This document shows, piece after piece, positions 1-64,000 of a stretch of 64,000 nt of DNA. Positions within the stretch are counted from its first letter, which is position 1; every line of letters begins with the position of its first letter. Below the pieces are notes generated by a model. It saw only the letters and a list, made by a program, of their open reading frames with translations. It was not told where the DNA came from and searched no databases. The position numbers and the translations under genes were made by a program. Source of the DNA: Membranipora membranacea (taxonomy: Eukaryota; Bryozoa; Gymnolaemata; Cheilostomatida; Membraniporidae); contig OU612075.1 in assembly GCA_914767715.1 (NCBI GenBank), positions 14,694,001-14,758,000 on the forward strand, given 5' to 3'.

Positions 1-1033
1 TAGTTGGTTTCCTTGGGTGGCCTGGCGGCGCTTCTGTGGGATAAGCAATAAACGCATGAAAAAAATAAAAACTCCATTCGGGTATTATCATCAAATACGG
101 TACTACATGAACAAGCACATAAAGTCAGCCCAGAACATTCCCTAATGTCATTAGCTTAACGATAATACTAAGCTTAAATTATCCACTCCACACTCTGTGA
201 AGGAAGAAAAGCTGTTGCCTAAAAGTAGCCATCGACACGAACTCAACAGAGTTATGGCACAGGAAAGATTGAATGAGGTGAGGTTCAGAAATCAAAATCA
301 TGTGACATGCTATCTCAAGTGTTTGAAAATTCGTCAAATCAGAACAAATCAGAAGAAAAACAAACATGTCTGGTTTCATTTTATACCTACATTATAACAT
401 CAGAAGGTGCAGGTGCAACAAACATAATGGAACACACTGTGCTGATTGATTTCCCTCTAGAGGAAACTTCGACTACGAGAAAAACAGCCGTATGTCTTGA
501 GGTCAGCCCACATAAAACATAAAACTTTGTTATGCACTTTCTTTGTTCTCTAAAATAAGTTCCAAGGGTCTGGTTTTAGTTTCACTTTATTTCCAATACG
601 TTTTTGTTGCTTATTTGCTGAATTTGCATCTCTAGTGGAATAGCTGTTTTTGATGAAGAGTCAATAGTAATGAGATGTAAAAAACAGGGACTTCTTATTG
701 ATAATTCGTTTTCGAGCCGTTGTAGTTCGGAAATCAATCTAATCGATTGAAATTGGGTCCAAAAGGAAGGTCGTCAGCCTTGATCTGAGGGGCATAGTGT
801 GAATAAATCATGTTATTTGCTGAATATTATGACATCAAGAGAATTAGACAAATCAACAAATAAAACCTAAATCATATGAAAAGTTGTAGATATGACACTC
901 ATGATGGTCATTTGATGATACTTTAGAATCTAGGCGAACACCTCAATACTTAAACCTTCTCATTAATACGGTAACATATTTTGGAAATTGCGCTGTTGTA
1001 TTGTATTCATATGAGCTTGTTTTATTTGATGGT
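1..1033. other. No gene recognised
   Basis: AT-rich sequence with only short open frames that lack splice context or recognisable protein similarity. I see nothing that supports a gene. Confidence 0.5.
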
Positions 1034-1204
1034 AGAGCCGGAGCATGTCATGGAGAGAACGGGGCACAGGAGAACGGAGAGAGGGGTCCACTCCCTCAAG
1101 TTGGCAAAGCTCTACCTCAACAAATTGTTATGGGTGGGAGAGAGGAAGCTGCAGGTGGAGAATGAGGATCCGCCTAAGGGAGAGAGTATAACAGCTTCTG
1201 GCCA
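1034..1204 (+). CDS. Orphan coding-exon candidate
   Basis: A GC-richer block stands out from AT-rich surroundings. It is preceded by a possible acceptor (ttgatggtag) and ends at a strong donor (CAG then GTAAGA). Its open frame is basic and acidic and contains HSLKLAKLYLNKLLW and ENEDPPKGES. I do not recognise the family and no partner exons were found nearby. It could be one exon of a gene continuing outside the visible exons, or a remnant carried by a repeat. The frame runs on past the donor to a stop at about 1307, so the exon end rests on the donor motif only. Confidence 0.25.
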
Positions 1205-1854
1205 GGTAAGACTTTTTTCCGCATACTTGTGGCTTAACTCCCACTGCAAATTGGAAAGTTGCATTTCTTGTATTAGTTTGTTGAAACTATTTATCTCTAT
1301 CCAGTAACTGTACTTCTGTGGTGCTATGGTGCCGAGTATGCAACAATGCTATCCATCAGTTTAGAAAAACTGAATCTTTCCAAGAACTGGCTTTATCAGG
1401 CACCGATAGGCATACACATCTTCTTTATGAGACCTTTGTTTGGAGGAGCTCTAGGATTGGATGATATTCTCATTAAATTAGCACCTTTCTTAGATTCCCC
1501 CAGAGGCGAGTGACATTACATTAAAAAACGGTTAATTTAGTCCAGTGGCAGCCTATGCTAAAAGTGGCTAGAAATGCAATTTTTATAGCGAATTTGTAAT
1601 GGCCTTCCAATGGCAATAGTACCAGTTTTCAAATTGCTGAGTGTCTGGGGAAGTGCCAAGTGCCTAAATCATAAATTGATATCATCAAGGATATGTCCAA
1701 AGACTCAAAAAAATGATTGACTATCAAATGCAGAGGAGAAAAGGAAATAAGAGTGGAAGTTGGGCTACACCAAGTTAAAGCAGTGTGCTTTGTTAGAGCC
1801 TGGTATAAGTTACGAGTTACGAGTTAAGTTAACGAGAGTATTATGTGACAAGTC

Positions 1855-2320
1855 CAAAAGAAGTTGAAGGTGCTCATCTACAAGAAAGTGATACGCCCAC
1901 TGTTGTTGTATGAAGCTGAAACATGGCCATTGCCTGGTTATCTCGCTGAAAGATTTAGTGGGTGGGATACTGATTCGGAATAAATATTGAGGAGCACAAA
2001 ACCAACGAGAGCATGAGGCAAGAAGCGAATACCATGAGTATTACACCTGATGGGAAGAAAAAGGTTGCTGCTGCTTGTGTGCAGAAGAGAAAGAGAGAGA
2101 TATAATAACATCAAAGTACATGAGATGCAAGAGTCAAAGGAAGGAGAAACTGGGAACGTCCAGAGGTTAGCTGATGGAAGGACATAATAGGAGAGTATCT
2201 CAAATCCTGATCTCTCCGTAATGAGGGTGCTGAGGACAGCATTATATGGAGAAGTCTAATAGAGCTAGGACTCTGGCTTGCACCAACCACCTGTACAGGA
2301 CAAAGCGGTGAAATGCGAGG
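1855..2320 (+). pseudogene. Decayed RTE-type LINE fragment (RT C-terminal end)
   Basis: From about 1864 a frame reads LKVLIYKKVIRPLLLYEAET followed by WPLP, matching the conserved block after the reverse transcriptase of RTE-like and related non-LTR retrotransposons (usual form: IYK-VIRP-LLYGAETW). Further 3', at about 2155, a GHVQRLADGR-like piece resembles the short linker near the end of such elements, and the region ends with a degraded tail. Many stops and frame changes show it is dead. Only the last few hundred bases of the element are present, as expected from 5' truncation. Confidence 0.6.
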
Positions 2321-2666
2321 ATAATTTTGGGTTTTAGATTGTAGGTGGAGTCATATCATAGCCACAGTTTCCAGGCGGCAGAAAAATTGCAAAATGAGAT
2401 TTGTTATGATGATGATAATATACCGATTTTAGGCCATTTCCACCGTTGAAGACCACTATCAACCTACTAATCATAGAGCAAAACAGACTGACAATCATGC
2501 CCTGAACAGGACCAGGTCACCTTCTAATTACTCTGACCAATTTCAGACACCAGCAACACATTATGTACCGCTACAGTGGTAAGAACAGAAGTAGTATCAT
2601 TACCATAAAACGCTCAATAGAATTCGACGAACATAAAGCTTTCTTTGTTACCACCTACTGGGAAAC

Positions 2667-3735
2667 TAGTGATGGCAAATTGTCAGATTTTGGCGAGACG
2701 GGACGAGACCGAGACAGCAAGAAAATTCGGGACGAGACCGGGACGAGACCGAGACATATAATGATGCCGATAAAACATTCTTCAGATATCACAATTTAAA
2801 AGAATGGTGGATATTCATTCACTATCACTAGTGCAATCAGCTTATAGTACATTTGATTCAAGTTGTAACTTATGATCTATAGCAATAAGGATCTATGTTG
2901 AAACCAACTCCTTGTTGAAACCAAGTTTCATCAAATTCTGTCAAGTATTTATTGAATTATAGAAAGCCACACGCTCGTGCAGATTTCCACTAATTCTTGC
3001 AAATTAAATTTTGTATGAGTATCAGCCTGCCACACATGATTGTCATTGCCCAAATTCATACTCATGATTTATGGGTGTAATCCTACTGTAATCCTCCTCA
3101 GCCAATCTAAAACATAGGCCTATAGTGATAACTAAATAAAATAGTTAAACCAAGGAGAAGCTGTTTCTTCTTGTTTATTATACCAACCAGTCCAGTGATT
3201 CAGCTTCTGGATATGCTTAGGCTCAACTATCTCCTCATATTTATACAATTTGATACCCCATTAATCATTGTATCCCTTCTCCCTCTTGCCCCAGGTCCAA
3301 ATCAATGAGAAAGCTCCACATTGATTGATCATCCATTCCATCTTTTTAACAGAAGTTGTTTACATAGATATGGCCTTGACTTATCAATCAAAACAGACAG
3401 CCAATCAATCAAATCTGACAGCCAATCAGATAACATTTCCGTTAAATAATTGCAGCAAAAGCATGACTAAAAACTATCATTCCATTATATTATAGTCAGA
3501 ATTTCATGTGATATCATATAATAACCGTGGTGTAGTGGGTAAGAGCATGGACTGCTGATCACTAGGTCACTGGTTCGAGTCTGGGTGAAGGCAATGTCTT
3601 GACCAGCTACTACCATTTATAATGCCAGTAGTCTCGACCTGTAGTAAGAGTTGTCTGTCTCGACGAGACGAGATACTGTCTCGAGGAGACAAGTCTCGCG
3701 AGACCGGGAATTGTCCCGTCTCGTTGCCATCACTA
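2667..3735. mobile_element. Non-autonomous hAT-like DNA element with exact 8-bp target duplication
   Basis: The ends are inverted: tagtgatggcaa at the left and ttgccatcacta at the right. An identical 8-bp sequence, tgggaaac, sits directly outside each end (2659-2666 and 3736-3743). An 8-bp duplication is the hAT hallmark. Just inside both ends are runs of an inverted GGGACGAGACC / GGTCTCGtCgag motif (2696-2756 and 3650-3722), giving GC-rich subterminal repeats. No transposase frame is present, so the element would have needed a partner for mobility. The exact target duplication suggests a fairly recent insertion. A tRNA-like segment lies inside. Confidence 0.75.
3534..3600 (+). repeat. tRNA-like segment (SINE head or tRNA relic)
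   Basis: Contains an A-box-like gtagtgggtaagagc and a B-box-like ggttcgagtct at tRNA-like spacing, with a D-arm and T-arm look. A clean acceptor stem is not evident, so this is more likely a tRNA-derived SINE head or tRNA relic than a working tRNA. It lies wholly inside the hAT-like element at 2667-3735. Confidence 0.45.
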
Positions 3736-3743
3736 TGGGAAAC

Positions 3744-4806
3744 CCTAATTATTAAACTAAGTTTACAATTACATTTAAAATTTCCGAAATATTTGAAACT
3801 TAGCTTAGGAAAATTGTTGAAAGACAAAAAATGACCATATCTGCTTGAAAAAAAAACTAAAATTGCCAGACCATCCACTATTTTAATAGAAAGATACTAC
3901 AATTGATGTCAAGCACATTACAATGAGTTATAAGGCTAAGTATGAGAGGCCATGAAGCTTAATGCTGTTGCAGTTCAGTCACCACTACCATTAAACCTTC
4001 AAGTGTCTTTGCATAGTGTTTGCCTTCATAAATTTTTGACTGATGAGTCTTCTTGTGTTTGGGTTGATTTCATTATAATACCTGTTAATCATAATACCCA
4101 TGTACAAATCTCATCTACTATAATCTAGAATCATAGAATTAGATATTTAGAGTGGCATCATTAGCTTTCTTTTGCCAAACAAAGGGCTTGCATAAATAGC
4201 CAGTCCCCAGTAGCATTCTAGGAATACCCAAATTATCGACGCTGAAGGCATTTTATTACTGTTTACCGGTTCATAAATGAGACAATTTCTTAGGCTATAT
4301 CATCCATGCTAGTAGGGCAGCCAATCAGATCAGAGTCAGATGAGTCCCTGTGTTGACTGTTTTAACTGTATAACAATATGATACTATTTCCCTTACATGA
4401 GAAGAATTTGATTCAGTGTCTAGAATATAATACCAAACATGGGTCGGCGTTTCAGAATAAAATAGGGATAAAAAACATGAGAAGAAAAATGAAAGAAAAC
4501 TGTTTCTGATATCAAATGTTCCATGGTGATAATTGCAGAAACACCAGACTCACGAGACAGGATATAAATGACGAGAATATTGCAGCCTGTCCTGCCACGG
4601 TCAACAAAGCTTCAAAAAATAATACTTGATTACAATGTGAAAGAAAAATTCAAAGAACAAAAAGAGGCGAGGTTGAAGGAAGAATGTATAGTTTTCACAA
4701 CTGAGATTTGGGATTTTATGCCAGTTGAAAACAAATTCTGGCTTGGTTGTTATCAAATCTCGAAGAATAATCATGACATATATGTAAATGCCATTTTATA
4801 ACAGGT
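3744..4806. other. No gene recognised
   Basis: AT-rich, with a 77-codon frame at 4568-4801 that has no recognisable domain. Bases 4530-4600 (gcagaaacac..., cctgtcctgccacgg) resemble 13453-13510, so at least part of this is repeat sequence. Confidence 0.5.
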
Positions 4807-5340
4807 GTGCATGATTTAAGTTTTGGATTCGCCATCATATTCTCCGTCAAACAATGTGAAATTAAAACAGAAACTCGTTACACAAGAGACAAATGCAATA
4901 AAGGAATCTTGCAAGTCTCCTGTGGTGATAAAGGCTGACAAGGCCGCACCAATATAAATAGAGTATCATTTATAGCATGTATAAGCCACAATTGGAACAG
5001 AAAAAACTAGTTTACTAGCTGATAAAGGGCTGGACAGTTTTGGGAACTGCCGCCTCTGAGAGCAAGACACCATCAAAAGAACAAGCTGTGTCTAGTAGCC
5101 TATATAGTATCAAAGCACCTAGCCCAGAATGTTGGTGAACCTTCGATGTGTATATCTCACGAAAGTGAACAGTGGACATAAATATTTCGGTACGCTGACT
5201 AAGGCATTTACTAACATTGTGCCATTTGCACTGTCTGATTAGGTGGGATGTCCGGCTGAATACATCACAGCCAATGGATTCGGTTCCTTAAGAATGCTTT
5301 ATGCAAAATGGTTGCCAGTTACTCGGTTTACAATAACCAA
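4807..5340. repeat. Dispersed repeat, copy 1 (partner at 12768-13330)
   Basis: Shares a collinear series of blocks with 12768-13330: gcatgatttaagttttggat at the start, acacaagagacaaatgca, ctgataaagggc / ccaataaaggac, then a gttggtg-caccttc-tgt block, and a ggattc-g-tcctt block near the end. Divergence is high with many indels. No coding capacity is visible. The family is unknown to me. Confidence 0.55.
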
Positions 5341-7113
5341 CAAATAAGGAATTTATAATACAGGAATCCAGCAAAAAACTGGTTTGCTTTGAACCTTTGG
5401 GACTTACCGTTTTATTTTTGGTGGGGATATCTACTAAGTCACCAAATGTCGCCCATAACTTACAGTAGAAGTGAATTTCCCGTTATCCCGATGATTAGTT
5501 GCTACTGTAGTGGAATCAAGTATGTTTGTACTTGATCTATATGACCCGACATATAGGAAATGAGACATAACTTGACAACCACTGGCACGGACTGATAATG
5601 GCAAGCAAGTTGCTGCTCACACAATCAAATGAAAGCATTCTACGATCATAGCTTCAACCTATCAAGAAAGCTATCCCAATAACAAAGGCACTATAGTGCT
5701 ACAGAGATGGATGTTGCACATGGAAATTAATTAAGTTTGCAGAAAACTCAAGAGTAATTTCCTAAGCTGTCTTCATCGCTACCATGAAAGCTATTTTCAA
5801 AACAGCCAATACTTTCATCAGACTCAAATAACGTTGCGTTGTGACAAATCATGTGACCCGCAGGGAGCCATCAAATCAAGCAAATAAAAAACATCGAGAG
5901 GAGCATGGTTTATTTGGCTATATATCGGGAATTTATGTGCACCCATCATCAAATTTTACAATACGTATTTTGAGAGATTGATGAATATAATTAATGTGAA
6001 AGTAAGAAGGTGATTGACCAATTAGCCGAGATATATAAGTGAAAAATCATGAAGAGAAGTATGTGTGTTTTATGGTAGATGCTTTTTGGAGTAGTTGTGA
6101 CTCTACAAACTCCATAGCCAGTGATTTTTATGTTCAGACAGAAAATTCTGATAAATAACTGGCACACCCTTCATTCTACCCAGGCTTTTATTCTTTTTTG
6201 TTCCCTGACAATTGTAAGAATTGAAAGTTTGAGAGTTTGGGAACTCTACTCTCTGGGTCAACAGCAGCCAAAATGGTCACAATGCAGCTGCAAAATCTCT
6301 AGGGTAGAAGGGGTTCTTGAGAGAGAAATTCAAAGCAAGGTGTTGCAAGTCTTGAAATTGAAAATCAGGCTTTAACTGTAGCTTAAAAATCAATTTCCTG
6401 CTCTTATAATGACTTTGAAAGCTAGGAAATGACCTGGAAGATGCGACTCCAAGCTTTAAAGGCAAAATTAAAGCTTTCAAAGTCACTTCATCTATGAAGG
6501 CCAAGTGTCCATAAGAGAAAATAATTGAGTCTGTAGGAAACAGTTCTGGAAAAGGAAATTATATTTTAATTATAACTGTGGTGGTATAAAATATAAATAT
6601 AAAGTAAAGTGATTTGCCATCACGTGCCATTTGCAGAGGATTTCTGAAGTGTCTCATTTAAGTGTATAAACTGATGCAATTGATGCTGGCAAACAGCAAT
6701 ATTCTAACAGTGGTGCTTCTATCTACATTATCTAAGTTTCTCAAATGTAAACTACTTATCTTTGGGTCACTCGACGGATGTAAGCTTCTACATGAATTAA
6801 TACATTTGATATGATCAACAAAGTATAATTGAGAAAAAGGTCATGACAAGTTGGTAAAAATTCAAGAAAAGGACATGAAAAATTGGTAAAAATTCAGTTG
6901 ACAATTATAATGAAAATCCAGTCATTCTCTCAATAAAATCATTTTGAGGACACTCTGCTGACCACATTGAAATAAAAAGGCTGTCTTTATGTGTACAATC
7001 TCAAGACTGTCTCACGAAGGCGATTGAGAACAGCTGTTGCCTGAGACAGTCACAAAGTTTTACTTATCGCACATCAGAGTAAGCCTCTTGGAAATTTCAT
7101 GCTGTCCGCCATT
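5341..7113. other. No gene recognised; 3' flank of the GPCR
   Basis: AT-rich intergenic sequence. The last ~50 bases before the GPCR stop (about 7060-7113) are also present beside the GPCR pseudogene at about 16758, so the duplication included the 3' flank. Confidence 0.5.
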
Positions 7114-8019
7114 TCATGTAGGAGTGTTTTCAGTTGACCTGATTTTGTTCTTGCAAAGTATCGAGAGGAAAGCTGCTTTGAAATCTGAGATTGTTGATAC
7201 GTAGACAAAGAAGTTGACACCACTGCTTAAAGTGAAGATGACGGAACATGTGAATGTGAACCACAAGTGTTGTTTGTGTGGTACCAGGATCGCCATCGCA
7301 AGTCGCACTACAGTAGGTAGCAAAAACAAATAATACATAAAAACAGTCACTATAACTGTTCTGGTTGAACTTAACAGTCTCTTTCTTGATAGACCTTTTA
7401 GCTTTGCTACACTTTTCAACATAAATACATTTGTCACTGTATTAACCAGCAGAGGTACGGCACCAAAAAACACAATAGTAACAATAACACCAACATTAGA
7501 ACTGTTATTGCTACTAAAAACACAATTGGGAATGTAAGGATCAAACTCAAAGGTTATCAACTTTAAAAAGGCTGACAATATGTTGAGTATTACTGGCAGC
7601 AAGTTGCACAATACAATTATGCTAGCCACTATGTGTTTAGACAGCTGGTTGCTAACAAACACACGATACTTGAGTGGGTAAGCGACAGAGACCCATCGAT
7701 CCATGCCCATTGCAATATGGAGAGTGGTTCTTATCTCCAGAGAAGAGGTTGAAACTATCCCAAGCAGCATACATATGCTGTCATTAATCCATAACTCCCC
7801 TCTTGCGATTGTCACAACCCCAGCCGTAAATGGAATCAGCACAGTCAAATCCGACATTGCCAGACCAAGCATGAAGTAATGCTGTATATGCAATTTCCTC
7901 AACCTCTTCAATGTAGCAATGACTAGTATGTTAGTTATAAGAATATCAATATACACTAGCAGAAAAACTAATATTAATTCAGAATGAAGTGGTGTCTTGA
8001 CTAGGACCAAGCCCTCCAT
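7114..8019 (-). CDS. Rhodopsin-class G-protein-coupled receptor, orphan, intronless
   Basis: A single exon of 301 residues with seven hydrophobic spans. TM1 is about residues 14-36. TM2 carries LAMSD with Asp56. Cys83 before TM3 and Cys166 in the second extracellular loop can form the class A disulphide. The end of TM3 reads DRW (107-109) in place of DRY. TM6 has Pro235 but no CWxP. TM7 has NFFVY (269-273) where NPxxY is usual. A longer open frame runs up to 8121 without an ATG. I chose the first ATG at 8019 because it leaves a normal short N-terminus, and the pseudogene copy keeps this segment. The ligand is unknown. It is expected in the plasma membrane, signalling through heterotrimeric G proteins. 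A broken duplicate lies at 16758-17640. Confidence 0.85.
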   Translation of the reverse strand: MEGLVLVKTPLHSELILVFLLVYIDILITNILVIATLKRLRKLHIQHYFMLGLAMSDLTVLIPFTAGVVTIARGELWINDSICMLLGIVSTSSLEIRTTLHIAMGMDRWVSVAYPLKYRVFVSNQLSKHIVASIIVLCNLLPVILNILSAFLKLITFEFDPYIPNCVFSSNNSSNVGVIVTIVFFGAVPLLVNTVTNVFMLKSVAKLKGLSRKRLLSSTRTVIVTVFMYYLFLLPTVVRLAMAILVPHKQHLWFTFTCSVIFTLSSGVNFFVYVSTISDFKAAFLSILCKNKIRSTENTPT

Positions 8020-10264
8020 TGCTCTAGGTTTTCGCTGATTAAAGTAACACACTTCAATCGCTCCATAAGTTGAGTATGAAACACTGTTTAACCTAGTGAC
8101 ATCAGCACCGATAATAGCCAACGCTCCTCTAAGCCAGATAATTTTAATTCAATTGCAATGTGATTTCATGCGATTCTGTTTATGCATATAGTCGATATTT
8201 ATCAGACAGTGTGCTCCCGCATCAGTTTGTATTTGTGAATTTGAATTTCTGCTATCCATTGTTATTATCTGTTTCATCCTGACAACAGATATAGATAAGG
8301 AAGATCATATTGATTCCTGAGAGTAAATGTCCGGCAGGGGAGGAAGTTTAATCTATATTGCAAGCCCAGAGATGTCAGAATATTCAACCTGCTCTAGTTT
8401 CGTCCAGACAACCACAACAGAAACCGTTGTGATCATAAGTAACCAAAAAAAAATGAAATCAACTTTTCCTTTGATTGTGTCTTTTGATTATTTTGGATAA
8501 GGGTTGTAGTTCCTAGAACAATGGAAACCAAACTAATCCCGAGCTCGACGGTGTTAATTTGACTTCTGCATCTGACTTAGGCAAAGTGATAATAAACCTT
8601 TATTAATACTGCTGAAGCGCCTCAGAAACGTAATGGAATTTTGAGTGCATGGCCTCAAGTAGTTTTACTAGGTCGATTTGGTTCCACTGTGACCAAAATA
8701 TCTTTAAAAGATTATTGCCTAAAATTTCTTTTTAGGCTAAATTAGCCTCCTTCTACATTAGGTTAAGCATACATAGCAAAATTAACAGTCGTTGAAATAC
8801 CATATAGATAGAAGCAAACCTTGCCCAAATAAAAAACTTGGCCCCCAATACAAACCTAAGCCCGAATTATTATGTTTGGCCGATTTAGCATTGCCCTTAA
8901 TACAAAACTAGGCCGAAAGTAGTAAAACCTCGCCCCAAATACAAAATCGATACAAATTTTGGTATGCTATTTGAAATAGCTTAAAGCCAACCAATAAGTC
9001 CCGCTTATAATGGGTCTGCAATCAACTCTCCACATGCACACACACCCAAAGTGTTTAGTTTTTTTGAGCTAACAGTGAGAGAAAGTTGAGCTCCACTATT
9101 CGATTAAGACTGATTCCCTGGCCCACACTCGACACCTAATCACAATGCGTGGACGTTCGGTTTATGTTTGGGGAATTGTGATAGCTTGGAGGTAGTACAC
9201 TCTGAGCGAGAATTAAATATTGATCTCCGATCAAGGGGCGCCGAGAATGTTCCTATCAGATTATTCAGCACCAATACTGAGGAGTGTCACTCTTTGTGTT
9301 CATTCCAGCTACCAGAAACTGCCATGCAAATGCATTTATTAATTTTATCTGATTGCTGCATGTAACTGACATGTGCATTATAACTCTAACACCTACATTT
9401 TATCCAAGCCGGTTGTATAAAAACCAGTAATTTCGGTTAAAACAATCTACAATGATATTACCATGGTTTTCAATACCAAATGCTAGTCTATTCCAGATAT
9501 TGGACATCTTTTTTCGGAAGGAAAAGTGGTAGAGAGGGACAACAGCCTAACAACGGCTATGGGGTCACTGCTTCAGCTCAGGTAGTTACTAATTCCTCTG
9601 AGTAGATTAGGCCAATGGGTAAATGGCCTATAATTGAGAATCAAATTCATTTCGCACCTCGTAATACCTAGGATAGAGAAATTAGACAGGAGCGATAATG
9701 TAGAGCAATTCCATCATGGGAGAACATTTTCATATTACATATGAAATAACCTTGACAGCAAAATAAAAAATATGTACTGAAAGCTTGATTATGGAAAAAT
9801 TTGTCCCCTTTTAGTAACCATGAACCCCCCTTGTAATGTTTAAGGGCAGCATACAAATATTTATTACACTTTTAGTGGATTAAATGTAACGTGCTTTTCA
9901 CTTTTGGTGTGGAATTTGACCCCAGGATACTTGGCTATAAAGATCCTAGCTTGCTAAATTTTCATGAGGTGCAGATTCTAACCAATAATTCTTACGACAA
10001 AATTGACTCTTAGTGCAAAAGATAGTGATCGCCAAATAAAGGGACTGTCTTGATTATTACCTTCTATCTTAGGCTGCTTATGAGTCATTCGATATTGAAT
10101 AATTTGAAATGATTATCAGGCATAAGATATTCAGGACTAAGAGTGGTTTTCACTTATATCAGGGCTTGCAAGTCTATAAACAGCGAAATCAACACCATCA
10201 CCAATGCCAAAAGAGGGGGCAGAGGGGGACACTGAAGTCAAGAAGAAGCCAAATGTAGTGTTAA
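8020..10264. other. No gene recognised
   Basis: Intergenic. Bases 8815-8950 hold a degenerate local repetition of a c-ccc-aatacaaa-cta-gcc motif, about four poor copies. Otherwise I see nothing. Confidence 0.45.
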
Positions 10265-11024
10265 ATGAATTATTTCCTTGTTTTGTCCAGTCCACCCTCC
10301 ACTTATAAGAACTTCAGAGGTCCCTCTATCGTAAATCAAACAACTTCTCCTTCAATCAATCTTTGGACATTAAAAGAATCTGCTTTAACTTCTGTTTTTG
10401 AAATGCTCAACTCAAACATATTTTTAACTCAAGAGACTCATTATTTACAAACCTGCCAAGAATGGAAAGGTAAATCCTTTTATTTTAATTTTCAATGTTT
10501 TACTGGGATGGCGATCCTTTTTTTTTCAGGTGTCATCGAGAATTTGTTTTCTTATTATTAAGGCCGAATCTGCTACATTGATTTTTTGACAATAAACAAA
10601 TCAGGGTTATCTCTGTTTACGCTCATAATAGACCAGTGGACAGGAAGATTTTTTTTTCAACTCCCCATCCAACTTTTCTTTCTTCATCCAAAATGAGCAT
10701 CACTGCTGGGGATATGAATTGCATGAGCTCAATTCGATACGACACCTTTGGACATACCTCATGAGATGTCCTAGTTGTCTCTTCTGAACTAGACGCTTTC
10801 GGTACTACATCTTTCGGTTGCTCTGATCCCTACAGAAAACCATGTGGAGCTTCAAAAAGGAATTCACTTGGTTTTCTGGTAGTGCTGCGTCAGCTAGCAG
10901 ACTTGACAAAATTGTTGTACCCAGAGATTGTGCCTTTTCTGTTACTTATACAGGCTGGCCGTTTACCCAAATGCAATATTACAGCAATGTTCAACAGTTG
11001 CCAGAAAGTGTATCCTGTGGGTAA
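10265..11024 (+). pseudogene. Decayed LINE endonuclease fragment
   Basis: Several frames in order resemble the apurinic-type endonuclease of non-LTR retrotransposons. First comes a start motif followed by SNIFLTQETH (usual form: LQETH, with the catalytic Glu). Then a YAHNRPVDRKIFF-like piece near 10617 (usual: VYAPN). Then SITAGDMNC near 10695 (usual: GDFN). Finally FTWFSGSAASASRLDKIVVP at 10868 (usual: FT-xx-SRLDRI). Frameshifts and stops between them show it is inactive. No reverse transcriptase was found downstream, so it is a fragment. Confidence 0.6.
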
Positions 11025-12767
11025 GATGTACCCATACCCCCTCCACCCTCATTAGACAAGCAAAAAAACTGTGACATTTGAGATATTTTCATTGTTAAAT
11101 ATGTGTTCGCTGTTATTTCACTGATTAGCCATGCATGGAGAAAGAGGTTCATGAGCTACAGAACAAATTCAATCTACTAATGAAACCTGTTCTAACACCA
11201 CATGGCTTCAAACTCATCCGCAAAGCTGTGAAGAGGCTCTTTAATAAATATCTCAAGTATCCAAATCATCAACGGAAGGTTGGTATTAGTTTTTGTGAGC
11301 TGGAACTTACTTCAAATAAATCATAGTAGAAGGTTCAGGTTTAATTTTTTTTTAGAGAAACCTTTTCCCACGAGGCCTTCTTCTTGAATTTGATTGGCAT
11401 CTCTTCGGAAGCACAGGATATAAATTGATCTGAACGAAAATTGCAAATGGAACCCGGGCCATATCAAAATCAGATGATTAATATTTATGTAGCAAGTTCT
11501 AATTGATAATCTGCTGATCGCAGAGTAGTTGCGGGCAAAACTCAACAATATTGACAATTTCCCCAATCCGGGGAGAACTAAGATCTTAATCAATACCTAC
11601 CTCATCTCCCGCCATACCCATATGTATCTAAGACGTCAGAGATGGCCATTTATCACTGATAGAGAATGTATCTGGATAGGTTTACAAGTGCCACTGAAAA
11701 TGGTATAAAGTATCGTTTCAATATGGTGCTGCCTTCGATAACTAAACACGTTTCATAAAATAATTTTCTTTTTGTAACGATCTCAACCTCATTATGGTAG
11801 GGAATCGCTTCACCATTGTAGGTTAATAAAGGCACAACTCCCGGACAGCTGTTGTAGAAGTAAAAAAGTGGATAGCATTGTCGGTAGTATGAGGCGGAAA
11901 TCGATGCCTAGCCATTTGCTTGGAAATAAAAACTGCCCTTTGAATTCCTCAGCAGCAGGACAGCCAGGTTAATGATATTGCATTTACGTATAATATATAT
12001 TTCGATTTCGACAAATTAGTGTAAACCTGATTTCAACTGTAATCATTCATTAGGCAGTTTCTGTCAGCCAATATCTTAAGTAGTGGCTGCTCTTGATCCA
12101 TCATGCCCAATTGTAATGATCGTTTCCGCAACAACCTACAATTATAATACCCTTGATCAAACATTCATCATACAGTGAATATTGATGCTACCGGTATACA
12201 TACAGTTATTAAATTTTCTTCAAAAATATTCAAACTTTGAACCTCAATATGTGCCATTGTTTTCCTAATGTACCCAAAATTTATCACAATCTATACAATT
12301 TGAAATTTTATAGGTATAATATAGGTATTATGTTGCAGTAGACCTTGAGAACATTTCAGATAGTTTAAGGCTAAGTGTTACAGGCCAGGAACCCAACTCA
12401 ACAGAAATTCAACATGCACTAGAGCATGGTGTTTCCTTCATAATTTGCAGGATAATTAGGCTAACAGCAACTGCTTAATAAATATTGCTCAATAATATGA
12501 GAAAAAAAGATTGTTCGACTACGGACTACAACCATAACATAGTCAAGATTTAGTTAAGGAGACTTTCAAAACACCTCCTGGTTTGCTCAAAAAAGCTTGC
12601 ATGTCAAAAGCATTAATATTTGAAAACAATATGAAAGAAAAATTTGAAGGGAGAGGAAAAAATCCAAATATATAGATCCCATGAATAAGATATTTACAAT
12701 TTTGTTTCATTCGAAAAAAGGGCTTGCCTAGCTGGATTCTATAATCAATGAATGATACCCTGACCAG
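11025..12767. other. No gene recognised
   Basis: Short AT-rich open frames only (for example 11135-11326), without domains or splice context. Confidence 0.45.
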
Positions 12768-13330
12768 GATGCATGATTTAAGTTTTGGATTTGAGATTAC
12801 GACTGGCAAACGGTGAATTTATATTCTCCAACAAACAATATGAAATAAAACTTGTAACAACATCACAGAAACTACACAAGAGACAAATGCAGTTAAGAAA
12901 TCTTTGAAGTCTTGCTGTGGAGATACAAGCTGAACGAATAGAAAACATGTGAAAATGAGTTACGAGAGAAAATAAGCCGAAACTGAAAAACATGGTCGCT
13001 GGCCAATAAAGGACAGAAACTGATTTGGGAGCTACCTCTTCTTGAAACAAAATAAAAGAGCAAGCTGAGTCTGGTGTACCAACGCACCTACCCAAAAAGG
13101 TTGGTGCACCTTCCGTGTACATATTATACAGAAATGAGACACAGTGACTCCTTGGCAATTGTGTGAGCGATAAAAGTCAATCAAAGATGTTGATACACAA
13201 ATTTCACAATTTGCACTCTATGATTAAGTGAGATGACGGCCTAAGCCAAAGGATTCAGCTCCTTGATAATGTTTCGGGTAAAATTGCTGCCAGTCTCTGG
13301 TTTTACAAAAATAAAAGGAAATAGTGCAAT
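12768..13330. repeat. Dispersed repeat, copy 2 (partner at 4807-5340)
   Basis: Matches the first copy in block order along its length. Short open frames on the minus strand across it are not conserved in the partner copy, which argues against coding. Bases 13453-13510 resemble sequence that lies before the first copy at 4530-4600. Confidence 0.55.
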
Positions 13331-13984
13331 TGATGAGGGAAGGCAACAACTACTTGCTAAATTTTGCTTAAGAATAAAAAATATTCCGACAGCACCAGGT
13401 ATGCATTTCCTCAACCAATTTGAAACCAATTGTGTACCAACATCACCTTTGCAGAAACATCAATAACAAATTTTAGCATGAAGATTTGGGAATCCTGTCC
13501 TGCCATGGTCTTGATGTTTGATGTTTGTCTATTTAGACATTTCCGGTGTCACTCCTAAAAAGGTTGACAAAATTGAAATGTTTACATAAATATTCCTAGT
13601 CATGACTGAGCACAACCTGCTCAGCTTGGATTCCTTGTTAAAAGATTTTCCTGCAAATTTTATTGTCGCTTCATGAGGAAGAATAGATCTGTGCTGTAAA
13701 TTGAGTATGCCAACTCCAGATATGTATGTATGATGAAGCTAGGGTACGTGACATATATATATATAAAGTCTTTGGTAATCTGTCATCAATGAAATAACAT
13801 AGTAAATCAAGAGACGCAGGGTATAATACCAGCCAAATTATATTAGATCTGTTTTAATTTATGAGATAAAAATTATCAAAACAAATACAGCCCTGTACTT
13901 AACCACTTCTATCACTACATGACAAAAAAGAGGGCTGTTACTGCGGGATTATACTAATTTCTGAGGGCACGACCAAGGCTAACG

Positions 13985-14375
13985 GCTACCACTATCAGCG
14001 ATTGCTGCCATATTCGATGTGACTGATAACAGCATAAGCTAAAGCTTATCGACACAAATACAGCCATGAAGCTAGCCACTAGCCTTATCACTACTTAGTA
14101 AAAAATATGAATAAAAATTAAAAATTAAAAACACTACCACTATCAGCGAGCATTTCAAAGTTAGATATGACTGGTTGCAGAATACGTTAAAATTAATCAA
14201 ATTAGTAGAGCAATGTAAGCTAACCACTTCTTACACTACTTAGCAAAAACAAAAATATACTGTGGGATTATACTGAATTTTGCGGATGGGTCAAAGATTA
14301 GAAAACTACCACTATCGGTGATTGCTGCAAAATTTCCAAATGAGACACTATCACTATCAGCGATCGCTGAAAATT
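13985..14375. repeat. Subrepeats inside the fold-back element
   Basis: The motif accactatcagcgattgctg recurs four times with changes (about 13988, 14137, 14308, 14349). A second motif, cacttct-tcactac-tagcaaaaa, recurs near 13905, 14085 and 14220. Together they suggest two or three degraded copies of a unit of roughly 150-170 bp. Confidence 0.5.
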
Positions 14376-15296
14376 AGATATGACTGAACACAATAAGCCT
14401 GCTCAGTTTGGAGCGCTTATTGTCAGTGTTTGCTGCGAGTTTGGTTGTTTCATGGTATATTCTGACCAGCGTATATCTCTTCACTATTAGGGGTTTGTAG
14501 ATAGTGTGGGAAGGATTGGAAAATTGTTGGGATAGCATCCTTTTTTAGCAAAGCTCCCACCCACACCAGGAGGCCTTCTAAATGTATCTCGTATCAAATG
14601 TTCGCTACATAGAACAGCATATTTGGATGGAGTCCAGTTCTTGCGTTTAACGGCGAAACCCATACCTTTAGTCTCTCCTCGCTATTTCTGGGGAAGGCAT
14701 GGAAGCTTAAATTAGGATTTCCTGCCGGGTTATTTCCACAGCCGTAGGCAGCACACCAGTTTCTAGATTCCTTTTTCTAAAACCATCACAAATGATAACA
14801 TATACAAATAATTATCATTAAACTACAGCTTTTGATATAATAAACAGAAATTGTAAAATCAATTTCATAGCAGCGTCAGCATGGCCAAGAAAGATTTGCG
14901 AGATCACCGATTAAGTCTACTCACACTTTTTGACTGCTGTGCCAGTTCTGAGTTAGATATTTCGGGAGTAAATCAGAATTGTCATCTCAAATAGTGTCCC
15001 TCCACCCCCCCCCCCCCCATCACTATCGTTCCACCTTTTTTTTCTAACATTCAAATTTTATCACACCCATCGAATATTATTTCCTATGTCTATAGCCTTA
15101 AATTTATGTGCATGTATAGAAGGATGTGGGTATTATTATGTGACAACATTTAATTGATTTCTATCTAAAAGAATAAGGAAGCCTGTCCTCTTAGATGGAT
15201 CGGACAAGCAGAAATTATGCCAAAAAATTCAATCCAATAAAGACCGAAATATGACAATGCATACATGAGAGCCACCACTGGGCTGTTTCTTACCTT

Positions 15297-15390
15297 ATCA
15301 TCTTGTGAAGTGGTAGCAGCAGGATTTACATCTTGTGAAAATGAGGCAGCCAGATTATCATCTTGTGAAGACGAGGTAGCAGGCTGTAGG
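15297..15390. repeat. 30-bp minisatellite, three copies
   Basis: Three successive copies begin with tcttgtgaa, at about 15299, 15329 and 15359, each followed by a variable g-ggtagcagc-aggatttaca-like stretch. On the minus strand they read as SQDD-like peptide repeats in a short open frame (15165-15395). I regard that frame as fortuitous. Confidence 0.6.
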
Positions 15391-16757
15391 CTCATTTAAA
15401 AATAGTTTTGCTATAAACTGAGCGGCGTGGGTATTATATCCAGAACTTCTATGTTTGCCTTGTATCTCACAACTGATGATAGTAAAAGATGATGAAGATG
15501 AGACAGCAGGCTGCAGGTTCACGTTATATAAATAAATAATCTCAAGTATGAATATTCATACTTTGAAAATTCAAAGTATGAATATTAAAACTAGTAACCA
15601 CTTTGTTTACATAGTATCTCTCATCTTCTGTTTCAGTACAGGGCTGTATTTGTTTTGATAATTTGTATCCATAAATTAAAACAGATCTAATATAATTTGG
15701 CTGGTATTATACCCTGCGTGCCTTGATTTACTATATTATTTTATTGATGAGAGATGACCATAGACTTAATATATATATATATATGTGTCACGTACCCTAG
15801 CTTCATGATACATACATATTTGGAGTTGACATACTCAATTTACAGCACAGATCTATTCTTCCTCATGAAGCAACAAAAAAATTGCAGTAAAAACTTGTAA
15901 CAAGGAATCCAAGCTGAGCAGGTTGTGCTCAGTCATGACTAGGAATATTTATGCAAAAATCTATGATGATGGTGGTGGTGCTTTGATCTGACTCATCCAA
16001 CTTAATATTTGTGATACTGTGTTGTGGGTATTCTGTGCATTTGAATAGTAGTGGCAGAAGTGTTAAGGGTAGATGGCTGTATTTGCTTCAATATTTATTG
16101 GCTAATGATTGTAACTTATCAGGTCTGTTCTCGCCCTGGATTCGCCTAAGGAGTCAATTTTTTTATACCATCTCGTGCGGAAAGATCTTTTACATAAACT
16201 CACAAATTTTCTCTGTGTTTGAATAATTAGGGGCCGGACAAGGGCTGATATCATGCCCGGCGTCCCTTGATTTTTCACATTATTTCATTGAATGGTATAT
16301 AGTAAACTATGGCTCACAGCACAAACTAATTACGTCATGTCGTGCTATTTAAGTGGGACACATTATGATCAGTGAAGCATAAGCATTGTCCTGTCTAGGT
16401 AGTATATTAAGTCTACGGATGTAACTTTCAGCAAAGTAAACATAAAATGGATGCTTTAAATTATCATTTCTATAATTCTTGTTTTTTTGCTAAGTAATCT
16501 AAGATGAATTCTACTTTCATGCCATATATAATTGCACGCGATAGTAAAATGATTTATCATGCAATTTTTACTACTATACAAGATCATCTTAACAGAGTTT
16601 CTAAATTGTAAACCTACAAATATCCGGTTCGCTTGTTGAAATACGAACTTTGATAATATGCAATTATGACATTGTTTTCAATGTACACAAAATTATTATG
16701 AAGACAGGACATACTGAATTATGTTTTAGCATGCCTGGAATATTCAGAAAGATAAAC

Positions 16758-17640
16758 TTATTGCACATCAGAGAACACCTCTTGGTTATTACAAGCCTGT
16801 AGTTGTTATGCCGTAATTCATGTAGACGTGTTCTCAGTTGACCTGATCTTGTTCTTGCAAAGTATCGAGAGGAAAGCTGCTTTAAAATCTGAGATTGTTG
16901 ATACTGTGGTGGAATTTAAGAATTTGTTAATTTTTTCATTTTTATTACAAAAGTACATATTATGATATCTCCTTGGTCATATTTTGAATGACTTATGATG
17001 TTGTTTTATTAAGTCATCTTATTTGACAGCAGTTGCTGACACGATGTGCATTCAGGGATTCCCGCTTTGTTGCTATTGGTAGAAATCTACCTTACAACTT
17101 GTCTTGCAGTTTCCTGTTTACCAGATTTTTATTAGTGGAAATCATCCTTACAACTTGTCTTGCAGTTTCCTGTTTACTCAGTTTTTATTGGTAGAAATCT
17201 ACCTTACAACTTGTCTTGCAGTTTCCTGTTTACTCAGTTTTTATTGGTGGAAATCACCCTTGCAACTTGTCTCGCTATTTCCTGTTTAGGGGTTTTCCTA
17301 CATTCCCACGTTCCTATTGGTGGAAATCTGCATTTCGTTGTACTAGTGTGTTATCAACAACCATTTTTTTACCATAAATACGAGAACTCGCTGGGTTTTA
17401 AAGGAGAGCTAGTCTGATCTCAGTCATCAGCACAGTCAAATCTGACACTGCGAGACCTAGCATGAAGTAATGTTGTATATGCAGTTTCCTCAACTTCTTA
17501 AATGTTGCAATGACTAGTATGTTAGCTATAAGTATATCAATATACACTGGCAGTAATACTAATTACTAGTTCACGACGAAGTTGTGTCTTCACAAGGCCC
17601 AAGCTCTCCATTGTTCTAGGTTTGCTGATTTAAGAACCTC
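16758..17640 (-). pseudogene. Broken duplicate of the GPCR at 7114-8019
   Basis: Bases 16758-16910 match the 3' end and 3' flank of the intact receptor, including caaagtatcgagaggaaagc. Bases 17425-17640 match the receptor start through TM2, including the line gcatgaagtaatg-tgtatatgca. The part coding for the stretch from just after TM2 through TM7 (about 630 bases in the intact gene) is missing. About 510 unrelated bases holding a 56-bp minisatellite sit in its place. The remaining pieces carry indels and an early stop. It is a dead tandem duplicate, same strand, about 9 kb from its source. Confidence 0.8.
17068..17325. repeat. 56-bp minisatellite, about 4.5 copies
   Basis: The word ttgtcttgcagtttcctgtt recurs at 17098, 17154 and 17210, with a variant at 17266, giving a strict 56-bp spacing. 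Each unit also carries ttattggtagaaatctacc or a variant. The middle units are nearly identical and the outer ones degenerate. It fills the gap in the GPCR pseudogene. Confidence 0.8.
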
Positions 17641-18960
17641 CAACAAGAAATAGAATGTCGTTGAGTAAGGAATGCTGAGTAACCTTGAGACTTGGCAGTT
17701 ATTGAAAGCTCCGCTGCACTCAAACAGGTATATTTCAGTGTTATGGGATTTCAAGTGAATCTTTATTTATGTACGATATTATTTTATTAAGGCATATAGT
17801 CAATGATTGACAGACAGCAGTTTGTATTTGTGAATTGGAATTTCTCCTATCCAGTTATACAACTGTGACATACTCACATCATGTGTAGTTATGAAATATT
17901 ATATTATTGATTTCTGAGATTAATTATGCTCTGCACGAAATTAGTATGCCAGTTCAGGGTACTCTAATTTGATTATCCTATCACAGTGATTGTATTTGAT
18001 GAACGAATCATTATGATATAGACAGCTTCGGTTGACTGAAGTCGCAAAATCATCGAGCTACTTCAATCAATCACATTCTTCTTTGGTGAAGGCAGCAACC
18101 ATGAATATCACAGTATGCGATACAACCAACATCTGTTTAAATTGGTTGTAGAGCAGATCATCTTGGTGTTCAGTATCACCTCTGCAACTGCGAATATCTT
18201 CCACCTAACTTTTCTCACCGTTGTTGTTACGCTGCAGATGAACCAGACCAGACCATGCCCCCTCTTTTGCTCAAAAAGAAGAAGCATTCCGCTTCCATAT
18301 CTCTTTTGGCAGGGGGTCATATAAGCTCAAAGGTCAAGCATGTTACCTTTTCTTAAACTTTGCATATGGGTGAAAAGTACAGAAAAAAAGCTGTGTTAAG
18401 AAGAACTCTCCATCCAGGAATGGTCAGGCTCCATAACTTTTAGGCCTCAATGTTTTCCCTACCTCTCTCAAATACGTCGCAGAAACTCAAAATGGTGAGT
18501 TTCCTGAATAACCTAACTTCAAAATTGAGGTTCTCTAAGAGAAATGACAGAATTTGTTGTCGAGTCTGATTGCCAATCCATTGACATGAGTAGTCATCAC
18601 CTTAACTCTGTAGAATAAGTCACATTATTGTTGTGGATTCCATTTTAGATGTTTAGTGTATGTTACTAGAAAACTTGACAATATGAACCTCACAAGATAC
18701 AGACAGACCAAAAAATTAGAAAGCTGCATTGAAGATCCCTAAGGATAAGGGCTTGTCAATGAAGTGACATTTCCATTCATATCTTCGATTGGCGGCTTTG
18801 ACGCAACCAAAGGAGGGTCAACTGGTTTACTTTCTGTTTTGCCATCATTTTGCTTCGCTTTCCCACTCGTCCCACCCTAGGAGTGTCATCTCTCAAATCA
18901 GTTTTCTCAATACTGCTTTGTTTCTTCCATGTACCCATACCCCCTGGTTAGAATCGCGTT
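17641..18960. other. No gene recognised
   Basis: The missing first-half exons of the SLC18B1-like gene might be expected in or before this stretch. I could not identify any membrane-span exon here. A 51-base stretch ending in ATG then GTGAGT at 18490-18495 has exon-like borders but no recognisable content. Confidence 0.4.
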
Positions 18961-18969
18961 TTGCTTTTG

Positions 18970-19200
18970 GTTTTTATTTTAGCCTAGTTAACACCTACTG
19001 GCATTTGCAGGTTCGAATCCTGATAATTACCCATGCTGCTAAAGGAGGTGAGCTCTCCGGACAATATTGCCTAGCTTGCCCACTCCTAGCTTGTACAGAG
19101 GTGTGCATGAATGTGATAAATCTTATTCCACATACTGTAAGCATATTCTCATTTGCCCGAAAGGGCGCTTGAATAGTAAATAAAGTTGATATTTTTGTTA
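18970..19200 (+). repeat. Probable tRNA-derived SINE
   Basis: An A-box-like tagcctagttaac is followed by a B-box-like ggttcgaatcctg at 19012, then a body without coding sense. The tail contains gcccgaaagggcgcttgaa and aataaag. This order fits a tRNA-headed SINE. The 127-codon frame at 18789-19172 crosses it and is probably not a gene. Confidence 0.5.
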
Positions 19201-20779
19201 TTACGGTACAGGAATTTCATCCAACGAAATTCTACAAACTTGTGTTCAGGTTCACGAAAAATACTCCATACAGCCTCAAATGGATAATCCCTTGCCCAAT
19301 TCAGTACAGTCCCTAATCATGTGTCCCCTCACCATACAATATACAAAAGGACCAGAATTGCAAATAATTGGAACACATATTCTTGATTTGGTTGTTAGAT
19401 TGACGCTGCCACTTTTGATATCAATTATACGTTCACTTCACCTTGACCAGCCAACTGGAACTCTATGCAGTGTTGTCAAACCTTGCCGACTAATTTAAAT
19501 TTTGATTTCCTGATTCGCTTTATTGATAATTATGTTTAATTGAAGGATGGTCCTAAGTTCATGACATTTTATTTTTAAATACTGACTGTCCAGGTTTCTG
19601 CATTTTAAACTAGCTTATGCAAATGTTGGCAAGAAGACAAAGAGATTGAGTGACTACATCAAACTGCCAGGTGTTCTAATACTACTGATGATATTGTCAA
19701 CACTAGTCAATAGTCAAAACTGTAAGTGCTTACACATTGTCTTATGAACGGCCATCTTCCCTAACGTTTCTTCCAGCTATCTTCATGATTATTAAGCACC
19801 GCTATGAAAAGTTTGGATACACAAGCAGCTGATGATAGCGAGACCACACCTTGTCTTTTCCTAAGGCATATTAGATGTAAAAGTTAAGATCTTGTTTTGG
19901 GAATATTAATCAAACAAATCAGCTCTTGTTCAGCCCTGAGGCAGGGTGAATATAAAAACTAGAGATTGTTTCATTCGACAATAATACTTGAAAAAACAGA
20001 AAAAAAACTGAGTATTTTATTTCTACAGTTTGATGTGCCGATATTAACTTGGAGCTTGTATTTTTCTTTATCACCAGTGATGTACATGTTTGGTAATATT
20101 TTTGCATCAATAATAACAAATAGGGTAAGTTGTGAATATCAAGGTTGAACATTAAAGTCACAATATGTCCATACTTACAGTTTATGTAAGCTCAACCCTG
20201 CAAGTGATGGGTATAGCTCAAGGATTAGTGATTTTCAGCCGCATCATATCAGATGGATCATTGATATGACGATGCTAGTTCTGATGCCATATTTAACAAA
20301 GGCAAGAGCCTGATGTAATAAAAAAACATCCCCTCAATCTTGCTGATATCAAGGCATCAAAAACATCCTCAAACTGCTTTCCACCCATCAATTTCTGTTT
20401 TGTCTCATCTATATACTTTTATTGGCAACCAAAGTCATCTCATTCGAAATGTTTTGCACTCAGTGCCGGAAAAAAAATTTTAAAACAAAAAAAGAGAAAC
20501 AGAAAGGAAGTAATATCATTAATGATGTTGGTCAAGTCGACAATATATGGTTGAATAGTAAAGTTTTGAATGAACTGAACTTCTCTTTAGATCTCAAATG
20601 TAACGGTAAAGAATTGTATGCAGCAAAAACTTTGTATCTTAGATTGTCTGTATGATATAAAAGTAAATGTTTATCACGAAAATTGAACTTGGTAGTGTTT
20701 TTAATTCCTCTATATAAATGGAGGTGTCAAAAAATTGTTTATCTTATGCGCAAAAAGTGAAGTGCAATAACAAACAAGC

Positions 20780-21810
20780 TTAGGAAGAGGTAGGAGTTGT
20801 AATGATTGTGTAATGGATTCGGTTGGAATGAGATACTATGGGATGTAAAATGCACATTTGCGATAATGCGTAAAGCCCGTTTTTGCACCAAAATAATCTA
20901 TTGAGAGCATTATTGCAGGAAAAGTTGCCAATGATATGGATCCCATATATGAGGTGACAATAGATGAACTGGAAGTAAAATGTGCGGGCACTTGGTATGT
21001 CCAAGAAGTATCTCAAATTTTGAAGTAGGTAAACATTCCGTTGTACCTTTTTATATACATACTCTAGTCTAGATGATCCTGCCATGAAAGCGAGTCACTC
21101 AACACAAAACCCAGAAGCCTTGTAGTTCTCTGTCTGTTTAGTTTTTCATGCCCTAGGTTATAAAGGGGATCTGGGATATTAAGTAGCACGTAATGAGATT
21201 TCTGAACATTTATAACCATCCGGTTACAATTGCACCAATCCAAAATGTCATTTAAATCTTCAGATGCCTTTGCCTTTAGTTGTTGAAGGTTTTTATTAGA
21301 TGACAGGAACACTGTATCATCAGCATTGCATATTATGATGATGAGTCTGATTTTGATGAAGTTAATAAATCATTTATGAAGATGAGAAAAAAAGTTGGTG
21401 CTAGGATTGAACCTTGAGGGACCCCTATCTACAAGATTCAATATTATTGAGTTTAAAAAACTGCCTTCTGTCTGTCAGAAAGGTGTCAAGAAGTTTTAAC
21501 ATATTTCCTCCGATGCCGCAAGCCTTCAACTTATTGTGTAGTAAAACATGGGACACACAGTCAAATGCCATTTTAAAATCCAGAAATAATATTTCCATTA
21601 ATTTTCTCCAACAAAGAGTATGAAACAATTTTAAATAAACTGCCTGAACAAGAATGGTTTTGTTCTTAGTGAGATATTCTTGCAGGTGGTGATTTATGTG
21701 TTTCTCAAATATTTTTGAAAGAACAGGCAAGACTGAAATTGGCCTATAATTTGATGGGTTATTTATATCCCCAGATTTATGTATTGGTGAAACTCGAGCT
21801 AGTTTCCATA

Positions 21811-21871
<61 letters not shown>

Positions 21872-23040
21872 CTGACTGATTGATTGATATATTGATTGAT
21901 TGATTGATTGTATTATTACTGACTCATTACTGAGTAATACGTTGTTTAGCGTGAGCAATAAAAATTGTTGTAAAAATTAAAAATTGTCCGTTACTAGCTT
22001 GGTTGGTGTAAAAAGAGGAAAAAACATAGATAAAACATAAAAAATATTACTACTGGCTAAAAAAGAATACTAATCAGTTTCTGTGCACAGCATGCTCGAA
22101 AACAGTTTTATCTGAGATTGACACGGGATTTGATAGTCTTATATCGACCTGATGGTAGCTGGTCGAACGTGAAAACAGGGTTATCTTGGTCTGACGCTAC
22201 AAGTCCTTCGCTTAAAACCCTGTTAAACATATCGGTGATAATATCCACAATACAAGGCCAAACAAGCTTCAACATCTTCACTGGAATTCTGTCAGGTCCT
22301 GTACTTTTACTATCAGGAATGTGGAACTATATACTTGTACATGTGAAAGGGGTGAATTGTGGTATGTCTGCCAAATTATGTTCTTATACGGGAAATGTAA
22401 TCTCATCCGTTACAACAAGATTCTTTGTGATTGATTTTGCAATGGATGTGAAATGGCTGTTAAATTGATCTGCACTCAAAGTCTCCTTCTTTTTATTCTT
22501 CAAAACATCCCAAAGAGGTTTTGTATAATTTCGCTGTTTTTCATAACCTTTCCAATCACTGTTTTGTTTGAGTTGATCTCTGATTTTGATGTTCATTTTT
22601 ACCTCATCATCCAACCATTTTGGAAGATTATGCGTTCAAACAAAACGAGTCTTCTCAAACACGAGTTTTGACATAAGATGATTCAAATGGCTATAGAACT
22701 TCTCAAACATTGAGTCTATTGATCTTTCATACAACACATAACCAAAATATACCCTGGAGAATGTGTTAAAAATGTTTTCAGGTGTTGCAAATGAATAATC
22801 CAAAAATGTTACCTTGCATCTTTTTTTAGATATTTTAACATCTCTATCAATCTCTCTTGAAGCTACTATCATGAAATGATCGCTCAGTGAATATTTGATG
22901 ACACCAGATTTAGCAATATTGTCACATTTACTTGAATAGATTTGGTCAATTAATGTCCTTGATGAATTAGTTATGCGAGTGGGTTCAGATATAAGTTGAT
23001 TCAACAGCAGTGGAGAGGTAACATTATCTAACCACCTGTT
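20780..23040 (-). mobile_element. 5'-truncated, inactive Jockey/CR1-like LINE
   Basis: Reading on the minus strand, the order is: endonuclease C-terminus with RTLIDQIYSS and LSDHFMI (23004-22640), a linker with a PLWDVLKNKKK block, then reverse transcriptase. The RT pieces are ARVSPIHKSGDINNPSNYRP with ISVLPVLSKIFEK, then a FDCVSH block, then the palm motif read as NADD (usual: YADD) near 21325. A C-terminal piece with LIYGIHIIGN ends near 20780. Frames change several times, and a (GATT)n run interrupts the start of the RT. It is dead. It lies antisense inside an intron of the SLC18B1-like gene (20125-23177). Confidence 0.8.
21811..21911. repeat. (GATT)n microsatellite within the LINE
   Basis: About 25 tetranucleotide units with few interruptions. 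On the minus strand it reads as repeated NQSI inside the RT open frame, immediately before IWKLARVSPIH. Because four is not a multiple of three, the frame stays open only by the chance of the sequence. Confidence 0.9.
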
Positions 23041-24404
23041 TTTTTAAATTAGCAAAAAATATTAATTGATGGACAGAACTAGACATTGGAAAATCAAGTT
23101 TTCTCTATAGTGTAGCATGTTGCTCATCACAAACTGTTGATGAGATGAATATGATGTTCCTATATTTTGTCGCACAGGGTTATGTGTACTCCGCAATATT
23201 ACTCACATCGCCAGTATGCATACTCTGCTACCTCTTCCTGTGTCCAAGTCCACCTCTTGCTCCTCTCTTCAAGAATATAAGGTAGATGTAGTTGTGTTTG
23301 AGAAACTGATTATAAATTATCAAGAAACAGAAGTATCATCAATTGCCCATAATGCTCGGATGTTGGCACTGATTAACTATGTTGATATTAATTGTGTTTT
23401 TGAATGTATTAAAGTGTATCTTTATGTTTTAGCTATCTGCGGATGACAGTGAAAATATTTGGGATGACTGCATATCTTATACCTCATATTACTGTTCCGA
23501 TTTACCAGGCATTATTGAATCTTGCGTTGTAAGTTTTGTTTCACTCATAGCCTTAAACAAGTTTGAGACACAGATTTTGACATGAACAAGGATACTCGTA
23601 GTGTTTGCTTTTTTTTTAATTTTTTTGATGCTTGCAACTGAAAAATGGTTATTTTCTTGCTTGTTTCACTGCCTGACCCTGTGGACTGATTTGATTAAGT
23701 GGAAAGATTCTGAAAAATCTGAAACATGAGATTGGTCTTTCTCATCTCAGGGACATACTGCAAATATGCTCCATTTGATGTCGATATAGTCTTGAAATTC
23801 ATTAGTTCATGAGCCACATATGTTTTGGTCATTTCCAGCAGCGATACTTAAACAATCAATTCAATAAAGTATTTTCAAATAATTAGCTTCATTTTTGTAT
23901 CCCCATACTCAAAGCTGCCTCTAAGATAGCCCATTTTTATCCCATCATTTGGGGCACAGCCAACAATGGCTATCATAGTTCCCACATTCAAGCAAGGTAA
24001 ATGACATTGCCATCATCAGAATATTATGATGTGATTTTGGGGCTCAAAGCATGCACTGGGTCACAACAAAATGTAAATTTCCTAGCCTTAACGGTTTTAA
24101 GTAAGTCTGCTCTTTCAGCACAAGGTACACCAGGTAACCCTAAACTCGGATTTAACTTGATGAGGTTTTGGTTCTTACATAAAGTATCTGTTACATAATA
24201 TTTTTATATAATGCACCTGATTTTCAGAGCAAATGGACACAATAGTGACAGTTTGAATACTTATGCAATCATTTCTTCAGCTGTTAACTCTGCATATGTT
24301 CTTGGATCAATGATGGGACCTTGGGGCCTTTGGTTGGAGAACTGACTCAGCTCATTGGTTTTCCATGGGCAACAACGACTACTGCACTCATATTATCTAT
24401 AGCG

Positions 24405-25215
24405 GTATGTATCTGTGAAGGAGTCTATTTTTCCAGTTGTTTTTTGCTGATAATGATATTATTACATTGATCGGTAATGCCACAATCCAAAGTATTGGTC
24501 AGGGTACCAAGGCCCATTTTTGGTGTGTTTGACTCATTGAAGGTAACCCTATGTCCAATATATCATTGCGAAGCTGACAATCTGTGGATTCAGGATCTGC
24601 AGGCACACTTTTGCCAGCCTGGTAAGTTTCCCTGCAATCAGGGAGATAATCAAGAAAAGGCACAAATATGACTTTTATCACCTGATCACATTAAATCAAA
24701 TGTTGTCTTAAATAATGGTGGTACGGCTCTATAAATTACAGAATAGCATTTCTTGACATAAAACTACAATTCTGTAAAATTTTATTGTCATCCCGGAGCC
24801 GATGGTAGAGAATGCGATGAAAATCGCGGCCCATATCATTTGATGGAGTGCATCTTTTTTTTAGAGACGGTGACATATGATTTTTATTTCACAGCATGCA
24901 AGATAAAGGTCTTAACTAAAGGCTCACAAAATTCCAGGTTCCTAGGTTGAAAATATTTAGGTCTATAAGTGGTTTTGAATCGTCACCTCAATTGGGAGTT
25001 ATCTCCCCCAACCACTTTTCCAGGAGGTCAATTTTGAAAAAACATCCTAAAATTGCCATAAGTGAATACACATTGCATCTATTTACATTTGCCAATAGCT
25101 AAAGGGGCTTCTTGTGTTATGTTTAAGAATATTTTAGGGAATATGAAGCAGTAGCACTGATGTAGCTGTTATCAATGGCATGTTTCTGCTTGCTGTGAGG
25201 TTTTGAGTTCATCAA
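24405..25215. other. No gene recognised
   Basis: The last exon of the SLC18B1-like gene would be expected here or beyond. I do not see a convincing hydrophobic exon with a stop. Confidence 0.4.
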
Positions 25216-25640
25216 TACATCTAAAACTGAAACATGTGACATCTCCTTCAGTGCCATGGCCTGACTCAAAAGATGCCTTTGGGCCAATCTTACATGTTTT
25301 AAATTGGTTGCAGAGAGGGATTGAGCTTGTCTTGTTGGCAAGTTCATGGCATCTCATCCCAAAAGCCGTATCTGTGGTGGTCAATAAAATCTTTTCGGCG
25401 AAAGATTTCTCACACAAAAACGATTATTACCATTATTAAATCTAATCCTGAGCTATAGAGTTTTTTTTTGGTTAATTTTCTTCCCAAAAATGGCTGGAAT
25501 GCCTTAAAACTGCCTCTGATCTTTGAATGTTTCTGGGGGAGGCCCTCATATCCCTCTGGCAGTAAGGCACTATAGCGCCCGTCCCACCCGCACCCACCCA
25601 GCCTGGCCCTACCACTTCAAAACCCATGGATACAGCCCTG
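25216..25640. repeat. Dispersed repeat, copy 1 (partner at 26275-26905)
   Basis: Shares blocks in the same order with 26275-26905: tccttcagtgccatggcctgactcaaaa, then ttggttgca-aggg, then a ggaggcccycatacccctctgg block, and finally aaaacccatggatacagccctg. The copies are about 1.07 kb apart and diverged. No coding frame is shared. Confidence 0.6.
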
Positions 25641-26274
25641 AAACCGACCTCTCATTTACAATCTTACAATCACATTTAAATGTTCCAGGATTCCATAAAG
25701 CTATTTGCTACAACTGCAAAGAAGCAATGAAATTCATCAAAGCACCGGAGAACATTACACTGACACGAAATGTTATGAGACTTTCTAAATAATTAAAACA
25801 AGATGTCACGCTAATGCTAAGTTTTTTTTACACCTTTTTGAGCCTGATCATTCTAATTTTGTTATTGAAGCAACTGAATGCAGGGGAATTACGAGAACAG
25901 CGGACAAATTTTACAGGATTCAGACTATGGTTTTATTTTAATCACTGTTATGAGAAGGGTAGTCATAGTTTTATTAGCGCCATAAGCAGAACGACAAGAT
26001 ATTGCCGCAGCTTTATTTTCCCATTCCATTTTTGAATTGTCAGCTAAATAGTCATGCAACATCATCAATATACTGGTATCGAATAAATATTTTCTTCTTG
26101 ATACTCAATTTTTGTAGCAGAATAGTCTATTAGATTGTGGATGGCATCTTGAATTATTCCATGTACGTCACAGAGTAAGGATATACAGAGGGGACACCTC
26201 AATGATCGTTATAGTGCCTGCGGTTTTTGATCCAGTGGGGGAAAACCATTGATCTGGCCACCTGCCAATTTCAT

Positions 26275-26905
26275 GTGAAAAAAATGTGAGCTGTCCTTCA
26301 GCACTATGGCCTGCCTCAAAATATACCTCCACGCCAATATGGGCAATGTTCTTAAACACAGCCTCTTAACATCATATATTCTGATTGGTTGCATAGGGGC
26401 CTAGAGTTTTACCTTGTAAAGTTTCACTGTCGACAAGGTCGTGAAGTCTCATCCAAAATGTTGTCTGCGCTAAAGTGTTCTCATTGCTCTTTGATAGTCA
26501 ATGAGTTAGAATTTTGACAAAAATTGGACCACAAAAATCACATATTTTCTTGACCCTTAATAATCCTCTACGTCTCTGTAAAGGTAAGCAGTTAGCTTAA
26601 GCTCTGGTTCCTACCTCCTAGGATTCCCATGTGATCTTTTCAATCTCTATGAAAATTTTCTGTTAGCCATATTCCACCCAAACACGGAAGGGATCAGATA
26701 TGTTTCTATGCTCTCAAATTCTATTGTTACTCAGAGATTCCTGAGGCCGTTTGCTTGTTAGATTTTTTTACCCGAATAGGACTGGAATTCTTAAAAACTC
26801 CCTCTATTTTCAAAAAAATTTAGGGAAGGCCCCATACCCTCTAGCGTGAAAGCACCCACCCTGCCTAACCCTAGCACTTAAAAACCCATGGATACAGGCC
26901 TGGAT
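26275..26905. repeat. Dispersed repeat, copy 2 (partner at 25216-25640)
   Basis: The second diverged copy, in the same orientation. It ends with aaaacccatggatacaggcctg at about 26880-26901. The arrangement suggests a direct tandem duplication of a unit of roughly 1.1 kb, or two insertions of one repeat family. Confidence 0.6.
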
Positions 26906-28333
26906 ATTGTCCAATCTGTTTCTCAAGTAAAATTTTCCCAAAAGTATTGCGGCCAATTGGTATGCTCAGAAGAGCCACGGTAAATAGATACCTTTAACAC
27001 ATGTGTCAGTTAAGGGTAGATGAGAGTCTAATTTGAACCAGCAAGAGTATCTACTGGAAAGTGTATAAAGTTTTAGGTCCTTATTGCTTGTTTCAATTTT
27101 CAAAAGTTATGATTCATTACTTTGCATTATATAAATTATTTCAATTTTTGATATGGATGTGGCTCCTCGCTCAGGGCTTGAGTATAACCATCCAACATCA
27201 TATCCCTAGCACCATACAAGTAGAATTCGGAAAAGGATTTCCATTGCAAACTTTTCCAACAAAAATGTTTTGTGAGAAAATCACACCCCAGTATAGCATC
27301 CATAATACCGTTTGTATTATAATTCTGCTTCTATGACAAAATATGTTTTGAAATTTTGTTCTAGAGAAGTGAAATGGATTTCACTAATAAATGTACTGTA
27401 CTTCTTTCAATTATGATCCTGTCACAAACAGGTGAAATGTGAATCTGATAAAATTGAGGGTGAAGTTTAATCATTTGAAGCAATGTGCTATACAATGTAA
27501 TATACAAATATGTGCTTATGCCTAGAATACTATGTGTTTTAGAAAATTCTGTGCTCTGTTTAATTGAAATAATCATCTTAAATTCTTCATATCCTATAGC
27601 TTTACAGTCATTAAGAAATAATGTGATAATATGAAAAATTATGTAAGAATTCATCATCAAAATATATACAACACAAAGCATTCTGGTCATCGGTGCTAAA
27701 TTTTAATTCACAACGATGTAATAAAAAGGAACATATTTTCTTATTGTATTGCAAATCCAAATACAAATTACTATAAAGCGGAAACCATCTCTCTCAGTTA
27801 TTGATAAAGAAAATAATGAAAGGCGCCGACGAAAATCGAGTTTAGTAAAAATAGCGTAAAATGTGACTTTCATAAGCAGTAAATGTAGAGCTAAATTAGA
27901 AGATCTTTTAACAAAATGATTCAGAAGTATGTGTTTTAGCCTTTCTGCAGAACCACATATATCTGTGTTGAGTATTAAAAATAATAAGAATCGGTTGCAT
28001 CAAATATATACTCGTTAGGTTTCAAATGTATGAATATATTATTATAAGCTTCAAATCAGGTTGTACAGCCAACTACCAACACAATCAACGTTAGAGCACC
28101 ATGTCAGATCACAGAAAAAAAGTACCTAGATATTTAAAGCTATCTACGCCCTCTATTGCATTACCATTATTAGAAAGCAAAGTTATGTGAATTCTCACAA
28201 TCATCTCTTTGGTTCTCACCGTGTTAGGAATCAGATTCACATACAAACATGGAATGCCGTTATGATTTATGTCAATTCTGCTGCGGTGTGATTTATAATT
28301 TATAATCTGGTTCTCTCAGCTGCTTTGTTTACC
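26906..28333. other. No gene recognised; 3' flank of the ankyrin-pseudocaspase gene
   Basis: AT-rich. The 109-codon minus-strand frame at 27361-27690 has no domain. I did not find a clear AATAAA on the minus strand close to the stop codon at 28334. Confidence 0.4.
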
Positions 28334-31300
28334 TCAGGCACATTTTAACTTCTCCCCAAAACTTTCCAAGTATCCCACAATATCGGGCTCACTGACTTCT
28401 TTTATGGTTGACAACTGTGTAAATTTGATATGGGCCTCATCTTGATAGAGTAATACTAGCTTGCCTAGATTTCCTAGCTGATCAGGACGAGATAGAGCTC
28501 GGTGCCTGACCCTGGAAGTGGGGAACTTATATGATACGGGTACATTTGATTCGTTGTAAAAGAATGATTTTATTTCCTCAAATATATTGCAGCATTTCTC
28601 ATTCTCATGCCACTGCCTGCATTTTACTAGGAAATCCTGGTTGTGCTCCAAAAAATTCAGCAGGGCATTAGGATCTCTGTTATGTGATGTGAACTCTAGA
28701 AGTTGATCGGGCTTCTCAGGTTTCAACAAATTGCCTCTAGCAAGCACCATTGGTTTTATATCCAAATATGCATCTAGTATTTGATGCTTAGCTATGGACT
28801 TTAAAGCATTAGGCTTGTGTTCCTCACTCTGTTTTCTCTCTAGCCCAACCAAAGAATTGGCATATAGATTTTCCCATGTACTTTCAATGTTCATTTTGAT
28901 TTCATGAGAATTTACAAATACTGTTTTGCTGTGCCAGCTGTTGAAAGGCTCACGGTAGCTAAACGAAAGCGGGTGACCCAGCTTTTGTTCATTGCCAACA
29001 GCTAACACAACAACGGTTGTACTCTCTGGTCTTCCCTCAAGTATCTTGATGCTCTTAGTCATACCCTTTACTCCCCGTTTCCTTTTCTTCACTTGAGCCA
29101 GTTTGGTTTTGACACAGTGAACGCTTATCATGACCCGATTTAAGTCATTATCCCTCTTCTCCGCGGCTGAGTTAGTCTCATAGCTTCTTACATCTACAAG
29201 ATGCTCTGGTACTGGTTCAGCCAGCATTTTCAGTTGATCTGGTGTAAGCTGTAAAGAAGTATCATATCAATTCAAATGACAGGCCATACCAGGTAACATA
29301 ATTCAGAACATGTATTATAATACATTTGAATACAAAATTTCAAGCTGTTCTGAATAGGCACTAAATTAGGCGTTAGGGGCTTATGTAAAATGTGACAGGA
29401 CTGTTATATGTGCTGTAGGGCCCGCATCAGTGTGTCCTGCCAATGTTCTGCAACATTGATGCATTTGTTTGGGACACCTAGGATGTTGTGTGAGCGTTGC
29501 ATTGGACTGAGTTCCTAAAATATGTCTTAGTACAATATGTGGGCTTCACAATCAGAATTGTAGAGAAGGGAAATTATTAGGAAAACGATTTTACCTGACT
29601 CTCTGTGGCTTTGTGGAATTCGACATTAACAGTGGGAGCTAATTTTGAGGTGATTAGTGCCTTTGGCATAACATCTCGTAGTAGCTTCAACCTTACTATA
29701 CTGTCATAGTCTTGGCAGAGGTCTTCCAACCCGAGGTTTGCAGTGAGACCGTTTCTTGCCATGCACCACTGTGTTCCTGCACTGGGGTTGAAGTTGTTGT
29801 TTATCAGTACTCTTAGTTTTGAGTTGAAAATGGGCACCGCTGTAACTTTCCATCCAGGTAAATCATCATCATATCTGGCAATACCTGTTTGAGGGAATAG
29901 ATTGTTAAGAATCTGTAAATTCTGCAGCCTCAAACATCTTTTTATGATTTCTTTCCAAAGTACATATGTCAAATGTTCATGCAAACTTCATAAATAATAG
30001 AGATTTCTTACCATGACCATACCATGCACCAGCCAGCAGATAGACGCATCTCTTCAGTTGTCCATTTGCAAGTCGCGACACAGATGTTATTGCGGAGACA
30101 GCATCATCAAGAGAGGCACTGTTATCCTCACCGTTGTGTATGTCATGAAACATTTCACACTGAGCTCTGTCCAGGTCCTCCATGGGATTCTTTTTCTGAA
30201 ACATAATTGTTATAGTTTTGCTATATTCTATGATCTGTGAACAGAATGTGAATTCATACAATTTCAGCCCGTTGGACCTATGCATAGTAATGGAAAGCCC
30301 AAATTTTTATCATGAATGCCCAGTTGAATCTAAAGCATACTAACGAGTAAATCTATCTCAGCACTCCCCACGGCTTGTGCAGTTGCATACTCTCCCAACA
30401 TCGGTGATCTTGGCTCATGAAGGGTGATTCTGAGCTCAGGCATGATGGTGTTCTGGTAGACGTACGACTCCCTACCATCTTCATCCACCTTCACCACCGG
30501 TGACATCACATTGGAAATGATAAAGTTCCCATCATATGTTGAACTTGGGAACGAAGAACTGACCACAAAGGCAGGAGAGTTATTAAGAATGCGCTTCCTT
30601 TTTTCTGCATTCTCCAAAGAATTTAGCCCTGACAGAGATTTTGTTGTTATCTCGTCATACAAAGCGTCATTGCCAACATGGTGTGTTTGGATTTCTGACC
30701 AGTACTTATCCGTTTGCTTGAGAATCGGCTGCTTCAGGCGACCAGCAATAAGATGCAGCAGATAATGTGGAATTCCTTCGCCATCCGCAGCTGCCATGGC
30801 AATAACTGTGACACATCTCTCATCCTCATGAACATCCAAGTGGTCTATTAATTCTACTATGTGATGATTGTCACTACCTTCACTGGAGCTCTGAAAGAAG
30901 CATCAAAAAGGCAATGGATCGATCAATGTATGCTCCTGCCTATCCAATAATGTGATAGCTGCTTCAGGTCTAGGATATTAGACAAGCTACATCCAAATCT
31001 GTAATTTTATATCGATGGAAATAAGGCATTTGATATACAATTTACAACCACATCATTTCCTCTATTCAACCTGACTTGTCCAATCAATAATTTTTAGGTG
31101 TTCAAATTAATGGCTTTCCTATTGAATCTGGGTCGGCTCAGTCCTAAGTATTTATAATGATATTTCTGTACACAGCTATGGTGATGATCCTCTCTCAGTG
31201 CCAACTAACCTCATAATCGCTAAAGCAGCCAGTGACTTCATCAACGACCTTCTCATTAAGGCGGATTTGAAAGTTTGAAGTATAGCCTTCACCTGCTTCC

Positions 31301-34300
31301 TGAAGATTGAAGCTCATTGGGTTGTTTGGACATATGAATGACAACTTTCCCTGGCATTCTGTTGGACTGACAAGCTGTGGAGTGCTATCAGATGTATTGG
31401 GTGGCAAGGATAGGATTATCATCTGAGGGGTATGGAATTGTTCACAGTGAAGTTGCATGATGAGCCTTTCGAGTTCTATATTCATAATCTTCACTCTGGT
31501 TATCTGCCATGAGTGGTCTTTGCCGACGTTGAAGTAATGGTTCGTGGCAGTTATGTTGCCTCGTACCAACAACAATAGGTGAAAGACCTGTTCATGAGGG
31601 CCTTCCTTGACCATGCAGGTAAGCAATATGCAGCTGACAGCAGTAGATTTAATATCTTCAAGAGAATCAATGCCGAAGGTCCTCAGTACATTGAACACAC
31701 GGTCTTGACGAATCTTGATTTGAACCTGGAATAAAAACAGTACACTTTTGTAATTACGAGCAAACGCATTGATTTATTCTGGAAGACGCATAGACATCAG
31801 AGCCTTTGGAATCTGAATTTGAATACTGATAAAGTTCCTTACTTTGGTGTCTTCAGACGACGTGATACTCAAAGTTGGAAATTAAGATGGTATTCTTTTA
31901 GCTGAGAAACAATCACACAGTTTTGTACAGCTCACAACAAGAACAGTTAGCCCTGACACAAAATACAGGTATCAATACTCCCATGCCCAAATTCCATGGT
32001 GATATAAACAACTATGCAAAAATCTTATATTTACTATTATTATTATTTACATCATAATATTTGCATATTTACATTTATAATAAAGGCAATTCATTTTCAT
32101 ACCAGTTGATTCGGCTCATTCTGGATGATTGCCAGTCCTAAGTCCACCTGAGAAAGCGCCTGCAGAATATTACTCAGATCCACCATAGTACGGCTTAGTT
32201 CATCAGAAGCTGTTATTCTACAAAATGTATAGCACAGGTTTGATTGCTTTTTCTTAACAATACCAAATTTTACTGGTAAAAATATTTGCTGTCTATACAT
32301 GCCAAAATGCAACACATCTACTTGGCTTGACGATTACCAATAAAAGTAGAACTCACTTCGATGCAAACGGCTCTGCACTATCCTTGAAGCTTCCAATATT
32401 TTGTTGCTCTGGCCTGTCAGGTTCCTAAGAAAGAAAATATAAAAGCAAAAGTATTTCACACCCAAAAGACAGAGTAAGTACTGGCAAAAATCTGCTGGTC
32501 AATTGTATGTAAAAGGTAGCTTTAATTTATCATAGTTACACCATTAAGTGTGGAGGCAAGAAAAGCAAATTCGCTTTCCTTCCGAAAATGACTTTATTTA
32601 ATGTGATCAACCAGTTCCTAGGTGAATGTGGTCAGGTTGTAATGGAAGCCTGACCTGTTTACTAGTTTTCTCATCTCTGCACTTAATAACAGCCAGTCCA
32701 GTTCTTGAACATCCTCTATCTGAAAACTGTATTGTGTGACTGGGCGCTTGAAAGATAAAATATATCAAATTTATACGCGACAAATTTTGTGTCATCACAG
32801 ATATAAATACTTTGAGGTGGTCTGATGCCTTTTTAAAACATTAAAGCACAAATTTACTGGTTTCACAAAGAAGGGATTTCCTTTTATCAATTTCAGTGGT
32901 TTCATCTTTCAGCTTCATACCATTGATCTACATCGTGCTTGGCAAGAGGGGACAATTTCTTATTCTATCTATCCAGAAGAGGATTTTTCACAGTAAAGTA
33001 TTGCGCAACTACAGTAGAACTATCTGTCTGACTTTGAAACTTGTTGGTTGTTGTGGGGCATGGCTAGTCATCACATCAGTGTATGATACACTTTGCCATG
33101 CATCATTCAATACCTTACCTGTCAGTAAGGATGGTAAGACTAGATATTTGTCTAATGTCGATTCACATAATACATGAACTTGGCTGAAATCATTCTCATC
33201 TGTCATATGAGATGCGATAGAGGTGAAAATTGAAAATACATCTTTGTCTCCATCAGTCTTTCGAAATTGATTTGCAACATAATGTACAAAGGAGGCCTCT
33301 TCAGTCTCTGTGTCATTCACAGTTGCCAGTAGCAGCACAGTGTTTGGTCGGAAGATCTGTCTCTCTGTTTCCGAAGCAAATATTTTGTCGCTCGGCAAGC
33401 TTTCAACATCAACGCTTAGCGCGGTCCTATTTGGTTTCCTCTCATTACATGTTTGTACAATCAAAATCTACAAAATATTTGCACCAGTCACAGTGATGTT
33501 CGATTTTGAAAGGGTGTTGTAAAATAATTTAATATAATGAAGTTCACACCAATATAATAATATAATATTAATACACACTTTATTTGCTATCCAGTGCCAC
33601 TTTCAGGTCAACGAGAAAAATATGCTGATATATGTTATAATTCATCCATTTAACGCACCCTTGTATAAATTCAGGATGATCTGATAGAGATCTCCTGTAT
33701 AATAATGACAAAATAAAGAAACCTACCAGTGGAGTACTGTCTGGGAGAACAGTTGAGATTTTCTTTAAAATATGGTCGGCATTGGAACTTCGGTTGAATT
33801 CTCCAGCAAGATCATGCTGATCATTGACAACAAATGCTATCAGCAGAGAACATTCATCATTTGGGTCCTTTATCAGAAGATCAGAGAATGGGGCTATGTT
33901 TCCATTCATATCAGCTCTTATAACTCTATCCTGTATGAGCTGTCCGAGTGCATGCTCCACGTCATCACACCTTGAACCCTTGTCTTTGTCAACATGTATT
34001 AAAGCATGTATATTTTGCTATAATGAGACAAAAAAAGACAACCAAGTCACGAATGTTCTTATTTAAGCATTAAATATACCTCTAAACTCTTCTGAATCTG
34101 CATGGTCACTACTCACTAATAAAATTTGGAAAAAAGTATCTCAAATAGCGAAAAAAGATAATTTCATTAATCAGCCAAATCCGAAGGATTTTTATACACA
34201 TTGTTGTGTTTGGTTAGCCCGATACACTGAGTAATTCATCAATCGATGCTTCAAAGGTTTCACATGTTCGCAAATTCATCAATGACTGGCAGGATAAAAT

Positions 34301-37300
34301 TCTTGGAAAAATCAGTTAGCATTGCAGTAATTTTGACTAAAAATCACTGCTCTGAAAATGGCATAGGCCTACTTGGCACATTGGAAAATTTTATGATGTT
34401 TTTGAAAGCAGCGTTTTTCTTGATGAATTCTAAGTTTTATTCTATATACTTACTAGTGGGATGGAGTAGAATCTTCGTTGCTCAGTTTCATCCTTGATAT
34501 TAGTTTTAGCCTCATAAAAGCTTGCTGCTCTCCCTATTAAAACAGGATGTTGCGTTAAATGAGTTGGTTGCAGATCACAACAAGATGTGGCCATTCTGTG
34601 CATGCACAGCTCTGCAGCATGAGCTGATCTCTGCAAAATTGGGAGTCAGAAACAATCTGATTGGCTACCTCCTTCTTGCATTGTTGTGATGAATATTTGT
34701 TTAGTAGTATCTTCCAATAATAAACATTAGCGTTAGTAGTCTTTGAAAAATCTGTAAAATAGCAAATTGTCCACTCCTCTGCCCTACAGCAAAATAAAAA
34801 TCAAGAGAAATGTTTTTCTTCCTAGTTATATTTGAATTTCCGGCCCTGTATTGCTATAACAGCGAGAGAGATGAGGTACATACTCAGCAATGACTTGCAC
34901 ATGATTGCACTTACGCATGATACAATGATGCCTACCTATTTCAGAGGTGAATGAAGGAAGGACAAGTCGCTTTGTGAGAGTACTTTGCAGCACTGGGCGT
35001 TGATCTGACTTCAGACATCTATGACGTGACGCATCATACAAGGCCAATGCAGTCATAACAAGTTCATATACATCTCTTTCACCATCTGCATGTGTGAGCA
35101 TCGACATGGCAAGCTGTTTGGAGGCTTCTCCAAGATTATCTTCCACACTCACTAATAGAGTATCTGGTCTATACAAAGTCGCATGTGACTTTCCTGATAC
35201 TTGGGCTACCATAACCTTGGTGCAGTGAAATAATTTATTATCATAATAGGAATATGGATGGCCCCTCCAATATTAGAGTATGGTAAATGAATCAGGTATG
35301 ACAACCATAGACCTACTAATAAATATCTGTCACCTGTCTAGGTTTATTATTAGTAGGTCTATGATGACAACTGATACATTGAAAAATTAATAAATTTCAA
35401 TTTTGGATTATGATCGGGAATGATCAAAACAGGTCAGACAACCAACTGCAAAGTTGCCTGGGTTTGGGGTAATAGCATTTCATTATCAACTGCATTCTGA
35501 TCTGATGTTGTTGAGAATGTGGCTTTTAATGAGATGCCACTACCATAAACCTGGGAAACGTTTGAGAAAGTGATAAGATTTACAATCAGATGTAAGTAAC
35601 AAGCCCACTTGCAGTTTGATATCATATAGAATGTTTTTTCGTGCCTATGTAAGCAATGATGAAATATTAACTTACGAGTGGAAGGTTTGTTTCGAGAGAA
35701 GAAACCAGGTGGTTTGTTAGGAGTTCAAGTATTGCCCTCTCTTGACTAGCAGCTTCATGCTCTTTGCTGCCAACTCTATTGGGACATAGTTTACAGATGA
35801 CGAACACCATCGAGCTGTCACATGGGATGGCGTGAATGATTCTCTTGATGGACATCACCAAAAGATCTTTGTCACTTGATTCCAACCTGCATATTCGAGT
35901 ATTGAAACCGCAGTTGGCCAGAAGTTGCTTTACATCTTCATCATAGGAACTTTCAAGGTCGTGGTCACAAGCATCCCTTGTGTACATGATCAATGCATAT
36001 TTCTGGGTTCCCTCTCTGCTGAATGGGATGATATATTGGTTGCTGATTGAGGACAAGTGTCTGACTTGCTCGTGAGACATTGGCCGCCTTTGTATTCCTT
36101 CTATGATAACTTGGCGCACTGTAATATGAAGAATTCAATGTCTGTCGCCAAGTATTCAAGGTCTGTCTCAGTTAGAAAACTGAGAAAAAAAAGTTGCCTT
36201 AAAGCATGGGGCTCCCTGCACACAATGCTGTCTGCAATTTCTTCGTGAAAATAGAGCAATCTTCAATTTTAAAACTCTATTCTTCAAAATAAATTCTTCA
36301 AAAACAACTGGACTCGACATAAAACTGCTGTACTAAAATGCCTGATAAAATTGAGCCAACAAGTTAATTAGTTAATGAATGTGATCATTTTTTTTCTAGA
36401 CAAACAATGCACCTGGTGGCCTCGAACCCAGGATCCTGTGATCCAAAATCAGTAACACTGATTGGTTTTGGTTTGTTGTTGTGTGGAGTTGTCTGTTCAA
36501 ACCAAAAGAACCCAACCTGAGTAGATAACTCCAAGTTGTTTGACTGAATCAAGTCTACTTGAAATGGGAAATCTTCTATTGATTTTCATTTAAATCTTTT
36601 CTTCAATATTTTAAAACACTCAATCTTCAATCTTCAGTAAAATACTGGGGCTCACGGGATCAAAAATTAATTGGTATTTGCTGGTGACGCGCAAGACAAT
36701 TGGCTGATAAATTTTATGCCCGCCTTTTCCCGCCTCTTCCAGCCTAGGCCACGTTGCTTTTCGGTTTCGTATGATAATACTTGAAGATTTTCTAAAGTAG
36801 TTAAGTATGTTACATTAAAATCTGTGCTTTGCAGATACATATAAATAAAAAGAAATATTGTGAGTGAAATCAAATGAATTTCACATTTTTCTGAGGGTGT
36901 ATCATACAACCCTCCATCAGTACATTCAATTTTCAATTTATGTGGCCTTTTATACCTGCTCTTTACCTTTAAAATTTGCCCACAGACCAAGTATTTTATA
37001 GTCAGGCAGTAAGTACTGCTGTACTTATGTGGAATCCAAGGGTGAAAAAATGAAAAGCTTCCCTGGTAAAACTTATTGAAACCAAAAGAAATTGTTACTT
37101 TTGTCAAGGTCACTTATAAAGCTGAGTTCACCCACAATGTTAATAGATGAGGTCATCTGATGCCTCATGATATGATAATGCAATAATATTTATTAGCCAA
37201 TTTTGTGTAGAATTTTTACATTTCCAGTGATATATCTTAGAGTGTCTAGGAAAGCAAACAACAACCAGTGTTCATAGCAAAGCTTTGCCATTGCAATGAA

Positions 37301-40300
37301 CAAAAAATGTAAACTTTTTTGCACAAGGCCATTATTGAATGATGTAACCTTATTTGAAGTGCGAAAATCTAGGGTCTAGAAGGTCTAGAGTATGTTATCT
37401 CCCCCGTAACGGGTTAGCACTAAAATATCTTTGACTATTCTACTGTTGTCCAATACTGTTTCTTGATAACTTATAGTGAAAGTAGGTCAGCCTTGTAACT
37501 GTTCTAGGTAAGCCCGGGCTAGGCTTACTGCTATACTGTAAGTGGATCATCATTTAAATGTGAATCCGTGACAGGGGAGATAACATACTCTAGACCAGCT
37601 GTGGGCAACCTGCGGCCTTTTTGCCAGTGCGGCCTAATGGGTAATATTTTGCGGGCTAATTGTGGCCTCATGCCTAAGAAAGTCATTACGCATCAATTTT
37701 GATTCCTCTTTCATTATGTGGAGAACCAAGTATGTATAGCGCCTGTACAATATATTTAAAAAATATTGGCAATTCCGTACTATGCAAATAGCAAAGCTTC
37801 CCCAGCCACTTTACACAAAATCATCATAACTGTAGCACTGGTGTCAACGACTATCTTAAGTTGTTTTTCTTTCAAAAATAGCACAAAACAGTGACCTTTG
37901 GATGTTAAAATTACAAAGTTCTCTACCATTATAGTTATTAGTATTTTTTGCAAAACAGTCATTTTGGACGAAAGGCAGATTTGTATCAAAAAGTCTCTTT
38001 GTTACAAGTGCTCCTGCATTATGCTTGAAATGTTCAATATTGCCTTTCATTTCACAACCATTTGCAGGAGAATTCTCCCTTGCAGGAGGGTGGGCGCTGT
38101 AAGATGAAAATTATGACAGGGCGCGGAAAATCTAAAAACAATTTTCGCTCCGCGGAAAAAACTTTATTCTCCATCACAACAGTCCCGTCATGATCTTTTT
38201 ACACTTTAACCCCTGGGATGGCGCTACAACACCCCTCTCACACCCGCCCTGCCCTTTGTCATACACATGAAACACAGAGATACAGACACGCATAAAATCA
38301 AATCATGAGGTAAAATGACGTCACAAAACTCCAAAAGATTAGATGAACCAGTATTTCTGCTGAGTTCTTGCAACATAATGCAGTCTTTGCACAAATCTGT
38401 TTTAGTATTTACAAAATAGGAAGCGCCAAAATTGTCACTCCAGTTCCAATTTTATCCCTGAAAGATATGCTGCAGCCTTTTGAGTTGAGCCTGCGTAATA
38501 TGGGGCCTTTTTCAAAAAAAGGTTGCCCACCCATGCTCTAGACCCTTCTAGACCCTGGATTTTCGCACTTTAAATTAGGTTACATCATTCAATAATGTCC
38601 TTGTGCGAAAAGATTTACTATTTTTGTTCATTGCAATGGCAAAGCTTTAATATGAACACTGGTTGTTTTTTGCTTTCCTAGATACTTTAAAGAGAAGCGA
38701 CAGATCATTGGGCTTATACAGCACAATCAAGTATACACCACTTATTTTTAATGGCCCGAGGAGGAGCATGTATTTTTTTTTTTAATAATTTTCATGAAAT
38801 AAGTTCAGCAAAGCGCCCTGCGTGACTATATGATTTTTTGGTCTGTTGGTATTCTTTAAGGTTGGAGCTGCCATATTGGCGCCAGGTTCCTTCAGCTGGC
38901 TAGCAGGTCCGAGCACACCTTGGGCTTCAACAAAGTCAAGTTGTCAGTAGACTGCAGCAGGTTTAGAATATAGAGGGAGGGCAGACGCTCTCACCACTAC
39001 TTCCTTCCTACTAGATAAAATATATTACTAACGAGTTCATGAGGTTTGACATCAATATGCCCAGTGCTGGCCTGGAGAAAATGTTGCTGCAAAACTTAAC
39101 TCGGAATCTGTGCCTTATAGATCAGATGCTAACACTATTTGGTATCACAAGTTGCTATCTTGTACATTTTACTGATCCGCAAGGAACAATAGGGAAATTT
39201 GAGTGCGTTTTGTGAGCCTGTAAAATGTTTACATATTCAATAGGTAATTTCTTTAAAGGATCAGTTCTATTAGAAAAGTAGATGCATAATCCCAGTAAAT
39301 AAAACATTGCGAGTTCATAGAGCAAATATAAAATACAAAAAAATAAAAATTGGGGAAAATTGCATTTTAGTTTTTTTTAAATATATCAGGGAGTTTTCCC
39401 TTCCTGAATACACTTTCTCAGCTTATAGCCAGAGGTCTATCTATCACATCTTACAATATGCTATTTTCATCATGCCTATCACAAAGTTGTGAAATGAAAA
39501 ACAAACAAGCGTGTGGCCAGCCTTTATATCATTATTATATAAAGACTGGATTAGTCATAGGAATTTACAAACATAGCAAACTGTACATTATACCATTTAT
39601 AATCCTTGATGATACTGTTATCAAAGATTGTAAATACATTGCTGTTATTGAGGTATCCCCATCAATGACTTCCCCATCAGTTACACAAAAGGAAGCATGT
39701 TGTATGACAAAGCTGCACACATGAAAGTAAAAGTTGTGCCAAGCCTTCTCATCTTTACCGAAAGTTGTATTGGGCCGTGCCTTCTAAATAGAATTCAAAG
39801 CATGGCTTTTATTGTGGACACGGAAGCAAGTGGAGATGTAGTGATATGGGTTACTCTTAGATCTTAGTAATTTATTTAAACCCTGTGTACTAATATTGGG
39901 ATATTGTTACCTAGTTTTTGTCACATCACATGATGGTAGGGCGCAGAATTTTTAACTGCCAACAATCCCTAAGCACGCCAGTTGACCGTATACAATGTGG
40001 CAATACATTGTGTTACCTTTGACATCATCTAAGGCGTTTTGCCCATACTGTTGTTTGTAGGACAGCCATGAATTTGTCTTAAACCTCAGAGTGGAGACAG
40101 TTTAGGATGAACCAGGGACGCTCAAAGATGTTCGAAACTCAAACAAATATATTGAACTGAGCAACATTCCTATTTATGACAACATTGAAGTTTGTACAGC
40201 TCAGCGGGGCTGAATTTGGTTTCTTACAGTGCGGCATAAAATCCATCGTTGTATTGCATCTCTGCAGGATAAGTAATATGTGTGTGTGCATGGGAGGGCT

Positions 40301-43300
40301 AGGCTAATTTATGTGAAACACCAAATTTGTCCTACTTTTATCATTTCATGAGCTGGCAAAGTAAGCAACTCGATTTTGCGATGATCCCACCAGATACAGA
40401 TTACCTATGGCTAATTACTGTAACTGTAATAACATTGTATTGTATGAGCAATACCTATTGAATTACTATTATGCCTAAATAGTTGACTGCAATATCATAA
40501 CCCTTTACAAATTGTAAACCATTGAATGTTTCGTAAACATTGAGGGTATCAAATATTTGGGCTGAGGGTACAGGTTGGGTGGGTACATTGATCATAGTTA
40601 GGATCTGAAGCTTGGATCATAGTGGATCATAGTGGTCAGGTGGAGGCAATAAATCACTATGATCCGCTATGATCCCAATTTTTAGACTTTGCAGCAGTTT
40701 TGCTGACATTTGGTCCACAGGCTGTTTAATTTCATATGCCCTAACGACTTTTCAGACTGAGTTCTAATAAACCATACCACACATGGCCTAGTAGGACTGA
40801 CATTTTCCTTTCTAAAAAATTCAATAAACATTTTTAAGTTTGCAAACATGTTAAAATCAAGGCCTACATTCCACATTATAGTGACATACTAAAAAAAATA
40901 AGGCTATTTTCAAATTTCAACAGCGCGTTGTTGCTGGAAGAAGGTGAAACTGCATGAGATGGGACAAGCGGTCTCACACAGTTGTTGCAAACAGTCAGGG
41001 AATTACATTATATATTTTTAACTAAATTCTTCTTCCCTCAATAATCCTGGCAAATATTTTACCTAATGCTTAGCAGGCGCTGGCCACTCGAGATATAGTC
41101 AGCTTTAATATGTTGTGACCACTGATATTCATGAATTATGGATTAGGGGAATATGTATGACCCTGAACAAGCATATTGTAATTTATGTATGATTGCTCAA
41201 AACAATTTCCCATCTTTGATTGGTCCAAAAGTTGAGTAATGCTACAGCCGACTCCTTTTAAACATCTGTCAAGTAGCTTGCCTGAGTATTTAAAGGTCAT
41301 TACTGGGATGTCAGTCAATGTAGAACGTTACAGTTGCCAGAATTTTAGCTAGATCTAATTACTGCCACAAAGTTATATGTTGATGTAGTTTCTCCACAAA
41401 TAGCCATACTTTGTATTTCACCCCTAATCCATGAATTCATATCAAAGGTAGTGACTGCTACAAAATTATGCATCATTGATCACCAAATAGACTGAATCAA
41501 GGGTTCTTTAATACTGCACATTATTCATTAAGAAAGCAAAAACCAACCACTGTTCATATCAAAGCTTTCCCATAGTAATGAACAAAAAAAGTTATTTTTC
41601 GCAGAAGGACAATATTGAACGATGTTACCTATTTTATAAAGCAAAAACCCAGGGTCGAGAAGGGTCTAGAGTATGTTATCTCTCCTGCTACAGATTAATA
41701 CTAAAATATCTTTGACTACACTACCTTTGACCAATACTGTTTTTTTGATTATTTCTTGTATAATTAGAGCAGCCTTGTAACTTTCCTAGGCAAGCCGGGA
41801 CTAGGCTTACTGTTATTTTGTCAGTGGATCATCATTAAGCGTGAATCTGTTACAGGGGAGATAACATACTCTAGACCCTTCTAGACCCTGTGTTTTCGCA
41901 CTTTGAAATAGATTACATCATTCAATAATGTCCTCGTGCGAGTAAATTTAGTTTTTGTTCATTGCTAGGAGAAAGCATTGATATGAACAGCGGCTGTTTT
42001 TTTGATTTCCTAAACACTTTAAAATTGTGATTTTAAGCTGCTTCCACTTACTTTTGTTCAACTCTTTAGATGAAACAAGATTGTAGTTTTAGCTCCATTT
42101 GCTTGTGTTGAGATCTAAATTTTCATGGTGTTCTATAGAGTTTTTACAGCGAAACATTTCACCTAATTTCCTAATTCATCTAAGTGTTTAAATCAAAACA
42201 TAACAAACAGTGATCGTCAGTAATGATCCCGAATGCAATTAAACCGATAAGTCAACTCACCATAGTTGTTTGTTTCTTTTTCTGCCAGTTGAATTTCAAC
42301 TTGAACAATACAATGGAGTAGCTGAGAATGTCCACTTACTGCAAGTAGTAATATCCCCTCACCCACGCCAAGACCCTTCAAATAAGCCAGCCTGTCAGCG
42401 TGTTTTGACTCATGGTGTATGAGAATCCTGTACCATGCTGAGGAATCTAGTATTTTGTTAATAATATTTACCACCTCCATCTGATTTTCTTCTAAAGCAA
42501 GGTCCAAAGGGGTGGAGCCATATTCATCAGTCTCCGAAAGAAGGTGCAAGAACTGCTTGCAGTTCACTGAGTTGCCTATTGCTTCTACAACTGCTGAGTG
42601 GCCTCCTAATGCCGATAGGTGGAGAGGTGTGGCTCTCCTTTTGTTCTTTTCCTGGAGAAGGTCGTACCACTGACTAGAGTTTACAGTACCTTCCATAAGT
42701 TTCAGTATTTCTACAAATCCGTTCAAGGCAGCCAAGTGCACCGGGCTGGCAGCACTATTTGGTTCCGAATCTAGTCTCCGTAGAAGTTCCAAACTTTTAT
42801 TGCATGACAGTGTCTCGCGCATCACACGTAAGATGCAGAATGCAACGTCTCTATTGCCGGTGCGACAAGCCACATGGAGTGGTGTTTGGCTGAATGAGGT
42901 TTCTGCAGCCAACAGTTTGTAACAGCGATCTGCGTTGAGCTTAGTAATGTGATCTAAATGCATAAAGTTCTCTGAACATATAAGTGCGCTTGCCACTTTA
43001 CTGGCTGTTATCTTGTATTGCTCATCACTGCTCTTGATCGCAGCCATATGAAGGGCAGTACACCCTTCTGGATCCTTAGTCAGGAGTAGCTGCATTCTCT
43101 TATCCGGAGTGATACTAGAGAGTATAATCTGGACCGTTTTGTGGTTGTGTCTCCCAACTGCCAAATGTAGTGGCGTCTTTTGCTGGTGATTTCTCATTGT
43201 CAACAGTTTGAAACGGATATCAACATTGAAACCCTCCAAAACTGCGTTCATCATGTCCCCATCTGTAGCTTCTGCTGCACAGTGAATGGAAAGTGGACGA

Positions 43301-43476
43301 TCTAGGTATCTAGACTGTAACAGTTTTTGCCGTTTTTCCGGTTTGAGTGAAGAAAGAATGTATCGTACCTTGTCTAGCGTGTGGGCTTCTATTGCCCTGT
43401 TGACAAGGATGCACACCTGATCTTCATCGTCAGGAAATGTATAGCGCGACATATTAATTGTGTTGCCCATTTTCAT
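28334..43476 (-). CDS. Ankyrin-repeat protein with tandem degenerate caspase-like domains (15 exons)
   Basis: Exons in order: 43476-42261, 36118-35676, 35550-35443, 35215-34936, 34611-34454, 34017-33727, 33467-33119, 32719-32655, 32424-32357, 32217-32103, 31725-31210, 30890-30345, 30195-30012, 29884-29595, 29248-28334. All phases agree and no stop interrupts, giving about 1,847 residues. Residues 1-405 hold about eight ankyrin repeats (KTPLHLAV, CTALHMAA, QTPLHVAC, ATPLHLSA, STPLDLAL). Exons 2-4 form a caspase-like unit: KYALIMYT, then DEDVKQLLANCGF (p20), later STLTKRLVLP (p10 end). Exons 6-7 form another: HALIHVDKDKGS, DDVEHALGQLI, ILIVQTCNE and STLDKYLVLP. The p20 His is absent in both. 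Exons 11-12 look like further units; exons 13-15 are unassigned. ATG43476 or ATG43470 (MGN, possible myristoylation) may start it. Function unknown; a catalytically dead caspase-fold scaffold is inferred. Weakest joins: the exon 3 donor (GTTGTC) and the exon 5 acceptor. Confidence 0.75.
34590..34690 (-). repeat. Dispersed repeat overlapping exon 5 acceptor (partner at 46245-46335)
   Basis: On the minus strand this reads ggtagccaatcagat, then attttgcagagatcagctca, then cagagctg-gcatgc-cagaa. The same blocks occur on the plus strand at 46245-46335. The exon 5 acceptor (ctgcag at 34617-34612) and the first ~20 bases of that exon lie inside the repeat. Confidence 0.6.
35306..35363. repeat. Small hairpin in an intron
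   Basis: catagacctactaataaa and its inverted copy tttattattagtaggtctatg (one small bulge) flank a short loop within the intron between exons 3 and 4 of the ankyrin-pseudocaspase gene. Confidence 0.7.
37237..38692. mobile_element. Palindromic-ended element, copy A, split by a hAT element
   Basis: Inverted ends of about 160 bp (agtgtctaggaaagcaaac... at the left, its complement ...ttgctttcctagatactttaa at the right). The core carries agcccgggctaggcttactg and gtggatcatcattta. Without the nested insertion it would be about 0.5 kb, the size of copy B. There is no coding frame. It lies in the 6.1-kb first intron of the ankyrin-pseudocaspase gene. Confidence 0.8.
37596..38535. mobile_element. Nested non-autonomous hAT element, 940 bp
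   Basis: Ends read cagctgtgggcaacctgcgg and, inverted, catgggtgggcaacctttt. An exact 8-bp duplication, ctctagac, flanks it (37588-37595 and 38536-38543). The gtgggcaacctgcggcc end resembles widespread animal hAT families. The interior has only short frames, so it is non-autonomous. The uninterrupted sister copy at 41526-42023 shows the empty site. Confidence 0.85.
38693..41525. other. Intron 1 sequence, no exon recognised
   Basis: Intronic stretch between two copies of the palindromic-ended element. Bases 40595-40680 repeat a ggatcatagt-gatc motif in both orientations (ttggatcatagtggatcatagtgg, later atcactatgatccgctatgatcc). No exon-like frame is seen. Confidence 0.45.
41526..42023. mobile_element. 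Palindromic-ended element, copy B, uninterrupted
   Basis: The same family and orientation as copy A, 498 bp, with inverted ends of about 160 bp (41530-41690 against 41850-42020). Both arms carry ctctagacccttctagaccctg or its complement. It represents the state of copy A before the hAT insertion. Confidence 0.8.
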
Positions 43477-44100
43477 CAATATCCTGCTATCCTTGTATCC
43501 ATTCCCTATCAGTGACTATAAGTGTTCAGGAACGCACTTCTATAGGCAAAATCAGTGTGCAAAGATAAGAATGTATTACAAACAATAAAGTGTTTATTAC
43601 GCTTGGTTAGCTCCATTACTTCCTATGTGTATACCATAGCTCAGGGTCACAGAGTAAGAATATACTTAGGGTACACTTCAACGATAGTTATATCAATATT
43701 TATATGAGTATTTTATACCAATATTTATATAAGTATTTAAAATCTTTGGTTATATTGATTGCACTTATTGGTACACTGCGGAAAGTGGTCGATCTGGATA
43801 CCTGCCAATTTTACTAATTATGACAACGACAATGTGGTGAACTTGTTCCACAGTCTACTGATCAACTGGAACACATTTTTTGTTATCATGATGCATAGCT
43901 TGTTTGAGGGGATTTTAAATAAAAGAGGTGAGATCATTATGAGAATCGGAGTACATAATACATAAAACAAATGTTCAACACTATGCTATGTCATCTCATC
44001 CTGTTCTGCCAATTGAAAAGCTTACGAAATGACATCAACAAAAATCATTGTTTTCTCCTGACAAACAGACCTAGAGAGAGGATGAAGGATTTCACACCCG
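43477..44100. other. 5' flank of the ankyrin-pseudocaspase gene
   Basis: No clear TATA box or upstream exon could be fixed. The coding frame continues only one codon above the first ATG before losing support, so a 5' UTR exon may lie here or farther up. Confidence 0.35.
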
Positions 44101-44228
44101 TTACCCTAGACCAAGTTTGGTCCATTTGCCTGCATTCCGAGTTGCTCCCTTCCACTGGTCACGGCGCGACCAGTGGAAGGGAGCAACTCGGAATGCAGAC
44201 GATTGGATTAAACTTGTTCTAGTTACCC
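44100..44228. repeat. Perfect 31-bp palindrome in a small inverted-repeat element
   Basis: Bases 44130-44160 (ctgcattccgagttgctccc...) are exactly complementary to 44168-44198 around a 7-base loop. Less perfect pairing extends outward to gttaccctaga / tctagttaccc. A degraded relative lies at 56736-56815 (gagttgctcccc...gagcaactc). Confidence 0.8.
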
Positions 44229-44277
44229 CCGATGAGAGATGATAATATAACTCAAGAAGTGATAAACACACTTCAAT

Positions 44278-45472
44278 CAGGGCTCTCAACCACTCGAATT
44301 TACCCCGAGTTATTCAGGTTTATGGGTTAAACTCAGGTAACTCAGGGGATTTCAGAACAAGTGCAAAAAACTCGGATTTTGCCTTACACTCAGCTAAGAT
44401 TTTTGTTGGGGAATTCCTTACAGAGAGGCCTAGTTCTACGAATTGTGAACAAACATCTGATGCTGTGAAGCATAATACACACCTAAGTAACTTAGTATCT
44501 AAGGCTTTAATATTCTTGTGTTCTCTAAGATTCTCCTATTCTTCACTCAATCTCTCATTGCATTTTCTGAAGATCTCATTATTTAACAAAGACAAATGTT
44601 ATGCAGCTAAAATATGGTAACAGCAGAATACTGTCATCAATCAGATTATGTACATACAACCAAGGAGTAACCCTTTTACTCCTTGATGGAACATACATTT
44701 ATCCATCATGCCAATGAACTCATTGAACTAAATGATCATGCCATCCATAAAGATATAGTGTCTGAAACAGAATTAGACTACAACACAGTGAATGTAAAAA
44801 AGTAAAGCTACTTTCATCCAACACCACACCTTGTTTAGTTAGTCCAAACCCAAACCAATGGAGCCAAGAGATCAGGGTCAGGTCAATCACAGGGCCCTGG
44901 AGTATTAATAAAATCTAGGTTTAAATGGGGCCTGATGTCCTGCCCTGCAATAGGAATATAACTCAGCATAACTCTATCCTCTGGTACTAAGGAAGCTGAT
45001 GTTCATTTGCTATCAGCCAACGTACCTTAGCTTAATCACCAGTGCTGAATGCTGAAATTGTTCTTAGCCAATGGATATATATGGCTGTAATTTACCATTT
45101 GTGAATGCTACTGTACTGACCAGGTAATAAATCAGACTTGAAAGTCTGAGATTGTGTTTAGCTTTAATAACCTGGCTATTTGTATGTGTGGTCGACTCCT
45201 ATTTTTATATGTTTTTGTGTCTGTCGATGGCGGTGTCTATCTGGCAGTTTACAGCTATATTCTTTATATTTTTTGTAATTTGCTGGTAACTTAAGACTTA
45301 AAATATCAAACCTCAAACCCATTGGAATTCATCTGTAGAGCCCTAAATTACTCTCTAGGCTTCTGCATCCGGGACGCTGCCCCGAACCCCGCAGCTGTTT
45401 GAGCTCGGGCGCCGCGAGCGGCACAGTCTCGCCAAAACTCAAGTTTTTAAAACTCCCAGGTTGAGAGCCCTG
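44278..45472. mobile_element. Probable hAT-like non-autonomous element, 1.2 kb
   Basis: Ends are exact 15-base inverted copies: cagggctctcaacc at the left and ggttgagagccctg at the right. Flanking 8-mers acttcaat and acttcatc are similar but not identical, consistent with an old 8-bp duplication. A GC-rich block near the right end (ctctaggcttctgcatccgg, ccccgaacccc) has a relative at 48935-48985. No transposase frame. Confidence 0.65.
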
Positions 45473-48220
45473 ACTTCATCGACATGCTGGGTCTGTTAAC
45501 AAAAGCTGATCTTGTTGGTATTACTGATCAAAGTCTCACACTGACAAATCCACTCAATGTACATTCTCCAGACTAGAAACTATAGGTCATATGCTACATG
45601 ATGAGTTTCTATTCTAATTCTGTTTGTTCCTTATGATGTATATGAGCTTTGCTATACAAACGTTTCCTAAGTATCTTGTCTGAAAGGTAAGGTATGGATA
45701 TTAACTTCATGAATTTAATGAGATTGTGATTTATGTCAAAATTCCTAGGTATTTCACGCTCTCAAAGAAAGATATGATAGTTCCATATCATAGTTAGCAT
45801 TGAAAAGTAGGTCCAAGTTATTACATTGGTGAGTGATTCTTTCAACCTTGGAAAAACAATTGCGCAAGTCTGTATATTTTTGGCTGAAATCCCATGATAC
45901 AGGTGTCATCTGCTATTTGATGTTAGTGGTTTTGTCTGCTTGTGGTTTAATCTGAGCCCTGGTGAGTCATACTGACTCTCGTGATCTGACTGGGCATGTA
46001 GATCACTGATAAACTAGGCTATCATTACCACAAAGCAGGTGTCGTAAGGCTAAGTATGCATCATGTGTGACTTGAATTTGCTCATGTGCAAGAACGATGA
46101 GTTTAGTTTAGGTTCTGATTGCAACTTTGGAAAGGGGAAATGGGATATCCCCTGCATAAACTGTCAATCAAAATCAGCTAATAATGACAAGAGAGGATAA
46201 CTATTAATAACAAATCCGCACGCTTTGGGGAGTATGTCACCAGAGCAGGTAGCCAATCAGATGGCTTCGGAATTCCGAGACTCAATTTTGCAGAGATCAG
46301 CTCATGCCCAGAGCTGAGCATGCGCAGAAAGCTGGTGAGTTCCAGTGTTTGTTATTGTGGACCTCCAACCAACGTTCTCAGGCTACAGTTACTAATAAAA
46401 CTGGCGTAATCATTATCAACGATACTAAATAGTCATTGATATTATGATTTTTTTTAGAGTTGCCTGCATGGATTCCTACAAATGGTATGGAAATCTTGCT
46501 GAAAGGTTTGCGTTTTGTTAGTGTTAGCAGGCATCATTGCTTCATGACATGATGAGAGCTGCGATCGAGGAAGTGTAATAACTTGAGCTCATTGACATGC
46601 CCCGGTTTGTTCAATTAGACTGAGCTTCAAATCTGAATAAGCACTTCATTTCCGATGAGTTTACAATATTCGAAATTGGGCACACGCTTTGGTTGGTGTA
46701 TGGCGCTGAAAAAAGCTTATTCATTTTTGATTGAAGATTCATGAGACATAATTACCAAGACAAGTTGCATGCTGCAAACCCGGCCATCTTACAAGCAGTT
46801 TGCATTCCCATGCAGTACACCCACCCAGCCATCGATGGAAAGACAATGCCTTGTATAAACGTTGAAACTGAATTCTTCTCATTCACATTCTTATTACTAA
46901 TTATCTCCAGGTTACTCCACATAGCATTATTTCAAAAATAAAAGCAGGGGAACTGTGAATTCCTTGAGTGTTCTCAGTAGCATCAGGTGGGTGCTGTTAG
47001 GATCTCCTATGGGGTCTGCGTGAAACCTCAGCCCCCAAAGCGTTTAAGTACATATATCTAGTAAACGTAAGTCTCAAATGAGCTGACTCTGACATGTATT
47101 ATTCAATTATAATATTCTGAGGCCACTTTATGGCTAGGTGTTGACTTGAGGCGACCCTGTAATCCCAGCTCCAATTTGCTCACAGATTGTAAGCAGGGTA
47201 CTAGTCGACTGCAGGTGATTTTGAGTTAAAGGATAACTCTCATCAATTCAAGTACTCATTTGGCTAGCTAACCATATTAACAAGGGGCAATGTCAAACAA
47301 GATAGAGCAGATCCTACCAGCTCATAATGGGCGGAAGTGAAACAACCAATGTAGATCCCCATTTTTAATAAAGTGCAGACAAAAGCCACGAGTATAAGCA
47401 CTTAATAGCCAGTCTTGACCATTCTCCCTGACCAGATATATTGGTAATGATAGGCTATCACAACCCAATTATGTTAGATATATCTAATATTATAATTGAA
47501 GATTATGATTAAAGAAATGAGGGCAATGAGACGACATGTGACATATCTTCGAGTATCCCACATAGTAGGTTTGTGCAAATTATATACACTTTAATGGGCA
47601 CAAATCTCATTTGTTGAAAATGTTTTTCAGAAAAGGCCAACAAACACTTTTAAAGAAACAAAGTAATAATTGATCAAACAAAAGTGGATTAAGCAATTTA
47701 GACTGTGTTTTGAAACATTTAATATTCAATGATGAACGAGTTTGTTTTGGTATGTCATTGAAGGTGGAAGCAATGATATTGTCTAGCATAGTACCATTAG
47801 GTGTGGAGTTTTAGAGTCTCACCAATTCTTGCTGTGTAGATATTAAATTCTCCCTGATCATAAGGTGAAAATGAAATCAATCGCGTCGAAAATAGAGTGT
47901 TTATTAGTTTGATGAAGAGTGCTAAACACTGCATAATAGAAAACAAGAGAGTTTGACGTAAAAATAATCATAGAGCGCACAAATTTAAAACTGAGGATGG
48001 GTAACTCAGAAGTCAGATTGCAGCTGGAGAGGATAACCCGGGTATCAAAAAATAAAAAAACTATCTCAGATGCGATAACACCTGTTTGTACATAGTGAGC
48101 ATCTGCATCAACAAAATACTTACACACAAAGGAATCAGCCTGAATATAAAGATGAGATGTTTTTATGTGCTAATAGGAAGTATTGTATAACAGTTAGCTA
48201 TGGTCAATCACATAAGAGAG
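45473..48220. other. No gene recognised
   Basis: Intergenic, AT-rich. Contains the repeat copy at 46245-46335 (partner 34590-34690). Short open frames lack domains. Confidence 0.45.
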
Positions 48221-48229
48221 AAGTGACAA

Positions 48230-48530
48230 CATCGACGTATGCCAAAGAAACCTCCTTTGTAAGATCTTGAAGGTGAGATTGCCTAAAAAGATCAGCAATG
48301 ATGAGCTATACAAGAAGACATGGCAGAAACCTTGGTCCCATACCATAAGAACACAAAGAGTAAGATGGCTCGGACACATTCTCAGACTACCAGAATGTGC
48401 ACCAGCTAGGCAAGCCCGAGAGGTATATCTGAACCACCCGGCAAAACATCCTAGAGGGGTCAGGAAAATATCATGGGTTGATACTGTCGAAACATTTATG
48501 CTAACATTATATTTGATCAATGTTTAGACC
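48230..48530 (+). pseudogene. LINE C-terminal fragment (RTE/craTA-like)
   Basis: A frame reads CQRNLLCKILKVRLPKKISN, then RVRWLGHILRLPE, then ARQAREVYLNHP and KHPRGVRK-WVDTV. This is the familiar post-RT tail of RTE-like LINEs (consensus: RRLRWFGHVLRMP, R-A, GR-RTRW-D). The 5' part is missing. It is unrelated in sequence detail to the 1855-2320 fragment but of similar type. Confidence 0.75.
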
Positions 48531-50096
48531 TGGTGCAAGACAGAAAAGTGTAGGGGTTAATAATGGCAAGACAGTAGATGTTATGAGCTGACACAAAATG
48601 TAACCCTGTTACGGACTTTGTCATCAACTAAGTAGGCATAGTGAGAACATAGTAAACATGCCTACCTCAACCCAAGGGAGCTTTGGCGTTGGGTCGCCAG
48701 CAACGGGATTTAGTGCCCATTTTGAACAGCATGAATTATTGTAATGTAGAGCTGACCTACCCACATAGAAATTGCTCTAAAGTGTGATGCAGACTTCCTC
48801 GAAAGCAAGGCAAAATAATGTTGTATCCAGGTTGAGTGTTTCATTCTTTTAGTAATTATGCTTAACATCACCTAAACTGTCAAACATCACCTAAGACGCT
48901 CCTCCAAAACCCAGTCAATTTAATTTTTTAAGGCCCTAAAATGCTCTCTAGGCTTTAGCGGCCATGGCTCCTCCCGAACCCTGTTGATCTGGCTTAAAGC
49001 GCTCCCCCTTTAATCCCCCCAGCTGGGTTTACTTGGTACTGCATTTACATGTTGTGCCGCTACTACGCTGCACAGGATAGTCACAAGGAAGGCAGGGTCA
49101 CAATTGAACTTCAATGGTGACTAGGATTTCTAGCTTTGAAAGCTAAAACTCCTAATCACAGATCATAGTTATATCAGATGTTCATGCTGTCTCCATCAGC
49201 TTTTCCCTCGATCTCAAAGGGGAGCACATGATATGTAGTCAATTTGCTGGCTCTTCCAACACTGTGGTTAGCAAATTATTAAATTTTCATATATTTTGCA
49301 ATAGGGTATCTGAAAGCTGGAAAATGAACATCTGGACATAAGAGTTGTCCTTCCAAAAATATTGTCAATTTTCGTTGAAGCTAAGGGAGAGGGCATTTTA
49401 TTGGACACAACAACCTTCCCAGCGAGTATAGTTTTGATGTTTATTGAGGAAGGTTTTACAATTTTCTTGGAAACTGTTGATAACCTGCTTGTAAATTTTG
49501 CTTTTTTAGCAGAATATACCAAATTTTTAGACTATTAAAGATCTATATTCGCTCATCCAAAATAACCAGGTCTTCATATTTGATTTTCTCAAATCTGTGG
49601 TACATAAATGGATAGCATAGTCAGTAAATGTTTTGAATGCTGCACCACCAAGTCAAAACCAAGATTCTTGAAGAAGATAGGAGAATAAGAATCTATTTGT
49701 TTATCAAGACCCATGATTGGAGTTGTATGGGGAAATTTTCTATTATACCAGTTACAAAAACATTTGGCTTGGAGTTCTCAGTGACATAGTCTACACAAAA
49801 TTCCCCCAATTCCTGTTATTTTGTTGTGGTTTTGTTTAGATTCTAGCTGTATTGAAACTTAAAAGGCCTTTTTTAATGCGCATTCCAGCATTATCTTAGT
49901 ATTCAACATGCATGATAAGGCCACATAATCTATTTTTGTTCTCTCATAGACTGCCGCTACCCGAAGATCAGGCAGATCATAATAAGGACTTGGGCTATTT
50001 TGTATCACAGAGCTATTCTTTAGCAAGCCCTTTTATTCATCCCAGGCTCTCCTGACCTTTCACCATAGCTATATAAATTGTGGTGTATTCTTTTAG
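48531..50096. other. No gene recognised; upstream of UBE3A
   Basis: Bases 48935-49020 resemble the GC-rich block at 45340-45420 (ggccctaaaatgctctctagg). UBE3A 5' untranslated exons may lie here but cannot be fixed from sequence alone. Confidence 0.4.
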
Positions 50097-50108
50097 ACTG
50101 AGTCTTCG

Positions 50109-53100
50109 ATGGATGTTGATGGACATGATGCTACCACAGATGGAGCAGGCTCATCTGATCACCACAACAGGCGGTAAGCAAGAAATAGACACTTCTGGGT
50201 CTAATACAATAAGTGCCGCTTACCGCAGGACATCTTTAGTTTGTGCAAGTCCAGTGGTAGACAGTCCCAGTGGTTTTACAATTTGAGGCCCCCAAACAAA
50301 CTCCAGATGGCCAGTGCCGGTCACACTGCTAAGCTGGGAGATATAGTCTACTTTAAATTGGGCAGTGTATTACTAATATATTAATCTGGCTTGATTTCAA
50401 AGCTTGTTTTCTTGTAAATTTTCTGTTCAGAAGTCCATTGTCTCCTGAGGACCTTATAAAGAAGTATTTCTTTCTGCTGACTTCTGGATGTGGAAATACT
50501 CAGTGCACAAACAAGTATTGTGTGTCATCTCCGCACTTCTTCAAAAGAGCAGCATTACCCCCAAATGAAGCTGCCTTAGAGGCTATCCGACTGGTCAAAG
50601 AGGTATGTTAGCAGTCTCTCTTTTTTCAATTGTAGGTTGACAAGTTCACATAACAATTATGATGGTTGCAAGATGCGGTGCATCTCTTAGTTTTTTAATT
50701 GAACATTCCATTGAGTAGTATTACAGTGACTATAACTGTAATACATTGGCTATGAATGAGTAGATAGCTGATTAATATATAAAACTGACTCAGATTTACT
50801 AGACAGAAGCTTTTGTTTCAGAAAATCAAAATTGACTGTGAACCAACTACTCAGAATCCAAAGGCATCATCGCTATTTGCACCTGCAACTGTGGCCTCTT
50901 CATCAACACCAAGCACAAGTAAACTGCCAGGTTGTAGCAGTGCTTCAATAACACAACCTACTAAGAAACACAAGGTACAGCTTCTCTCCCTGGAGCTCAT
51001 GAAACAGACTATAGAGACATGTAAGCAAGAAGAGAAATACTCGGAGCTTGTCAAACTTATCGGCAGTTCATTCAGGTGAGCTGATTACTATTAATTTAAA
51101 TATAAGAGTTAGTTTTTTATAATAGGAGAGGACAAATTGTATGTACGTACCTTTATTATCTCAAGGGTGATTGTGAAACAAAAAGCTGGTCTGCCTGAAG
51201 TAAGAATAACTCTAATAGTAATGAAAATGCTGTTTATGAGTACATAAAAACTATTTGTAGTGTACATAGGATTCAAAGTACATAGGATTCAAAGATACGG
51301 AAGGTAGAAAGTAAACTAAAAGAGTGATTTATTCAGCCTGTGATATAGTTTATAGCTGATCCAAGCTTAGATATTACATGTAAGTTTACATGGAGGTATT
51401 TAGATGTTGCATACATGACAAGTAGCCCTATTTGGTAGGGTAACACCAGATATTCGGACTGATAACACTATGAGACCAGATGACACTATAACCACCCCAC
51501 TTTTGCACCGAAGTGCTTGCTGAAACTTTATTTGCTTACACCTCTGTCATGTCTCTCTGGTTTTCAACATATTAAAACCAATAGCATTTAGTTAAAACTT
51601 TTTTACATAATAATACTCTGTGTAACGATTGGGATTCGGGCAGATTATACTTATCTCATAAAGCAATAAAATAAGTCAAACATTTTAACAGCTCCTACGG
51701 CTTGGGTGTTTCCCAATGCCGCCAGCCGGGGTATTCAGGATCCAACCCAGCCCGCAAAGTGATGTACCATCAGATATAGAGCACAGCCAACTTGTCATGT
51801 ATGAGATATTGTACTGAGTGCATGATTCTTACCATAGTTTTAGGAATCGTGTTCTTTCATCTATGACTCTCGTAACCCCGTCCCCTGTGTACTAGTGTGA
51901 TATTTTGTTTACAGTCAGTTAGAAGTATTAATACAGAGTTATCGTACCGACTCACCCTGCTCAACTACAGGTCTACACCTGGACTTTACATCTCTAAGGA
52001 AAACTTATAATAAACTATTTGAACTACCTGAAGATGCTTTTACTGGTGCACTGGTCAATGCTATAGAGTTGCTCGCATCAGACTTGTCAATAGGTAAGTT
52101 GTTTTTAGACTCAATTTGTAAGGAGTTATATTTGTGGTTCCCTGCAGTTTGTGGATTTATCTTCTCATATCTGGCCTGTCATATATCGACAGATCATCTA
52201 ACTCTCAGCTGCTGTATTCAGTTTTTTTATCAGCTAAGCAGCTATATCAGCCTACTTTTCTCTTTGCAGAGCTGCAGTACAGGAATAGATTTGAGCGAGA
52301 TACTCACATATTAAACGTGATATTTATAATACTGGAGCTTCCATGCCTCTCACAACCGGAGTATGTTGGTAAGTGGGATCGCAAGGTTACATTAGGCCTA
52401 CACTGCGATGCTGAAAATTTATGAGAGTTACCAGATTTGTGAATATATTTCTTTAGCTCTTCAACTCTGAGTAGAATTGGGAGACAATAGTCGTACATGT
52501 AGGTAGATAATGCATTGAATGAATTTATGTAACTTCAATAACACACGACTAGTTCGCAAATATGTGAATACAGCGAACCAAATTTCTCAATAGGCCTGCA
52601 CAGGTCAATGCATATCACAGCATGGATATTATCGGGAAGTGATTTTTTTCTATTAGATTCAACAACATTTAGGATTTGTGTCTGTATGAGAATCTTGACT
52701 TGTTTTGTTACCTAATTTGAGGGATTTCTGGGAACATCAAAACTTTGGGGATTTCCTTGCATTTGGGCAACAAATTTGTTGCCCGATTGAAAGGAATATC
52801 CTTTAAAGAAGCACTCTTCTTTAAGAGTGCGTCTGTGGTGACCTTTGCTTTGACCTTATATTTGTAGAGAAAGCGTACCCCCTGTTTCTAAAAGCGATGA
52901 CCCACCTGCCGCTGACCGGACAGGTAACTCTAGTTAAGGCGTTTGCGGGTAGAGGAGCAGAGTTTCTGAGGACAGTGCTAACATCTCTTCAGCAGCTTAT
53001 TACAATACGTATCGTATCTCAGTCGGATCACTGGAGTGAACATCATACCATCAACAATGATGACTATATAACCAGCGCTGCCAAGGTCAGCAGAGCTCTC

Positions 53101-56100
53101 TAATAATTTTTTCTTTAAATTATGTCTCCTGTTCGACATTAAAATGCACTCAATGATGCTGACTTAATTTCTATCGAAGTCATTGTTGATCATTGCCAAT
53201 TTGAGTGTTAGGTATAAATGAAGAGGTGGCATCGTGTCTTTTCATATAATGTTTTCTGTTTTATTGAATCGTAGGCCAAACTATGTAATGACCCATAATC
53301 ATGGCTTTGATCACTACATACCACTGTGATAATAGATAGTAACACAATGACAGTATGGGCTTATACCTCTCCAGTACATAATAATGGGGATTAGCCTGCA
53401 CACACTACTCATTTTTAAATGTGGGACACTTGAGTTTAAATCCTAATACTCTAGATGAGTTAAAATTGGCTAGCAGTTATCAAAGCTAGTTTGAAGTGAC
53501 TAATATTTGGCGTGCTAAGATTGGAGCGTATTATCAAGTGGGGAGGGTGTGTAAATCATAGCTGGCCACAAATTCCATTATGTCGATCGCGTGCAAAAAG
53601 GTGGAAATTTACTTCTACAAAACTCTTCTACGTATCCTGAGTTTTTTCCCTGACCATGTTCATATAATGGAAAAAACACTGACCATTAGCAACATATAAG
53701 TTCAGATGGTATATTGCTATGTCACAGGTGATGAAGCTTGTATACTATGCATCGTTACTTGGAGGAAGAGTCGATCCGGGTGATGTGATAGCAAAAGAAA
53801 AAGAATACAAGGAACAACTCACTAAAAGCATTCAAGAATTTATTCAAAGTATGTAGTTATCATTTTTAGAGCTGATATTGAGTCATTAGTATTTGTTCAA
53901 GAGAAATTAAACTCTATGGTATAAATATACAGTCTCGTATCTATGTTGGATTGAGTTAAGGCAAGAGTTTTTGTAGTAAAAAGTAAAGAATTAGAAAATT
54001 GATTTCATGTACTCGACGAAAATAAGCCTCAGGGATTAGGACCAATCACAGAATCTTGCTTGTAATAACTAATATGCTTTCTAGTTATCTCACCCAACAT
54101 GATTCCTTTCTAATCTTGTCTTGTTTTCCTGGTCAATGTCAAAAGGGATTTGAAATTGCCCTGAATGTTGGCCTAAATCTGAGACTGTTGTACGGGATGA
54201 ATAGGGCCAAAGACTCAAAATTCACGCTCCAATATGTTTCACTCAAGCTCAGTCTTAAACTCCACAGAACAATCTCTGCATCCCAATTAATTCTTCAAAT
54301 AGAAAGGTTGTTGAGAATTTCACTGACTGGTTTGCCACGAACTTAGTACATAGTTCTTAAATCTCGGACTGCAAAACTTGTGACTAACAAATATAGTATT
54401 CGTACTTCCACATTGTCTATCACTTAAAGGTGCTACTGAAAATCGTAATACAAAGGAGCGTACAGAGACGAGAGAAGACCCCCTGATATCAGCACTTGGT
54501 ATACGCCCCATAGACTGTAGAGAAGCTCTCATACCCAAACAATCATTCATTAACGATATGGTCAACGACCATCTAGAGATGGACAAAGATTTCACATTCT
54601 ACAGAGCAACTCAAGATAAAGTAAGAGTCGTCATCACATCAACTGGGTCTGATTTTGTTCTCTAATATTGGCCAACGCGCATCAATCTGTCTAAATTCAG
54701 AAAAAGACAAGCATTTGAAGCAAGCTAAGGGTTTATCATGAAATTTCTATTTGCGAAACAATGAAAGGGTAAGACACTATGACAGATTACACCTTAGGTG
54801 AAGATTGGATTTTCGAAATTCAAAACTCAAAATATATCCAAATACATGTCTTGATAAATCCTGCAAGCTTATATGTAAATTGATTAATGGAGTATCTTTC
54901 TTTTCAGTTCTCTTTCATTCGACATCCATTCATACTTAATACTCCTACGAAGAATATGGCTATGTACTACGACAACAGAATACGAATGATCAGTGAGAGA
55001 CGTTCTGCTATCATATCCAGTATTATACACGGGGGAGGTCAGCCGATGCCCTATCTTAGACTGAGAGTTAGGAGAGATCATCTTATAGACGATGCCTTGG
55101 TTGGGGTAAGCAGCATTTCTCAGTCTATGGAACGGGAGAACACCTTGTGATTTTAACCAACATTTAAAAAGAGCCACATCATGATGTCAAACAAGCGAAT
55201 CAATATTTATAATATATACATATCAATTTTATTAGCTGATTAAGTCATAAATGCCCCGTCTGAGTTAGACAGATCATTTTGTATACTGTTTCAAATTGAG
55301 CGATATTTTGATTTTTTAACCCAATAGCGGATATGATATAATTTGGGTGGTGTAAAAATTGTCGTTACCAATATTGTTTATGATTGTGTTCTACGCTTTG
55401 CTAAATAACTGGGAGTTGTCTACTTAATGTCAATGAGAGGATAATGTTTAAGATGAGTCCTACCAATTTTCTTTGAAGTCGTTTGATGGGTTATTAGGGC
55501 AAGTTTTACGCCTAAAGTTGATATTGACAGTTGGAGATGGTGTTTATGGATAATCCAGATGATCTTAAGAAGCAGTTGTACGTGGAGTTTGAGGGTGAAC
55601 AGGGTATAGATGAAGGTGGTGTGTCTAAGGAGTTCTTCCAGCTGATTGTTGAAGAGATTTTCAACCCTGACTTTGGTGAGTTACTCTCTATTTATATTAG
55701 AGAAGTCATGAAGTTACTTAAAAGTCATACAGTCATACAATCATCGATTCTGAAATTTCCTCATTCAAGCGAAACGCACAATTTGCCAGGTCATTTGCAA
55801 GCGATAGAAAATAAACATCACTTTGAAACTGGATAAGTTTTAGGGTGAAGCAACTGCTCAAATACAAGTTGTACCCGACCAATCATTTTTGTATATACTT
55901 CTTCTTGAACTTTGATATAATGTGAAACTCCTACTTTTGTGCAAAATAACGCCAATGAATTAAAATGAACGGTGTTGACATTCTCCTATATAACGCCCTG
56001 ACATCCATCAGCTGTTATGTAGGTTAATTTTGTTCCAGGTATGTTTATCCATGATGCGGATACAAGACAATTCTGGTTTAACCCGGATTCTTATGAAAAT

Positions 56101-58577
56101 GATGCACAGTTTACCTTGGTGGGCATACTGTTAGGCTTAGCTATTTATAACAATATCATTCTGGATGCTAAGTTTCCGATGGTTGTGTACAGAAAGCTGA
56201 TGGGAAAGCTTGGAACACTGGAAGATATGAAGTCAGTTCATCCTGTAAGTAATATTTGGCTTGAGTGTCTGTGATGTTGTTCATGTTGGAATGACATATA
56301 ACTTTTTCTCTGTGATAACGATCAAACAAAATTTTCACCAGTCAACAGTCAAACGCAACTTTAAATGTTTCCACAGTACTAAAATGTTAAGTAATCAGCC
56401 CATATTGTTGTTATCATGGCCATCTCACTTTCTTGAGTTGATATTTTGATATGCCCTAATCCTGAAGCTGGATTGGATTTTCTTCAATTTACATGCAGTT
56501 ATTTGACTTATGATTGATGATGATTTTATATTTCTAACAGGTGATTTATTCGTCTCTGAGACAGCTTCTCGACTATGAAGGTGACGTCGCCGAGGATCTT
56601 ATGACATCATACGTACACAGCAGAAGGAATGTATTTGGTGATTTGATATCACATCCTCTTAAAGAAGGAGGCACCGAAACCCTCGTGAATAATGAAAATC
56701 GGCAGGTATGTGTGTAAATGAAAATTGATTGAATGTTCTACATATGAGTTGCTCCCCCTGCATATGACGACGGCTTATCAGTGGAGCATGAGCAACTCAA
56801 AATGCGGTGAAATTGAATAAAAATAATGCCTATTCTGTGATATAATCTGTTGAGGTTTTTGGTGTAGTTGTTCATGCTGTTGCCGGGTAGAGTTTCCACT
56901 CACTCATGTAAGCATAAATCAGTGGTAGCATTCACCATCCATATCAACTGACCTCAAGCGACCTCCAGAGATAGCCTGTAAATGCTATCACTCATGTCAA
57001 CAAAGGAGGGTCAATAAAAGGTGGATAGCCTTCTCACAGGGGGTCAAAGTCTCCATAAGCTAATTTGTGTAGGTCAAATTATCCCTTTGATGAGCCCAGT
57101 GCCAATCATAATACATGGTATAAAACATTCAGCACCATATATTGGAGGCAACTATTAATTCATAAGTCAAGTGTAATTTGGTGTGAGATTCAAGTTCTCC
57201 CATGTATTTACTACTGATTGAATGGTACTTTATGATGGAAATTCAAGCATAATTTTATGGAGTACACTTGTTTATTTGAGGTAATATATTTCCCTTGTAG
57301 GAGTACTGTTCAATGTACGCAGACTACCTGCTTAACACTATGATAGAGAAACAGTTCTCAGCTTTTACCCGAGGATTTTATATGGTTACTGATGAGAGCC
57401 CGCTGTCTGAACTGTTCTCTGCTGAAGAAGTAGAGGAACTGGTCTGTGGCAGCAGTCAGTGGGACTTCAAGGCTTTGGTAAGGCTCTGATCATATCACGG
57501 TAAACAAAATAACAACCGTTTCTTCTTTGCCTCTCCGCGTAGTGAGGTGACACTAGCCTGTGTTATCAGCCGCAAGTGATATTTTTTTTGTTTCATAGAG
57601 TAGATGAAAAACAATTATAATTCCAATGTATATCCTTTTTCCCTTAGAGCGAATCTAGCTGAGGGTATACCCTAGCCTATGTCTACTATGTGTCTCGTTG
57701 AGTAAATTCATCGTCATATGTTCTTGTAAATCTTGCCTTTGCTGTAAAAGCACATCTGAATGTGACAAATCATGAACATTTCCAGTATCTTTTGGTGGTA
57801 TGAATGGAAACTTTTTTCACAACACCATCTCACAACAATAACCCCTAAACTATTTAAAATAGAAAACGCCTCACATACTTGATTGTAAATCATTTTGTAT
57901 GTGCAGGAGTCATCTACAGAGTACGATGGCGGATTTGAGACAGACAGCGAGACAATCCAGCATTTCTGGCAGGTCGTCCACGCTCTGAGTGTAGAGGAAC
58001 AAAAGAAGCTTCTGCAGTTTGTCTCAGGTGTGATTATTAATAAATTTGTATTGCCAATCGATTTCTTTTGATGAATCATAATGAAATCTAAAGAACATCA
58101 TGATTTTGGTATGTAGAAGGGCACAAAATTATCCATTATAATTGGAAGTATAATACAGAAATAGAGGTTTACCGAAAGAAAAACTGTGTTTTCTACAACA
58201 CCAACCTTGAACAGCACTGCATATTCCACAGCTCAGGCTTTTCAATGAGGGGGAATTGAAGTAATTACATGGAATGACCTAAGTATTGCTAGGATTTAAT
58301 ATAGAAGGGGTAGGATGTTCTCCTTTAGGCTGTCAATACAAATTTATGATAGTTTTTAATCAAAGATTGTTTTATCACAGGTAGTGACAGGGTACCTGTG
58401 GGAGGCCTGTCTAAGCTAAAGTTAGTGATTGCGCGTCACGGACCAGACTCTGATCGCCTACCCACAGCTCATACATGCTTCAATGTACTACTCCTGCCTG
58501 ATTACAAAAACTTTGATAAACTAAAGGAACGATTATTGCTAGCTATCACACACGCTAAAGGCTTCGGTATGCTGTGA
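50109..58577 (+). CDS. UBE3A: UBE3A (E6-AP) HECT E3 ubiquitin ligase, complete, 15 coding exons
   Basis: Exons: 50109-50173, 50431-50602, 50822-51075, 51915-52093, 52270-52368, 52868-53085, 53728-53848, 54430-54620, 54908-55105, 55531-55675, 56039-56244, 56541-56705, 57301-57477, 57907-58027, 58381-58577. All borders are GT..AG and all phases agree, giving 835 residues, close to the usual 850-875. An N-terminal AZUL zinc-binding domain is shown by [15 protein letters not shown] and the later IDCEP. The HECT domain fills the C-terminal ~350 residues ([52 protein letters not shown]). The catalytic Cys803 (58476-58478) lies in [12 protein letters not shown]. The end is AKGFGML, the UBE3A signature. 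It transfers ubiquitin from an E2 to substrates for proteasomal turnover. The first exon frame stays open upstream of the ATG to the acceptor at 50096, so an upstream coding exon is possible. Confidence 0.95.
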
Positions 58578-60667
58578 GCTGTCCTGTATGGCTTATGTAG
58601 GATCTTACTTTTCTTATAATCATATACTGTATGCCATCAAGCCAGTCAGTTTTGTGCCAAAATTAGACACTAAGATTTCAAGGGTGATAAGTTTAACATG
58701 ATGCACTGATCATCTATTGTCAGTGCCAAAGGAGAGAAATTCACTATAGATGTGACACTATATATTTCAGTCACAACTACTTGAATAATGTACCAACACG
58801 GCTTTAAGGATAATTCATCATGAAATAGCACAATTAACATATTGTGGTCACCACCCTGGTCAGGTGCATCATGTCATATCACTCTCGATTGTATGTTTGA
58901 GCATTAATACACAACGAGGTAACAAACACAACGGCTTCACTTCACACACACCATCCCCCCACCCTCAATTAGCATGGTATAGCGTCATATACAGGTCTCT
59001 TCTTCATAATCCATTTGTAAACACCCCCCCCCCCCAGACAAATTGTGTTTACACCTCTGGAAATTGTGTCTCCACCCCTGAGGAATGAAATTGATCGACG
59101 GCAAATGAAGGATATAGCTCTCTTTATTACTGTATCGGTGTATATCACATAGTTGAGGTTGGCAATGAAACAAATCTATAGCCAGATGAGAACATTTATC
59201 CCCTCCCCCCATAGGAAAGTTATACATAAGTTGCTGTAGGGAGCATTGTAGATGATTGAAAACACCTTATGCTTTGCTTCAGTGTGATGGATGTTGTATT
59301 TTGGTTTCTGCTCTCAATAGGACATTAACATATTTAGTATATCATCCTGATCCTAGATGAAACATACAATTTTCACAGTAGAGTCATGTTTGTTTTGCTA
59401 TGTGCATGAACCATCAGTATTTTTGTTGTAGTCTGTTAATGATTTCATAAAATGGTATTTATTTTCAGCAAATAAACATGGTCAACTTATTCGCCAAACA
59501 CCCGAGAATTCAACACTCTATCTATCAAATCTGTATTGAAATATACACAATACTTGAAAACCAGACCCAATCAGCCTTTAATCACGGCACAAGGTTTAAT
59601 GCTACACTGAATGACCATGTCCCATTTGGTACTGTACACTGTAAAATTTGTGCTGAATATATTGACCAAACCCGCCAAAAACCAGCATGAGAAATTAAGA
59701 ATACCAATCTGCGTTGACTTTAAAAAATCCAAGCTTAGCAAATAAAGCTAAATCTAAATATACGATCGCACAGTATTTTTGAGCATGACTGTCCACAATA
59801 CAACACAAATAAATCTTCATCATGTATATCAAACCCCAGCTAACTGTTCATGTGGAGGGAGAGTATGTATTGGCGATGAGTGAGGCTCATATTCTCTTGA
59901 ATATTTGTTTGGATGGGTCCGGTACTGACTGTAGATCTACTTTCACCACACATTTAGTTATGTGTGATAGTAATGTCTCTGAGAAGCTCTTGAGAAAGTA
60001 AGGTTGATTGGCTTGTATCCCTGAATTCCTAGTCTACAAAATCAAAGAAATGCACATTATGTTGATGGACTGAATATTATAGATTTATCGGATTTACATA
60101 TACAGAGCAGTCACAGGAAAAGTGACAACCAGGGCTGTTACTCAACTAAGAGTGATAAATATAAAGTGTGTCTTATTTTATGCTCCAGTAATATCATCTG
60201 GATGTAGAAAATAAGAGTTATCCCGATGGTCATGATAACTTAAACTTTAAGAGGGTTTATCTCCACCCCGCAGGGTAGTAAAATCTAAAGACTCGGATGA
60301 TATGCCTAAATCTGCCACCATATTAGGGCCAATAATCAGTGTATGTGTTGAGTTATGTCGACCGCTTTTTCCTTCTTTCCTACGAACCAAAAGACCATTG
60401 GTGTCCAACACATTGGAGGCACTGGTAAATGTAGTTGGCTTACGGGCAGCCATACCCTCACAACACTGCTTTGCCCTGTTACTGCAGGCACAGAATTTTC
60501 AGATGCTGGATATTTTATACCACTTGAGCATTAATATTCTGCAAGGTTCTCCTGAACAAAGTTGTCAAGACAGATTATTCTCCCCTTCGCCCGGAGATAG
60601 GGAATAAAATTTATGCTTTCCTAGAGTAATAACTAGTATAATCACTCAGATAGAAATAGTAACTCAC
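58578..60667. other. UBE3A 3' flank; MRPS24 last exon expected but not found
   Basis: Holds an aataaa at about 59469 that could serve UBE3A if the 3' UTR is about 0.9 kb. Minus-strand frames (for example 60247-60453) show no match to the expected MRPS24 C-terminus. Poly-C stretches lie near 59025-59037. Confidence 0.4.
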
Positions 60668-61316
60668 CACTATTAAAAGAGAAACATTGATCGTATTCCA
60701 CTGACGCTTGATAATGATCTCTCCGTAGACCATACCTTGGAAAATACCGGTGACGAATCTACGTAGGAAAGCATCATCTATGGCTGTCTCAGCAGACCTT
60801 GGTAACCATCTTTCATATTCTTTTTCTATATATAAGTTACCTATGAACATACAAGGTTAACTAGTGAAACAACGCTTGACAATAACATACCAATGGGGTT
60901 CACACATTGTTATGGGCTAGGATTCTAAATGCTCGAGATGTACATCTGTTTATTGATATTCGGTTAATATATATGATTTGTTATGCAGGAGTAGCCTCCA
61001 GTATTTCTTAGAGACCGTCATGTCTTGCCCATAAAAGATAGGGTCAAGGTGCCTCCGTTTCTGTACCAATATTCTGAAACTTAATGACATCATCAAGATA
61101 CTTACTTGTGTTAGCGGAATTCCAGTATTTTGTGACACCGATTCTGCCAGGTTTTTGTGCTTGCTCATAATTAAGTGGTTTACTCCTGTTGGGTGTGATT
61201 TTAGGTACACCAGTTCTAATATTTTTCTGAAGATGAGCTGATGTTTGAAAACAGCAGCAGCTGTGTGTCTGGGCTGATCTTAGCTGATTTAGTAAGTGAC
61301 AGGACACGTTCATCAT
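60668..61316 (-). CDS. MRPS24: Mitochondrial ribosomal protein MRPS24, partial (two exons)
   Basis: Exon 1 is 61316-61106, opening with a double ATG. It encodes a basic, Ser/Thr-rich leader (MMNVSCHLLNQLRSAQTHSC) that fits a mitochondrial presequence, followed by LNYEQAQKPGRIGVTKYWNS. Exon 2 is 60840-60668 (phase 1 entry matches) and carries WLPRSAETAIDDAFLRRF with GIFQGMVYGEIIIKRQWN, the conserved core of MRPS24 (uS3m family, small subunit of the mitoribosome). It ends at GTG then GTGAGT, phase 0. A third exon of about 40-45 residues is expected downstream on the minus strand, but I could not recognise it before UBE3A. The two genes converge tail to tail. Confidence 0.8.
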
Positions 61317-62820
61317 GAGTTTTGGAGTGACACCTGAACTATAAAGCAGGATTAAGTGCTATCATGTATACGTCTCATGATAGTGCAAATGTATTGCCAT
61401 TTTATGAAACACTATTATCCTACCGCTTAATTTCATCGTACCTGAGCAAAGGGGACAACTTCTATTGCTATCAATTTAGATATGATGCTGGACCATTCAC
61501 TCCTGATCTTTTCATATTATCGCAAGCATCATAATATATCCTATTTTATATATATCTATGTTTAATCATGCACATTTCGGTCAGTTATGATCCTATTTAT
61601 CCCACTGGCTGCAAGTTTCACCACCTCAATTTGTAATATGTTGTTTTCTACTTACGCAAAGCTCATCAAAAACACACAAGGGTGAAAAGTTTCATGATCA
61701 AAATCTGCTCTATTGGTTCATTACATATATTTCATTAGTTGGATAATGACAATTTAAAATTTGGGCTGCTAAATTGACTTATTGAAAAGGGAATGGGCCC
61801 ATGGGTCAACACAATGCAATTATAATTAAATGTAAACAATCGGTTGGCTGAATGAAAGGGCATACTCTATTCAAAGTATCATAACAAAAGAACATGAAAG
61901 GGACCCACAACTCGGATTGCTAACCCTAATCCTATTGTCTTATTTAACTAATGCTGTGAATGTAATGTTCCCCTGAGGATTAAACAAATCCAGAGACATT
62001 GGAGGCAGATAAACCAAGGGGTAACTTGTTGGGTAAACCAAACCACCACTTGTGAATGTCTGTTTTTGATCTAGTTGGGCAAATTATAAGAGGGAACCGC
62101 AACTTTGTCGAGCTTAAAAATTCAGTCAGGCAATCCACAACCATTGAACACTTTACTAATGTTCATATAGCACGGGAAATTACACAGCCGGAATATGGGC
62201 AAGTAAAAAGTTACAAGACCGGAGACCTCTTGCAGTTTCTGCAAGTCTAGCGAGTGGTCGAGGCCTTTCCTCAATCACTTGTTGTTGCACGAACAAGCCG
62301 CAGAAGGAAACTGGGGCGAGTGAGTTTGATCATTCTCCCCGGTGTGACAATTGCAATCTCTACTCTATTTTTACATTACAAAATAAAGTACAGTTTTAAA
62401 AGACTCTGTGGATAGGCCCTGGGGGCCGATGTCCGGGAGTCTGTCTTCAAACAGGTCCCAAGACACCTATGAGACTTGTATAACAAAAGGCCTTTGGTTT
62501 GGTGAACAAAGGAGTACAATGGCAGGCAAAGTTTGCCTGTCTGATTAAATGTTGGGTGGTTGGTTGGATGGTTGGTTGATGGTTGGGGAACGTGTATGGT
62601 AGCCTCAGTTCTCCACTTTTGCTACACTCATCTGTGGGTATACATACACAATCCACCCGCTGCCACAACATGTAGGAACCACTGGTTAAGGGTATTTTAC
62701 AACTGTACTTTATTTTGTAGTATTGTAATTAATACACAATACAAGCAGACAGGAAAAATACGTGATTCTCAGGAAAGTACCAATATATGTGACCTGCATT
62801 GGCTCCTTACTGCACCTGAC
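61317..62820. other. No gene recognised
   Basis: Intergenic. Bases 62368-62400 (acaaaataaagtacagttttaa) are the inverted complement of 62695-62722 (acaactgtactttattttgta), so a small inverted-repeat element of about 350 bp may lie here. Confidence 0.45.
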
Positions 62821-62825
62821 CAATC

Positions 62826-63185
62826 ACAGACAGCAGGTCACTGACAGTTGATTTGATGAGTTGCAGCCTTGTGTGTGTGTGGTTTGTGTTTGTTGTGGTG
62901 AAGATCGGAAGCTTGCATGAACCAAGTTATCGCGGCTGTGGAGCTTCTTTACCCGCCAATTACGTTGCTCAGATGAGTCACTTCTCTCTCATTGGTCAGA
63001 ATATTAACTTCTGATGAATGAGAGAGAAGTGACTCATCTGAGCAACGTAATTGGCGGGTACAGAAGCTCCACAGCCGCGATAACTTGGTTCATACAAGCT
63101 TCCAATCTCCACCACCACAAACACAAACCACACACACACAAGGCTGCAACTCATCAAATCAACTGTCAGTGACCTGCTGTCTGTG
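62826..63185. mobile_element. Near-perfect 360-bp hairpin (fold-back MITE)
   Basis: The left arm (62826-63000) and right arm (63008-63185) are inverted copies with only a handful of differences, reaching inward to tcagaa / ttctga around a loop of about seven bases. Arm words include agttatcgcggctgtggagc and gtgactcatctgagcaacgt. A (GT)n/(AC)n run is present in matching places. There is no coding content. High arm identity suggests a young insertion or ongoing arm correction. Confidence 0.85.
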
Positions 63186-64000
63186 GACCAATCACTGCCA
63201 ACTCATAACAAGTTGGTTAGGTGCTTTAATCAAGGAGTCACTTGTTTGTAGTATTTTTAGCAAAGTTTCAGCACAGTAGTACAGTTCCTGTGCAGAGAGA
63301 AAGACATGAATTTCAAAATAATTAAGAATGAACAACTTGCAACACAAGCAGATTCACTCTTAGTCATCAGACTAAGTGTTCATTGGTGCAGGTGCATATC
63401 TGAACAAAAACTGTTATGAAATGCTTCTCATTTTTGAGGACTAATACACAACCAAAATTGTTAGTGGTAACTTTCAAAGTAAGGGGAATTAATTATGCAG
63501 CAATAATAATTAGGATTTTGACTTTTTTCCTCTTACCAAGAGCATTGTCCTTGACCCTGGTGTCGACTAATACATCCTGAACAAAAAAGTTCTCGAATAC
63601 AATAATAAGTATTTCAAGTTTTTTTAGGAAAATACTCTCATTCAGCCCTTGAAAAGATATTCATCAGTTTCCACTTTGAGAGAAAAATAGATCTGATTCA
63701 ATTTTTCAGAGTTAAATAAAGCAATTCGAAAATTGGTAAATATCTGGGGAAAGGGTTTTGTACAACATAACATTTCCTGTAAATAGCCTCAATTCCTATA
63801 ATGTAAAATATTTACAAACAATGGAGTTGATCATGATTGTCCAATAATAAATTGTTTGCTAATTCAGGAGCTAGTCTATGCTAGGTGGCAATTTTACAAG
63901 AACTGTCTTGATTCATTTTCTCATCTGACTCAGTGTGCAGTTGCATGTTCTTCTTCTTTTCTGACTTTGCTCAACACTACCACTATAAAAATGGCACCAA
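63186..64000. other. No gene recognised
   Basis: AT-rich flank to the end of the window. No open frame or splice-bordered exon that I can support. Confidence 0.5.

Follow-up and report, generated by a model that had tools for sequence, protein, structure and literature searches.

The protein cFLIP combines a pair of death effector domains with a single caspase-like domain, and the vertebrate pseudocaspases cFLIP and caspase-12 contain one caspase-like domain each. In the sections of a review drawn on here, cFLIP and caspase-12 are the pseudocaspases named, both from vertebrates, and cFLIP-L is described as an inactive homologue of caspase-8 and as its partner in a productive heterodimer (PMC11121540). 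Hybrid caspases, an LRR-caspase and a TNFR-caspase, are described for amphioxus in the main text of one report (PMC2575513), and immune domain shuffling in marine animals is known from the relevant part of another (PMC8195603). Both pseudocaspases (PMC11121540) and lineage-specific caspase fusions (PMC2575513) are already known.

The gene described here is encoded in the genome of Membranipora membranacea (assembly of 339 Mb in 18 contigs), within a stretch of 64,000 nucleotides, C11:14694001-14758000, which is hereafter called the window. Like cFLIP-L and caspase-12, its product would be a caspase homologue without catalysis and, by analogy, a likely regulator of active relatives. Unlike cFLIP, it has ankyrin repeats, two caspase-like domains and a C-terminal module, with no direct sequence match to caspase-3; it is most likely cFLIP-like in action, as far as a role can be read from its architecture, and not in membership. 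Like the amphioxus hybrids it is a lineage-specific fusion of sensor-type domains to caspase domains, but those hybrids keep QACxG, and the word ankyrin is absent from the main text of that report (PMC2575513). No protein with ankyrin repeats and tandem pseudocaspase domains was found in the open-licence full-text literature, which is not proof of absence. The combination of ankyrin repeats and twin pseudocaspase units with an undescribed module attached appears to be new.

The gene model occupies positions 28334-43470 of the minus strand and comprises 14 exons, which join in phase to encode 1,783 residues. It includes two degenerate caspase (C14) domains, U1 (residues 404-644) and U2 (residues 672-884). 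The exons are as follows.

Exon 1, 42261..43470, minus strand: start codon and ankyrin repeats, residues 1-403 (Pfam Ank_2 1.1e-24; donor gtgagt).
Exon 2, 35676..36118, minus strand: p20-like part of U1, residues 404-551 (eight-domain caspase profile, intron position).
Exon 3, 34936..35215, minus strand: U1 active-site strand, with QVSGK replacing QACxG, and p10-like part (profile, intron, alignment).
Exon 4, 34454..34533, minus strand: U1-U2 linker (phase 1 in, 0 out).
Exon 5, 33727..34017, minus strand: p20-like part of U2, residues 672-768 (profile, intron position).
Exon 6, 33119..33467, minus strand: active-site strand of U2, reading QTCNE, together with the p10-like part, residues 769-884 (profile, intron, alignment).
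Exon 7, 32655..32719, minus strand: short phase-restoring linker, for which an alternative solution exists (phase fit).
Exon 8, 32357..32424, minus strand: linker (in-phase GT/AG join).
Exon 9, 32103..32217, minus strand: linker ahead of the C-terminal module (by eye, L037 has a comparable ORF at 4168-4395).
Exon 10, 31210..31725, minus strand: module segment R1, residues 968-1139 (30-41% identity, 5/5 paralogues).
Exon 11, 30345..30890, minus strand: module segment R2, residues 1140-1321, the most conserved (44-58% identity, 5/5 paralogues).
Exon 12, 30012..30195, minus strand: module segment R3, first part (R3: 37-63% identity, partial matches only, 5/5 paralogues).
Exon 13, 29595..29884, minus strand: module segment R3, second part (partial match to paralogues).
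Exon 14, 28334..29248, minus strand: module segment R4 and stop codon, residues 1480-1783 (34-44% identity, 5/5 paralogues).

All 13 introns begin with GT and end with AG, their phases agree (1,0,1,0,0,1,0,2,0,0,0,1,0 in order), and the reading frame contains no internal stop. The single in-phase frame with the ankyrin exon first, as given in the preliminary description of the locus, was thereby confirmed, while its count of 15 exons and about 1,847 residues was replaced by that of the spliced model. Exon 7 (32719-32655) was fitted to restore the phase, as the strong donor at 33119 leaves exon 6 in phase 1 and exon 8 requires phase 0; use of a weaker donor at 33114, five bases away, removes exon 7 and yields a 13-exon model of 1,763 aa. 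A further possible exon, near 35550, was left out, since no good donor was found for it and the relatives splice p20 directly to the following strand. The first intron spans 6.1 kb and holds inverted-repeat elements, and with a model made from genomic sequence alone, two neighbouring genes, one for ankyrin repeats and one for a pseudocaspase, might have been joined artificially across it. This is very improbable, since the phases match across exons 1 and 2 and a same-strand ankyrin ORF stands upstream of U1 at both other loci examined (L042+L037 and L043+L038). The gene model is coherent, and the window locus most likely encodes one protein, which is presumably expressed.

At these two loci (L042+L037, C11:9.31-9.32 Mb; L043+L038, C11:4.37-4.38 Mb), a Pfam-positive ankyrin ORF, U1, U2 and the module follow each other in this order on one strand, and because the arrangement recurs it looks like a real protein design. 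A further locus, L041 (C6:3.81-3.82 Mb), contains U1 and U2, then reverse-transcriptase-like ORFs (by eye), then a diverged R2 piece (54.6 bits, 0/1,000 shuffles as high). Both units are thus kept at three module-bearing loci and at L041. Other copies of the module stand without them: none of the 13 ORFs between the ankyrin repeats and the module of L039 is caspase-like (best 0.4 bits), L036 has no such ORF between its ankyrin-like exon, in which Pfam finds no match, and the module (10 ORFs, best 1.4 bits), and L040 has none ahead of the module (38 ORFs, best 3.7 bits).

Pfam places ankyrin families on five stretches within residues 1-403 (Ank_2 1.1e-24 on exon 1), as had been proposed for the N-terminus. 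In this exon it gives nothing but ankyrin families, with no death effector domain of the kind found in cFLIP, and it gives no match to the Roc or COR domains of Roco proteins anywhere in the window protein. Among five other ankyrin-type regions compared, the closest are those of L039 (1.9e-22) and L042 (2.2e-17), both of which stand ahead of the same C-terminal module as in the window gene; L030 (1.5e-9) and L043 (2.4e-9) match more weakly, and the region of L036 does not match. The window protein begins with MGNTIN, which fits the N-myristoylation pattern, as do MGSSNSK (L043) and MGSSESK (L036). Such an N-terminus occurs in three of the five module genes with a likely start seen, the two others being L039 and L042. 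It suggests attachment to the membrane, where the window protein may be anchored by myristoylation.

The assignment of U1 and U2 to the caspases was made through other sequences of the same genome. Pfam PF00656 (C14) matches neither unit, with exons scanned singly or joined, a PADLOC scan of both gave nothing relevant, and a sequence search of the PDB returned one chance-level match for U1 and none for U2. A caspase-3 profile (HMM) scored both at chance level. Residues 404-1763 of the 13-exon model had no match at E <= 0.001 among 8,000 candidates scored in a protein database search, which covers proteins of 0.55-1.75 times the query length with shared exact words; the caspase-3 control gave 1,975 matches, so the database does hold animals. 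A reference profile was built from eight Pfam-positive caspase domains of the same genome (L021, L023, L024a, L026, L030, L033, L034, L035), each with a C14 match above the Pfam cut-off and a His motif; the QxC motif was read in five of the eight, the piece not being found in L021, L030 and L034. Left out were L025 (a near-copy of L024), L027, L028, L031 and L032, among other fetched C14 domains. With this profile U1 scored 30.2 bits and U2 58.8 bits, with 0/1,000 shuffles as high for each, and four paralogous units or parts scored 11.6-29.9 bits, all four likewise at 0/1,000; of the ankyrin and C-terminal segments, used as negatives, the ankyrin part and C1-C3 stayed at shuffle level. The two units also resemble each other beyond chance (exons 2-4 against exons 5-7, local score 77, z 7.1; 200 shuffles, mean 35, maximum 57).

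The Roco-caspases L033 and L035 are the references closest to U1 and, because they had already been noticed by eye, were removed from the profile as a control. The reduced profile scored U1 at 15.5 and U2 at 31.4 bits (0/500 shuffles each) and found seven of eight degenerate units at 0/500 (7.8-31.4 bits), the exception being U1 of L041 (3.8 bits, 4/500 shuffles as high). A profile of the Roco pair alone found all eight at 0/500. In reverse, a profile of the degenerate units (n=8) found seven of the eight reference domains at 0/500, with L023 at 11/500; of three caspase-3 rows, two were equalled by 232/500 and 23/500 shuffles and one was unscored. Profile-profile comparison linked the degenerate units to the eight references (99.5%, E 2.4e-23) and to the six non-Roco references (97.7%, E 1.8e-12), and the eight references to caspase-3 (99.1%, E 1.3e-18), with only 0.2% for the degenerate units against caspase-3 directly. 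Searching with the L038 units recovered both window units, U2 at 1.3e-7 and U1 at 6.7e-4, as well as the p20 exon of L035 that bears SHG (2.1e-4). Because the direct comparison with caspase-3 fails, membership of the caspase superfamily rests on these intermediate sequences, from which U1 and U2 are judged to share descent with accepted C14 domains. The claim from first inspection, that in two units a p20-like part is followed by a p10-like part in the correct order, is upheld by the same-genome profile and by the likeness of U1 to U2. The profile search against Pfam that had been proposed as a check gave the ankyrin families and no C14, for which the same-genome profile supplies the link.

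The genome contains at least 145 C14 matches, which were sampled through 20 matches with short loci (15 stretches at 13 places read). In the two Roco-caspases, L033 and L035, an LRR-Roc-COR ORF is followed by C14 exons, the Roc match of L035 and the COR-A matches falling below the Pfam cut-off. Pfam also misses the SHG-bearing p20 exon of L035. L030 and L034 are ankyrin-caspases, with L021/L022 likely to be others; the C14 part of L030 had no protein-database match at E <= 0.001 among 1,751 candidates. L024 and its near-copy L025 encode a Pfam-positive caspase unit followed by a second, degenerate unit. For the second unit of L024 the eight-domain profile gave 22.5 bits and the degenerate profile 49.8 bits (0/1,000 shuffles each), and without the Roco pair it scored 5.9 bits (2/1,000); judging from order and strand, both L024 units probably lie in one gene.

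A phase-0 intron lies directly ahead of the QACxG-bearing strand in all 11 units with both sides read, namely nine degenerate units and the two Roco-caspases (the donor of L024 U2 was read one codon before the script output). U1 and U2 of the window both have this position in common with the Roco-caspases, and a donor is present at the same place in the ankyrin-caspases L030 and L034. In a maximum likelihood tree (18 rows, midpoint root) eight degenerate units and the two Roco-caspases group together (100/100), apart from the ankyrin-caspases, three other references and caspase-3. Window U1 falls with U1 of L038 and of L041 (97/94, with a long-branch warning), and the U1 and U2 rows do not form two clean groups, U1 of L042+L037 falling among U2 rows (86/87). 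Of the domains compared, those of the Roco-caspases thus stand closest to U1 and U2 and share their intron, but the Roco-caspases keep the SHG and QAC motifs and carry LRR-Roc-COR where the window gene has ankyrin repeats. The ankyrin-caspases have ankyrin repeats ahead of C14, as in the window gene; unlike U1 and U2, their C14 is Pfam-positive with SHG (the Cys piece was not read), no C-terminal module is present in the stretch read (by eye), and they stand on the opposite side of the tree. From this grouping the dead units appear to derive from the Roco-caspase side and not from the ankyrin-caspases, and the ankyrin fusion looks independent.

Aligned against four intact domains, all with both catalytic residues, none of the nine degenerate units has the catalytic His, three have the Cys (window U2, L038 U1 and L041 U1) and none has both. 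Window U1 lacks both residues (QVSGK at QACxG), and U2 lacks the His and keeps the Cys (QTCNE). The p10 arginine of caspases lines the aspartate pocket; conserved in the eight references, it is missing from U1 and U2 (alignments, by eye). AlphaFold2 models of separately folded exons had a pLDDT of 43.6 for exon 2 (one-row alignment) and 43.1 for exon 6 (two rows), and the order of strands and helices in these poor models (pLDDT about 43) fits p20 and p10 by eye. In a Foldseek search with the low-confidence p20 model nothing matched at E <= 0.001, and the 50 matches listed included no caspase. U1 and U2 may adopt a caspase fold in three dimensions.

Residues 968-1783 (exons 10-14) form a C-terminal module that recurs at five paralogous loci, L036-L040, with 30-63% identity by segment (R3 in part only). 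An R2 query from L039 gave at least 45 genome matches at E <= 0.001, itself counted. With six members scanned per segment, Pfam gave nothing at E <= 0.1 for R2 and R4, and for R1 it matched single members only, at 0.014 or worse; R3 was scanned in the window protein alone. PDB profile searches for R1, R2 and R4 reached E 0.5 only. A STAT_linker match in the C-terminal part was set aside (17.8 bits, Pfam cut-off 27), and the impression, by eye, that this part repeats one unit four times was rejected (profile-profile at most 4.4% between different segments). A third and a fourth caspase unit were likewise rejected: C1-C3 fell well inside the shuffles with the eight-domain profile, C4 scored 3.4 bits (4/1,000 shuffles as high), and seven profile-profile comparisons of C-terminal segments with caspases gave at most 1.5%. 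The fusion of ankyrin repeats to serial degenerate caspase modules therefore stands for two modules, and the probable further units of the preliminary description do not. By its sequence, the region is an undescribed, lineage-specific module rather than more caspase.

Module segments R2 and R4 have dN/dS of 0.24 and 0.2 (L036 vs L038), and the U exons about 0.70, 0.66, 1.1 and 0.5 (L038 vs L041), which indicates either weak constraint or fast evolution of the units. The caspase units might accordingly be decaying passengers of a domain fusion, with selection on ankyrin repeats and module only, and the absence of a caspase-like ORF between ankyrin-type exon and module in L036 and L039 points the same way as these rates (about 0.2-0.24 against 0.5-1.1, from different locus pairs). 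However, the U exons are open with GT/AG in the window gene and open in L038 and L042+L037, the intron is the same in 11/11 units, and both units persist at three module loci and L041. Moreover, L041 has reverse-transcriptase-like ORFs between U2 and module, so the copy may be dying and its rates may reflect this. As the locus pairs also differ, the rates are a hint that the units evolve fast or under relaxed selection and prove neither. Mere passengers are improbable.

The reading that we somewhat favour is that the window protein acts as a pseudoprotease regulator composed of ankyrin repeats, twin dead caspase units and a lineage-specific module. Loss of catalysis, domain and splice structure kept across paralogues and many caspase matches in the genome fit this reading. 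The ankyrin part would bind or recruit a partner or ligand, and the twin dead units would pair, either mutually or with active caspases that this genome encodes; such pairing could hold back, position or tune caspases, as cFLIP-L does with caspase-8, and the C-terminal module would carry a function common to many loci of this genome. A cFLIP-like regulatory role is plausible by analogy, with catalytic residues lost and motif-bearing caspases present in the same genome, and the protein may pair with caspases and have a part in death or immune signalling. Caspases form dimers in which each half is a p20-p10 unit, and the occurrence of exactly two units in tandem matches this build. The dead units might then form an internal caspase-like dimer that is a structural or adaptor core only, regulating no active caspase. 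That the module also occurs without units (L039) agrees with an adaptor core, but the genome offers many possible partners (at least 145 C14 matches), and this alternative is rather unlikely.

More tentatively, it is possible that this lineage built a family of single-chain caspase dimers, dead with dead behind ankyrin repeats (the window gene and its two paralogous loci) or intact with dead (L024/L025), as a covalent control layer over a greatly expanded repertoire of caspases with ankyrin and Roco sensors, the module being a new output or targeting domain. In a genome with many caspases, the recurrent design, together with the tandem of intact and dead units, would make it possible to ask in a natural setting whether caspase folds without catalysis serve as regulators in general. 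It would also test whether a covalent dimer can replace pairing of the cFLIP type, and the window gene brings to light a module that is undescribed and has tens of matches in the genome.

Besides the gene under study (28334-43470, minus strand), four features were recorded in the window:

7114-8148, minus strand, single-exon rhodopsin-type GPCR (Pfam 7tm_1, 9.1e-17)
37237-38690, inverted-repeat element within intron 1
41538-42002, inverted-repeat element within intron 1
55528-55836, plus strand, candidate HECT ubiquitin ligase-like exon, recognized by eye; the Pfam scan of this ORF gave no match

The two elements in the 6.1-kb intron 1 are related to each other and have arms of 147 and 168 nt. 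In the paralogous locus L041, reverse-transcriptase-like ORFs identified by eye (2585-3727) lie between the second degenerate caspase-like unit, U2, and a piece of the C-terminal module, which suggests that this paralogue was interrupted by a transposon insertion. In the window, the module (28334-31725) is conserved and so far undescribed. Segment R2, encoded here by exon 11 and queried in its L039 version, has at least 45 matches genome-wide, with the partner domains read at only a few of these sites.

Caspase-like units also occur elsewhere in the assembly. At locus L024 (2712-5411), the first caspase unit is Pfam-positive and carries the motifs MHG and QACR; after it comes a second unit with QRS where QAC is expected, which profile scoring supports as a degenerate relative. 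L025 (minus strand) is a near-identical second copy, and both are apparent tandems of an intact and a dead caspase. At L033 and L035, LRR-Roc-COR ORFs precede caspase exons in which both SHG and QAC are present, marking these loci as Roco-caspases. L030, L034 and probably L021/L022 are ankyrin-caspases, with an SHG-bearing Peptidase C14 (caspase) domain after ankyrin repeats; for the C14 part of L030, none of the 1,751 candidates scored from the protein database reached E ≤ 0.001. The whole genome holds at least 145 C14 matches, many of them in clusters on contigs C1, C3, C5, C9 and C10. Judged from sequence, the predicted caspase repertoire of this genome is a large expansion.
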